Shown piece by piece: positions 1-46,922 of a DNA stretch of 46,922 nucleotides (position 1 is the stretch's first letter; every line of letters starts with the position of its first letter). Where the stretch lies: positions 1 through 46,922 of IMG/VR virus record IMGVR_UViG_3300021440_000037. The stretch is one strand, 5' to 3'. Under the pieces are notes generated by a model that did no database searches, was not told where the DNA came from, and was given only the letters and a program-made list of their open reading frames with translations. This stretch comes from a virus. Both the position numbers and the translations under genes were made by a program.

Positions 1-28
1 CGGCGACATGGGGCGCCCCATGTCGCCG
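1..28. repeat. 28-bp perfect palindrome at left end, probable fold-back artefact
   Basis: Bases 1-14 (CGGCGACATGGGGC) are the exact reverse complement of 15-28. The second copy of the terminal repeat at 46797 is not preceded by this sequence: base 14 is C and base 46796 is T. The 14 extra bases are therefore best read as an inverted fold-back added at the contig end, not as genome sequence. A true hairpin terminus is a less likely alternative, because the join falls inside a tail gene. Confidence 0.8.
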
Positions 29-1119
29 GTACGTAGGTTGAGCGACCATCGAACCTGTTGCATAGCCACGATGCCAATCTCAAGCGTCTCCACAGACACA
101 ACGTCTTGGTGCCAGTGAAGCGGGTTTGCCGACGTCCGGGCTTCCATTGTGGTGCCAACGTTCTTGTCCTTAGCCACCTCAGCCATGACAGCGGCAACCA
201 ACGCGGCTTGGTCGGCAGCATCAACGGTCATGACTTTGGTGATGGTCTGTTGGCGCTCATTGACGGATGTCTCACCCTGGCTCTGATTGACGTATGTATA
301 TACGCCGTTGCCTTCCGTGGGAGACGTCACCGTGTTGGTGTTGCCGTTGATGGCTACCCATCGGTTGGGGGTGGCAAAGAAGTCGTGGGCAATGTCGCTC
401 TCAGGGATGAGCTGTCCGTCGAATTGACCGCGCGTGTAGTACCACTCGGGGGCAGCCGTAGGCGTGTCCACGATGGCCTCACACACCAACCGGCCGTGCC
501 AATCCGAGTAAATCGATCGGTAGCCAACCGCCTTGAGTAGGTCATTGACAATCATGAGCCACGTGGTGGACTCATCGAGCGGCCAACCTTTTGCAGCGGG
601 AGCGGTTGTGGTGGCTCGTTGCGGGTCGATGCTGTACTCAGTGTATCCCTGAGCGATAAGAATCGATTCGACAACCGTGAGGTACGCGTCACCAATGCCG
701 ATGGCGAACGAGTCACCAACGAGCGTGTTGAGCGCATTCAAGATGTCGTATCCCTGAACGGTGTACGTGCGCGGCAAGCGGTCCGTCTTGGTGTTCGGGG
801 TTGACGTGAAGTAGGCACCCTGATTGAACGTGGCCGATATCGTGCTGTTGCGAATCGTCATGTACGGCCGGACGATGGCGCGTCCCCATGGCAACGGGGT
901 GGCAATGTCGAATGTGCATGACCCGTGGATGGTGGCAGTGTTGTCACGGCCGGTGGAACACTCACGCAAGCTATCGGTCACGTCACCAAGCACGTTGAGG
1001 GAGCGGTCAAGTAGTTCCATGCCAAACCCGATCTTGATCGAAGCATCGGTTTTGATCAACCCCTCAACCTGAGCATCGGTGAGCGTCGACCTAACGGATG
1101 TCACCCGAGGTTGCATCAT
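1..1119 (-). CDS. Minor tail / baseplate-hub protein (C-terminus continues at 46774-46922)
   Basis: The frame is open from ATG at 1119 to the window edge; across the circular join it ends at TGA 46774-46776, giving 375 aa. The start overlaps the previous stop as ATGA. The protein begins MMQPRVTSVR and is beta-rich with no signal peptide or membrane segment. Position, directly after the tape measure and a distal-tail-like gene and before an OB-fold-like baseplate protein, matches the hub or tail-associated protein of siphoviruses. Exact family was not recognised, so the role is inferred from gene order. Bases 1-14 are probably artefact and should not be translated. Confidence 0.7.
   Translation of the reverse strand, partial: MMQPRVTSVRSTLTDAQVEGLIKTDASIKIGFGMELLDRSLNVLGDVTDSLRECSTGRDNTATIHGSCTFDIATPLPWGRAIVRPYMTIRNSTISATFNQGAYFTSTPNTKTDRLPRTYTVQGYDILNALNTLVGDSFAIGIGDAYLTVVESILIAQGYTEYSIDPQRATTTAPAAKGWPLDESTTWLMIVNDLLKAVGYRSIYSDWHGRLVCEAIVDTPTAAPEWYYTRGQFDGQLIPESDIAHDFFATPNRWVAINGNTNTVTSPTEGNGVYTYVNQSQGETSVNERQQTITKVMTVDAADQAALVAAVMAEVAKDKNVGTTMEARTSANPLHWHQDVVSVETLEIGIVAMQQVRWSLNLRTGDMGRPMSP
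15..140. repeat. 126-bp terminal direct repeat (copy at 46797-46922)
   Basis: Bases 15-140 are identical to 46797-46922. Joining the two copies restores one uninterrupted 375-codon tail gene (1119 down to 15, then 46796 down to 46774), so the contig is circular or circularly permuted with a unit of 46,782 bp. The size of the overlap is typical of an assembly overlap; a packaged terminal repeat cannot be excluded. Confidence 0.9.
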
Positions 1120-1490
1120 GCCCCCTCGTTGTACGTGACCTCAACGACGTTCAATGTCACGTCGTAATACCCGTCAAGCATCCGGTCTTGGTAACCGACT
1201 TCGTAGTACGTGCCAAACATGCGACGTCCCCTGTTGTCACGCACAAGGACAGTCTCACCGATCCATGACTTGAGCGTGTCGATGTCGGCCGTAGACACAT
1301 CACGCAGCATGAACGTTTGCTGTCCGGCGACACCCTCAAGAGCAATCGAGCGGTATCGACCACCGGCGAACGCTTGAACCGCGCCATCCGTGCGGTAGTT
1401 GCGGGAGCGGCCACGCCCGGTGTACGCCTGGACAACCGCCCCGGTGGCAACGAGATTGACGAATGTCCGATCTAGAGTGATGGCAACCAT
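1116..1490 (-). CDS. Distal-tail-like minor tail protein
   Basis: Codes for 124 aa starting MVAITLDRTF. It is a compact, beta-rich protein of the size and position expected for the distal tail (Dit-like) or tail-tip adaptor that follows the tape measure. ATG at 1490 lies three bases after a GTTTAAAC octamer, which itself fills the gap behind an AGGGCGG Shine-Dalgarno. The gene ends in a 4-nt ATGA overlap with the next tail gene, implying translational coupling. Function is inferred from context and size; no catalytic motif is visible. Confidence 0.65.
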   Translation of the reverse strand: MVAITLDRTFVNLVATGAVVQAYTGRGRSRNYRTDGAVQAFAGGRYRSIALEGVAGQQTFMLRDVSTADIDTLKSWIGETVLVRDNRGRRMFGTYYEVGYQDRMLDGYYDVTLNVVEVTYNEGA

Positions 1491-1493
1491 GTC

Positions 1494-1501
1494 GTTTAAA
1501 C
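1494..1501. promoter_or_regulatory. GTTTAAAC at tape-measure stop and next ribosome-binding site
   Basis: On the minus strand the tape-measure stop TAA (1496-1498) is part of the octamer. The octamer sits between an AGGGCGG Shine-Dalgarno and the ATG of the next gene at 1490. A bound protein here could influence both termination and re-initiation; this is inference. Confidence 0.6.
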
Positions 1502-4500
1502 CGCCCTTCCTGCCGCGCGCAAGCCAGCACCCGCACCCCGGATACCGGCAGTGACACCGGGTGCGACGCGCTCAACGGCGGCGATCAATTCGTCAAGCTT
1601 ATCGATGAGTTCGCCAAGACCAAGACCCTTGAGTCCGGCCGACTCTTCCGGAGTGAGTACGGCTTCCGGGCGCTTGCCCATGTTGGCACCCGTTTGACCG
1701 GGCTCAAGCCATCCACCATCGTCATACTTGAAGACGCCACCGTTGCGCATGGCCCAATGGATGTGGTTGGACAAGTCGTGTGGGCCAACCTCTTGCCCGT
1801 TCTTGTAGTTGATTTTCTTTTGCGCCCAAAAGAGTTCTTTCGATGTCTTGGCGTAGTGCGCAACAAGGTAGTCCCAAACACGCTCGACTTGAGACTGTCC
1901 GTTGGTGCCAACACCAATGTCGATGGCACGTCCCTTGTAGTGCCACGAGTTCTTGGCGTGACCACCTTGCGTGAGCTGGCTAGGGGCAAATCGCAAGTGG
2001 AATCCGGCACCCGCGAGGTTGGCAATCTGAGCTTGGTAACCGGCAGCGATGGGAGCGCCGTCACCACCACCGACACCCGCAACGCCACCACCACCACGGC
2101 CACCACCACCAAAGCCCGTGAGGAACTTGGCACCCTGCCCGATGAGCGACTTGACAGCGGCTTTCATCAAATCGATGAACGGACCCGCGCCAGGGATGCG
2201 ACGCAACAGACCATCAACGATGCCGGTCAATGGCTTGGTGATGACCCCCGCAATGGCCTTCATTCCATTGAAGCCCTTAGCTACGCCTTTCTTGATGGCG
2301 TCCCACGTGTTATCGACAACGCCACCATCCTCAAACTTGAGGACACCCCCGTTCGCCATGCCCAACGCATCGGCCACACCGGACACCCCGCCAGCACGAG
2401 CGGCAGCGTTTAAACGCTCAACCCCGGCAGCGCCAACCGCGCGTGTGAACTCGGGCCGCATGATGGCTTCCCCGCCCGACAGCGCGAGCCTGCCACCCGT
2501 GGGGGACGTGAACATGTGGACGTCGCGTCCGGGCGTGTACCCCGGCAGCACACCACCACGAGCGAAGCTCACACCCCCGTAGCTGATTTGAGGAGCGTTT
2601 ACTTTGCTGGCAATGGCGTTGTACGCCTTGAACAACCCGTCACGTAGCACGGTGTTTGCCACGAATCGAACCGGGGTCTTGGCGATTTCCTCAACCTTGC
2701 CCCATGCCGCCTTGATGGCGTTGACACCCTTGTTGAATGCGTCGGGTACCGTTTTGGTGATTACGTTACCGAGCGGGGTAAAGACGTTGTTCTTAATCCA
2801 ATCCCATACGGTCCTAATTTTGTCCTTGAAGCCATCCCAGATAGTGCCTACGTTAGTCTTGAATGCGTTGAACTTATCTTTGACCCACGTAAGCTTTTCG
2901 CTAATCGCGTCCATGACAGCCGTGCGGACATTGTCCCACACGGACTTAAGCTTTTCTTTCCACTGATCCATGACAATGCCGATGGCAGCTTTCCAAAGTT
3001 CCCATCGACCCTTAAGCCATGTCAGTTTCTCATCGATCTTGGCAAAGATGTTGTCGCGAATCCACGTCCAGATTGTGTTGATCTTCTGTTTGACCCAATC
3101 CCAGATGACACCTAGCCCAATCTTGAATAGCTCCCACTTGTCCTTAAGCCAAGTAAGCTTATCCGACATGATCTGGAAAATGTTGTCTCGAATCCAATTC
3201 CAGATTGTTGATGTCTTTGTTTTGATCCAATCCCAAATAACCCCAAGACCGACTTTAAACAGCTCCCACTTATCTTTGAGCCAAGTGAGCTTGTCACTGA
3301 TTGGCGTAAAGATGCTGTCGCGAATCCAGTTCCAGACAGCGCCGATCTTGTCCTTGATCCAATCCCACACCGCGCCAAGATTCGTCTTGAAGCTCTCCCA
3401 AGCATTCTTAAGAGTGCCCGCAAGATACGAGATGATCTGGCCAAACACAGTGGACTTGATGACATCCCACGCACCGGAGATGACTTTCTTGATGCCATCC
3501 CACACGCCAGAGATCATCGTCTTGAGAGCTTCCCACGCTCCCTTGAAATCGCCAGTCAGGACACCCTTGATGACATTGAAGATACCCTTGATAACGTTCC
3601 ATGCGATTTCGACCGCACCGCTGATGATCTTCCATAGTCCAACAAAGAACGTCTTGAAGTTCTCGAATGCGGTCTTGACACCATCGATGAACGTTGTTGA
3701 CGTGAAGACCTTCTTGACAGCATCCCACGCCGTTTGAATGGCCTTGCCGACAGCCTCAACAGCGGGCTTGATTGCGTCCCAAGCTTTCTTGAGCGCGGGC
3801 CACGCCGTACCGGTAAACCAATCGACCACGGCACTAATGGCCTTTTTGATGCCTGCCCACGCCGCATCGATGACCTTACGTACCGTCTCGTTGTTCTTGT
3901 AAAGCAAGACGATGATGGCAATCAATGCGGTTACCGCTGTGATGACGATACCAATCGGGTTGGCCTTCATCACTGCGTTGAGTGCGAACTGTGCGGCTGT
4001 CCACGCTTTGGTACTGGTCACTGCGGTTTTGATGAATGTGATCAGGCCACCACCGGCGCTAATCGCCATGGCAGTGTTGAGCGCCACGTATGCCGTGCCA
4101 AGCACACCCACGGCAACCGCAAGTGTCTTGAGTAGACCTTGGTTGTTCTTGACGAACTCAATGAACTTGGCGAATGCCGGGATCACCTTGTCGGCAAGAA
4201 TCTCGATGAAGGCAACCTGAATGGCGCGTTGGAACTGTTGCACCACCTGAGTTGGTGAGGTCTTGACTACCTGAGCGTTAGCCTTGCTGATGTCGCCAAG
4301 ACCGGATGCGGCAGTCTTGAGATCGACGCTCTTGAAGGCACCACCCAAGTCTTCCCACTGTGTACCGAACAGCGCGACACCCGTAGCGTTTCGCTTAACG
4401 GGGTCTTCCATCTTGTTCAGTGCATCCGTGACCTGCCCGAACGCGGCGCGTGCTTCCGGACCACCCTTAGCGAAGGTAGCCGTGAGTTCCTTGGCGTTGA

Positions 4501-6574
4501 AACCGAGATCCTTGAATGCCTTCATGGACGTCGATGACCCATCGACAGCCCGGATACTGAACTCTTTGATTGCGTCTGCCGCAAGGTCTGTGTCTCGGGC
4601 ACCACCTTTCATGAGCTGTTGGATAAGCCCAAAGGTGTCTTGCCCGGTAAGCCCGAGCTTTTGGAACTGAACACTGTACTCATTGACAGTGTCAATCAAG
4701 TCCTCACCGGCACGCGGAATCTTTTGCATACCGGTTGCGATGAGATCGAAGCCTTCCGTTGCGTTCTTGACCAAGCCCGTTTGGATGAGCTTGCCAACCG
4801 CGTTGGAAGAATCAGCAATGTCTACATCGAAGTTCTTTTGCAGCTTGAGCGCGGCTTTGGTGACCTCGGACAGCGCCGGAACACCAAGCTTGGCAATCGA
4901 CGGAAGCGACTTCCCGACAACCCCGATGGCTTCCTGGACTTCCCCAAGACCATCGCCAAGACCCGATGAGTACAGATCACCGGCAGCCTTACCGATCTCT
5001 TTCGCTTGTGGACCGCTCAGCCCAAGCTCACGCGCAACCTTTTCGTTGGCAGACTTGAAGTCAATGGCCTCATCGAACGACGATGCGAACGAGATACCGA
5101 GCGTTGCGGCAATGCCGGTGGCAACCCCGGAAAGCTTGCTCAGGTTGGCCTTGAGCTTTTCACCGAACGTGTTGCCACCCACACGATCGGCAACCCCGTC
5201 AAGGTCCCCAAGCTCTTTGGTGGCAGTCTTGAGATCGGCTTTGCGGAACGCATCGCCTAGGTCTTCCCACTGTGTACCGAAAAGCTCAACACCCGCTTGG
5301 TTGCGCTTTAGCGGGTCTTCCATCTTGTTTAGAGCGTCGACAACCTCACCGAACGCTTGACGGGCTTTGGGGCCACCCTCAGCGAACGTGCGAGTCATCT
5401 TTTCGGCATCAAGCCCAAGGTCCTTGAACGCTCCCTCAACGGCGCTAGATCCATCAACCGCGCGGATGCTGAACTCTTTCAGAGCATCGGCAGCAAGGTC
5501 GGTATTCCGTGCGCCACCTTCCATGAGCTGAGAGATGATGCCTAGGGCATCCTTGCCATCGAGACCGATCTTTTTGAACTGAACCGAGTATTCCTGAAAG
5601 GTATCAAGCAAGTCCTCTGCCGCACCCGGAATCTTTTGCAGACCACCGGCGATGATGTCGAGCGCTTCCTTGCCATCCTTCGCAAGCCCGGTACGCATGA
5701 GCTGTCCGGTGGCACGCAGCACACCGTCAAGGTCTTGCCCGAATGCCTTGCTCACGCCAAGAGCAGCACTCGCAATCTCCTTAATGGCCGGTGCACCCTG
5801 ATCACGGATGCCAGAGATGCTATTGATGGTCGCCGAAATGGCCTGCTCGGCCTCATCCATGCCATCGGCAAGACCATTGGCGAACAGGCTACCGGCAGCA
5901 AGACCAAGCGCTTTGGCCTCACCTTTGGTCGCGCCTAGCGACTGCTCAAAGTTGCGTTGGGTCTTGGTGAAGTCAACCTCAGAGTTAAATGCGCCGATGA
6001 GCTGAACGCCTAGAGCCTCACCGATGTTTCCCGCATTGCTGAACGAACCCTTGAGCTTGTCCTTGAAGGACGTACCCGCTTTGTCACCCGCACGCGAGAA
6101 CTCAGCCGACACGTCCGGCGCATCGACCTTGGTCTTGCTGGCAGTCTCATTGACGCTCTTAGCTAGAGCTTGGCCCGCTTTCTCACCGGCCGTCTTGTAT
6201 GAGTTGGTGATGTCGGGTGACTTGATAGTCATCTTGGCTGCCGCGTTGTTCACGCTCGTTGCCAGAGCCTTACCGGCATCGTCACCCGCTTTGGCATACG
6301 CGCGTGTGATGTCCGGCGACTTGATGACCATCTTGGACGATGCGTCACTGACAGCCTTGCCGAGTGCCGTTCCGGCCGTGGTACCGGCTTTCTTGGCCTC
6401 ATCGGGGAACTGTTTAAACGCATCCTTGGCTTCGATGTGGGTTGCCTTGTCGGCAGCCTCACTGAACGCTTTAGCGGCAGCTTGGCCGGTCTTGGTGGCC
6501 GATGCCTCAACGTCCTTGGACGCGGAGGATGGCAACGACAAACTCAGTTGGATGAATGCTTCCCCAAGTTGCAC
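1496..6574 (-). CDS. Tape measure protein with internal duplication and M15-type peptidase-like domain
   Basis: 1692 aa, GTG start preceded by AGGGTGG. It sets tail length and is threaded through the tail tube. The N-terminus is Ala/Lys-rich coiled coil. A module of about 245-250 residues occurs twice (about 200-445 and 500-750; both copies share FGTQWEDLG, EFSIRAVDGSS and ALNKMEDP). A hydrophobic segment lies near 800-900. About 1050-1260 is a Trp-rich tandem repeat (WDWIK, WNWIRD, KLTWLKDKWELFK). Residues 1512-1609 resemble the M15/DD-peptidase zinc fold: SWHYKGRAID (His1545, Asp1552) and NHIHW (His1604, His1606). That domain probably cuts peptidoglycan during DNA entry. The stop codon lies inside a GTTTAAAC octamer. 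Confidence 0.95.
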   Translation of the reverse strand: MQLGEAFIQLSLSLPSSASKDVEASATKTGQAAAKAFSEAADKATHIEAKDAFKQFPDEAKKAGTTAGTALGKAVSDASSKMVIKSPDITRAYAKAGDDAGKALATSVNNAAAKMTIKSPDITNSYKTAGEKAGQALAKSVNETASKTKVDAPDVSAEFSRAGDKAGTSFKDKLKGSFSNAGNIGEALGVQLIGAFNSEVDFTKTQRNFEQSLGATKGEAKALGLAAGSLFANGLADGMDEAEQAISATINSISGIRDQGAPAIKEIASAALGVSKAFGQDLDGVLRATGQLMRTGLAKDGKEALDIIAGGLQKIPGAAEDLLDTFQEYSVQFKKIGLDGKDALGIISQLMEGGARNTDLAADALKEFSIRAVDGSSAVEGAFKDLGLDAEKMTRTFAEGGPKARQAFGEVVDALNKMEDPLKRNQAGVELFGTQWEDLGDAFRKADLKTATKELGDLDGVADRVGGNTFGEKLKANLSKLSGVATGIAATLGISFASSFDEAIDFKSANEKVARELGLSGPQAKEIGKAAGDLYSSGLGDGLGEVQEAIGVVGKSLPSIAKLGVPALSEVTKAALKLQKNFDVDIADSSNAVGKLIQTGLVKNATEGFDLIATGMQKIPRAGEDLIDTVNEYSVQFQKLGLTGQDTFGLIQQLMKGGARDTDLAADAIKEFSIRAVDGSSTSMKAFKDLGFNAKELTATFAKGGPEARAAFGQVTDALNKMEDPVKRNATGVALFGTQWEDLGGAFKSVDLKTAASGLGDISKANAQVVKTSPTQVVQQFQRAIQVAFIEILADKVIPAFAKFIEFVKNNQGLLKTLAVAVGVLGTAYVALNTAMAISAGGGLITFIKTAVTSTKAWTAAQFALNAVMKANPIGIVITAVTALIAIIVLLYKNNETVRKVIDAAWAGIKKAISAVVDWFTGTAWPALKKAWDAIKPAVEAVGKAIQTAWDAVKKVFTSTTFIDGVKTAFENFKTFFVGLWKIISGAVEIAWNVIKGIFNVIKGVLTGDFKGAWEALKTMISGVWDGIKKVISGAWDVIKSTVFGQIISYLAGTLKNAWESFKTNLGAVWDWIKDKIGAVWNWIRDSIFTPISDKLTWLKDKWELFKVGLGVIWDWIKTKTSTIWNWIRDNIFQIMSDKLTWLKDKWELFKIGLGVIWDWVKQKINTIWTWIRDNIFAKIDEKLTWLKGRWELWKAAIGIVMDQWKEKLKSVWDNVRTAVMDAISEKLTWVKDKFNAFKTNVGTIWDGFKDKIRTVWDWIKNNVFTPLGNVITKTVPDAFNKGVNAIKAAWGKVEEIAKTPVRFVANTVLRDGLFKAYNAIASKVNAPQISYGGVSFARGGVLPGYTPGRDVHMFTSPTGGRLALSGGEAIMRPEFTRAVGAAGVERLNAAARAGGVSGVADALGMANGGVLKFEDGGVVDNTWDAIKKGVAKGFNGMKAIAGVITKPLTGIVDGLLRRIPGAGPFIDLMKAAVKSLIGQGAKFLTGFGGGGRGGGGVAGVGGGDGAPIAAGYQAQIANLAGAGFHLRFAPSQLTQGGHAKNSWHYKGRAIDIGVGTNGQSQVERVWDYLVAHYAKTSKELFWAQKKINYKNGQEVGPHDLSNHIHWAMRNGGVFKYDDGGWLEPGQTGANMGKRPEAVLTPEESAGLKGLGLGELIDKLDELIAAVERVAPGVTAGIRGAGAGLRAAGRAV

Positions 6575-6586
6575 GTTGCCACCCTC

Positions 6587-7350
6587 TCACTCAAGGTTCG
6601 CTTGCATCCGACGTACTAGCTCCGCACGGTCGGCGCGTTCTTTCTTGCGCATCTCATCGTAGTTACGGATGTAGTCAAGACGGTCATCGAACTCTTTGCG
6701 TTGCTCACTGTCCATGCGCGACGTAAAGTAGTCGTACGCCCACGTCGTTAACCACCAAACGTCAAAGCTGTCAATCAGCTCACGTCGGTTACCGAAACTC
6801 CGTCCGTGCCCCTGTCCGACAAGACGTGCACAACACTCGTGTTGGTGTTGTTCGATGAGGCAGAGGATGGCCGAGACGTACGCGAACCCGCTTTTCCCGA
6901 CTCACCACCGGCCGCCGCAATGACGTTGCCGATGGCTTCCTCAAGCTCACCGGGGTTGATGCCTTCCTCAGTGAGTGCCTGTTCGTCCATGAACTCACGG
7001 AAGCGGTCACGCTCACCGGGCTTGAGCAACACCATTGCCGTGTCATAGAGCGCGCTCAACATCTTCATGCCCGCTTCATTGCGCTTGGTTTCAAGCTCAA
7101 TGCGTCGCGGGTGGTCTTCCGGAAGTCCCTTGGGGACAGTGATGTTCGCTGCCTGCTGAGCCTTGCTGAATTGCATCATCTGCCACGTGGTGCCAACGCG
7201 GCGGCATTCAAAACCCTCACCCTTGATGATCAGTTCAAGCCCGTTGCTTGCGGGGGTCACAACCTCCCCCGAGACTGCCTCATGCTGCCGGTTGTGTTCG
7301 GCGATGATCTCCTGAGCACGGGTGTAATCGATGTCTTCCATGGTCGCCAT
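6587..7350 (-). CDS. Tail assembly chaperone G-T, product of -1 frameshift
   Basis: Reading frame 0 from 7350 to 6892, then slipping back one base on GGGAAAA and continuing to TGA 6587-6589, gives a 254-aa fusion. The shifted frame has no stop for 101 codons and encodes a charged, helical C-terminus (SGFAYVSAIL at its start, QANLE at its end) that overlaps nothing else. Tail chaperone pairs with this arrangement, directly before the tape measure, are near universal in siphoviruses. The pair binds the tape measure and recruits the major tail protein. I verified codon by codon that the shifted frame is open. Confidence 0.88.
6775..7350 (-). CDS. Tail assembly chaperone G
   Basis: 191 aa, the unshifted product. 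Start is ATG 7350, or ATG 7341 three codons later, which is better spaced from the AAAGG Shine-Dalgarno. The body is helical (RAQEIIAEHN, RRIELETKRNEAG), and the last 40 residues are Ser/Thr/Asn-rich low complexity, as expected where translation only reads through when it does not shift. It lies between the major tail protein and the tape measure, which fixes the role. The frameshift site is 153 codons in. Confidence 0.88.
   Translation of the reverse strand: MATMEDIDYTRAQEIIAEHNRQHEAVSGEVVTPASNGLELIIKGEGFECRRVGTTWQMMQFSKAQQAANITVPKGLPEDHPRRIELETKRNEAGMKMLSALYDTAMVLLKPGERDRFREFMDEQALTEEGINPGELEEAIGNVIAAAGGESGKAGSRTSRPSSASSNNTNTSVVHVLSDRGTDGVSVTDVS
6892..6898 (-). promoter_or_regulatory. Programmed -1 frameshift slippery heptamer GGGAAAA
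   Basis: On the minus strand G GGA AAA fits X XXY YYZ in the zero frame (codons GGA, AAA of gene G). After slippage the next codon is AGC at 6892-6890. This is a heptamer commonly used for tail chaperones in actinobacteriophages. The -1 frame is open on to 6587. Confidence 0.88.
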
Positions 7351-7370
7351 GACCTTTCACTTGAGCCGGT

Positions 7371-7407
7371 GGGGAGTGCCGCGCCATGCGACACCCCCCG
7401 TTTAAAC
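7371..7407. repeat. Inverted repeat abutting a GTTTAAAC octamer
   Basis: The gap between major tail protein and chaperone holds GTTTAAAC (7400-7407). It is followed on the minus strand by GGGGGGTG, a 13-nt loop and CACTCCCC, which form an 8-bp RNA stem with one G-U pair. The stem starts with no spacer after the octamer. It could be an attenuator lowering downstream expression relative to the major tail protein. Confidence 0.5.
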
Positions 7408-7427
7408 ACGTAGTTGGTGCCTGCCGA

Positions 7428-7973
7428 TTAGGCAGTGTCCATGATGGCGGTCCAGGGCTTGACGCCACCCCCGACAACCTCAAGGTTGAATTGCATGGCG
7501 ATGAGTGCCTTGTCAGGGCTCTTGCGTCGCGCGATGGTGACGTTGCCCGCCTGAACGCACTTGCGGAACACCCACCGTTCCGTACCGTCGTCAGACTCCC
7601 ACCCGAGCATCGCGCGCACGGCCTGTCCGATGGCCGGTGGCTCGTAACGCTTCACGCTGCCGCTCAGGGTGGTCACGGTGCCACCGTTGAACGCGCGGGT
7701 GAGGTTGTCGACGGTCATCTCAGCCGCGCTGAACGACAGAGACTCGCTCGTGTTGGCCTGTTCGTAGCGGATCGGCACAAGCTCTTCCGCAACTTCGATG
7801 GCCTCAAAGCTCGGCTCAGAACTGAACTCGTGACCTTCCTCTGTGTACCCGATGGCCTGCCAGTTGGCGGACACGGTTGACCACGGCGTGGTGAGGTTGG
7901 CCGGTTCGGTGGTACCGAGCGGAGCGATGTAGAGCAAGCCAGGGCCGACCTTGACTTTATTCGGGTTACCCAT
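7428..7973 (-). CDS. Major tail protein
   Basis: 181 aa starting MGNPNKVKVG. It is the tail-tube subunit: size, beta-rich composition (GPGLLYIAPLG, TEEGHEFSSEPSFEAIEVAEE) and position between the connector/terminator genes and the chaperone pair match siphovirus tube proteins. The phrase IGYTEEGHEF is typical of actinophage tube proteins. It is followed by a hairpin, as often seen after a strongly expressed structural gene. Confidence 0.85.
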   Translation of the reverse strand: MGNPNKVKVGPGLLYIAPLGTTEPANLTTPWSTVSANWQAIGYTEEGHEFSSEPSFEAIEVAEELVPIRYEQANTSESLSFSAAEMTVDNLTRAFNGGTVTTLSGSVKRYEPPAIGQAVRAMLGWESDDGTERWVFRKCVQAGNVTIARRKSPDKALIAMQFNLEVVGGGVKPWTAIMDTA

Positions 7974-7979
7974 GATGTT

Positions 7980-8312
7980 TTACCTGAGACCTTTCTTTGC
8001 CGCATCGATGGAAGGACGTATGTAAGGCTGAGCGGGAACCCAAGTGCCACCTTTGGTGCGGTGACCTTCCTCAACCGGCAAGGCATAGTCAACTTTCTTT
8101 TTGACCGTACCGATGTCGATTGATCCGTCAGAGTTCTCACGAATCCCCAACGCGCTCTTGAGTTCGCCGGTGTCAACGGGAACGGCCGACTGTTGAAAGT
8201 CAAGGGCACGCTCAGCGCATCGGCGTAGCAACGCTTTTGCTTCCGGGGTGCTCTTCAATGTCCCAAGGGCGGCTTGGTCCACTGTGACCTTAACAACCGG
8301 CTTGTTGGTCAT
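7980..8312 (-). CDS. HK97 gp10-like head-tail / tail-completion protein
   Basis: 110 aa with an N-terminal beta strand (KPVVKVTVDQAAL), a helix, and the family-typical VPVDTGELKSALGI, followed by YALPVEEGHRTKGG and PYIRPSIDAA. VDTGxLxxS and VExGT/H...PFLRPA patterns mark the HK97 gp10-like neck and tail-completion family. It sits directly upstream of the major tail protein, as expected. Confidence is good from motif and order. Confidence 0.78.
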   Translation of the reverse strand: MTNKPVVKVTVDQAALGTLKSTPEAKALLRRCAERALDFQQSAVPVDTGELKSALGIRENSDGSIDIGTVKKKVDYALPVEEGHRTKGGTWVPAQPYIRPSIDAAKKGLR

Positions 8313-8318
8313 GGCCGG

Positions 8319-8525
8319 TTACTTGGCATCCGCGCTGAACGTGTACGTGAAGCCGTGTCCGACGTCATGCCGCGTGTCATCCAACGTGACAGTCTCAGCC
8401 TGAGCTTTGGTGAGCTTGTTGTTTTCGATGAATGCCTCACGGGCCTCATCGATGTCGGTCGGGTTGGCAAGGAATGCGTCCGACTCAACGAACACCACCC
8501 CGGTCACCCGTCCCACCTCATCCAT
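8319..8525 (-). CDS. Small head-tail region protein, unknown
   Basis: 68 aa, MDEVGRVTGV. Acidic, with no recognised domain. Its ATG at 8525 is one base after a GTTTAAAC octamer, with a GGAAGGA Shine-Dalgarno on the other side of the octamer. It lies among connector genes, so a role in tail completion or head closure is possible but unproven. Confidence 0.6.
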   Translation of the reverse strand: MDEVGRVTGVVFVESDAFLANPTDIDEAREAFIENNKLTKAQAETVTLDDTRHDVGHGFTYTFSADAK

Positions 8526-8526
8526 C

Positions 8527-8534
8527 GTTTAAAC
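8527..8534. promoter_or_regulatory. GTTTAAAC between Shine-Dalgarno and start codon
   Basis: Minus strand order is GGAAGGA, C, GTTTAAAC, G, ATG. The octamer exactly fills the ribosome-binding spacer of the 68-aa gene. The same layout occurs at 10801, 23272, 27381 and 36496. Confidence 0.6.
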
Positions 8535-8579
8535 GTCCTTCCGCGCCATGCGGGCCGACCTTGGTACCCGCCCTTGGGT

Positions 8580-8987
8580 CTATATGTGTGACTGTAGATG
8601 GAACGTGGCATCAATGCGATACCGGCGAGCGTCCGGGGTTCCGCTTGTCTCAATCGGACCGACGTTGACCTCACCCGACTTGACAATGCCAACACCGTTG
8701 ATGATGACGGGCCGCCGGATGAACTGAATCTCAGCCGCAACGACAAGACCGAGCTTTTCGGCATCCGTCTTGGTCTTGGCCCAACACTCGATGATGAGTT
8801 GCGGATAGTCCTGCCCAAAGTCATCCGGAGCGCCACCCACCCGATACATGATGATGAATGGCGTTGTCGGCTTGTCTGTGCGAGGCATACCGAAATACTG
8901 CCGGTCACTGGTCAACGTCGTGATTGGAACGTTGGCACGCATCCAACCGCGCACGGTGCCAATGCTGCTAGGTAGAGACGGGTTCAC
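8580..8987 (-). CDS. Tail terminator-like protein
   Basis: 135 aa, MNPSLPSSIG. The fold suggested by sequence (an N-terminal helix; IIMYRVGG; IIECWAKTKTDAEKL; a C-terminal strand RYRIDATFHL) matches the tail terminator / minor tail family that caps the tube. It overlaps the preceding connector gene by 20 nt and is followed by the gp10-like and major tail genes. Role is inferred from order plus general pattern. Confidence 0.65.
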   Translation of the reverse strand: MNPSLPSSIGTVRGWMRANVPITTLTSDRQYFGMPRTDKPTTPFIIMYRVGGAPDDFGQDYPQLIIECWAKTKTDAEKLGLVVAAEIQFIRRPVIINGVGIVKSGEVNVGPIETSGTPDARRYRIDATFHLQSHI

Positions 8988-9339
8988 TTGAGGTCAACCC
9001 CTCTCGCTTGCGAATGGTGGCTTTGACGTGCTCCAAGCCAAGCATGGTGGTCGAACTCAGAGCAGAGACACGAACCTCATAACTCACCCCCGTTGATTCG
9101 TCAATCACGGTGTCATACCGCGTGAGTCCTTCCGGGAAGATGTCACATCGAAGAGCGTAGCTGTCAGTCTCATCGATGTTGTCGACACGCCGCTCACTGT
9201 TGGGCAGCGTGATCGACGCGCGCACTCCCGTAGCCAACGTCACTTGCGGGACAGCTAGGGCATCGTCATCGGGATCAACATCCCGTTGTGGACGGTTGCC
9301 CATCACAGTGATGGTCGTTGTTGCCAGAGGGATTGACAT
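8968..9339 (-). CDS. Head closure / head-tail stopper-like protein
   Basis: 123 aa, MSIPLATTTI. A small, almost all-beta protein (VTLATGVRASITLP, YALRCDIFPEG, ATIRKREGL), the size and position of SPP1 gp16-like head-closure proteins. It begins six bases after the preceding connector gene. No sequence motif decides the family, so the assignment rests on order, length and composition. Confidence 0.55.
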   Translation of the reverse strand: MSIPLATTTITVMGNRPQRDVDPDDDALAVPQVTLATGVRASITLPNSERRVDNIDETDSYALRCDIFPEGLTRYDTVIDESTGVSYEVRVSALSSTTMLGLEHVKATIRKREGLTSSEPVST

Positions 9340-9345
9340 GTGGCA

Positions 9346-9795
9346 TCACACGTCATCAACGATGATGATTTGACAGTCATCGTCACCCGGTGGCCGGTTG
9401 CGCCATGGGTTGTAATCGGTCCGATGCACCAACGGTGAGTGCGGCTTACCTTTGGCCCGATAACCCCGGATGATGTTCTTGATCTGAGCCACTTGCGACA
9501 GTCGCGCGCTCTGCGTGTTGCCGGTCTTGGCACTCTGCGCATACGTGATGCTAATGCCATCCTGAGAGACGCTAGCCACCTTACCCGTAGGCGTATCGAC
9601 GGTGGACGCTTCGTCAGGGTCCGGCGCAAGATCGATGCTGTTGAGTTTGTCTTCCCAAAGGTCGGCAGCCGCGTTGTAAAGATCGGCCGTGACACCCCAT
9701 CGGTCGGCAGCCTCTTGAAGCTCAACCGTGTTGGTGCCGGGTGGTGCCAACCGTGCCAACCTAGGCCACGGCTCAATGGCTAGATCGACTGGCAT
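9346..9795 (-). CDS. Head-to-tail adaptor/connector protein
   Basis: 149 aa from ATG 9795, chosen because AGGGTGG lies about 10 nt upstream; the longer frame upstream lacks a Shine-Dalgarno. Helical N-terminus (VELQEAADRWGV, LYNAAADLWEDKL) followed by a substrate-like loop and a C-terminus RNRPPGDDDCQ. Helical connectors of this size (gp15/gp6-like) bind the portal. It lies between the capsid group and the stopper-like gene. Function is inferred from position. Confidence 0.6.
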   Translation of the reverse strand: MPVDLAIEPWPRLARLAPPGTNTVELQEAADRWGVTADLYNAAADLWEDKLNSIDLAPDPDEASTVDTPTGKVASVSQDGISITYAQSAKTGNTQSARLSQVAQIKNIIRGYRAKGKPHSPLVHRTDYNPWRNRPPGDDDCQIIIVDDV

Positions 9796-9830
9796 AGCTG
9801 GCACCACCCTTTCCGCACCCGATGAAAGAC

Positions 9831-10157
9831 TTATCGCGTCGATGCACGCAGCGTTACCGCCACGTTGGCAGCATCGACAGCAACCTGTGTCCCGTACATG
9901 GTGACCGGGAACGGGCCGAACTCCCACTCTTCACCGGCCGGAATGGACCGCACGTAAGACGTGATGCCCTGTCCGTCCACAGTCTGTGAGAATCCGATGG
10001 TGACGTTGTACGGGCTACCGCCGGTGTTCTTGGCGATGAACGTCTCAATGCCACTGTTGGCAAGATAGTTCCCGTTCGTGGTGTCGGCACCCACCGGGGT
10101 TGCCACCTTGACACCCTTGGTGGTTGCTACCGCAACCGCAATGGCCGTGCGTGCCAT
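9831..10157 (-). CDS. Small beta-rich head protein (decoration-like)
   Basis: 108 aa, MARTAIAVAV. Predicted beta-sandwich: GIETFIAKNTGG, VTIGFSQTVDGQG, SIPAGEEWEFGPFP. That pattern is common in small capsid decoration or accessory head proteins of actinophages. Its start shares one base with the preceding stop (TAATG), so the two genes are translationally coupled. Confidence 0.55.
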   Translation of the reverse strand: MARTAIAVAVATTKGVKVATPVGADTTNGNYLANSGIETFIAKNTGGSPYNVTIGFSQTVDGQGITSYVRSIPAGEEWEFGPFPVTMYGTQVAVDAANVAVTLRASTR

Positions 10158-10420
10158 TACTCACCATCCTTGGGGATGTTACGGCCATCACCCTTACGCG
10201 GGGGGGCAGCCTTGCTGACTTCCTCGGTCACGATGTTGTCCTCACCCGGAGCGGCGTACTTCCGGGCGGTACCGTCCCCCATGCGAATCGGGGTACGCGC
10301 GAGCAAGGCAGCGGCACGGCTCTTGGTCACCACAATGGACGTGCCATGCGGGGTGACAAGCGGCGTGTCCTTGAGTTCCTTCTCACGGGTCTTGTCGATA
10401 CGAACGCCAAGCTGTCCCAT
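10157..10420 (-). CDS. Small basic protein downstream of capsid, unknown
   Basis: 87 aa from ATG 10420, four bases after the preceding stop; an upstream GGGGGTG supports this start. The sequence begins MGQLGVRIDK and ends with a Lys/Pro/Gly-rich disordered tail (APPRKGDGRNIPKDGE). No known domain. By position it is a capsid-associated or connector accessory protein. Confidence 0.6.
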   Translation of the reverse strand: MGQLGVRIDKTREKELKDTPLVTPHGTSIVVTKSRAAALLARTPIRMGDGTARKYAAPGEDNIVTEEVSKAAPPRKGDGRNIPKDGE

Positions 10421-10424
10421 GTGG

Positions 10425-10799
10425 TCACACCCCCATGAGTTCGTGCTTGATGAAGTTGGGGTCGTTGGTGCCGACGATGGCCGGTTCGGCGTAGACCGCC
10501 CAAGCCGTCTTGGTGTTCGCGGTACCCGCCGTGACACGCACGACGAACCCCACGACGTCATTGCCGGTGGCCCACTCAGCCGCACGCGCGGGAGCGCCGG
10601 AAGCGGCAACCACGTAAACGCCATTCTCGGCACCCGTGGTCTGATTCTTGAGAAGGATGCGGTCACCGGTGGCAAGGGTGACACCATCCACCGTCTGCCC
10701 ATTGGCGAACGCGGTAGCGAGGGTGCCGTTTGCCGTGGTGGCAACGCGCACGCGCGGAACCCAACGGAACGCTCCCGTCAGGCGGATCTTCTTAGCCAT
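10425..10799 (-). CDS. Capsid-associated protein with fibre-like beta module
   Basis: 124 aa, MAKKIRLTGA. Contains VDGVTLATGDRILLKNQTTG followed by ENGVYVV, a motif that recurs in phage fibre and head-fibre modules. Lying immediately after the major capsid gene it is best called a head decoration or head-fibre protein. ATG 10799 is one base after a GTTTAAAC octamer (10801-10808) with AAAGG on the far side. Confidence 0.65.
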   Translation of the reverse strand: MAKKIRLTGAFRWVPRVRVATTANGTLATAFANGQTVDGVTLATGDRILLKNQTTGAENGVYVVAASGAPARAAEWATGNDVVGFVVRVTAGTANTKTAWAVYAEPAIVGTNDPNFIKHELMGV

Positions 10800-10800
10800 C

Positions 10801-10808
10801 GTTTAAAC
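10801..10808. promoter_or_regulatory. GTTTAAAC between Shine-Dalgarno and start codon
   Basis: Minus strand order is AAAGG, C, GTTTAAAC, G, ATG. It lies in the short gap after the major capsid gene, with the octamer filling the ribosome-binding spacer. Confidence 0.6.
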
Positions 10809-10845
10809 GCCTTTCTTGCGTTGTCCGATGTGGGGGTTGGTGTTG

Positions 10846-11805
10846 TTACGCGACAAGGACACTGAACGGGTAACCGCCAGCGCCACCCTCCCACGTCATC
10901 GGGTCCGCGACCGTGAAGCCTGCCCGCATCTTGAAGCGGAGCGCGATCATGTCCTGTTCGGCCAGAGAGACAAGGACGTTGCCCTGTCCGTCCGTGAGGG
11001 TGGCCTGATCGAGGAACTTGAACTCGATGTCCTGTCGGATACCAAGCACAGCACGCGAACGGTCGCCACAAATGGCGTTGAGGTTGCCCTGAGCGGCAAG
11101 GCTGTTGTTGTCCGCCATGTACGTGTCGACACCCCAAATCTGGGGAACCGTCTCGTTGTTGCGCAGAGACTCGCTGTAGATCAGGTTGCCCGTACCGTCG
11201 CGGAGGTTTTGCATCCGGCGCTTGACGCTGCGCTTGGTCCAAATCGTGTTGGCCGAGAAACCGTCATCCTCGACAAGGCCGATGAGTTCCGAGAAAGCAC
11301 CACCGAGGTCATACCCCTGAGCCTGGGTACCAAGCCCAAGGTAGTCGCTCAGGTCGAGCACGTTGCCAGCGGCAACCGAACCCTCATAGAGCGAGTCGCC
11401 AAAGGACGACGGAGCGTTGATGCCAAGGAACACCGCAAGATCGAGGTGATACCCGACGTACTCCGCGATGCGCGGCCGGACCTCACCCCAGATGTCCATG
11501 TCGGCGTCATCGAGCACGTTCTCAGGAATCGGAACGATGCCCGCGATTTCCTCAGCCTGCAAGAACTTGTTGGCCCATCCCATGTCGAGCGTGGGCTTGC
11601 GGCCGGTGTCACCGTCGATCCACGCGCCACCACCGGGCGCGGCCGGAAGCGCATCGAGCACACGAACCTTGGCCTGTTGCTTGGTCATGCGGACCTTGCG
11701 GAACGTCTGGAGAGCAAGCGACTGCTTAGCCGCATCCTGCCAGAGTTCCCCCATGTCCTGTTCGGAGATGAGCGCCAACGCATCGGCGCGCGTGATTTCA
11801 GCCAC
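10846..11805 (-). CDS. Major capsid protein (HK97 fold)
   Basis: 319 aa, MAEITRADAL. The main shell subunit. The N-terminal helix (RADALALISEQDMGELWQDA), the central FLQAEEIAGIVPIPENVLDDAD (AxEIxxxxPxPExxLxDA is typical of the phage capsid family) and the C-terminal DMIALRFKMRAGFTVADP are all as expected for HK97-fold capsids. It follows a scaffold gene and precedes decoration proteins. No protease domain is seen in the neighbourhood. Confidence 0.92.
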   Translation of the reverse strand: MAEITRADALALISEQDMGELWQDAAKQSLALQTFRKVRMTKQQAKVRVLDALPAAPGGGAWIDGDTGRKPTLDMGWANKFLQAEEIAGIVPIPENVLDDADMDIWGEVRPRIAEYVGYHLDLAVFLGINAPSSFGDSLYEGSVAAGNVLDLSDYLGLGTQAQGYDLGGAFSELIGLVEDDGFSANTIWTKRSVKRRMQNLRDGTGNLIYSESLRNNETVPQIWGVDTYMADNNSLAAQGNLNAICGDRSRAVLGIRQDIEFKFLDQATLTDGQGNVLVSLAEQDMIALRFKMRAGFTVADPMTWEGGAGGYPFSVLVA

Positions 11806-11826
11806 GGGATGCTCAACCTTTCATTG

Positions 11827-12396
11827 TCAGCGACGCAACGCGCGCAAGATGTCGTTCATTCCGGGACCGCCGGAACCGCCACCACGGCGCGCATCGTTCG
11901 GAGGACTCTTTTTCTTGTTGGCCGGGTCATCGATCTTTTTCGACTCATCGACCTTGTACGTCTTGGTAAGCTCCGCGCCATCGGCTTCCATCTCTTCATC
12001 CGTGTCACCGGTGAGACGTTTTGCCAACGACCAAGGTAGACCCAACTTCATGCCGACCTTGTAGCGCCGATTCTCAAGCTCAAGCTTTTCGTTCTCTTTG
12101 GTGAGTTCGTCAACCTGAGTTTTGGCCCGTTCCAACTCTGGCAACTTCGCAAGCTCAGCGTCCCGCTGTGCCTTAAGTAGAGCGTCCCGCTCTTTGCGAG
12201 TCTCGGCCAATGCCTTTTTCAGGCCGTGCGTGTCATCATCCGTCTTGGGCTTGTCAACGTCACCGTTTCCATTGCCCTTTACTTCGGTACCGTCGCCTAC
12301 CTTGCCGGTGTCCTTGCCGTTGGCATCGACCCCGGTGTTGACGTTGGCATCCTTGGATGTGTCCGGCCCGGTGTTGGAACCTGTCTCGGCACCCAT
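11827..12396 (-). CDS. Scaffold protein
   Basis: 189 aa, MGAETGSNTG. Disordered, Thr/Asp/Gly-rich N-terminus, then a coiled coil (TRKERDALLKAQ, AKTQVDELTKENEKLELE), then a basic C-terminus (NKKKSPPNDARRGG) that would dock to capsid. It sits directly upstream of the major capsid gene with AAAGGA about 10 nt before ATG. Composition and position are characteristic of siphovirus scaffolds. Confidence 0.85.
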   Translation of the reverse strand: MGAETGSNTGPDTSKDANVNTGVDANGKDTGKVGDGTEVKGNGNGDVDKPKTDDDTHGLKKALAETRKERDALLKAQRDAELAKLPELERAKTQVDELTKENEKLELENRRYKVGMKLGLPWSLAKRLTGDTDEEMEADGAELTKTYKVDESKKIDDPANKKKSPPNDARRGGGSGGPGMNDILRALRR

Positions 12397-12445
12397 TGTG
12401 GAGTTGTCCTTTCATCTCGGGAATCCCTCCCGTCAAGCATCCCGC

Positions 12446-12475
12446 TTGATATCTGTCAAGATAGCACCCGATCAA
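12446..12475 (-). promoter_or_regulatory. Candidate promoter for capsid genes
   Basis: The 87-bp gap before the scaffold gene contains TTGATC (12475-12470), an 18-bp spacer and TATCAA (12451-12446) on the minus strand. The same stretch has overlapping inverted repeats with TCAAG/CTTGA arms (three copies between 12433 and 12460), so it may be an operator or weak hairpin. Weak evidence. Confidence 0.3.
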
Positions 12476-12483
12476 TGGCAGTG

Positions 12484-13452
12484 CTAGGCCGGTGGTGTCC
12501 GGCCGCGAGCAAACTCACCACGTTCGATGGCAGCACGCGCGTACGCATTGACACTCTTGGGCAACGTGTTGCCGTTCTGAACAAGCCGCTTGGCTGCCTC
12601 AAGCCGAACCTTTTCACTCTCGGTCGGGCGTGACCACCCACGCAACACTGAGCGCTTGGCTTCCCGCTTAAGAGTCTTGGCAAGAGGCACAACAACCTCT
12701 TTGTGCACAAGAGACTGAGTACAACGACAGTTCGGGTGCAAGGGTGGCTTGGGCACTTTGTCGTTGCTGAGCGGCTTGTCACCGAACGTCAACCCCGATG
12801 GATAACCCTTACCGTTGTCAATCTCTCCTTGGTATGCAAGACAATGAACGCACGCGTCCCGTTCCGCACGCCAAACAGATACGACGCTGTCCACAGTATG
12901 GCTAACAGTCGTGAGCGCGTCGTTACTGGCTTCATTCGTGGACTGTCGAGCAACTTGCTTGGCAAGGTTCACCCCCTGATTAGCAACCGCCAAAGATTCA
13001 AGCACGTCACTTTGGGTCGTGGCGTGGCGCAACAAGATCTTGGTCTTGGCCACCTTGCTACGCATGACAACCTCAAGAGCGTCCACACGCGCGTGGATGC
13101 GCTCCGAGATGTGCCGAGTCGACGGCGGCAACTCTTCCGGCACCACATCGGCCCCAGCAACCTTGGCTTCCTCAAGCGCCACATCTAACCCGTGGCTCAG
13201 TGCTCGCGTAGCGCCGCGTTTGATGGCTTGCCGTGCCCTAGGTACCGCCTCCACCAACTCATCGACGTTTAAACGCTCGGTTGCGTCCTGTTGCTCGGCA
13301 AGGGTCGCGTCATCACCGGGCCACAACGCGACACCAAACCCAAAGAGTCGGTTAAGGATGGGCTGAAAGACACCCCCGACATCGTTTTCTGTCTGTTGCT
13401 CGATGCCAAGTAGCCTTGCAGCCCAACCGTCAAGCTGTTCGATGTCAGGCAT
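12484..13452 (-). CDS. MuF-like minor head protein
   Basis: 322 aa, MPDIEQLDGW. The C-terminal third carries the MuF signature: RDACVHCLAYQGEIDNG, then HPNCRC with conserved Cys/His pairs. These proteins sit at the portal vertex and contribute to head assembly or DNA injection. The start overlaps the preceding stop (TAATG). It contains one in-frame GTTTAAAC (13267-13274) read as Arg-Leu-Asn with a TTA codon. Confidence 0.88.
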   Translation of the reverse strand: MPDIEQLDGWAARLLGIEQQTENDVGGVFQPILNRLFGFGVALWPGDDATLAEQQDATERLNVDELVEAVPRARQAIKRGATRALSHGLDVALEEAKVAGADVVPEELPPSTRHISERIHARVDALEVVMRSKVAKTKILLRHATTQSDVLESLAVANQGVNLAKQVARQSTNEASNDALTTVSHTVDSVVSVWRAERDACVHCLAYQGEIDNGKGYPSGLTFGDKPLSNDKVPKPPLHPNCRCTQSLVHKEVVVPLAKTLKREAKRSVLRGWSRPTESEKVRLEAAKRLVQNGNTLPKSVNAYARAAIERGEFARGRTPPA

Positions 13453-14528
13453 TACATGCTTACGACTCGGAGCTTAGTCCAGTCGACACCCGTCTTAAGC
13501 GGCAGAATATACGGGTTACCGACGTCAACAACTTGACTCCAACCTTGCGCTACCGCGTACGCGCGCCAACGATCAGGTTGACCTTGTGCAACGTCAACCG
13601 CCCCCGACTCAAATTGAAGGTTCCATGACGCGCCGCCTGTGTCCATGACAATCAGCCCGTACTCACGCATAGCCCGCAAGATAACTTTCTTCCACGCCGG
13701 TACGGCTAGTGCCTCAATCTCAGATTCCGTGTAGTTGAGCTGAAAACGTGCCCCGGTAACCGGCCACTTCAAGTCATTGGCGTCACCGGCCACAGTTGCC
13801 GGGTCCGGGGTAGCACAACCGGTGGCCGGGCCAGTTACAACGTTGCGCCGTACGTACTTAACAACCATGGCCAACGCATGATTAATTTTGCCCGCTTGAA
13901 GCTCAGCCAACCGAATACGTCCCGAAAGAAGGCTTACACCCGCTGCGGTAGCCGAGTGTCCGTCAGTGGATGCGCCGTTGCCCGCAAGGTCATACACGGC
14001 CCCATACGCACAACCATAACGATTCTCGCCAGGCTGCCAGTTGTTGCCTTGCCACATTTCATAGCTACGCGTGGCAGTTTCAATAATCATGTGACCGTCC
14101 GTGCCACCGGCGGGCGTTGCACCGGCAGGAAGTGGGATACGCCGGTTGTGTAGGTCGCTAACACGCAAGCGGGTGCCCGTCGTACTAGACGTGTAAACAA
14201 CAGACGGGTCACTGCTGTTGGACAGAAACTTGACGCGTACCAGTGGTGAATTCGATGCTGCGTAGTACGCCGGGTGGTCGTAATCCCCTGTCGTGCCACC
14301 TTGGCCCATGTAGCGGTCAACCGGACCATTCAAGCTGTTGAGCCACGTAACAACGGACGTGCTATCGGGCGCTATCGTCGGGCTACTCGGAATGGGGGTG
14401 TTCCACGCTGACGAATCATTGAATGGTCGCCATGTTGCGGAGGGCTCACCCGCGCCGTAACTGTACGGAGATGGTGCATCAGTGGGTGAGTCGTAATTTG
14501 GGGTCCACAGTGGCGGTGTGTACGTCAT
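13452..14528 (-). CDS. Beta-rich accessory structural protein, possible tail spike or decoration
   Basis: 358 aa from ATG 14528, which overlaps the previous stop (TGATG) and has AAGGA about 10 nt upstream. Contains FNDSSAWNTPIPSSP, GGTDGHMIIETATRSYEMWQG and RFQLNYTES. This pattern resembles secreted actinobacterial proteins of uncharacterised carbohydrate-related function, but I cannot name the family. It belongs to three adjacent beta-rich genes lodged between portal and MuF, an unusual place for receptor-binding proteins. Virion surface location is inference. Confidence 0.5.
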   Translation of the reverse strand: MTYTPPLWTPNYDSPTDAPSPYSYGAGEPSATWRPFNDSSAWNTPIPSSPTIAPDSTSVVTWLNSLNGPVDRYMGQGGTTGDYDHPAYYAASNSPLVRVKFLSNSSDPSVVYTSSTTGTRLRVSDLHNRRIPLPAGATPAGGTDGHMIIETATRSYEMWQGNNWQPGENRYGCAYGAVYDLAGNGASTDGHSATAAGVSLLSGRIRLAELQAGKINHALAMVVKYVRRNVVTGPATGCATPDPATVAGDANDLKWPVTGARFQLNYTESEIEALAVPAWKKVILRAMREYGLIVMDTGGASWNLQFESGAVDVAQGQPDRWRAYAVAQGWSQVVDVGNPYILPLKTGVDWTKLRVVSM

Positions 14529-15271
14529 CAGTTGTACGTCCTTGACAGTCGGCAAAACGGGTACGTAGCGGCATCGTTGAGTGACATTACCGTGTGCAAA
14601 TCTTTGGGGAAGACCTTGCCACCGCCAATCGCGCTAGCAAACCATTTGGGTTGCATGATCGTCCCGAGAAAGGCACTTGACGTGTACCCGCGCAATGTCG
14701 CGGGTGTGCCAGCAACTTGGCATATCCCACCATAGACCGGTGTGTCCGCTGTTGGTTTCCAAAAGCCCGAACCCCCGTCAACAGCCCTAAACGAAAACTT
14801 TTTGGCGGTGTTCACCCCCCATGCCTGGGTCAACAAATCCCCACTTACCGCAACCAACACTGCTTGGTTAAGACCGGTGTCATCAGGTACCGCAACAAAC
14901 GCAAATTGATGCGTAGGGGTGACCGCCGCCGCATTAGACACAAAGGAAATACCCTGGACTTCAACACCGGCAGGAACAACCATGCCTGGCCCGCCAGTCA
15001 GATACGCAACGCCCGACGTAGGCGTCAAGTTAGCGGCTGACTGGCTACTTGCCATCGGCACGCAAACCTGATCACCAACCGACCAGTTCAACGTATTGAC
15101 AAGTGTGGTGTTTGCGTTAGCCACGTCAACATAAGTTACGTCATTCGTCTGTTGTGTACCGTCGCCAGGGTCCGGCGTAGGCGCGGCAAAGTAACCGGCC
15201 CGAGTGATCAGCACGTCATAGCGCGCTTGATCGACCGTGATGGGGTTCATCCACTTATAGATGGTCGGCAT
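14528..15271 (-). CDS. Accessory structural protein, unknown
   Basis: 247 aa, MPTIYKWMNP, with GAGGT before the start. Beta-rich: VSAVSGDLL-type strands, GISFVSNAAAV, GGPGMVVPAGVEVQG. The first 25 residues (YKWMNPITVDQARYDVL) look like a short anchoring region. No catalytic motif is seen. It lies between the beta-helix protein and the 358-aa protein, with which it probably forms a virion appendage. Confidence 0.5.
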   Translation of the reverse strand: MPTIYKWMNPITVDQARYDVLITRAGYFAAPTPDPGDGTQQTNDVTYVDVANANTTLVNTLNWSVGDQVCVPMASSQSAANLTPTSGVAYLTGGPGMVVPAGVEVQGISFVSNAAAVTPTHQFAFVAVPDDTGLNQAVLVAVSGDLLTQAWGVNTAKKFSFRAVDGGSGFWKPTADTPVYGGICQVAGTPATLRGYTSSAFLGTIMQPKWFASAIGGGKVFPKDLHTVMSLNDAATYPFCRLSRTYN

Positions 15272-15280
15272 GTCGCTACC

Positions 15281-16069
15281 TCAATCCACGCTCATGATGT
15301 TGTCGCTCTTGATGACGTTACTGCCGTTGCCCGATTGGTCCACAATGTGGGCTTGGTTCCGGTGCAACACGTTGTGCGCCAACACGACGTTACGGCACTC
15401 CCGACTGATCAGGACACCGTTACGTGTGTGCCGATCAATTCGATTGGCGCGAATGGTCACCTTGGTCAACGTGCTAAAGACGGTGATGCCCGTCTTGTTG
15501 TTGTAAATGTCGCACGCATGGATGTCCGCTACGGTGCCACCCACGCCAACCCCCAACTCACCGTTACTTCCGATGATGCACCGGTCTAGGTGCGCGTCCG
15601 ACCCGTTTAAACGCACTCCCACCGATCGATTGTAGTTGATGGTGCTGTCACTGATCTGTGCGCAACGTCGGCCGTTGCCAACATAGATGCCGTTGGTTGC
15701 CCCTGCCTCAATGAAACAGTCACGCACATGCCATTGGGCTTCCTCCGGTGTGGACACGTCGTCAAGATGGATGACATCCCCCCGGCTGTTGTTGTTCTTG
15801 TTGCCGTCAAAATGCACCCCCTCAATCCTCACGTGCGCGACACCGGGCGCACCACGCAATAGATGGTCGTTGGTACCGGCGATGAGTTCAATCTTGGCGT
15901 GTGCGCCGATGGGAACCCCGTAACCGCCCGGTGAGTGCGCGGTCATGACAAGCCCGTTGGGCACCATGAGCGACCGACACGAATACGTGATCGGGTCAAG
16001 GACAAGCGGCTTACCCTCACGCGCCGCGCTGTCCATCATGGTCTGTAGGTACGTCGTTGCGTCATCCAT
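15281..16069 (-). CDS. Right-handed beta-helix (pectate-lyase-like) protein
   Basis: 262 aa from ATG 16069, overlapping the portal stop (ATGGATGA). The first residues (ATTYLQTMMDSAAREGKPLVL) match the head of tail-spike or pectate-lyase beta-helix proteins. Repeating coils follow: HVRIEGVHFDGN, HVRDCFIEAGATNGIYVG, AQISDSTINYNRSVGVRL, DLxRCIIGSNGELGVGV, KVTIRANRIDRHTRNGVLI. Such helices bind or cleave polysaccharide. Position after the portal is atypical for a spike. In-frame GTTTAAAC at 15605. Confidence 0.75.
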   Translation of the reverse strand: MDDATTYLQTMMDSAAREGKPLVLDPITYSCRSLMVPNGLVMTAHSPGGYGVPIGAHAKIELIAGTNDHLLRGAPGVAHVRIEGVHFDGNKNNNSRGDVIHLDDVSTPEEAQWHVRDCFIEAGATNGIYVGNGRRCAQISDSTINYNRSVGVRLNGSDAHLDRCIIGSNGELGVGVGGTVADIHACDIYNNKTGITVFSTLTKVTIRANRIDRHTRNGVLISRECRNVVLAHNVLHRNQAHIVDQSGNGSNVIKSDNIMSVD

Positions 16070-17600
16070 TGGCGCTTGTGGCTTTCTGTGCGGCCGGTGA
16101 GTTCGGAACCTTGTCCTGTCCCGTGATGCCCTGTTGCTTGCCGATGGTGGACTGTTCACCGGGCTTGGCAAGACCGTTACCGGCCGCCAATGCTTGGCTT
16201 GCTGCCATGCTCAGTTGTTCCTTTGGCGACAGTGGCGCTTCCTCAAATTCCTTGAGCTGTTCATCCGTCCACCCCGCGTAATACTTGAGCGCGAGAGCAA
16301 GCGGGACACCCGCATCAACCATCATCTTGACAGTCGTGGCTTGGTCAAGGTCACTCCGGACATGCGGGTCACGCCACTGACACTCAACATCGATGCCAAG
16401 GATGAGTTCATAGAAGTCATGCCATGACTCCCCGTACGAATCCTTGAGATCCCCAACGTACTCTGTGAACGGTCCTTCATCGGCTTGATACGCCGCGCCA
16501 CTCGGTACCGCGCGATTCTCGGCAACCTTGAGATGGCCCGGAAGACACGCTTTGGTGAAAAGCTTGTCAATCAGCTTGTCTTGCTCATCACTGTACTTGC
16601 TCAGGTCGGTCTCTGAGCCCTCCCAAATGGACGTTGCTGCCGCACCACCATCACCCCCGCCAGGATCGAGCACAGCAATACGGTTGGGCCTCATCTTGAG
16701 CGTTTCGTCATCGATCACTTGCTCAGTGAGAATGGCCATCTTGCGCCATGCGTTGAACTCAGCCGTGACAAGCAAGTTGGCAGCAAGCTTGTTGATCTTG
16801 TCTTGCAGAGTGGACAGCCGCAACACCAACGACCGACGTCGGGACTCTTCCGCAAACCGGATAACCGGAACCTTGTCAAACCCGTGTTCTCCACCGGGGT
16901 CGACAGTGTCCACAATGAAGTATCGGGCTTGCGGCATGATGTCGGTGTTGCCAGAGTCCTTGATTTTGGGGCCGACAAGCCTCACCACCACGTACTTGTA
17001 ATACATGGTTGCGCGCCAAACACCCTCATCCTCATCAGCCCATACCAATGCCACGCGTGTTGGTTCCGCTCGATGGCTGTCCTTGGGCCACCACACGTTG
17101 CGCGCGTCCTTGATGACAGCGTCGATGCCCGCTGGCTTGGTGTCGTCCCGCCACGCGAACACAAAGGACTCACCCGCTACGGCAGCGGCCTTATAGACAT
17201 CTTTCTGTGCCAACCTCAGTGCGTTGTCGTCCCACACGTTCTTGGCCGCGTCACTCATGATGACGTTGTTCTTGACCTCTTGGCTCTTGCTACCCCGGTC
17301 GACAAAACCCTCGACCATGAGCCTACGCACCGGACTATCAACCGCAACGTCAGTCCAGTTCTCAGCCATGTTGGTGATTAGCTGATCATCCAACTTGTCT
17401 CGGATGGCATCCGTGAGCCAAACCTTGGGGTGTTTGCCCTCATAGTAGTCCCACGCTCGATCAATCTCGATATTCTTGGTCTTGAGTTCGTCAAGCGCGG
17501 TCTTAAGGTGCTTACCCCAATCGTAGTCATCGGGGTTGAACGCTCCCGATGGCTCTTGCTCTTCCGGTGGCAAGTCCACCTTGGTCTTGGGTTGCGTCAT
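16062..17600 (-). CDS. Portal protein
   Basis: 512 aa, MTQPKTKVDL. The dodecameric ring through which DNA enters and leaves the head. Features of the SPP1 gp6-like portal family: RAWDYYEGKHPKVW near the start, QLITNMAENWTDVAVDSPVRRLMVEGF, and the long acidic C-terminal region. It lies directly downstream of the large terminase with a 4-base gap, as usual. The C-terminus is Ala/Gly-rich and probably flexible. Confidence 0.9.
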   Translation of the reverse strand: MTQPKTKVDLPPEEQEPSGAFNPDDYDWGKHLKTALDELKTKNIEIDRAWDYYEGKHPKVWLTDAIRDKLDDQLITNMAENWTDVAVDSPVRRLMVEGFVDRGSKSQEVKNNVIMSDAAKNVWDDNALRLAQKDVYKAAAVAGESFVFAWRDDTKPAGIDAVIKDARNVWWPKDSHRAEPTRVALVWADEDEGVWRATMYYKYVVVRLVGPKIKDSGNTDIMPQARYFIVDTVDPGGEHGFDKVPVIRFAEESRRRSLVLRLSTLQDKINKLAANLLVTAEFNAWRKMAILTEQVIDDETLKMRPNRIAVLDPGGGDGGAAATSIWEGSETDLSKYSDEQDKLIDKLFTKACLPGHLKVAENRAVPSGAAYQADEGPFTEYVGDLKDSYGESWHDFYELILGIDVECQWRDPHVRSDLDQATTVKMMVDAGVPLALALKYYAGWTDEQLKEFEEAPLSPKEQLSMAASQALAAGNGLAKPGEQSTIGKQQGITGQDKVPNSPAAQKATSANG

Positions 17601-17604
17601 GACG

Positions 17605-19035
17605 TCATCCTCTCACGGACCTTGATGGCGCGACAGTACGCCCGCGCTTGAGCATCAACTCTGTCATGCCCCAGACTACTGAATCAAGTTCATCAGGACT
17701 CTCATCACTGCCAATTTCATTACCCTCATCATCTTTGGTCCCTTTAGGAAGCCAAGAACACCAAAGATCCTCAAGCGCGGCATATTGAGATGGCTTACCC
17801 ACATGGCAAATGCGACCTTGCTCGTACAACATCGCCACAGGTTCAGCCCTAGCGACTTTGCCAACAGACGCATGAACTGTTTTGAACTTGATATCTGATC
17901 TTATCTGCCTAAGTACAGTTCCTATGTACTCTCCGCCATTATTGACCTCACCCACGACATAGTTAGCCATGAATTGGTCATAGAGCAAACCAACGCGCTC
18001 CATCGCTTGTGCTGGACTGCCATGGAACCCCTCACTGTGGAGCACATACGCCGTGGTACGGCTGACATTGGCCGCTGTCACAGAAATGCCCGTATAATCG
18101 CTCTTGGTCGATGACGTTACGGCAGGATCAACATTGACCGTGATCGTACTGACGTCATCGGGCAACGGGCCATCGTATCGGAACCCCTCTTTCTCAAACA
18201 CATCGTAAGTCAGCAACGCGCCCGGTACGTCCGACAACAACTCGCCATTCAACTCTTGTCGGCCGGTACGCGTGCCCTCATATTGACGAATAACCGTGTC
18301 ACGGAAAACGTCGGCAAGGTTCGACAGATTCTCATACGTCGTACCCCGGATGACATAGAAATCACCATACTTACCTGCCAACAGGTTTTTGACAGCTTTC
18401 GATGGGCGTGGCGTACCCGTCAACATCATGCGGGGTTCGTCGCCAAGCCGCATACCCATCAACGCATTTGACAACACCGATGGCAAGTGTCGCCACGTAC
18501 TGAACTCGTCACCCCAGATGAAATCGTGCTGTGGGCCGCGCAAACTATCAGGCTCTTCGGATGAGTACGCGAACGCAACCGCGCCATTCTGAAACACAAC
18601 GCGCCGCTTGCTCGGTTGGTACTCCGGACGTTCCCACTTGGGGAACACGTTCAAGAGTCCACTCTCACCCTCAACCATCACGTCTCGGATGTCGGCAGCC
18701 GTACGCGCAATAAGCGCAATACGACCAACCCCGCCACGCTTGCGCGTGACCATGTGGCGCACACCTTCCGCACCAATGCGTGTCTTGCCGAACCCTCGAC
18801 CGGCCATCCACAGTGCACCGGTCTTACCATCTCCGCGTTTAAACGGGAGTCGCTGATTTGCGCGGGCATGTGGGGTAGGGCACTCGGGGTGCGGGTTGCC
18901 CTTGCAGCCGGGAATGCGGCACAACCATGCCGTGCGCCGTGTCTCCTGCTCAACCCGTAGCCGTGCCGCTAGCTGCCTACGCCGCTCGGGATCGAGCGTC
19001 ATGACACGCTCGCGCAACGCATTGGCATCACTCAT
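17605..19035 (-). CDS. Terminase large subunit
   Basis: 476 aa from ATG 19035, overlapping the small-terminase stop (ATGAGTGA). ATPase: Walker A GRGFGKTR, Walker B HDFIWGDEFSTW, coupling motif LTGTPRPSK. Nuclease: VNVDPAVTS with the first Asp, EVNNGGEYIG, and DELDSVVWGM near the end. It pumps DNA into the prohead. Bases about 17690-17960, which encode the nuclease half, are much more AT-rich (38-43% GC in two lines counted) than the ATPase half (about 58-60%), suggesting a recombined segment. In-frame GTTTAAAC at 18837. Confidence 0.93.
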   Translation of the reverse strand: MSDANALRERVMTLDPERRRQLAARLRVEQETRRTAWLCRIPGCKGNPHPECPTPHARANQRLPFKRGDGKTGALWMAGRGFGKTRIGAEGVRHMVTRKRGGVGRIALIARTAADIRDVMVEGESGLLNVFPKWERPEYQPSKRRVVFQNGAVAFAYSSEEPDSLRGPQHDFIWGDEFSTWRHLPSVLSNALMGMRLGDEPRMMLTGTPRPSKAVKNLLAGKYGDFYVIRGTTYENLSNLADVFRDTVIRQYEGTRTGRQELNGELLSDVPGALLTYDVFEKEGFRYDGPLPDDVSTITVNVDPAVTSSTKSDYTGISVTAANVSRTTAYVLHSEGFHGSPAQAMERVGLLYDQFMANYVVGEVNNGGEYIGTVLRQIRSDIKFKTVHASVGKVARAEPVAMLYEQGRICHVGKPSQYAALEDLWCSWLPKGTKDDEGNEIGSDESPDELDSVVWGMTELMLKRGRTVAPSRSVRG

Positions 19036-19552
19036 TGTTGTCACCCACATCAACAAGTTCAGGGTCACTCATGATGTTGCCTCCACCGGACAACTCAGAG
19101 ACAAGAGCCTCAATCTCTTCATCAAGCACATTGCGCACCGTGATATTGTGCTTGACCAATGTGGGCTTGTTGATGCCAAGCAAGAGTGCTCTCTGTCGAC
19201 GCACGTCCATCAACGTACGTTCAAGACTCTCAATCTGTTTGACCTCCCCATCGGTATTCAAGCCCTCATCTTTCTTACGCTGCGCTTGCTCCGCCACCAT
19301 CCCCATTAGACCCAAGAGCCGTGCTTCACTCGCGTCGTAACCATCGGCCTCATGCGCACGGATGGCTTCCATGTCTTCCGGTGGCAACTCTGTTGCTGTT
19401 AGCTCGCGCACCCAAGAATGAGCCGTAGCTACGTTGATGCCAAGCTCAGTGGCAATAGCGCGATAGGGCACCTTAGCTAATCTCAGCTCAAGTGCCCTAC
19501 GCTTTTTCTTCCAAAGTTCCATGCGCTCTAGTTGGCGCTCTGTGTCAGCCAT
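19028..19552 (-). CDS. Terminase small subunit
   Basis: 174 aa from the ATG at 19552 (MADTERQLER); an AAAGG sits 10 nt upstream, whereas the ATG at 19573 lacks one. It has an N-terminal HTH (YRAIATELGINVATAHSWV) that would bind the packaging site, then coiled coil (QIESLERTLMDVRRQ). It overlaps the large subunit by 8 nt. Recognition of the phage pac site and regulation of the motor are its expected jobs. Confidence 0.83.
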   Translation of the reverse strand: MADTERQLERMELWKKKRRALELRLAKVPYRAIATELGINVATAHSWVRELTATELPPEDMEAIRAHEADGYDASEARLLGLMGMVAEQAQRKKDEGLNTDGEVKQIESLERTLMDVRRQRALLLGINKPTLVKHNITVRNVLDEEIEALVSELSGGGNIMSDPELVDVGDNNE

Positions 19553-19594
19553 GTTGGACGCACCTTTAAACATCGGGTGTGACCAACAATACGT

Positions 19595-20044
19595 CTAGAT
19601 GTACCCGTCGCACCACCCGCCGTTGGTAGCTCCGTAAGCATGTGGTGCGTGGGGAGCGGCACCAATCGACCCGTTAACAGGTGGGCAATCCTCCGAGCAC
19701 CGATACATGTCGCTTACCCATCCCTTGCCCGCGTGTTGCTCGATCACGCGCTGAACCTCATCCACCGTGACGCCAACTTCCATGCCGCACGCTGCGTACC
19801 CCGCAACGTCAACCCATGAGTCCTCATGACTCGGGTTGTGGCGCAACCGAGCAAGCTTCATGCCAATCATCAACAGCGCCACATCACCCGCTACCAATTG
19901 TCGCCCATCAATGCGCAACCCCTGAGCATTCCACATCTCAGCAATGTTGCTGAAATTGTCCTCAGCGCTCCCATACGCACTCGCTCTGTCCTTAGTGACA
20001 ACCTGCCGCGCCGTTTCAAGACAACGCTCACGCCTACTAGTCAT
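19595..20044 (-). CDS. DUF6378-like phage protein
   Basis: 149 aa, MTSRRERCLE. The core DRASAYGSAEDNFSNIAEMW, then GDVALLMIGMKLARLRHNP and DSWVDVAGYAACG, matches the DUF6378-type proteins frequent in phages. Those resemble all-alpha NTP-pyrophosphatase (MazG-like) folds. The last 35 residues are Gly/Pro/His/Cys-rich (CSEDCPP). A nucleotide-related role is possible but unproven. Confidence 0.65.
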   Translation of the reverse strand: MTSRRERCLETARQVVTKDRASAYGSAEDNFSNIAEMWNAQGLRIDGRQLVAGDVALLMIGMKLARLRHNPSHEDSWVDVAGYAACGMEVGVTVDEVQRVIEQHAGKGWVSDMYRCSEDCPPVNGSIGAAPHAPHAYGATNGGWCDGYI

Positions 20045-20077
20045 GCCGCACCCCTCACCAAGATCGTTAACCGGGTC

Positions 20078-20141
20078 GGGTCACCGGGTCAACCTATGTT
20101 GAGCAGCATCTATGCAACCCACCTTGCCGACCCGATGACCC
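20078..20141. repeat. Long-loop inverted repeat between translocase and DUF6378-like gene
   Basis: GGGTCACCGGGTC (20078-20090) and GACCCGATGACCC (20129-20141) are 13-base arms pairing with one G-U in minus-strand RNA; the loop is 38 nt. The 103-bp gap has no gene. It may be a terminator-like hairpin after the translocase or a control element before the packaging/head genes. TAGGTT on the minus strand in the loop is a possible -10. Confidence 0.45.
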
Positions 20142-20147
20142 ACGTAC

Positions 20148-22139
20148 TCAATCCCTCACCGACGTGAACACCGGCCGGTTGGCTGCCTTATCGCGCGCAT
20201 TCCGAGCATCCCGCAATACCTCGTTACGCTCACCGGCCGGATTCCATTTCGGTGCACACTTAGCGCCAATCTGAGGAACGGCGCGATTGAGCGTCGGTCC
20301 CCACTGCTCAATGAGCATGGCCTCAAACCCACGTGCCTCAATGCAAGTCATCTCCCCTTCAAACAGCTTCACATAGTCAACAATGACATCACCCCAATAC
20401 TGACTTTCACGATGTTGATCGATCCTGTCACCAACCTCTTGATGCGTCTGCCCGACGTACCCGACACCATCCACGTTGGCGACGTAGATGCCATAAATCA
20501 CATGCTGCCGCACCACACAGTCATTGGCCTGAATATCGATCTCTCGGCCATCCCAAAACTTGCCCGTGGGTGCGCCTTTCGTGACCATCCACTTGAGCAC
20601 GTTTAAACGACTGTAGACCTTGGCACCCTCACTGTTGGTGCCTTCACTGTCCGGCCACTTGGCAAACCCTTGACTCTCTGGTGACCGCTCCCCAGACTGC
20701 CACTTGCGCAAAGTCGCGTACGGAACCGCATACCCATGCGCCTCAATGAACTTGCCAACCTCAGCCAAAGTCATCGTGACCGGTAGCTCAATGTCCACGC
20801 TGGCACGCTCGATACTCGGTCGGTTGCCACCCCCACCGATCGCGGTTACCCGCACGTCCGGCACCGACGCAATGCCATCGGACCATTCAATCTCAGCAAC
20901 ATTGGCGAGGTTCGCAATAAGCGCCGCGTCACTCTCTTGCAAGTGCGGCGGCAAGTACCGCACCACATCTGTCGACGTGACTAGGTACCAACTCCAATCC
21001 ATCGGGTGCGGAATGTACTTGTGGCCATGTCCAAGCATCTTCCACGTGCGCATGTCCCACTTGCTCATGAGCGCGGCATTGAAGTTCTCACGAACCGCAC
21101 CCCCGCCAAACACCGCAGCTTCCGCACGCTGCGCAATCACATGGATGTAAATCCCAAACTCACGACCCATGTAAACCGAGTAATGCATCGACCTAATGGC
21201 CGGACTGTGAACGGCAGCATCACCATGCGCTTTCTTGGCGTACTCCCAAAAGTCCTTGAGCATGGCCATAAGGGTATTGGCTTCCTCCATGATGACATGG
21301 AGCGGCGTAAACGTGATGCTACGTCCCGCAAGCCGTGCTTCGATGTCTGCCTTGCGGCGACGCTCCAATTCCTCAAACACCGCTTGAAAAGCATCATGGC
21401 ACGTCTGCGCCTCGCTGAAATACCGGATGTTGCGGAACTCAAGCGCCACAGCAAGATCGAGCATCGACACACCCTTAACATCAAGGATGATGACTTGACC
21501 TCCACTACGGATGTACTGAGGCACAAGGAACCGATACAGATTGGACTTACCGCCACCGCTACCCGCACTCGCTTTGATGTGCGGCCCCATCTTGACATGG
21601 TCATACGTGATTGGCTTGCCATCAAGGTCAAGCCCCAACAACACAATGTGCGGATTACCCTCGTTGGCCTCAATGTACGGCAAGTAATCGAACACCGTAC
21701 GTGCCTCACCAAAGCTCGGTGTTGGGAACACCTTGACTACCGCACCGTGCCCCACGTACCCCCATTGGCCGGTGACGCCACCCAACATCCCCAGACGATG
21801 CCCGATGTCCGCAACAATTTTGTCCTTGAGTTTGTCCTGACTTCCTGGACTCACGGGCAACCGAATCGTCACGCACGACTCAAGGTCACTGGCATCGATC
21901 GGAAACACTTTCGGCAGCTTGATATACCGCTCTGGCCGGTCACGCAGCATCATAGACACATTGCCCACAACACCGTTGTCAACCAACTGTCCGGACTTGG
22001 GCAAGTTATCGATCAAGATCTGTGCGGCCGGACGAATCCACACGTCACGACGCTTGGCACGGTGGGCAGCCTCAACCAACCCGCCACACGCAAGGCACAT
22101 GGCACCCAACACCGCAAGAACAATCACAACGATGGTCAT
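20148..22139 (-). CDS. FtsK/TraB-like DNA translocase fused to HTH and GIY-YIG nuclease domains
   Basis: 663 aa. Residues 1-22 form a membrane segment. The motor has Walker A GSGGGKS (193-199), Walker B VIILD (216-220) and FtsK-type FTPLHVIMEEAN (277-288). A MerR/excisionase-like HTH follows at about 456-518 (TLAEVGKFIEAHGY, YATLRKW, YSRLNVLKW). A GIY-YIG endonuclease domain lies at about 549-620: GIY 550-552, YVG 561-563, Arg572, Glu607 and Asn618. Actinobacterial TraB/FtsK proteins move double-stranded DNA and read 8-bp signals. This triple fusion with a nuclease is unusual. The partner gene next door encodes a membrane protein. Target DNA is unknown. It contains an in-frame GTTTAAAC at 20601. 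Confidence 0.85.
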   Translation of the reverse strand: MTIVVIVLAVLGAMCLACGGLVEAAHRAKRRDVWIRPAAQILIDNLPKSGQLVDNGVVGNVSMMLRDRPERYIKLPKVFPIDASDLESCVTIRLPVSPGSQDKLKDKIVADIGHRLGMLGGVTGQWGYVGHGAVVKVFPTPSFGEARTVFDYLPYIEANEGNPHIVLLGLDLDGKPITYDHVKMGPHIKASAGSGGGKSNLYRFLVPQYIRSGGQVIILDVKGVSMLDLAVALEFRNIRYFSEAQTCHDAFQAVFEELERRRKADIEARLAGRSITFTPLHVIMEEANTLMAMLKDFWEYAKKAHGDAAVHSPAIRSMHYSVYMGREFGIYIHVIAQRAEAAVFGGGAVRENFNAALMSKWDMRTWKMLGHGHKYIPHPMDWSWYLVTSTDVVRYLPPHLQESDAALIANLANVAEIEWSDGIASVPDVRVTAIGGGGNRPSIERASVDIELPVTMTLAEVGKFIEAHGYAVPYATLRKWQSGERSPESQGFAKWPDSEGTNSEGAKVYSRLNVLKWMVTKGAPTGKFWDGREIDIQANDCVVRQHVIYGIYVANVDGVGYVGQTHQEVGDRIDQHRESQYWGDVIVDYVKLFEGEMTCIEARGFEAMLIEQWGPTLNRAVPQIGAKCAPKWNPAGERNEVLRDARNARDKAANRPVFTSVRD

Positions 22140-22708
22140 CGTCCCAACCTTCCCTTAACCCATGTCTCGGCAGCAATCACGTACTCATACCACGGTGTAC
22201 CGTCGTCTCCCTTGCCCCTGAACTTGGCCCAAAGCGCAAGCCGCTTGACCCCGTACTTGACCCCGTAGACACTCACGACAGTGCCAACAAGGATCAACGG
22301 CAGCCAACCCCAATTGGCCCAACACCACGGCAACACGGACAGCCCTAGCCACCTCAACGCATGGCCGAACACCCGCAAGACATCGAGCTTGCTATCCCAT
22401 GACGAATACTTGAACCAAGCAAGTACCGTGAAGACCAACGACCAACGCCAAGCCATCACAATCCACTTGGGACCTTTGACAACCGGCTTGCCGCTCCAAA
22501 ACGCGTTGCGATGCGGTTTCTTTGCTGGCTTGGTGAACGTCGCGTTGACAAGCGGGTCACGGTGCGGGTTGTCACGCGCCAACGTCACAGTCATCCACTT
22601 GGTGAATCCTCGGATGACCTCAAACGGCGCGTGAATCCACAAGGGCAAGTGGAAAGCATCGGCTTTGAAGAGCGCTTGATCCTGTCGGAACTTCACGGTA
22701 CTTGGCAT
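22136..22708 (-). CDS. Membrane protein paired with FtsK-like translocase
   Basis: 190 aa, MPSTVKFRQD. Two or more hydrophobic segments (WIVMAWRWSLVFTVLAWF, LGLSVLPWCW and WLPLILVGTVVSVYGV) with a basic C-terminus. It overlaps the translocase start by 4 nt, so the two are co-translated. In actinobacterial conjugative elements a TraB/FtsK protein is commonly followed or preceded by small Spd membrane proteins, and the pair here looks similar. Homology was not established. Confidence 0.6.
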   Translation of the reverse strand: MPSTVKFRQDQALFKADAFHLPLWIHAPFEVIRGFTKWMTVTLARDNPHRDPLVNATFTKPAKKPHRNAFWSGKPVVKGPKWIVMAWRWSLVFTVLAWFKYSSWDSKLDVLRVFGHALRWLGLSVLPWCWANWGWLPLILVGTVVSVYGVKYGVKRLALWAKFRGKGDDGTPWYEYVIAAETWVKGRLGR

Positions 22709-22709
22709 G

Positions 22710-23270
22710 TCAGCTCACCAATTCCCGCAAGTGACCAAGCTCGATGCGCAACCGCTCACGCGCACCGTGCCGCTTGTCACTCCACACGCAACCGGGGTTG
22801 TACCCAAACTCAGCCTCAATCTCAGCATGGGTCTTGCCCTCATAGAAACGCATGAACACGTACTTACGTTGGTTCGGCGTGAGCGCGGCAAGAGCTTCCC
22901 CGATCTCTCCCTCGTGATAGGCGACATAGACAGACTCAACATCGTCCGTTGCCTCAAGGTCGGCCCACACGCTCTTTTCGATGCCAACCCCCTCACCCAC
23001 CACCGGCGCATGAGCCTCAATCTCAAAGTGCGTCTTCACGCCAGGATGCTTGAAGTCACGGAAGTGGATGAGCTGACTGATCATGCGGTTGCGGGCAGCT
23101 TTCAAGATGCGCCCCTGCTCAACCTCCCCCTTATCGAGCATCTTCCACACTTCGATGAATCCCTCTTGCGCAACATCCTCCCAACTCGTTGATGCGTTTA
23201 CACGCCGAATGCCTTTCGCCATGCGCTCGATCATCGGCCGGTAGTGCGCAAGCGCATCCTCGCTAACCAT
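22710..23270 (-). CDS. Phage sigma factor (sigma-70/ECF-like)
   Basis: 186 aa, MVSEDALAHY. Region 2-like N-terminus with TSWEDVAQEGFIEVWKMLDKG and NRMISQLIHFRDFK. Region 4-like HTH in ALTPNQRKYVFMRFYEGKTH and AEIEAEFGYNPGCVWS, ending in the usual basic helix (ARERLRIEL). It should redirect host RNA polymerase to phage promoters, probably the structural genes lying downstream in the same block. ATG 23270 is one base after a GTTTAAAC octamer; a GAGGGGG Shine-Dalgarno overlaps its left edge. Confidence 0.82.
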   Translation of the reverse strand: MVSEDALAHYRPMIERMAKGIRRVNASTSWEDVAQEGFIEVWKMLDKGEVEQGRILKAARNRMISQLIHFRDFKHPGVKTHFEIEAHAPVVGEGVGIEKSVWADLEATDDVESVYVAYHEGEIGEALAALTPNQRKYVFMRFYEGKTHAEIEAEFGYNPGCVWSDKRHGARERLRIELGHLRELVS

Positions 23271-23271
23271 C

Positions 23272-23279
23272 GTTTAAAC
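23272..23279. promoter_or_regulatory. GTTTAAAC at stop of upstream gene and start of sigma factor
   Basis: Minus strand reads GAGGGGG-TTTAAAC-G-ATG. The TAA inside the octamer stops the upstream 89-aa gene, and the sigma-factor ATG follows after one base. A protein bound here would sit exactly on the ribosome-binding site of a master regulator. Confidence 0.6.
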
Positions 23280-23543
23280 CCCCTCATCCGTGTACCGCAC
23301 CAAGAGCGCGGTTGCTGTCACAATCAGTGCTGTCAATGACTCTCGGGATGGTGCAAGCAACCACGCACTCACGTCCCGCTTGAGCATGTTGGTTGCTTGC
23401 ACCCACGACACCGTTTCGCCAACCGGTGTTGCCGACCAACCCCGCGTGCGTGACACGGTGGTCAACTCACGCTTGACCGTAAGCCCGATCTCATGCACAA
23501 CCTGAAAGATCGACCCGTTAGGCTTGATGCTCTCTCGTGCCAT
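23274..23543 (-). CDS. Small protein upstream of sigma factor, unknown
   Basis: 89 aa from ATG 23543 (MARESIKPNG), chosen because GAGGG precedes it; ATGs at 23564 and 23585 are possible. Contains WVQATNMLKRDVSAWLL and a C-terminal amphipathic or weakly hydrophobic helix (LTALIVTATALLVRYTDEGV). Its stop TAA is inside the GTTTAAAC octamer at 23272. Tight linkage to the sigma gene might suggest a partner or anti-sigma role, but there is no direct evidence. Confidence 0.5.
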   Translation of the reverse strand: MARESIKPNGSIFQVVHEIGLTVKRELTTVSRTRGWSATPVGETVSWVQATNMLKRDVSAWLLAPSRESLTALIVTATALLVRYTDEGV

Positions 23544-24018
23544 AATCCCGATACCCTCGCTCATGCTTGAACCACATTCCGACACACCACGCGTCTTGCT
23601 TGTGCCCGTTTAAACTTCCCCCGCGCGGTCCGGGTGTCCAATATGGTTGCTGTTGATGGTCGGCCCGTCCCATCCGGGTAAACCAACCCATGTGATAGAT
23701 CTTCTTGTGTTGGTGATTGAAGTACCCGATGGCAGGGACGTTGTACCGTCGTCCCAAGTGCCGCATCACCCCGATCATCTGGCTTGTCAACATCTGTGAG
23801 CCGTTCTGTTGGCTCGCACGTCGCAAGTCCAACGCGAACTTCTCATACACGATAGCGTGAATCTCAAGCGTCCGGATGCCATTCTCAAGATGATCGATGG
23901 CATCGTCAGGAAGAAACTCCGTGACGTTTAAACACTCACCCTCATGCCACATGGCAACGGCAGCGTGCACGTCACCGGGGTCAACGGAAGCCCAACGCTT
24001 AGGCAACTCAAGCGGCAT
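23518..24018 (-). CDS. RuvC-like (RNase H fold) protein, possible Holliday junction resolvase
   Basis: 166 aa from ATG 24018 (MPLELPKRWA). The N-terminus SVDPGDVHAAVAMW resembles the RuvC first strand with its catalytic Asp. IHAIVYEKFAL carries the acidic residue after strand four. HKQDAWCVGMWF near the end supplies a late acidic position. The order D...E...D suits a junction resolvase or related nuclease, useful for resolving replication intermediates. Two GTTTAAAC octamers (23608, 23926) lie in frame, both read as Leu-Asn with TTA. Confidence 0.68.
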   Translation of the reverse strand: MPLELPKRWASVDPGDVHAAVAMWHEGECLNVTEFLPDDAIDHLENGIRTLEIHAIVYEKFALDLRRASQQNGSQMLTSQMIGVMRHLGRRYNVPAIGYFNHQHKKIYHMGWFTRMGRADHQQQPYWTPGPRGGSLNGHKQDAWCVGMWFKHERGYRDYGTREHQA

Positions 24019-24226
24019 TGTCGTTCCCCTCAACGTAGTTCTTGGGACCATGCAGCTTGGCAAGATGGTTGTCTGTCCACCGAATCGCTTCACCGTGCGT
24101 GCCGACCGTGAGAAAGCCAATGTGGATAGGGCACACCGGGCAGCTTGCCCACCACGGCGCAAGGACAGCACCCTTGACCTCTGCCCAACCACGAATCTTG
24201 CCAATATTGATCTTGTTCTTGTTCAT
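24008..24226 (-). CDS. Small protein with CPxC motif, unknown
   Basis: 72 aa from ATG 24226 (MNKNKINIGK). Contains WWASCPVCPIHIGF, a single CxxC pair with a nearby His that could bind zinc, and a C-terminus HGPKNYVEGNDNAA. Start overlaps the previous stop as ATGA, and its end overlaps the RuvC-like start, so it belongs to the replication operon. Function unknown. Confidence 0.6.
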   Translation of the reverse strand: MNKNKINIGKIRGWAEVKGAVLAPWWASCPVCPIHIGFLTVGTHGEAIRWTDNHLAKLHGPKNYVEGNDNAA

Positions 24227-24342
24227 TGAAGCCACCCCACGACAAGCGTCGTGCCCAAAATGGACATGAGCATGACGCACAGCATCAAGAGCAGAAACCA
24301 CCGTCCACCCTCATCCGTGCTTGGCTCGTTGTCGTCACTCAT
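24223..24342 (-). CDS. 39-aa single-pass membrane protein
   Basis: ATG 24342 overlaps the polymerase stop (ATGA) and its TGA overlaps the next ATG (ATGA), so it is embedded in a coupled chain. Sequence starts MSDDNEPSTD, then one membrane segment (WFLLLMLCVMLMSILG, TTLVVGWLQ). The overlaps on both sides are the main evidence that it is real. Function unknown. Confidence 0.6.
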   Translation of the reverse strand: MSDDNEPSTDEGGRWFLLLMLCVMLMSILGTTLVVGWLQ

Positions 24343-26612
24343 GCCAACCGACCCCCATCGAACTTGAACGTTACGTGCATGTTCTTGTTGTGACCCTCAA
24401 AGATGCGCTTGCCCATGTCCTTGACGTACGCGCCAACTTCCTCGACAAGCTCATCGGGAATCTCAAGCCACACGCTGTCATGAACCTGATTGATCAACAT
24501 GCCCGGATACTTGTCCTCAATGGCAAGCATGAGTTCTGACATCTGCTCAGCCACGCTGCCCTGAACAATCGCGTTGAGAGCCTTGTATGTCCGCTCACCC
24601 CAACCGAACACGCGACGTCGACCCGAGATGAGCCGCACGTAACCGGGACCACCGGCAGCCACGTCAACCCGACGTTCGGCAATCTTGCTCGTGCGCTTGA
24701 TCTCAGGGTATGCCGCGTTCAGGGCATCCATGAATGCACGGATTTGACGCTCGGGAATGTCATCCTTGAGGTCATTGTCAATCTGACTCTTGAGCGTCCG
24801 GACGCCACTGGCATAGATCGTGCCAAAGATGCCGCGCTTCATTGACGTCCGTACCTTTTTCCAATCCGGGTGCTTGCTCAACACATAGATGGGGTCACCC
24901 TCATCGTTGACAGCCGCGCACGTCACGTCATCCGTGATACCGCCGTCACGAGCCTCAAACACGTCGTACGGCTGTCCGTCCGGCCATCCACCGGGCCACG
25001 TCTCGGCCAACTGTCGGCCGAACACGACAACGGTGTTGGCACTGTGGATGTTGACGCCACTGTTGATGACATCGGCTAGTTTCTGGCACTTGGTGAGCCG
25101 TGCCGTTTCCCGCACTTCCGCGTTGCTGGCGTCAAACTCCCACACTTGGTGACCGGGCTTGGGCTTGAACAGTTTCTTGATGCCCACAATGCCCGCTGGA
25201 ATGCGCCACGCTTGCGGAACACCCTGCAACTGAATACGGGTCGCGCTCAACCGGCCCGAGATGGCACCCCCGCTCTTCATGTCCTTACGGTCCGTCTCGA
25301 TGGCAAACTGAAAGAAGTTGGTGCGCAACCGGCCATCCTTGCCCGCACGGTGAGGCCAAGCCGTATACCACTTTGAACGGACGCTCTTCATGTTGGCGAT
25401 ATGCTGCCAAAGCTTGGCAACCTCACCGGCCTTGCCTTTTTCCTTGGTGAGCCGAGCAACCGTCTCAGCGTCACACGATGGCTTGCCACCGTCCGTAAGC
25501 TTGATGGGGATGATGCCGCAACCCCCATCCTCCGGCGCACCAAAGAAGTAGTTACCGGCAGCAATATTGGTGTCCTTGAACGGCAGCTCAGCAACCCGCT
25601 CATCAACCTCAACGGCCATCTTGTCATCCTGCTCACGGCAAAGGTCCACATCGAACCCAACACCGCGACGTTCCATGTTGAACAGGATGACGCACTTGCG
25701 ATGCTCACGGTTGATGATGGGCATGTCTTGAGCGTCGATCTCACCGGCCGCAATGATGCGGTCAACCTTGAGCTTGCCACGCAACGTAAGTTCGGCATCC
25801 TTCGCTGCGTACCGTCCGGCCACGTCCCACGACACAAGGTCATAGCGCTTGCCAAGACCAACCCCGTTGGCCTTTAGACCATCCTCAATGCCCCTGTCCT
25901 TGGTCACACCAAAGAACTTGCGGGACACGTGGTCAAGACTCGCCCGTTCGGCAGGCTCGCGCACACCCTCAACGATCATGAGATCGGTCCCGAGCTTGCC
26001 GCTCAGGTCGATCCCACTGTTTAAACACGTACCGGTCTCATCGGCTTGATGCTGCCACCCCACACAATCCGGCCCGCACGGGTTGGTGTCCCCATCGCGC
26101 AAGCCAGCAAGGGCAATCCACATGTCATACTTGGCATTGAAGTAGTCAACAACACGAATCTTGTTGCTACGCCACATGTCGCGCAGATCGACCCACCCCT
26201 GAACACCAAAGTTCCATGGCGCACAGACACACAACCAGCGAGTGAGGTCACACGCGTCTGAGTGCGGAAGGTATTGCCATCCGGTGGTGGGGTTGGCTTT
26301 GGTCGCTTTGGTGATGTACCGACCTTTCTTGCCACCCACCATGCCCTGATCAAACGGGATGGCGCACGACTTGAGAGCGTTGGTGTCCGTGTCGAGCCAC
26401 GACATGGCAGCGATGCTGAGCCGTGCCTCTGGCTCGCACTCATCGGCTTTGGTGGCCCAATTACCATCGACGTGCCTGCCGCTTGCCTCAAAGTCAAGGG
26501 CAATCTCTCCGTCGGCCGGACGCACGTTGTCGGCAAGCCACGCACCAAGTTCGGTGGCGGGGAGTTCCACAAACGACGGTTCCTGTCCGTCGTCAAACAT
26601 CAACTCAGGCAT
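24339..26612 (-). CDS. DNA polymerase I family (PolA-like) with 3'-5' exonuclease domain
   Basis: 757 aa. Exonuclease: DFEAS (40-44), YFNAKYDMWIAL (157-168), RYAAKDAELTL (267-277). Polymerase: GRLSATRIQLQGVP (453-466), motif A EFDASNAEVR (492-501), motif B KRGIFGTIYASG (592-603), motif C QVHDSV (709-714). Motif A has FDASNAEVR where bacterial enzymes have DYSQIELR, as in several phage polymerases. It replicates the phage genome together with the primase-helicase on the other strand. In-frame GTTTAAAC at 26019 (Cys-Leu-Asn). Confidence 0.93.
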   Translation of the reverse strand: MPELMFDDGQEPSFVELPATELGAWLADNVRPADGEIALDFEASGRHVDGNWATKADECEPEARLSIAAMSWLDTDTNALKSCAIPFDQGMVGGKKGRYITKATKANPTTGWQYLPHSDACDLTRWLCVCAPWNFGVQGWVDLRDMWRSNKIRVVDYFNAKYDMWIALAGLRDGDTNPCGPDCVGWQHQADETGTCLNSGIDLSGKLGTDLMIVEGVREPAERASLDHVSRKFFGVTKDRGIEDGLKANGVGLGKRYDLVSWDVAGRYAAKDAELTLRGKLKVDRIIAAGEIDAQDMPIINREHRKCVILFNMERRGVGFDVDLCREQDDKMAVEVDERVAELPFKDTNIAAGNYFFGAPEDGGCGIIPIKLTDGGKPSCDAETVARLTKEKGKAGEVAKLWQHIANMKSVRSKWYTAWPHRAGKDGRLRTNFFQFAIETDRKDMKSGGAISGRLSATRIQLQGVPQAWRIPAGIVGIKKLFKPKPGHQVWEFDASNAEVRETARLTKCQKLADVINSGVNIHSANTVVVFGRQLAETWPGGWPDGQPYDVFEARDGGITDDVTCAAVNDEGDPIYVLSKHPDWKKVRTSMKRGIFGTIYASGVRTLKSQIDNDLKDDIPERQIRAFMDALNAAYPEIKRTSKIAERRVDVAAGGPGYVRLISGRRRVFGWGERTYKALNAIVQGSVAEQMSELMLAIEDKYPGMLINQVHDSVWLEIPDELVEEVGAYVKDMGKRIFEGHNKNMHVTFKFDGGRLA

Positions 26613-26787
26613 TGGTGATCATGTCCGTTTCGGCTTGGGTGATGCGGAGTCTGTGAACAAGGTCAAGGTGGTGCGTGAACAACCGCAAGCCACCGAAGCT
26701 ATGCGCGAACGTGTGCTTTGCCCCCGAACAGTGACGACACACGATGCGTCGCTCAATGGTGGCGTTCGATGTGGTGAGGTCACTCAT
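26605..26787 (-). CDS. Small CxxC protein upstream of polymerase
   Basis: 60 aa from ATG 26787, overlapping the preceding stop (ATGAGTGA) and running 8 nt into the polymerase start. Contains ERRIVCRHCSGAKHTFAH, a CxxC plus His pattern suggesting half a zinc site, then a basic helical tail (LVHRLRITQAE). Coupled overlaps on both sides support it. Function unknown. Confidence 0.6.
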   Translation of the reverse strand: MSDLTTSNATIERRIVCRHCSGAKHTFAHSFGGLRLFTHHLDLVHRLRITQAETDMITNA

Positions 26788-27097
26788 CCCGCAACCCGCC
26801 GTTACCGTCGTCACCAAGACCAAGGTCTTTCATCATGGCAAAGGTGCGATCAACCATGATGTCCTTGTGCGCGTCTGCCACCACAACATCAAGGGCTTCC
26901 ACGATGGACCGAATCCACTTACGCCGCTCATCCTCGCTGTAACCGTCCGGCATGACAGCAAAGAACGGGATCATGCGCTCTTCCGGAACGTCGGCACGCT
27001 CACGCATGACACGCTGTCTGTGCTCAAGGTCGGCAGCACACGTCATGGCAAAGATGGCTGCCGCGCTCTCACGGGTCATCAACTCTTTGATTGTCAT
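26780..27097 (-). CDS. Hypothetical protein, replication operon
   Basis: 105 aa from ATG 27097 (MTIKELMTRE), a 4-nt ATGA overlap with the previous stop and GAAGG 10 nt upstream. Contains DVPEERMIPFFAVMPDGYSEDERRKW-type text split over two helices and an acidic C-terminus (GLGDDGNGG). No domain recognised. Second gene of the leftward block. Confidence 0.65.
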   Translation of the reverse strand: MTIKELMTRESAAAIFAMTCAADLEHRQRVMRERADVPEERMIPFFAVMPDGYSEDERRKWIRSIVEALDVVVADAHKDIMVDRTFAMMKDLGLGDDGNGGLRDE

Positions 27098-27378
27098 TCC
27101 GTTGGTGCCTTCCTCTTGATCCATACCTCTGCCTTCCATTCCTGATCATCAACGCCAACAACCTTGGTGTCGATGTTGTCGTGACGCGTCCGTATCTTGT
27201 GCGCTTGCACGTACGCCGATCCCTTACCGGCCGCGTGTCGGCTAACACGTGCCCAACCGTCTTTCGTGGTGGTCCACATGCCAACGTCGATACCCTGGCT
27301 AACACACTCGATGAGTCGTCTGGAATCAAGATTCCACAACAAGCTCTTGGCGTAGTCGCGGGTTGCTTTGGCTTCCAC
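27094..27378 (-). CDS. First gene of leftward block, unknown
   Basis: 94 aa from GTG 27378. A GTG at 27390 gives four more residues but lies almost on top of the AAAGGAGA Shine-Dalgarno. With 27378 the GTTTAAAC octamer (27381-27388) lies between Shine-Dalgarno and start, as in five other genes. Contains DGWARVSRHAAGKGSAYVQAH and DQEWKAEVWIKRK, a small alpha/beta pattern. Function unknown; next to the candidate origin. Confidence 0.6.
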   Translation of the reverse strand: MEAKATRDYAKSLLWNLDSRRLIECVSQGIDVGMWTTTKDGWARVSRHAAGKGSAYVQAHKIRTRHDNIDTKVVGVDDQEWKAEVWIKRKAPTE

Positions 27379-27448
27379 GTGTTTAAACACTCTCCTTTCT
27401 CATGTCATCCGGGGTGGCCGGATACTCAAGTTTACCGCACTAAGCACT

Positions 27449-27778
27449 CTCATACGCTCATACGGCACTACCGAAAATATGACCCCCCTTTTAGGCGTTA
27501 CGTGTCGAGCACCCACCCCCAAGAGAAAAAGCGTCGCGTATATAAAGAGTCTTCCCCAGAGCCGTATTTGCCGTATGAGCCGTATAACATGGCCTTGACC
27601 AGGGGTTTTGTAACTCCGCTTGGCGTATGAGAGCCCGTATGAGAACACTCCCTAGCCGTATGAGAAAGCCGAGTTTGACAACAGTGTCATTGAGTTTGCC
27701 ATCAAAAACAATTGCAGCAAGATTTTCGGACCATCCTAGGAAAGCTCATACGGCTCCTCATACGGCAGCTCATACGCC
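27449..27778. repeat. Iteron array CTCATACGGC / GCCGTATGAG
   Basis: Forward copies CTCATACG(GC) at 27449, 27457, 27745, 27757 and 27769. Reverse copies (GCCGTATGAG or CGTATGAG) at 27570, 27623, 27635 and 27655. Partial copies GCCGTAT at 27561 and 27579. The last three forward copies have a strict 12-bp period and the GCCGTAT trio a strict 9-bp period. The arrangement suggests cooperative binding by an initiator or regulator. Confidence 0.85.
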
Positions 27779-27785
27779 AGAAATC

Positions 27786-27814
27786 TTACCGAGGTGAAAG
27801 ACCCATGCTAGGCT
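27786..27814 (+). promoter_or_regulatory. Candidate promoter of rightward block
   Basis: TTACCG (27786-27791), 17-bp spacer, TAGGCT (27809-27814), 69 bp before the primase-helicase start. It resembles the CTGACA-17-TARTGT promoters further right only loosely. A GTTTAAAC (27856-27863) lies between it and the ribosome-binding site AGAGGGGA. Confidence 0.4.
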
Positions 27815-27882
27815 GAGGTTTCCGGCGAATAGCGCGGGGGATGACAGGAATAACCGTTTAAACAGCAAGAGGGGATGGGGTC

Positions 27883-30372
27883 ATGCCCCTTGTGGCACCT
27901 AGCAAGACAGCAAGCATGTTGACGTGGGCAAAATGGTGGGTAGCTCAGGGTTGGTTGGTTTTCCCGGTGTGCTCACCGGCCATGGGGTCACACCGTCACA
28001 ATGCCAAAGACGAACATGATTGTGATGAGTCCAACCGCGACTATGGCAAGCGTCCCATGGTCGGTAACGGGTTTCAGAACGCAACCGATGACATCTCTGT
28101 CATTGAGGGTTGGTGGGCACGTTGGCCGGACGCCAATGTCGCCGGTACGCCACCCGTCGATCAATTCGCGGTTGACATCGATGGTGAGACAGACATCGAT
28201 TTCCCTGCCACGTGGGAGCACACCACCGGCAAGGGTCGGCACTTGGTGTTTAAACAGAACCCCAACAATCTCATTGGGCAGGGACAGAGGGTATGGTCGA
28301 ACGTTGATACCCGTTTAAACGGCAAGGGTTACATCGTCTTGCCACCCTCGTTGCACGCGTCCGGCACCAAGTACACGCTTGCCGCGCAACGGCCAGTGTT
28401 GGTGTTCCCGAGCAACATCAAGCCGGTCAAGGCGACCAAGACCAAGACGACAAGGGCAGCGAAGAAAGCCGATGCCAACGATGACATGGTTGCCGTGTTG
28501 CTCAAGGCACCCGATGATCCGTCGGCCGGTGACGATGACATGATCAAGATTGCTGGCTACCTTGCTCGGTTCGTGCCGGACAAGGATGTCTATTGTGCTC
28601 TGTTGCATCGGGTCAACATGTACCTTGCGGACCCGCTCAGTGACAGCGCCATGGACAAGAAATTTAGCCAGTGGGAACGTCACCGTGACGTGGTGGAAGC
28701 CAAGGATGCCAAGCGGCTTGACGATGAGGCTCGTGGGTGGCTCTTCCCGCGTGAGGTGGGCGGCTACGATACCCCCATTGAGGCTCGTGACGGTACCGTG
28801 TCATACATGCCTGTCACTGACTTTACGATGACCGCTCGCGGTGTCGTGGTTTCCCCTAACTACGCACGTCGAATGTTCATCGTGGACATTACGCGCGCCG
28901 ATGGTGAGGTCATCCACGGTGCCAAGATTGACACTGACACCATGGTTGACAACCTTCGATTCAAGCGTTGGTTGGCGCGTCGTGGCTTGAGCACGTATGA
29001 CAACAGCCGTGACCCGCGCAAGGGTGCTCTTGGGCAACGCATGATCAAGATGCTTGAGTCACAAGACCCTGAGTTGTTGATGGCCCGTGACCACTATGGA
29101 TGGTGTCCAGAGAGTCAAGCCGTACTTACCACGCAAGGGGAAATCAGTGCCGACGGTTTGCGAGACTTTACGGCTGTATACCCGGACGACAAGCTACAGA
29201 CGGACGCGCCTACAGCATTTAGCTTTGATGCGGATTTGGCGCAAGCACGTGAATGGATGTCACGCCTGTTGGCGCTACAGCCTGAGCGGGAAGCGGCAAA
29301 GGTTGGCGCATGGGCAATGATGTTGATGCTGCGTGGACAGTGGACAGGGTTGATGCCGGGGTTGCTCGTGCAAGCGTCGGCCGGTACCGGCAAGACACGG
29401 TTCTTTCAGTTGCTCTTTAAGCTGCTGGGGTCCACGAACGACGGTGAGACGTTGACCGATGCGACGTTGCGAGACAAGCTCGTTGCAAACATCAACGGTG
29501 CGGTATGGCTCGATGACTGCCACCTCACCGAAAAGCAAGAAACCACGATGCGCACGGCGTTGACGGGTGGCAAGCAAACCCACAAGGTCACGGGCGGGGA
29601 CGGTTGGGAGACCGTTGAAAAGCTCATGCGCGCGTCAATCGTGGTGTCGGGTGAGGGTGTCGAGTGGTACCGGCAAAAGGCGTATCGAGACCGGTTCATT
29701 GACCTTGAGTTCACAAAGGACATCCGCACCAACGATGCCGACAAGCTAGTCATCGAAGATATCAACCGTGCGTCCGGGGTCTTGCTCATGTCGGTATTGC
29801 AGCACGCGGGCATGTTGAAAGAGCTTGAGTCGTTGCGCATGGGTGTTACCGAGCGAGATGAACAAGCGCGGGCCACGCTTCGCATCGGCGCACGCATCCT
29901 TGATGCTGTCCTTGGTACGGGTCACAAGTGGACCACGATCATTGACGATTGGTACCGGGGTACCGACACGCTAGGAACTAAGGGGCACGCATCGGAAGGT
30001 GTGTTGCACGTGTTCCCTCGCTTGTGGATGCGTGACAAACACCCGACGTCGGCCGGTCAAGGTGCGTTGCTCAAGGCGATTTGGTACGACCAAGTAAGCC
30101 GAACGTTTTGGATCAATACTTCGATGTGTGCCGACATGTGGAACCAAACACAACGGAACTTGTCCATGCGTGAGCAACAAATGACATCGAAAGATGCACT
30201 TGAGAAAGAGCTACGGGCGTGTGATTCTCCCGGCAGCAAGAACAAGTACGCATCATCGATGGGTGGTCGGCCCGGTAAGGGTGCGAAGTATTGGCAACTT
30301 CCGCAAGCGTACTCAGAGATGGTCATCGACCAAGCTAACTATGTGGATGGGGATGAGAACGAGGATGTCTGA
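27883..30372 (+). CDS. Primase-polymerase / helicase fusion (replicative)
   Basis: 829 aa, MPLVAPSKTA, with AGAGGGGATGGGG before the ATG. The N-terminal archaeo-eukaryotic-type prim-pol domain has AVDID (96-100, metal-binding Asp pair) and GKGRH (116-120). The C-terminal superfamily 3/DUF927-like helicase has Walker A ASAGTGKT (498-505) and Walker B VWLDD (541-545), followed by a DRFIDLEF sensor region. It should prime and unwind for the PolA-like enzyme. First gene of the rightward block, next to the iteron region. In-frame GTTTAAAC at 28248 (Phe-Lys) and 28313 (Leu-Asn). Confidence 0.88.
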   Translation: MPLVAPSKTASMLTWAKWWVAQGWLVFPVCSPAMGSHRHNAKDEHDCDESNRDYGKRPMVGNGFQNATDDISVIEGWWARWPDANVAGTPPVDQFAVDIDGETDIDFPATWEHTTGKGRHLVFKQNPNNLIGQGQRVWSNVDTRLNGKGYIVLPPSLHASGTKYTLAAQRPVLVFPSNIKPVKATKTKTTRAAKKADANDDMVAVLLKAPDDPSAGDDDMIKIAGYLARFVPDKDVYCALLHRVNMYLADPLSDSAMDKKFSQWERHRDVVEAKDAKRLDDEARGWLFPREVGGYDTPIEARDGTVSYMPVTDFTMTARGVVVSPNYARRMFIVDITRADGEVIHGAKIDTDTMVDNLRFKRWLARRGLSTYDNSRDPRKGALGQRMIKMLESQDPELLMARDHYGWCPESQAVLTTQGEISADGLRDFTAVYPDDKLQTDAPTAFSFDADLAQAREWMSRLLALQPEREAAKVGAWAMMLMLRGQWTGLMPGLLVQASAGTGKTRFFQLLFKLLGSTNDGETLTDATLRDKLVANINGAVWLDDCHLTEKQETTMRTALTGGKQTHKVTGGDGWETVEKLMRASIVVSGEGVEWYRQKAYRDRFIDLEFTKDIRTNDADKLVIEDINRASGVLLMSVLQHAGMLKELESLRMGVTERDEQARATLRIGARILDAVLGTGHKWTTIIDDWYRGTDTLGTKGHASEGVLHVFPRLWMRDKHPTSAGQGALLKAIWYDQVSRTFWINTSMCADMWNQTQRNLSMREQQMTSKDALEKELRACDSPGSKNKYASSMGGRPGKGAKYWQLPQAYSEMVIDQANYVDGDENEDV

Positions 30373-30478
30373 CACCGTTGACAACGTGCCGACCGATCTT
30401 GCGCGGCTCAAGGCTGCCCTGTTGGCTTCCGGTTGGGTGGTGACGGGTGCCACCCGGACGCGCCCGGTGTGCGTTTAA
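30365..30478 (+). CDS. Short protein ending in octamer; possible 5' half of a frameshifted gene
   Basis: 37 aa from ATG 30365, overlapping the helicase stop (ATGTCTGA). Starts MSDTVDNVPT and reads DLARLKAALLASGWVV before TAA 30476-30478, which is part of GTTTAAAC (30473-30480). The -1 frame continues openly for 67 codons (30469-30672) with sensible sequence. The two may be one gene with a frameshift, natural or sequencing-derived, or two coupled genes. Confidence 0.5.
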   Translation: MSDTVDNVPTDLARLKAALLASGWVVTGATRTRPVCV

Positions 30479-30672
30479 ACACCGCGTACACGTACCGGGA
30501 AGCCACGCTCAGCGTTGCCACCCTGCCGAACGTTGAGGAAGACAAGCCGGTGTGGCGCGTGGTGGCGTTCTACCGAGGTACCGACCCGATCATGTTTGCC
30601 CTTGAGCATGTCGTCAAAGTTGCCCCCAAACTTTTTGCGGGTTTGGCTGACAACCTCAACAACCCCGCGTAA
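30469..30672 (+). CDS. Small protein in -1 frame of preceding gene
   Basis: 67 aa if GTG 30469 is used; no good Shine-Dalgarno is visible, which favours the frameshift view. It contains AYTYREATLSVATLP, KPVWRVVAFYRGTDP and VVKVAPKLFAGLADN, an alpha/beta pattern. Joined to the 37-aa product it would make a roughly 100-aa protein. A promoter (-35 at 30647) lies in its last codons. Function unknown. Confidence 0.5.
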   Translation: MRLNTAYTYREATLSVATLPNVEEDKPVWRVVAFYRGTDPIMFALEHVVKVAPKLFAGLADNLNNPA

Positions 30673-30675
30673 TGT
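30647..30675 (+). promoter_or_regulatory. Promoter CTGACA-17-TAATGT
   Basis: -35 CTGACA at 30647-30652, exactly 17 bp, -10 TAATGT at 30670-30675, then TGTTCTTGCAAGGCC before the next gene. Same -35, spacing and initial sequence as the promoters at 35983 and 36671, which makes chance unlikely. Confidence 0.75.
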
Positions 30676-30718
30676 TGTTCTTGCAAGGCCAACCGGGCCT
30701 AACAAAACGGGGGTTGAC

Positions 30719-31210
30719 ATGAACGGCACGATCAACATGACGGCGGTTTCCGGCATCGTGGCGCGTGAGCTTGCCGCGTTCGCTGAGCGGGTCGGCACGG
30801 ACTGTGCCGGTAACAACGATGCTTCCGGTGAGGCTGTCCGCGCGCTCATGTTCCGCATCGGTGAGCATGTCGAGCGTGCCAGCAAGGCGGACATCGATGA
30901 GGTTGCGTACGACGTCGTTGACCGTGACATGCGGGGTTCCGACGTCGGCACCGTTCACAAGATCGCGGACATCAAGGAAGTTCGCACGATCACGCTGAGC
31001 GGACTCAAGGAAGCCAAGGATGCCGTTGAGTACGCCATCGGGCGCGTTCTGCGTGACCGGGCCAACGCGGCACTCACGGCGCTCCACGCGTACAACACCG
31101 GTGGCGACGGTTACCACAAGCCCGGTTACCGCCAGTACGTGAGCGCGATTGCTCACAACGACGTTCTCACGGACGTGTGGCAGGCTGCCAACACCACTCA
31201 GCCTTTCTGA
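30719..31210 (+). CDS. Protein with ribosomal L7/L12 C-terminal-like motif
   Basis: 163 aa from ATG 30719 (MNGTINMTAV), preceded by GGGGGTTGAC. Helical throughout. Residues reading KEVRTITLSGLKEAKDAVE closely resemble the L7/L12 C-terminal signature (VRxITGLGLKEAKDLVE), the part that contacts translation factors. This could be a short protein-interaction module. Whether it interacts with the translation machinery is speculative. Expressed from its own promoter. Confidence 0.6.
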   Translation: MNGTINMTAVSGIVARELAAFAERVGTDCAGNNDASGEAVRALMFRIGEHVERASKADIDEVAYDVVDRDMRGSDVGTVHKIADIKEVRTITLSGLKEAKDAVEYAIGRVLRDRANAALTALHAYNTGGDGYHKPGYRQYVSAIAHNDVLTDVWQAANTTQPF

Positions 31211-31258
31211 TCGGCTGAGCTACCGGGGTGCGGCGGGACACGCACAGTCCCTAGCTAC

Positions 31259-31328
31259 GGGGTGCGCCATGACGTTACTTACCCATGTGGGGTCGATGAG
31301 ACTGGCCATGAGCGCACCCCGTTTAAAC
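31259..31328. repeat. Inverted repeat abutting GTTTAAAC
   Basis: GGGGTGCG (31259-31266) and CGCACCCC (31313-31320) are perfect 8-bp arms with a 46-nt loop, and GTTTAAAC (31321-31328) follows with no spacer. It lies between two rightward genes and may be a terminator with an adjoining operator. Confidence 0.5.
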
Positions 31329-31346
31329 ACTCGTGAAAGGCTTGAC

Positions 31347-32072
31347 ATGAACCGCGACGATTTGCGCAAGGTTGCTGCCGAACTCAACATCACCGGACGG
31401 AGCAAGATGACCAAGGACGAACTCTCGGATGCCATCTTTGAGCACCCGAACAACCCGCTCACTGTCAACCGGCACGGTGACGTGACCGACCCGCGCGACA
31501 CAACCCCGCTCCCGACAACCCCCGACGGTGGGACCGTTGTTCAGGACAGCATCAATTACGCCGGGGTTGAGTTCCCCAGTGACGAGAGGCTATTCGCGAC
31601 CTTGAGTGTCGGCTACGGCGGCAACCCCGATGAGTTCCCGAGTGTCGAGAGTCAACACCGGATGATCGACCTTGCTGTGATGGGCAACAAGCGGGAGCGT
31701 CACGCCGCGCGCATGAGCAAGACCAAGACATCGGCTGTCAACAAGTTCACTGAGCGTCGGATCATCCGTGCCGTGCGCGCTGTCCAGAGTCGCACGTACA
31801 GCATGGCAACCGGTCGCGGTATGGGGGCCAAGCACTACGCCGCAATTCGCGGTATCGAGTATGCCCGGTACGGCGCTACGGACGCCACCAAGCCGCTTGC
31901 CTACGGTGACCGCGTGCGCCACTACGCCAAGCAGAACGGCGCGTTGCCGCGCACGGCCGACACATTCGACGGTGCCCTGTTGACGCACACTCAGTGGCGT
32001 CGGGCACAGCACAAGCAGAATAAGAACCGTGCGTACGGCACCAAGGCTGAGAGGTACCCGGCCGTAGCTTGA
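31347..32072 (+). CDS. Rho-N/SAP-like domain protein
   Basis: 241 aa from ATG 31347, with GAAAGG 7 nt upstream. Residues 2-35 (NRDDLRKVAAELNITG, MTKDELSDAIFEH) match the Rho N-terminal / SAP helix-extended-loop-helix that binds nucleic acid. The C-terminal half is strongly basic (RRAQHKQNKNRAYG). A nucleic-acid-binding role is likely. It is a possible candidate for the protein reading the octamers, but nothing in the sequence proves it. Confidence 0.65.
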   Translation: MNRDDLRKVAAELNITGRSKMTKDELSDAIFEHPNNPLTVNRHGDVTDPRDTTPLPTTPDGGTVVQDSINYAGVEFPSDERLFATLSVGYGGNPDEFPSVESQHRMIDLAVMGNKRERHAARMSKTKTSAVNKFTERRIIRAVRAVQSRTYSMATGRGMGAKHYAAIRGIEYARYGATDATKPLAYGDRVRHYAKQNGALPRTADTFDGALLTHTQWRRAQHKQNKNRAYGTKAERYPAVA

Positions 32073-32094
32073 TCCGGCATGGTACGATTTAAAA

Positions 32095-32598
32095 ATGCAA
32101 ACTCAAGCGTGCCGACGTGGGCACCCCCGGACACCGGAAAACACCTATCCGTCCGGGGGTTGCCGACCCTGCCAGCAACTACGTGATTCGGGAACGGCCA
32201 CAATCGACACTCGCAAGCCGGGTGACGGGCGCACTTGCAAGCTTGGGCATCTTGTCACGGGCGACAACTTACGGGTTGTCGTCAGTAACGGTGCCACTCG
32301 GTATGTTTGTATTACGTGCTACAAGATGCATCAAAAGAACAATGCGCTACGTGAAATGCGCAATTGTTATGCGGCGTACGGCAACCGATGCAAGTGTTGT
32401 GGTGAAACAAATGAATTGTTCCTAACGCTTGACCACGTAAATAACGATGGGCATGTTGATCGTAAAGTTGGTCTTGGTGGGTTGCCTATGTACCGAAAAG
32501 CTCGGATTGCCGGGTATCCGGATATCTATCAGTTGCTTTGCTTCAACTGTAATTGCGGCAGAGCACGTAACGGGGGGACGTGTCCGCATGAGTGTTGA
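32095..32598 (+). CDS. HNH endonuclease (endonuclease VII-like)
   Basis: 167 aa, MQTQACRRGH. Four CxxC pairs. The core CKCCGETNELFLTLDHVNND holds the HNH His/Asn, followed by LLCFNCNCGRARNGG. A second N-terminal zinc site uses CRRGH and CRPCQ. Its DNA is visibly richer in A/T and codons such as AAT, ATT and TTT than its neighbours, typical of a freestanding homing nuclease. TACGAT lies seven bases before ATG with almost no leader, so it may have a private leaderless promoter. Confidence 0.82.
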   Translation: MQTQACRRGHPRTPENTYPSGGCRPCQQLRDSGTATIDTRKPGDGRTCKLGHLVTGDNLRVVVSNGATRYVCITCYKMHQKNNALREMRNCYAAYGNRCKCCGETNELFLTLDHVNNDGHVDRKVGLGGLPMYRKARIAGYPDIYQLLCFNCNCGRARNGGTCPHEC

Positions 32599-39335: not shown

Positions 39336-39486
39336 CCTAGCCACCCGCACCACCGTGGTTGACCACGAGTGGCCGGATGATTGCAACAAGGTACTTGCCC
39401 GCAAAGCTGCCAACGAGTGGTGTGACCGGTACTGCCAGCAAGACAAGAGCACGGACCACGTAACGTACGTACGCGAGATCGATTGA
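39310..39486 (+). CDS. 58-aa protein, unknown
   Basis: ATG 39310 (MSIQVVTHDL) with AGGCGATGCAAG upstream; overlaps the previous gene. Contains VVDHEWPDDCNKVLARKAAN, CDRYCQQDKS and VTYVREID. Three Cys but no clear zinc motif. Confidence 0.55.
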   Translation: MSIQVVTHDLATRTTVVDHEWPDDCNKVLARKAANEWCDRYCQQDKSTDHVTYVREID

Positions 39487-39497
39487 CGGGGGTCATC

Positions 39498-39653
39498 ATG
39501 CGCGGGGTCGGAAAAGCAATCGCGGAAATCATCGATGCGGTAACGTGTTACGGGCGAGTCATTTGCTCGTGGTGCGGCAAGGACATGGGTCCGGCCAAAA
39601 CCGACATGGACAGTCACGGCGTTTGCAAGGACTGTGCCAAGAACGCTGGTTAG
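39498..39653 (+). CDS. 51-aa zinc-ribbon protein
   Basis: ATG 39498 (MRGVGKAIAE). A helical start, then VICSWCGKDMG and SHGVCKDCA, two CxxC knuckles about 20 residues apart, a complete zinc ribbon. GGGGG lies 6-10 nt upstream of the ATG. Confidence 0.65.
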   Translation: MRGVGKAIAEIIDAVTCYGRVICSWCGKDMGPAKTDMDSHGVCKDCAKNAG

Positions 39654-39661
39654 GGGGGAAC

Positions 39662-40537
39662 GTGGAAACCATCGACACGTCTCAAGAGCTTTGGAAAGGC
39701 AAGGTGATCCGTTACCGCAAGTGGGAACAACGGCATGACCGCACAGTGGACAAGATGGCGCGTCGCGGGTTTGCAAAGCTCTTGGCTGAGTTGACCATCG
39801 ACCTGAGCAACACCGCACGCGTCATCGTGCAACGCACCATGAAGGAACAAGCCCGGTGGCGCACAGAGCACAAGCCGTTGCGCGATGAGACACACACCAC
39901 GGTTTGGGGTTCCGAACGGTACACGCTCAAGACCGGCGATGAGCACCCGGACCGTATTTTGTTTCAGCGCAACGAGCATGAGCCGTGGTTTGACCTCGGG
40001 TATTGGAACGACAAGGAAGGATGCTTTCAAGACGTGCCCGTTGATCCCGCTCTTGTGGCTCGCAACCGGGCCATCGACATTGCACGATCGGCATTCATGG
40101 GTCGTACGGACCACATCCACATTGGTTCAGGGATGGTTCGGGCAATCGATATGCCGTTTGTGCCAACCGAACTCCGCAAGAACATCGAGAGGAATGACCC
40201 GATGAACTCTGACAGTCCGGAAGCCCTTGAGGCTGCCGCCGCGCACGCCATGGCGCGTGCTGCCGAACTCCGCGCGCTCGATGCCCGCGAACCGTCCGGA
40301 GAGGAACCCACGATCTCTTGGCAGCATCCGGGCCGGTACGAAGACGTCATGCTCACGTACGTTGCTTTCAAGGCAGGCAACGGCCGGTGGTACGAAACGG
40401 CGCATGAGAGGCATGAGAGCGTGCGTCGTGGTGGCAAGACGTGGCGTGAGTTGACCGCTCAGCCTCACGCGGAAGCGCTCAAGTCCGGCACGTTCCACAT
40501 CGTCACCGAGTGGTCCGCCATCGGGGGTGACGAGTGA
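39662..40537 (+). CDS. Hypothetical protein, 291 aa
   Basis: GTG 39662 (VETIDTSQEL), preceded by GGGGGGAAC. The first half is basic and helical (KWEQRHDRTVDKMARRGF, NTARVIVQRTMKEQ). The second half after MNSDSPEALE is Ala/Glu-rich, followed by a small domain (YEDVMLTYVAFKAGNGRWYE). It may be two domains fused. No family recognised. Confidence 0.65.
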   Translation: METIDTSQELWKGKVIRYRKWEQRHDRTVDKMARRGFAKLLAELTIDLSNTARVIVQRTMKEQARWRTEHKPLRDETHTTVWGSERYTLKTGDEHPDRILFQRNEHEPWFDLGYWNDKEGCFQDVPVDPALVARNRAIDIARSAFMGRTDHIHIGSGMVRAIDMPFVPTELRKNIERNDPMNSDSPEALEAAAAHAMARAAELRALDAREPSGEEPTISWQHPGRYEDVMLTYVAFKAGNGRWYETAHERHESVRRGGKTWRELTAQPHAEALKSGTFHIVTEWSAIGGDE

Positions 40538-40842
40538 TGTTCACCAAGCTGAGTGAGCCGCACACGTACGTCTTGGCATACGTTGCCATCCTCGCGGTTG
40601 CGTTCATCGCGTGGCGCATCATCGATGCCATCAACCGGCGGGGTGAGCGGTTCAACGAACGGTTCATCACGTTCCGCGAGACGGAGCATGGTGAGCCTGC
40701 CACCCTGAGCACGGATGTCATCCCGAGCGTCGGCATTGTGGAGCGTCCCGCCAACGACATCCGGACCGCCATCCCGACGCTGCCGACCAACCGGCCCGCA
40801 CCGTTCCCCACCCGACCGATCAGGGACAACCCGCAAGGCTAG
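40537..40842 (+). CDS. Single-pass membrane protein, last rightward gene
   Basis: 101 aa from ATG 40537 (MFTKLSEPHT), overlapping the previous stop (TGATG). One membrane segment (YVLAYVAILAVAFIAW), then a charged and Pro-rich cytoplasmic tail (TNRPAPFPTRPIRDNPQG). Ends three bases before a GTTTAAAC and the convergent terminator. Confidence 0.6.
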   Translation: MFTKLSEPHTYVLAYVAILAVAFIAWRIIDAINRRGERFNERFITFRETEHGEPATLSTDVIPSVGIVERPANDIRTAIPTLPTNRPAPFPTRPIRDNPQG

Positions 40843-40844
40843 TC

Positions 40845-40916
40845 GTTTAAACAGAGCACCCCCGTTCCGTCCGTGGTGGACAGTTCGGGGGTGCTTTGCT
40901 GCGTGCCCGTTTAAAC
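40845..40916. terminator. Bidirectional terminator between convergent blocks, flanked by two octamers
   Basis: AGCACCCCCG (40855-40864) and CGGGGGTGCT (40886-40895), perfect 10-bp arms with a 21-nt loop, between the ends of the rightward (40842) and leftward (40911) blocks. GTTTAAAC sits on each side (40845-40852, 40909-40916); the right one contains the holin stop TAA. It must separate two opposing transcripts. Confidence 0.8.
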
Positions 40917-41099
40917 GAGCGGGTCATCCGGCCGGTGAGTGGTCACCGTGACGTCTGGAGTGTTCGGCACAAGGTAGACACCAACGGCAGTGACCACCAT
41001 GCCAATGATGGTGAGCACCACGTTGCCGACGTAGATTGCTTGCAGCCCGGTCACGACGCTCAACACGAACGCAACCCAAGCTTTGGCAGCAACACCCAT
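40911..41099 (-). CDS. Holin-like membrane protein
   Basis: 62 aa from ATG 41099 (MGVAAKAWVA) with GAAGGA upstream. Two hydrophobic segments (AFVLSVVTGLQAIYVGN and VVLTIIGMVVTAVGVYLV) and a polar C-terminus (VTTHRPDDP). Small size, two membrane spans and position right after the endolysin gene fit a holin. The stop TAA lies inside GTTTAAAC. Confidence 0.65.
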   Translation of the reverse strand: MGVAAKAWVAFVLSVVTGLQAIYVGNVVLTIIGMVVTAVGVYLVPNTPDVTVTTHRPDDPLV

Positions 41100-41119
41100 G
41101 GAAATATTCACATCCTTCG

Positions 41120-41836
41120 TTACTTGGCCGTAAAGATGGCCTTCCATGTCTTCGGGCCGACAACACCGTCAACCTTGAGACGCTTTTCGGCTTGGAACTG
41201 TCGCACCAAGTCGTCTGTGGTGGGACCAAAGTCCCCATCGACTTTCATGCGCTTCCAACCGCGAGCTTTCATCTTGGCTTGGAAGACGCGCACGCTCTTG
41301 TTGTTGGTCATGCCCTGTCGCAACGGGTGGCCCGGATACGCGGGGTATGCCTTGACACCGGGCTTGATCGTGCCACCGGACTTGCCCTCACGGTACGCCC
41401 GGATTTTGGCAGCCACACGACGCACGGCATCGGGAGATGCAATTATCTCAAAGTGCATCTCATCGGCTCTGGTCACATAGTCGCCACCCCACCTAACGAC
41501 ACCCTCACAGAATGTCAGGATGTCACGGATGGCCCGAACCTGAGTTGCCGTGAACGTGTGTCGCTTGCCTAGCGGGTGGTCATTCCACCGGGCATCGACA
41601 GCCGTTCCCGACGCATGGTTACTGAGCGACACGCCACCACGGATGCCGCGCTCTGCGTATCCACCGGTGTCATTCTTCCGCAACGGTTGAACCGTGAGGT
41701 TGAACTCTTCCAACACATAGAGCAAGACAACCGACACGTCACCCTTGCGGAGTGACAGCCGAATGTCTGTGTTGGGCACGGTGTACGACGCGATGAGGGA
41801 TCGATCGTTGGCACGGTATCCGTTCTGACTGAACAC
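41120..41836 (-). CDS. Endolysin: M15-type peptidase plus peptidoglycan-binding domain
   Basis: 238 aa from GTG 41836, which overlaps the previous stop (TAGTG); GTG 41845 adds three residues. The catalytic part has SLSNHASGTAVDARW and DEMHFEI, the His/Asp/His zinc ligands of VanY/M15 D,D- or L,D-peptidases. The C-terminus (SVRVFQAKMKARGW, KVDGDFGPTTDDLVRQFQ, VDGVVGPKTWKAI) is a classic PGB-1 domain. It degrades host peptidoglycan at lysis. Confidence 0.88.
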   Translation of the reverse strand: MFSQNGYRANDRSLIASYTVPNTDIRLSLRKGDVSVVLLYVLEEFNLTVQPLRKNDTGGYAERGIRGGVSLSNHASGTAVDARWNDHPLGKRHTFTATQVRAIRDILTFCEGVVRWGGDYVTRADEMHFEIIASPDAVRRVAAKIRAYREGKSGGTIKPGVKAYPAYPGHPLRQGMTNNKSVRVFQAKMKARGWKRMKVDGDFGPTTDDLVRQFQAEKRLKVDGVVGPKTWKAIFTAK

Positions 41837-41961
41837 TAGTCGCACCCCTCACCATCGGTCGTGGGTGGCTCATACGTGTCATCGTCAATCTCAACGGTGG
41901 TCGAGTCGACGTCATCCCAATCATCGAACTCATCAGGATTGACAAATTCCGGCTCATCCAT
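41836..41961 (-). CDS. 41-aa acidic protein
   Basis: ATG 41961 (MDEPEFVNPD) overlaps the preceding stop (ATGGATGA), with AGGGGAGG about nine bases upstream; an in-frame ATG at 41970 abuts that Shine-Dalgarno. Almost half the residues are Asp or Glu (DEFDDWDDVD, EIDDD). Its end is coupled to the endolysin start (TAGTG). Function unknown, possibly a lysis modulator. Confidence 0.55.
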   Translation of the reverse strand: MDEPEFVNPDEFDDWDDVDSTTVEIDDDTYEPPTTDGEGCD

Positions 41962-42325
41962 AGTGGGCATCCTCCCCTTTAACCAACTTACGGACCTTGT
42001 CAGAGAGTGCGGCAACCTGAGCTTGAGCTTGGTTGGCTGTCTGCCGGACTTGCATTAGCTCTTCCTCAACCTCCCCCAAGCGTTCACGTAGCTTACGGGA
42101 GCGCTCTTGCTCTTGGTCACGGTCGATGGCTAGCTGTGCATTCTCTTTGCGCAGATAGTCAGTTACCGATGTCAGCAACACAACCTGTTTTTGCAACGCT
42201 TCCACATTGGTAAGTAGCGCGGTTGCGTCGTCTTTCTTTCGGTCTTTGAGCCAACCTACAAACGCGCCACCACCCAAAATGGAAGTGATGCCGGTGATCA
42301 TTGCCACCATCAATGTTTGGCTCAT
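41954..42325 (-). CDS. Membrane-anchored coiled-coil protein of lysis cassette
   Basis: 123 aa, MSQTLMVAMI. One N-terminal membrane segment (MVAMITGITSILGGGAFVGWL), then a long coiled coil (NVEALQKQVVLL, DQEQERSRKLRERL, EVEEELMQVRQTANQAQAQV). This shape occurs in spanin-like or holin-partner proteins beside endolysins. It overlaps the upstream gene as ATGA. Exact role unproven. Confidence 0.6.
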   Translation of the reverse strand: MSQTLMVAMITGITSILGGGAFVGWLKDRKKDDATALLTNVEALQKQVVLLTSVTDYLRKENAQLAIDRDQEQERSRKLRERLGEVEEELMQVRQTANQAQAQVAALSDKVRKLVKGEDAHYG

Positions 42326-42783
42326 CGGTCACGCTCGGTTAGCTCGTGGCGGATTATCTCAGTCCGCTTGATCAACTGTCGTAAGTGCATCACCCGAAAC
42401 TCAGCTAGAACGATCAATGACCCTGACAGGATGATTGTTGTTCCGGCACGCTGAAACGGCACCACCGTCAAGAGCCATGCCGCATACGCGAACAGGTTGG
42501 TTGACAGTATGCGCAAGGCTAGCTTTTCAAGTGATGGCTTGGCTTTGGCCGTTGCCACCATGAGCAGCAAGCCCGTAACAACGAGCGAGCCACCCCAAAT
42601 ACGCAAGCCGATGGTTCCGATGGCTTCCGTCAACATGGACTGTGCGCCACCGGTGACGTATCCGATACCGATGACCATGAACAAGACACCAATGAATATC
42701 CACGCGGGTTGTTCACGGACACCAAGCGGGACACGCATGAATGCCGATGCCCGTTGGTGACGTGGTGGCCGGTGGCGACTCAT
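42322..42783 (-). CDS. Multi-span membrane protein, possible holin
   Basis: 153 aa from ATG 42783, overlapping the previous stop (TAATG). About four hydrophobic segments (AWIFIGVLFMVIGIGYV, IWGGSLVVTGLLLMV, LFAYAAWLLTVVPF and TTIILSGSLIVLAEF). Basic at both ends. Being in the lysis cassette it could be the second holin or an anti-holin. Confidence 0.55.
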   Translation of the reverse strand: MSRHRPPRHQRASAFMRVPLGVREQPAWIFIGVLFMVIGIGYVTGGAQSMLTEAIGTIGLRIWGGSLVVTGLLLMVATAKAKPSLEKLALRILSTNLFAYAAWLLTVVPFQRAGTTIILSGSLIVLAEFRVMHLRQLIKRTEIIRHELTERDR

Positions 42784-43781
42784 TACCGGACCACCGTCAC
42801 ATTGGTCGTGATGGTGTACGAGCCAACCGGCACGCGCCCGGTACCGTGACACAGTGGACACTGTTGGTCGGTGGGTGTCGGGTCCGGTGTCGGTTCCGGT
42901 TCGGGGGTGGGTGCCAGGATGCCAGCAAAGCCGGTGTTGAGTGCGTTGGTCATCGTGTCATCCGGCTTGAGGTTGTCGTCACCCTCAACACCTTCCGTAA
43001 GCCACACGATGTAAAAGACCGGCCGCTCTGTGTCCGGCAACGTCTTGAGCCACGCAAGCTCACGAGCGATGCTGTCGGCCCGCTCAGCGTGCGCGTCCGG
43101 GCTTGCGGTCCATCCTCGTTCCGCTACCCCCCAAGGTCCCCCGTGACTGTCACGCCAGCGTTTAAACGCAGCGGAATCCGGCAGCGTATCGGACAGCGGG
43201 AACGATCGGCCCGAGTAAATATCGATGGCGTTGATGTCGGCTTGCGTACGCCACGCATCGGGGTTGGTCACGTACGCGCTCTTGTCCTTGCTACCGAGGT
43301 TCGGCCGGTACCCGTAACCCAACGCGGCGTGGCTCGTGGTGATGTTGGCGCTGACTTCCTTGACCCACCGGTGAATGGTATTGAAGTAGGTCACAAACTC
43401 GGCAGCATCGTTGAACGCCAACGTCTTGTTGGTGCCGTTCGGGTAGCTGTCGCGCGAGTCATCCTCGGGCTCATGCCAGAACGTCAATACCGTCTTGCCC
43501 GTGCGTCCGTTGTCGACAAGGAAGCGGCACAGTTGCTTGACGTAGATCTCCCACTCACCGTTGGTGACCTCAGCCGGACTGAGCTTGAACGAGACGTTGG
43601 CAACAAGACCAGCGTCCCACACAGATTGGCAAAGGTTGATGAGCGACTTGACAAGGTTCTGAGGCTTGAGGACACCACCCTTGAACTCTCGCGTGACCAT
43701 CGTGTTTGGATACCGCGTGAGCGTGGCATCCGGCGACGTCGCGCTATCACCTTGGTATTGTTCGTGCACTCCGAGCAACAT
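42783..43781 (-). CDS. Glycoside-hydrolase-like TIM-barrel protein with zinc-ribbon tail
   Basis: 332 aa, MLLGVHEQYQ. KTVLTFWHEPEDD (acid/base Glu) and GPWGVAERGW (nucleophile Glu) are the two carboxylates of a GH26/clan A-type beta-barrel; INAIDIYSG lies between. A Pro/Thr linker (PTPEPEPTPDPTPT) leads to CPLCHGTGRVP, a DnaJ-type half zinc motif. It follows the large fibre gene and precedes the lysis genes, so it is a candidate host-glycan-cleaving tail enzyme. In-frame GTTTAAAC at 43160. Confidence 0.68.
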   Translation of the reverse strand: MLLGVHEQYQGDSATSPDATLTRYPNTMVTREFKGGVLKPQNLVKSLINLCQSVWDAGLVANVSFKLSPAEVTNGEWEIYVKQLCRFLVDNGRTGKTVLTFWHEPEDDSRDSYPNGTNKTLAFNDAAEFVTYFNTIHRWVKEVSANITTSHAALGYGYRPNLGSKDKSAYVTNPDAWRTQADINAIDIYSGRSFPLSDTLPDSAAFKRWRDSHGGPWGVAERGWTASPDAHAERADSIARELAWLKTLPDTERPVFYIVWLTEGVEGDDNLKPDDTMTNALNTGFAGILAPTPEPEPTPDPTPTDQQCPLCHGTGRVPVGSYTITTNVTVVR

Positions 43782-43811
43782 CTAACCCACCTCCACTAAA
43801 AGTGCAAACAT

Positions 43812-46388
43812 TTAACTATACCAATCCGATTGGCGCACTGCCGCGTTGACTGCCGACGTGATCACGCTGTATTCGTAGTTGATGCCGGACGCTGCCATGA
43901 AGTCGCCATACGTGGCAGGGGCACCACTACTGTTGCCGACCTTGTAATAAATGACATCGTCCACATAGAGCTTTTCGCCCACTGTCACCGTGTCTGAACA
44001 TTGCCCCAACGAGGGGAATGCAAACCCCGTGTTCGATGGTGCGGCTGTCGATGTCATTGTGTAGAGCTGCCATGACCCCGTTGCCACAACGGTTGGCCCG
44101 GTGGATGGTGTGCCGTTGCTGGCATTGGCTGCCGTGCGCCAACCAACCTGTCCCTTGACGTTGCGTCCGGCCGTAGCCTTGAACCAAAACTCAAGGTAGA
44201 ACTGATCACCGGGTGCCGCGCTGAATTGGTTGAGCGGGCCAAAGTTGACGCCAGCAAACCCCGCGCCCGACACGGCGGTTTCCATGTAGGACGCAATGCC
44301 ACTGTGGAAATCGGTTGTGGTGCGCGCGGCTGTCGACACGGTGCCGTTAGCGGTACCCCAGTTGTCGCTAGAGTTCGTTTCCTCAAAGCCAGGATGGAAC
44401 CCCGCCACGATGGCGTTAGCCGGTGACGACGTGCCGACGGTAGCCACCCGCACCCCGGAATCAGTCGCGCCAACCTTGCGCCGGTAGATCGTGTTGGTGG
44501 CGTTGTTCGATTCGCTGCCGGTGGGTGACGGGTTGCTCACGGCAACGGTGATCGTGCCAACCGAACTGTTGGGGGTGAGAGCAAGGGTGGCTTTTTGCGG
44601 GACGGTGTAAGCCGGTGTGAAGTTGAGCGTGTTGGCGTTGCTCGTAAGACCTTCCTCGTTGCGCGCTTGCACGCTGAGCGTGTACCCGATGGCTTGAAGT
44701 TGGTCCGGCAACGCGACGCTCTGAGTTGCGCTAGAAACCCACCCGGTGTCACGCACAACGGCACCCGAACTTGTCACGGTGAGAATCACGCGGTACGCCG
44801 TTTGCGGCCGCAAGAGTGTCCACGTTGGCGTAATGGTGGCCGTGGTGGGAGACGCGCTAGGGCTTGTGATGTTCGGGTTGTCCTTGGCACTCGGGATGAC
44901 ACGAACCTGAGTGCTGTAAGGCGAACTGTTGCCCTGTTGGTCTTTCACGCGCACGGAATAGAAGTGCGACGCGTCGCTATCGAATCCCCACCCGCTAGCA
45001 AACGTCTTGCTCGTGGTGCCGGACGGGTTGTAAACCTCGCTAGCGTCCCATGTGGAAGCGGCAGCATTCCAATACGTGGTGCTTGCGCCGATGGTGCGCC
45101 GTAGCGCATACGAGTCTTGAAAGTCGGACGGGTCATCATCAACGAAGTTCCATGTGAACGTGAGCGATCCGTTGACATCCTGAGCAACACCGTTGGCGGG
45201 TGCGCTCAAGGTCGGTTGCTTGGGTGCCGACGCTGCCGTGTCCGATGTGGAAATCAGGTTGAACGGGGTCGATCCCGTTGCCACCACCACGTCAAAGTGA
45301 CCGTTGCCAAAGTTCACCCGGCGCACGGTGTAGTTGTTCTTGAGCGTGCCGATGATGTCGGACGCGCTCACGAGCGTCCATGTCCCCCACGTGTCAGCGT
45401 CACGGTTGTAATCGGCGTAATAGAGCTTGTCCGTTGTGGTGCCAACGGCGTATAGCCGGATGTTGCTTGTTGCCGATGACACACTGATTGCCGCGTGCCG
45501 TACCGTGCCTTGCGGGTGAGTTGGCGAGTCACGCTGAACCTGAGTGGTGTTGTCGATGGACCGCTCACCGATGCGCACCACCGAGCTAACCGGCCAAATG
45601 AGCAGCACGCGGGAACCGTGCGCGTCATACGTGGCACTGTTGGATGGCTGAGCGGGTGACAGGCTCGATACCGCGCTTGGTGTATTCCAGTTGGGGGAGT
45701 TCCACACCGGGCCGGATGCCCACGTGAACAACGCACAGTAGATCGTGGACCGACCCCACACGATCCACATCGACGGTGATCCATTGGTTGTCTTACCGTC
45801 GCCGGTGTGCTGAAACATGATCGTTGGGTGCACGATGCCATCCGGCCCGTTGAGCCATTGACGCGTGCCGCTAACGAGCGTGTTGCGCATCGTGAATGTG
45901 GTACCGGTGTGCGTGGCAGAGAACACCGTCACTCCGCCACTCGTGCCGTTGTGCGTGCCAACCGCAATGTGGATGTACCACGTGGAAGACAGTTTAAACG
46001 CAACGATGTCCATGCCGGTGTAAACGGCACCCGCGCTTCCGGCCGATGCACCCACGACGAATTGCTCAGTGCCAAAGGTGGTGGCACCCGCGGCCAATCG
46101 ATAGTAATAGATGCGGTCCGTGCCGGACTCATAGACACGAACGGTCATGTGAATGTGGCCGTTGCTGTCCATGAACAAGCCCGAGATCTCTTGCAAGTTG
46201 GCGCGCGTGAAAGACGCAATCGGGCCGGACCACGATGCGCCGTTGTTGCTCGACTTGAAGATGTCGACCTGTGTCTGTGAAACGCGCTTGGCAAACCAGA
46301 GATCACCGTCATAGTTCTCACGGTCGATGTATTGCTGATTGGAATACCCTAGGGGTTCAGCAAACGTCGTGGTTGAGATGGTGCCCAT
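43812..46388 (-). CDS. Large tail fibre-like protein with propeller-like and FN3-like domains
   Basis: 858 aa, MGTISTTTFA. The N-terminal 370 residues repeat BNR/sialidase-propeller-like strands (SSNNGASWSGP, DSNGHIHMTVRVYESG, YADYNRDADTWG). The middle has fibronectin-III-like units (PTLSAPANGVAQD, LTFTWNFVDDDP, YRVILTVTSSGAV). The C-terminal part (GFHPGFEETNSSDNWGT, SWQLYTMTSTAAPSNT) looks like a carbohydrate-binding module. It probably binds the host surface. In-frame GTTTAAAC at 45992. Confidence 0.78.
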   Translation of the reverse strand: MGTISTTTFAEPLGYSNQQYIDRENYDGDLWFAKRVSQTQVDIFKSSNNGASWSGPIASFTRANLQEISGLFMDSNGHIHMTVRVYESGTDRIYYYRLAAGATTFGTEQFVVGASAGSAGAVYTGMDIVAFKLSSTWYIHIAVGTHNGTSGGVTVFSATHTGTTFTMRNTLVSGTRQWLNGPDGIVHPTIMFQHTGDGKTTNGSPSMWIVWGRSTIYCALFTWASGPVWNSPNWNTPSAVSSLSPAQPSNSATYDAHGSRVLLIWPVSSVVRIGERSIDNTTQVQRDSPTHPQGTVRHAAISVSSATSNIRLYAVGTTTDKLYYADYNRDADTWGTWTLVSASDIIGTLKNNYTVRRVNFGNGHFDVVVATGSTPFNLISTSDTAASAPKQPTLSAPANGVAQDVNGSLTFTWNFVDDDPSDFQDSYALRRTIGASTTYWNAAASTWDASEVYNPSGTTSKTFASGWGFDSDASHFYSVRVKDQQGNSSPYSTQVRVIPSAKDNPNITSPSASPTTATITPTWTLLRPQTAYRVILTVTSSGAVVRDTGWVSSATQSVALPDQLQAIGYTLSVQARNEEGLTSNANTLNFTPAYTVPQKATLALTPNSSVGTITVAVSNPSPTGSESNNATNTIYRRKVGATDSGVRVATVGTSSPANAIVAGFHPGFEETNSSDNWGTANGTVSTAARTTTDFHSGIASYMETAVSGAGFAGVNFGPLNQFSAAPGDQFYLEFWFKATAGRNVKGQVGWRTAANASNGTPSTGPTVVATGSWQLYTMTSTAAPSNTGFAFPSLGQCSDTVTVGEKLYVDDVIYYKVGNSSGAPATYGDFMAASGINYEYSVITSAVNAAVRQSDWYS

Positions 46389-46396
46389 CGATCCCC

Positions 46397-46777
46397 CTAG
46401 TTATCGAGCTGTGTGGGTGTGCCGTTGACATTGACGTATGCGTGGTTGAGGTCTGAGCGGTACCACATCCACCCCGGTTGCGTGCCGGTGGGATGCGTGC
46501 CGGTGTACGTCGGCAACTGAACCGCTTGTTTAAACGCCATCACCCCGATCACGTAGAACGTACCGGCAGCTTTCATGATGGTCACACGTTGACCGGCCAC
46601 CACGTCAAGGTGAGCCAACGGCAAGCACGGGGTTGGCGCTTGGGCACCATCCACTGTGACGTTGATGATTTTGTTAACCGTGTCGACACCACCCACGACA
46701 CCCGCATAGGTGATGATCTCTTTGCTGCGCGCGATAAGGTCCCGCACGGTTGCCAAGATGTCATCTTCAAGGCTCAC
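46397..46777 (-). CDS. Baseplate/tail-spike-hub OB-fold-like protein
   Basis: 126 aa from GTG 46777, overlapping the preceding TGA (GTGA); an in-frame ATG upstream at 46831 would extend into the hub gene and is less likely. N-terminal helix (VSLEDDILATVRDLIARSKE), then a strand-rich region (VNKIINVTVDGAQAP, VVAGQRVTIMKAAGTFYVIGV) typical of baseplate OB-folds. In-frame GTTTAAAC at 46528 (Phe-Lys). The assignment rests on pattern and order. Confidence 0.65.
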   Translation of the reverse strand: MSLEDDILATVRDLIARSKEIITYAGVVGGVDTVNKIINVTVDGAQAPTPCLPLAHLDVVAGQRVTIMKAAGTFYVIGVMAFKQAVQLPTYTGTHPTGTQPGWMWYRSDLNHAYVNVNGTPTQLDN

Positions 46778-46922
46778 GACAACACCGCCCAACTGTGCCC
46801 CATGTCGCCGGTACGTAGGTTGAGCGACCATCGAACCTGTTGCATAGCCACGATGCCAATCTCAAGCGTCTCCACAGACACAACGTCTTGGTGCCAGTGA
46901 AGCGGGTTTGCCGACGTCCGGG
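46774..46922 (-). CDS. C-terminal part of the tail gene from 1-1119 (across the circular join)
   Basis: Minus-strand frame from 46922 ends at TGA 46776-46774, reading WSLNLRTGDMGHSWAVLS at the end. The first 126 nt duplicate 15-140, so only the last seven residues and stop are new. It is the 3' end of the 375-aa minor tail gene split by the linear opening. Confidence 0.85.
   Translation of the reverse strand, partial: RTSANPLHWHQDVVSVETLEIGIVAMQQVRWSLNLRTGDMGHSWAVLS

Follow-up and report, generated by a model that had tools for sequence, protein, structure and literature searches.

A new variant of Tra/FtsK-type translocases in a tailed phage, with a predicted winged HTH and GIY-YIG-like domain, and an octamer that goes with an SprT-like protein instead

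Architecture and conservation of the fusion protein

The virus record analysed here, 46,922 bases in length and termed the window below, encodes a protein in which a translocase motor, a predicted HTH and a GIY-YIG-like part are joined in one chain. The architecture is real and unusual, and it represents a new variant of the Tra/FtsK translocases. Our preferred reading, to which we give an even chance, is a membrane-anchored dsDNA translocase of the actinobacterial plasmid Tra (FtsK/TraB) type that carries a C-terminal winged HTH and a GIY-YIG-like endonuclease and whose ring would reel in and cut DNA. Searches of the open-licence PMC literature listed no FtsK and GIY-YIG fusion in phages. The window also contains numerous copies of the octamer GTTTAAAC, which had been linked to the fusion. 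Octamer-rich phages share an SprT-like protein rather than the fusion.

The window represents a tailed phage. Its genes include those for terminase, portal and tape measure, a family A DNA polymerase, a primase-polymerase, a sigma factor and an endolysin. The fusion gene corresponds exactly to positions 20148-22139 on the minus strand, a single open frame of 663 aa with an ATG start and zero internal stops. The whole protein is found, aligned end to end, in two further virus contigs, namely L002 (81% identity) and L003 (64% identity, contig G002). Hence the fusion is no accident of one contig. The original prediction had described one 663 aa chain with motor, HTH, GIY-YIG domain and membrane anchor, and the intact frame and the presence of the fusion in three contigs bear this out.

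The individual parts are under purifying selection. Between the window and L002, dN falls well short of dS in the N-terminal part, the motor (0.098/1.02), the HTH (0.159/2.05) and the GIY-YIG-like part (0.153/1.15). The 40-residue tail differs in that dN is not well below dS (0.242/0.30). Compared to L003, the motor is 81% identical (dN 0.165) and the GIY-YIG-like part 55%, while the HTH is the least conserved region with 42% (dN 0.685).

Scans of viral contigs for further relatives returned L002 and the L003 contig only, and scans of genome contigs returned none. The sole match among named phages is an FtsK-like protein of Streptomyces phage Dagobah (QMP84464.1). It has a motor of the same broad kind (25% identity over 231 residues, E 8e-5) but consists of 309 aa with the motor only, and neither HTH nor GIY-YIG appears in the alignment. 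The C-terminal part of the fusion as sole query gave chance-level Staphylococcus matches only, and its profile found no match among PDB sequences. Structure models of the full chain and of residues 446-663 were built on 3 sequences and reached a mean pLDDT of 50 and 64, respectively. Foldseek reported no match at E ≤0.001 for either model.

Motor and membrane anchor

The Walker A motif GSGGGKS is located at residues 193-199 (21543-21563, minus strand), just where the original prediction had put it. It is invariant in the three relatives and aligns to the Walker A of plasmid Tra proteins. The Walker B motif MEEAN (284-288), R326 and Q337 are likewise aligned to plasmid Tra residues. A Gln sensor combined with an upstream Arg is the rule for HerA/FtsK proteins according to PMC10853773.

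Judged from sequence, the closest kin of the motor are the Tra translocases of Streptomyces linear plasmids. A profile-profile comparison of residues 19-372 with four plasmid Tra proteins using hhalign yields a probability of 99.7 and an E-value of 3.7e-27. In a tblastn search of plasmids 48 records match the fusion, 45 of them from Streptomyces; no match reaches 80% coverage of the query, and the matches listed cover the motor part only. The conjugation coupling protein TcpA is matched among the PDB sequences (E 3e-4). Pfam FtsK_SpoIIIE (PF01580) stays under its cut-off of 24 bits in the window (11.6 bits) and in the relatives (12.1 and 17.3), and Pfam DUF87 is also below its cut-off. PADLOC and NCBIfam show weak motor matches only, the one from PADLOC being mad8 over the motor. 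Since the motor part of the full model is of low confidence, its fold matches were left unused.

A hydrophobic stretch of 19 residues starts at residue 3 with a mean Kyte-Doolittle value of 2.7. This predicted transmembrane stretch (residues 3-21, 22077-22133, minus strand) coincides with a hydropathy peak in all three relatives and makes a single N-terminal membrane anchor plausible, as far as hydropathy tells.

The Tra proteins of Streptomyces linear plasmids (pRL2-11, pFRL6 Tra) have in common with the fusion the Walker A, an acidic Walker B (EE-N), a VAQ sensor, a GG-E--RE-F block and a hydrophobic N-terminal part. A gene for a DUF2637 membrane protein is located just upstream of Tra on pRL2 and pFRL6; on the S. 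anulatus and Pseudonocardia plasmids no DUF2637-type membrane gene is annotated at this place. The plasmid proteins differ from the fusion in that they lack a GIY-YIG part and terminate with a short HTH-like segment. TraB of pSVH1, FtsK and TcpA of pCW3 also combine an FtsK-type motor, a membrane anchor and a C-terminal winged HTH for DNA (8-bp motifs for TraB, as given in PMC3583192). They differ by the lack of a nuclease domain, and the HTH of the phage protein is nearest to excisionase and MerR structures.

With Streptomyces and Pseudonocardia plasmid Tra as nearest motor kin, one of them annotated as "Tra protein" adjoining a "conjugal transfer protein", and with a gene for a membrane partner beside the fusion, the protein could be a phage-borne Tra. 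It would then move phage DNA, or help it to spread, between cells or hyphal compartments, and the nuclease would nick or trim the moved DNA. We regard this as unlikely. Streptomyces Tra transfers unprocessed dsDNA, as stated in PMC3583192, and such transfer needs no nuclease; it fits the ancestry of the fusion and not its nuclease. Moreover, the genome of the window is of the lytic type, and families of relaxases, partition proteins or integrases are absent among the proteins scanned. Clt-type clustered direct repeats are not found near the gene in the three relatives (three small regions; clt sites vary widely), nor is a matching tandem array.

Winged HTH

The original prediction of an excisionase-like HTH at residues 456-518 is supported by the models, according to which residues 450-525 (20565-20792, minus strand) would adopt an excisionase/MerR-like winged HTH fold. 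The pLDDT is mostly 80-92 over residues 446-526. Fold matches of the 446-663 model comprise the excisionase RdfS, HiNmlR, MerR-type regulators, BldC and Pukovnik Xis with Z-scores of 5.1-5.8, among them 8dgl (Z 5.8) and 5d90 (Z 5.7). A DNA site for this HTH was not found by searches for repeats, tandem arrays and skewed octamers.

By eye, the C-terminal segment of plasmid Tra resembles the phage HTH. Profile comparison of the two gives a weak match (probability 5.5, E 0.007), which falls short of showing common descent of the phage and Tra HTHs.

GIY-YIG-like domain

In the full model, strands and helices at residues 544-613 follow the GIY-YIG order (beta-beta-alpha-beta-alpha). Structure prediction of the chain places residues 545-622 on UvrC GIY-YIG domains, with 1yd6_C as closest match (Z 5.8, rmsd 2.6, 70 of 94 residues aligned). 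The UvrC structure 1yd5 is matched in this region of the full model with Z 5.4; Thermotoga UvrC entries, five in number, score Z 5.2-5.4, and UPF0213 (1zg2) scores Z 4.1. Among the matches listed for the 446-663 model, six are wholly inside this part, all of them UvrC GIY-YIG domains with Z 4.0-4.3. All structural Z values are below 8 and thus modest, and they derive from shallow models. The assignment is persuasive because nearly all matches listed there share one superfamily in both models. Based on these models, we assign a GIY-YIG-like nuclease domain to residues 544-623 (20271-20510, minus strand).

The Pfam GIY-YIG model (PF01541) does not match up to E 10 on a 132 aa fragment, on both relatives or on the window record, and finds none in G001 and G002; in a control the search gave a match in 13 of 14 genomes. 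With Pfam silent, the call rests on structure and residues. Y549, Y561, R572, E606 and N618 do not vary between the window, L002 and L003. Their assignment to UvrC positions follows the aligned ranges, and their catalytic roles are taken to be those of the UvrC residues. In the structural alignment, residue 545 of the model is placed on UvrC residue 15, which, if gap-free between, puts UvrC Tyr19 on Y549 (VIY) and not on Y552 (GIY). Y552 is replaced by Arg in L003, Y549 is not replaced in any relative. These five residues are the most likely catalytic set in the modelled fold. The original prediction had placed the domain at 550-618 with five hallmark residues: a UvrC-like fold and five invariant residues agree with this, while its "GIY" (550-552) is likely to be displaced by three residues.

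The silent Pfam model and the varying second half of the "GIY" strand in L003 would also fit a domain that has decayed or serves a structural purpose and does not act as a nuclease. Since the five expected catalytic positions are invariant in 3/3 relatives and dN is well below dS, we consider this quite unlikely. The domain shares the predicted fold and the spacing of catalytic residues with UvrC, as modelled, but is below Pfam detection and joined to a translocase instead of the other UvrC domains.

HerA/FtsK motors joined to nucleases are a theme of systems that counter invaders (PMC10853773). Capture systems of this kind, including DndH, also combine a HerA/FtsK motor, an HTH and a nuclease in one polypeptide or operon. 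Their domains are of the restriction endonuclease type and they reside in bacterial defence or mobile loci. In contrast, the nuclease of the fusion is GIY-YIG-like, C-terminal and encoded in a phage, with replication genes on one side and packaging genes on the other. A DndH-type core or defence operon is not matched, as the fusion has 663 aa compared to about 1700 and a phage context.

Gene neighbourhood and possible role

A gene for a predicted membrane protein of 190 aa (22136-22708, minus strand) overlaps the fusion start (ATGA). It is located beside the fusion in L002 and L003 as well and encodes a likely partner, with hydrophobic stretches weaker than the anchor of the fusion. The next gene downstream of the fusion encodes a DUF6378 protein (19595-20044, minus strand; PF19905, E 7e-28), which is present in L002 and has no match in L003. 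It is followed by a probable terminase small subunit (19028-19573, minus strand; HTH, Terminase_5 by Pfam) and the terminase large subunit (17605-19068, minus strand; PF03237/PF17289). Apart from DUF6378, the order membrane protein, fusion, TerS, TerL and portal is kept in the relatives.

According to our preferred reading, the protein would assemble into a ring at the membrane together with the small membrane protein encoded just upstream. The motor would reel dsDNA through the ring, the HTH would load or orient the protein on DNA, and the C-terminal GIY-YIG-like nuclease would cut. The most likely use would be DNA destruction or processing at the membrane in the lytic cycle, with DNA of the host or of competitors, or branched phage DNA before it is packaged, as candidate targets. 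A task late in infection fits because the fusion gene directly precedes the terminase genes. For such a task, a single phage chain that unites a plasmid-type pump, an HTH and a GIY-YIG-like cutter would be unusual, and it is small enough for testing. The tasks named in the original prediction, namely host chromosome degradation, exclusion of competing phage DNA, intercellular transfer and genome segregation, are all candidates.

The conserved gene order and the resemblance to UvrC, a structure-specific nuclease, are also consistent with a packaging helper at the membrane, which would resolve branches and concatemers of phage DNA ahead of the terminase by structure-specific cutting of the SLX1/UvrC kind. 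This is in our view somewhat unlikely, as the fusion is absent from the majority of phages with a related terminase (the terminase is matched by 290 records, any part of the fusion by 1) and as a packaging role leaves the membrane tether unexplained.

Three further observations concern the surroundings. The genes for the membrane protein and the fusion are directly preceded by one for a sigma-70-like factor (22710-23270, minus strand), and the Tra region of pRL2 has a sigma-70 gene as well. A phrog_5202 protein (23518-24204, minus strand) shows a likeness to RuvC-type resolvases by eye only. The contig L190 (IMGVR_UViG_3300022744_000485, 5444 bases) carries a terminase 100% identical to that of the window and does not extend far enough upstream to include the fusion gene.

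The octamer and the fusion

The window contains 31 dispersed copies of GTTTAAAC at 1494-46535 (the first at 1494, the last at 46528-46535), compared to 0.37 expected from dinucleotides and 0.14 from a second-order model. L002 has 5 sites and G002 has 16. The word is strict, with one-mismatch neighbours at ≤3 in the window and in G002. Of the 31 sites, 15 lie outside the gene list drawn up here and 13% of the window is outside this list; the intergenic share is rough because the list has gaps.

The original prediction linked the fusion to the octamer, as a protein that might read or cut GTTTAAAC. Repeated 8-bp motifs are read by the C-terminal winged HTH of TraB (Vogelmann et al., as cited in PMC3583192), and all three fusion-bearing contigs carry the octamer. 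The HTH of the fusion might thus recognise GTTTAAAC in the manner of TraB/FtsK signals and pump or cut there. We consider this highly improbable. No fusion homologue without the octamer came to light; this gives no support to a link, however, because the two full-length contigs among the three harbour the SprT gene described below as well. The HTH is merely 42% identical between the window and L003 and has diverged more than the motor, despite an identical octamer in both. A palindrome such as GTTTAAAC cannot give direction. In G002 there is no octamer within or near the fusion gene (none between 2769 and 9651; gene at 4205-6193).

We also sampled viral contigs with two octamers close together (at least 120 stretches). 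Among the 120 stretches listed, none has a fusion relative at tblastn E <0.05 (best 0.068), the fusion-bearing loci having been found by other queries. The genome of Dagobah, the sole named phage with a related motor, lacks GTTTAAAC. Moreover, octamer-rich contigs and named phages exist that carry an SprT-like gene and no fusion. GTTTAAAC was hence dropped as recognition site of the fusion. KOPS-like strand-skewed octamers are not prominent in the window either (best 13 vs 2). Separating the fusion from the octamer matters more than the fusion itself.

The octamer and the SprT-like protein

The octamer goes with the gene at 37766-38719 (plus strand). It encodes an SprT-like protein with a Q-T-T-R motif that belongs to phrog_6361 (E 1e-29) and matches PF10263 just under the cut-off (E 6e-5). 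Among the 120 stretches listed, it is the only protein of the window that matches many of them. The gene is present in 16 of the 32 stretches with ≥6 octamers, in 2 of 14 with 4-5 octamers and in none of the 74 with fewer. A search of the whole records of the 16 octamer-rich contigs without SprT adds 2, resulting in 18/32; the other 14 have no SprT gene even record-wide, and most of them are below 25 kb. SprT is absent from all 33 other records searched; 31 of these are true low-octamer controls, the exceptions being L044 with 7 octamers and L010 with 4.

The SprT family matches 159 named phage records. We analysed 18 of these, hand-picked for host spread and chosen by SprT homology, not by octamer. 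Many of them are akin and thus not independent, and because of this kinship no probability is claimed for the counts. For the first 11 phages the most enriched octamers were sought. GTTTAAAC is enriched in R5C (14 in 60 kb vs 0.03 expected) and Pan1 (13 vs 0.02), and more weakly in MQ-4 (6 vs 0.6 in the 40 kb analysed). GTTTACAC/GTGTAAAC are enriched in JackieB (41 vs 0.06), VResidence (22 vs 0.12), Zeta1847 (16 vs 0.06) and 4A (12 vs 0.18). FlameThrower, Armstrong, PSA20 and MW2 show no comparable octamer enrichment. Five control phages whose lack of SprT was checked (Pumancara, Goodman, Hiyaa, Sunfish and MellowYellow) have no such octamer.

The presence of the octamer follows a motif in the protein. 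All 12 SprT phages with Q-[SGT]-T-R before the last Cys pairs carry GTTTAMAC, which is GTTTAAAC or GTTTACAC, three of them weakly. The counts, in which the palindromic octamer, listed on both strands, was therefore counted once where the listing allowed, are 42 for JackieB, 23 for VResidence, 22 for Zeta1847, 18 for VroomVroom, 17 each for Emotion and R5C, 16 each for GardenState and Pan1, 14 for 4A, at least 8 for KA2-1, 7 for MQ-4 and at least 5 for ECO1230-10. The weak positives are MQ-4, KA2-1 and ECO1230-10; no expectation was computed for the latter two, and in KA2-1 a reversed control pattern also matched, 3 and 2 times. The 6 of 18 phages without a Q-x-T-R motif (Armstrong, FlameThrower, Eden, MW2, PSA20 and Epa43) have no GTTTAMAC except for a single one in MW2. 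The first 11 phages suggested the rule and the following 7 conformed to it, but these 7 include kin of the earlier ones (Eden is akin to Armstrong, ECO1230-10 and KA2-1 to MQ-4).

These data suggest, at a little less than an even chance, that an SprT-like protein with a Zn-ribbon-like tail and Q-[SGT]-T-R reads one strict 8-bp word in unrelated phages, GTTTAAAC or GTTTACAC depending on the lineage. The word would be kept at up to ~40 places of the genome and would represent an undescribed system of genome marking or gene control. In the window, where a separate, putative pump-and-cut translocase is encoded as well, SprT bound to the octamer might protect phage DNA from this machine, serving as a self mark or roadblock. 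Searches of the open-licence PMC literature listed no description of a link of GTTTAAAC, GTTTACAC or GTGTAAAC to SprT in phages; the one relevant paper, in the passage concerned, names an SprT-like protease only (PMC8758107).

The pairing of octamer and SprT is a more novel by-product than the fusion and merits its own study. It recurs in named phages of Arthrobacter, Microbacterium, Streptomyces, Dinoroseobacter and Pseudanabaena, allows a simple binding experiment with phages that culture collections already keep, and might reveal the function of a family annotated as "SprT-like protease".

Individual octamers of the window are found at particular places. One is located inside the fusion gene (20601-20608) in the part coding for the HTH (~residues 511-513), where the relatives have no octamer. 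Those at 1494-1501, 23272-23279, 36496-36503 and 37713-37720 overlap or touch the ends of reading frames, and a TAA stop at 1496-1498 is supplied by the octamer.

Follow-up and report, generated by a model that had tools for sequence, protein, structure and literature searches.

A probable replication origin built of inverted iteron arrays next to a PrimPol gene in an actinophage-like virus

The window, a virus record of 46,922 bases taken here as a whole, contains a divergent non-coding gap of 492 bp that is probably its replication origin, the iterons of the gap being the predicted binding sites of the adjoining PrimPol, which would read them via its C-terminal domain (a probability of about three in four). 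That the origin would be read by a PrimPol-Rep fusion is proposed because of the statistics of the array, its recurrence in relatives, the predicted fold of the protein and the co-variation of its C-terminal domain with the repeats. The features of the region are the following:

27391–27882, no strand, 492 bp: divergent non-coding gap, proposed replication origin
27449–27466, + strand: iterons 1 and 2, CTCATACGCT and CTCATACGGC, 8 bp apart
27561–27588, − strand: iterons 3 to 5, one perfect copy between two degenerate ones, 9 bp apart
27622–27664, − strand: iterons 6 to 8, left of the AT-richer core, 12 and 21 bp apart
27665–27744, no strand: AT-richer spacer (59% AT), proposed unwinding element between inverted iteron arrays
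27745–27778, + strand: iterons 9 to 11, right of the AT-richer core, 12 bp apart
24339–26612, − strand: DNA polymerase family A, polA (PF00476, 1.6e-25; PHROG 17, 7e-64)
26780–27139, − strand: second small gene of the polA operon, 119 aa, without family match
27094–27390, − strand: first gene of the leftward polA operon, 98 aa, GTG start after AAAGGAGA, without Pfam or PHROG family match
27883–30372, + strand: PrimPol initiator, with an AEP primase, a Cch/SaPI Rep-like helicase and a C-terminal winged-helix-like domain (PF09250, 2.7e-21; PHROG 5177, 1.2e-56; AlphaFold2 model)

The preliminary description had counted nine to eleven iteron copies in 330 bp, and this count is borne out: the gap holds nine copies of the 8-mer CTCATACG, and eleven units that resemble CTCATACGGC with at most two mismatches lie within 27449–27778 (330 bp). 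Such clustering goes beyond Markov simulations of the record, the top count of any 8-mer per 350 bp being 2 to 4 in 100 simulations versus 9 observed. The iteron was also looked for elsewhere in the genome, as had been advised, and CTCATACG proved to be largely confined to the gap (9 of its 11 copies in the record, with both strands used); all five exact copies of CTCATACGGC in the record are inside it as well. A matrix made from nine iteron units scores all nine above every other position of the record, in an in-sample comparison. The strict 9-bp and 12-bp periods described earlier stand for most of the clusters (12 bp for 27745/27757/27769 and for 27622/27634; 9 bp for 27561/27570/27579, of which the middle one is perfect) but not for the pair at 27449/27457, whose spacing is 8 bp. 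From left to right, two + units (27449, 27457) are followed by three − units (27561, 27570, 27579), three further − units (27622, 27634, 27655), the spacer and three + units (27745, 27757, 27769), so that inverted iteron arrays face each other across the AT-richer core.

The AT-rich patch that had been noticed is real but modest. The spacer 27665–27744 reaches 59% AT versus 42% for the whole record, and the 60 bp from 27675 reach 62%, a value found at three other places too, which together occupy ranks three to six of the record. Among the features of iteron-type origins, the gap shows a motif clustered beyond chance, an adjoining AT-rich region (modest) and an initiator gene next door. DnaA boxes are present in many iteron-type origins but not in all; a DnaA-box-like site, TTNTNCACA, was not found in the gap and, this feature being optional, the gap could still belong to the iteron-origin family. 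Folded as single-stranded DNA, the gap is somewhat stabler than shuffles (z −2.1), as is expected because the iterons are inverted, and an Rfam search of the window gave no match. The GC-skew minimum at 27790 was set aside as independent support for an origin, since it goes with the direction of the genes; at third codon positions, the + strand has a skew of −0.003 in the left − genes and of −0.018 in the right + genes, so the arms do not differ, and the GC-skew minimum lies inside the gap in none of nine other phage records. The 11-mer CCATCCTAGGA has three exact copies, one at 27731 in the AT-richer spacer and two at 35900 and 35926 in the other large non-coding region, which was read by eye at 35.76–36.05 kb, and is probably a shared regulatory element.

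Replication genes lie on both sides of the gap, in agreement with what had been read from the sequence: a DNA polymerase I family protein is encoded leftward and a Prim-Pol/helicase rightward. An overlapping open reading frame with a TTG start (27091–27630, +) was judged spurious because the − gene at 27094–27390 has a GTG with AAAGGAGA ahead. The product of this small gene, the first of the polA operon, was a candidate iteron binder but was rejected, as no conserved column was found when it was aligned with the same-place genes of relatives and as its positional equivalent in Korraviruses shows no association with repeat type. Further to the left, the gene at 22710–23270 (−) codes for a protein with regions 2 and 4 of the sigma-70 family, which may be a sigma factor of the phage itself; beyond the PrimPol gene, 30515–31210 (+) and 31149–32072 (+) give short weak matches to the ribosomal L7/L12 C-terminal and Rho N-terminal domains. 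The record is also rich in a palindrome, GTTTAAAC, with 31 copies in the window versus 0.35 expected from base composition (for example at 27381, 27856, 28248 and 28313), some of which border the iteron gap on both sides. This palindrome accounts for 31 of the 34 TTTAAA, its flanks have no longer consensus, and each of the other loci compared has at most one copy; we take it to resemble a highly iterated palindrome of the HIP1 kind. A second palindrome, CATCGATG, is present in 12 copies versus 0.65 expected.

According to its AlphaFold2 model (43 aligned sequences, mean pLDDT 84.6), the PrimPol joins a pRN1-like primase to the complete initiator-helicase fold of SaPI Rep and SCCmec Cch, this predicted fold including the C-terminal domain. 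Foldseek places SCCmec Cch (5dgk) and SaPIbov1 Rep (8tch) at the top, ahead of AsfvPrimPol, the SaPI5 primase-helicase and NrS-1. With VIA-align, residues 280–823 of the model match Cch (Z 20.5, rmsd 5.3, 458 residues aligned) and residues 282–816 match SaPIbov1 Rep (Z 17.5, rmsd 6.5, 443 residues aligned), the next row being that of MCM proteins (Z 13.4), while residues 9–186 match pRN1 ORF904 (Z 11.8). ORF904 is also the only match of a profile search of PDB sequences with the PrimPol (3.4e-9). Residues D98, D100 and D142, which we take to be the acidic motifs of the Prim-Pol catalytic domain, are invariant or nearly so. Alignment A3 comprises 42 of the 44 full-length loci, L094 and L102 being left out, and A4 comprises 35 of the 44. 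The C-terminal region 698–829 (pLDDT 88.2) is modelled as a helix, two strands, three helices, two strands and a helix. Folded alone, this domain gives weak VIA matches (best Z 5.2), nearly all to winged-helix proteins, and a Foldseek search with it alone returned no match at E≤0.001.

By tblastn (E≤1e-5), a related PrimPol is present in 168 phage records, of which 105 are from Arthrobacter phages, and every match stays below 60% identity; close relatives of the window PrimPol were not found in viral contigs, nor did a megablast of 22000–36200 find any among phages. Ahead of polA, or of the genes that lead up to it, there is a gap without coding sequence in Archimedes, Ghobes, Olihed, Goodman, Crosby, Galactica, Parvaparticeps, Wayne and Pumancara. 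When the local clustering of each 6-mer was scored relative to its own count elsewhere in the same record, the top cluster of the record lay in the pre-polA gap in nine of ten actinophage records with both genes (the window and eight of the nine relatives; for Crosby and Galactica, of 54 and 81 kb, the scan covered 50 kb), that of Pumancara ranking third. With 7-mers, the top cluster falls in the pre-polA gap in 7/10 records and the gap comes second in Archimedes, Olihed and Pumancara. The repeated words differ between phages (GTAACA in Galactica, GCTAGA in Goodman, GTCACA in Parvaparticeps, GTTACA in Wayne, TGTGAA in Ghobes), and in the Gordonia phages Archimedes and Ghobes the array precedes polA yet lies kilobases from the PrimPol gene. 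The pattern is absent from the enterobacterial phages KLB29 and Opt-148, which have a short Prim-Pol match only and whose tested gaps were chosen by us. Five IMG/VR contigs with two nearby perfect iterons were set aside as unrelated, because 13 window proteins gave no tblastn relatives there and because, in L007 and L010, the pair ends a long open frame.

The recurrence extends to IMG/VR, where an alignment of ten PrimPols led to 75 loci, reduced to 51, of which 46 have 1 kb after the PrimPol stop. The top 6-mer cluster lies within −150 to +900 bp of this stop in 30 of these 46 eligible non-redundant loci, versus 4.0 expected, and is not in the tested place in the other 16, which include Gordonia phages whose PrimPol and polA are apart. 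The array is downstream of the PrimPol gene in 30/46 relatives, versus upstream in the window record. A logP below −9 is reached by 30 loci but by none of 230 Markov nulls; the cluster falls within −150 to +900 bp in 26 of these 30 loci, with copies on both strands in 24 of the 26, near polA in L030 and L049, and elsewhere in L069 and L095. As the −150 to +900 interval was set after viewing the data, the loci of a later scan serve as an out-of-sample check: 13 new loci, seven of them redundant or ineligible (less than 1 kb after the stop, or no stop), give six eligible non-redundant groups, five of which show the pattern. A scan of genome contigs with A3 gave one locus out of 56 candidates.

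The link between the repeats and the C-terminal domain comes from Korraviruses, whose gaps align and whose repeats switch together between TGTAAC (type A, as in Wayne) and TGTTAC (type T, as in Kittykat): 477 of 537 within-phage site pairs agree in type, versus 308.5 expected (26 loci; one place counted on both strands). These 26 Arthrobacter phages comprise 15 of type A, in which the mixed L047, L057 and L144 were placed by us, and 11 of type T. Among 1,210 variable columns in eight of 15 proteins (the other seven had too few sequences), only columns 764 and 837 of the PrimPol separate the types; no column does so in the seven others, which include the small gene and polA. Column 175 of purA, a gene cut in 12 added loci, separated the types with 14 phages but no longer with 24. 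PrimPol 721–865 tracks the repeat type (p=0.003 in each block, the lowest value that 300 shuffles can give), whereas 1–720 does not, except for 241–300 (p=0.027, uncorrected), and neither the small gene (p=0.80) nor polA (p=0.26) is associated with it. In L041, the body of the protein is close to that of the A-type L046 (4 differences in 1–700), the C-terminus is close to that of the T-type L052 (4 differences in 716–865), and the repeats are T-type. Column 837 holds V in 15/15 A-type phages and L, M or T in 11/11 T-type phages; by alignment, it corresponds approximately to residue 790 of the window protein, just past the strand that follows the presumed recognition helix (770–779).

Fourfold-degenerate sites of PrimPol codons 721–865 correlate with the type too, as does the left third of the gap (p=0.002 each), so that a recombination block, or linked inheritance, explains part of the association. 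A C-terminal tree that omits columns 764, 837 and 838 requires at least three changes of type, and the body tree at least five; at least three switches go beyond linkage, though linkage contributes. The proposed reading of the iterons by the C-terminal domain is supported by the co-variation in 26 Korravirus loci, to which linkage contributes. In L045 and other Korravirus loci, the first repeat sits at the PrimPol stop codon, and whether the PrimPol ends in an S at column 865 or lacks that residue goes with repeat type in every phage but one.

In plasmid and lambda iteron origins, clustered iterons adjoin an AT-rich region and the initiator gene. The window shares this layout of clustered iterons, AT-richer region and adjoining initiator gene, but its predicted initiator has an AAA+ helicase fold with a primase, and its gap has no detected DnaA-like box. 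According to PMC7581432, SaPI Rep and Cch2 bind iterons adjacent to their genes through the C-terminal domain, and priming by the SCCmec primase can begin at these sites. The window resembles the SaPI Rep/SaPI origin (SaPIbov1 Rep, PDB 8tch) and SCCmec Cch/Cch2 in combining an initiator helicase that has a C-terminal DNA-binding domain (here predicted) with short iterons beside its own gene, and the fold matches these proteins from the helicase to the C-terminus over 443–458 residues. It differs from them by the AEP primase fused to the N-terminus, by its carriers, which are actinophage-like tailed phages, and by an array that also flanks polA and is located upstream of the initiator gene in the window record instead of directly downstream. 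On the preferred reading, the window system would work like the SaPI origin-initiator pair, minus the downstream position and plus a fused primase. An N-terminal Prim-Pol domain fused to a helicase is also found in pRN1 ORF904 and in the NrS-1 PrimPol. However, NrS-1 relies on two copies, one per strand, of an 8-nt motif in mid-genome (PMC7102993 and PMC8718748), and this unrelated 8-mer, TTTGGTTA, has 0 copies in the window; the NrS-1 helicase region also fits the window model worse than Cch and Rep do. Finally, actinophage stoperators and start-associated repeats are, according to PMC7302621 and PMC5559632, short non-coding repeats spread over many intergenic places, unlike the window iteron, which is confined to one gap (9/11 CTCATACG).

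This confinement bears on the possibility that the gap is a divergent promoter/operator, whose iterons would bind a phage regulator of the polA operon (left) and of the PrimPol operon (right) while replication starts elsewhere. A divergent gap should indeed hold the promoters of both operons, CCATCCTAGGA is common to this gap and the other large non-coding region, and the phage encodes a sigma-70-like protein. Operators alone, which the preliminary description had named as a finding that would speak against an origin, nevertheless fit less well: the iteron is absent from other gene starts, no sigma-70-like promoter was found in the gap (a weak test), the array of most relatives follows the PrimPol gene, between co-directional genes, and has copies in both orientations, and the repeat type tracks the C-terminal domain of the PrimPol but no column of seven other proteins. 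Such an explanation appears quite improbable, although the gap may also serve as a promoter or operator besides being an origin.

Two other explanations have to be weighed as well, both of which seem unlikely. The iterons could be single-stranded template sequences where the primase domain starts primers, instead of double-stranded sites, since the NrS-1 polymerase depends on an 8-nt template motif and the SCCmec primase, according to PMC7581432, also primes at its iterons. Nine to eleven copies spaced by 8–12 bp on both strands would better suit a multimeric binder of double-stranded DNA, however, and it is the C-terminal domain that tracks the type, PrimPol 1–240 being without association (241–300 gives an uncorrected p=0.027); the window also lacks the NrS-1 motif. 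Both kinds of recognition could coexist at the iterons. It is similarly doubtful that physical linkage is the sole cause of the association between repeat type and the PrimPol C-terminus, a recombination block carrying the gene end together with the gap and the repeats being bound by another phage protein or a host protein. The synonymous sites of codons 721–865 and the left part of the gap do track the type, but column 837 separates the types despite at least three type changes on a C-terminal tree built without it, the small gene directly across the gap shows no association, and the gap of the window has no DnaA-box-like site.

A replication origin read by the PrimPol thus remains the preferred reading, and the probable origin of the preliminary description is supported, at the level of sequence comparison, by the position of the gap, iterons on both strands, the AT-richer core, an initiator-type helicase and recurrence in relatives. 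From these data, we infer binding, melting, self-loading, priming and bidirectional replication along the following lines. The winged-helix-like C-terminal domain of the PrimPol would read the iterons, and copies of the protein would assemble on the oppositely oriented arrays at 27622–27664 (left) and 27745–27778 (right). Once assembled, they would open the AT-richer core between these arrays, load themselves as helicases, needing no other loader, and prime the two strands. The phage DNA polymerase I encoded by the divergent operon would then extend the primers.

Searches of open PMC papers yielded no description of such arrays, and none was found in passages of PMC5513430, PMC7302621 and PMC5559632. 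We lean slightly towards the view that many phages with both a PrimPol and polA share an undescribed class of origin, in which a single protein would be reader, helicase and primase, and in which a lineage-specific iteron word would co-evolve with the C-terminal reader, repeat and reader having been swapped as one unit. In Korravirus numbering, residue 837 would then belong to a readable code by which the fourth base of TGT(A/T)AC is recognised.

To our knowledge, origins of replication have been established for only a minority of environmental and actinobacterial phages. If the proposed reading is true, the origin of a whole phage group would become readable from sequence, and the Korraviruses of Arthrobacter sp. 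ATCC 21022 would constitute natural domain swaps for initiator-iteron recognition. A primase, helicase and reader carried by one chain could seed minimal, orthogonal replicons, and phage PrimPols would be tied to the self-loading helicases of SaPI and SCC elements.
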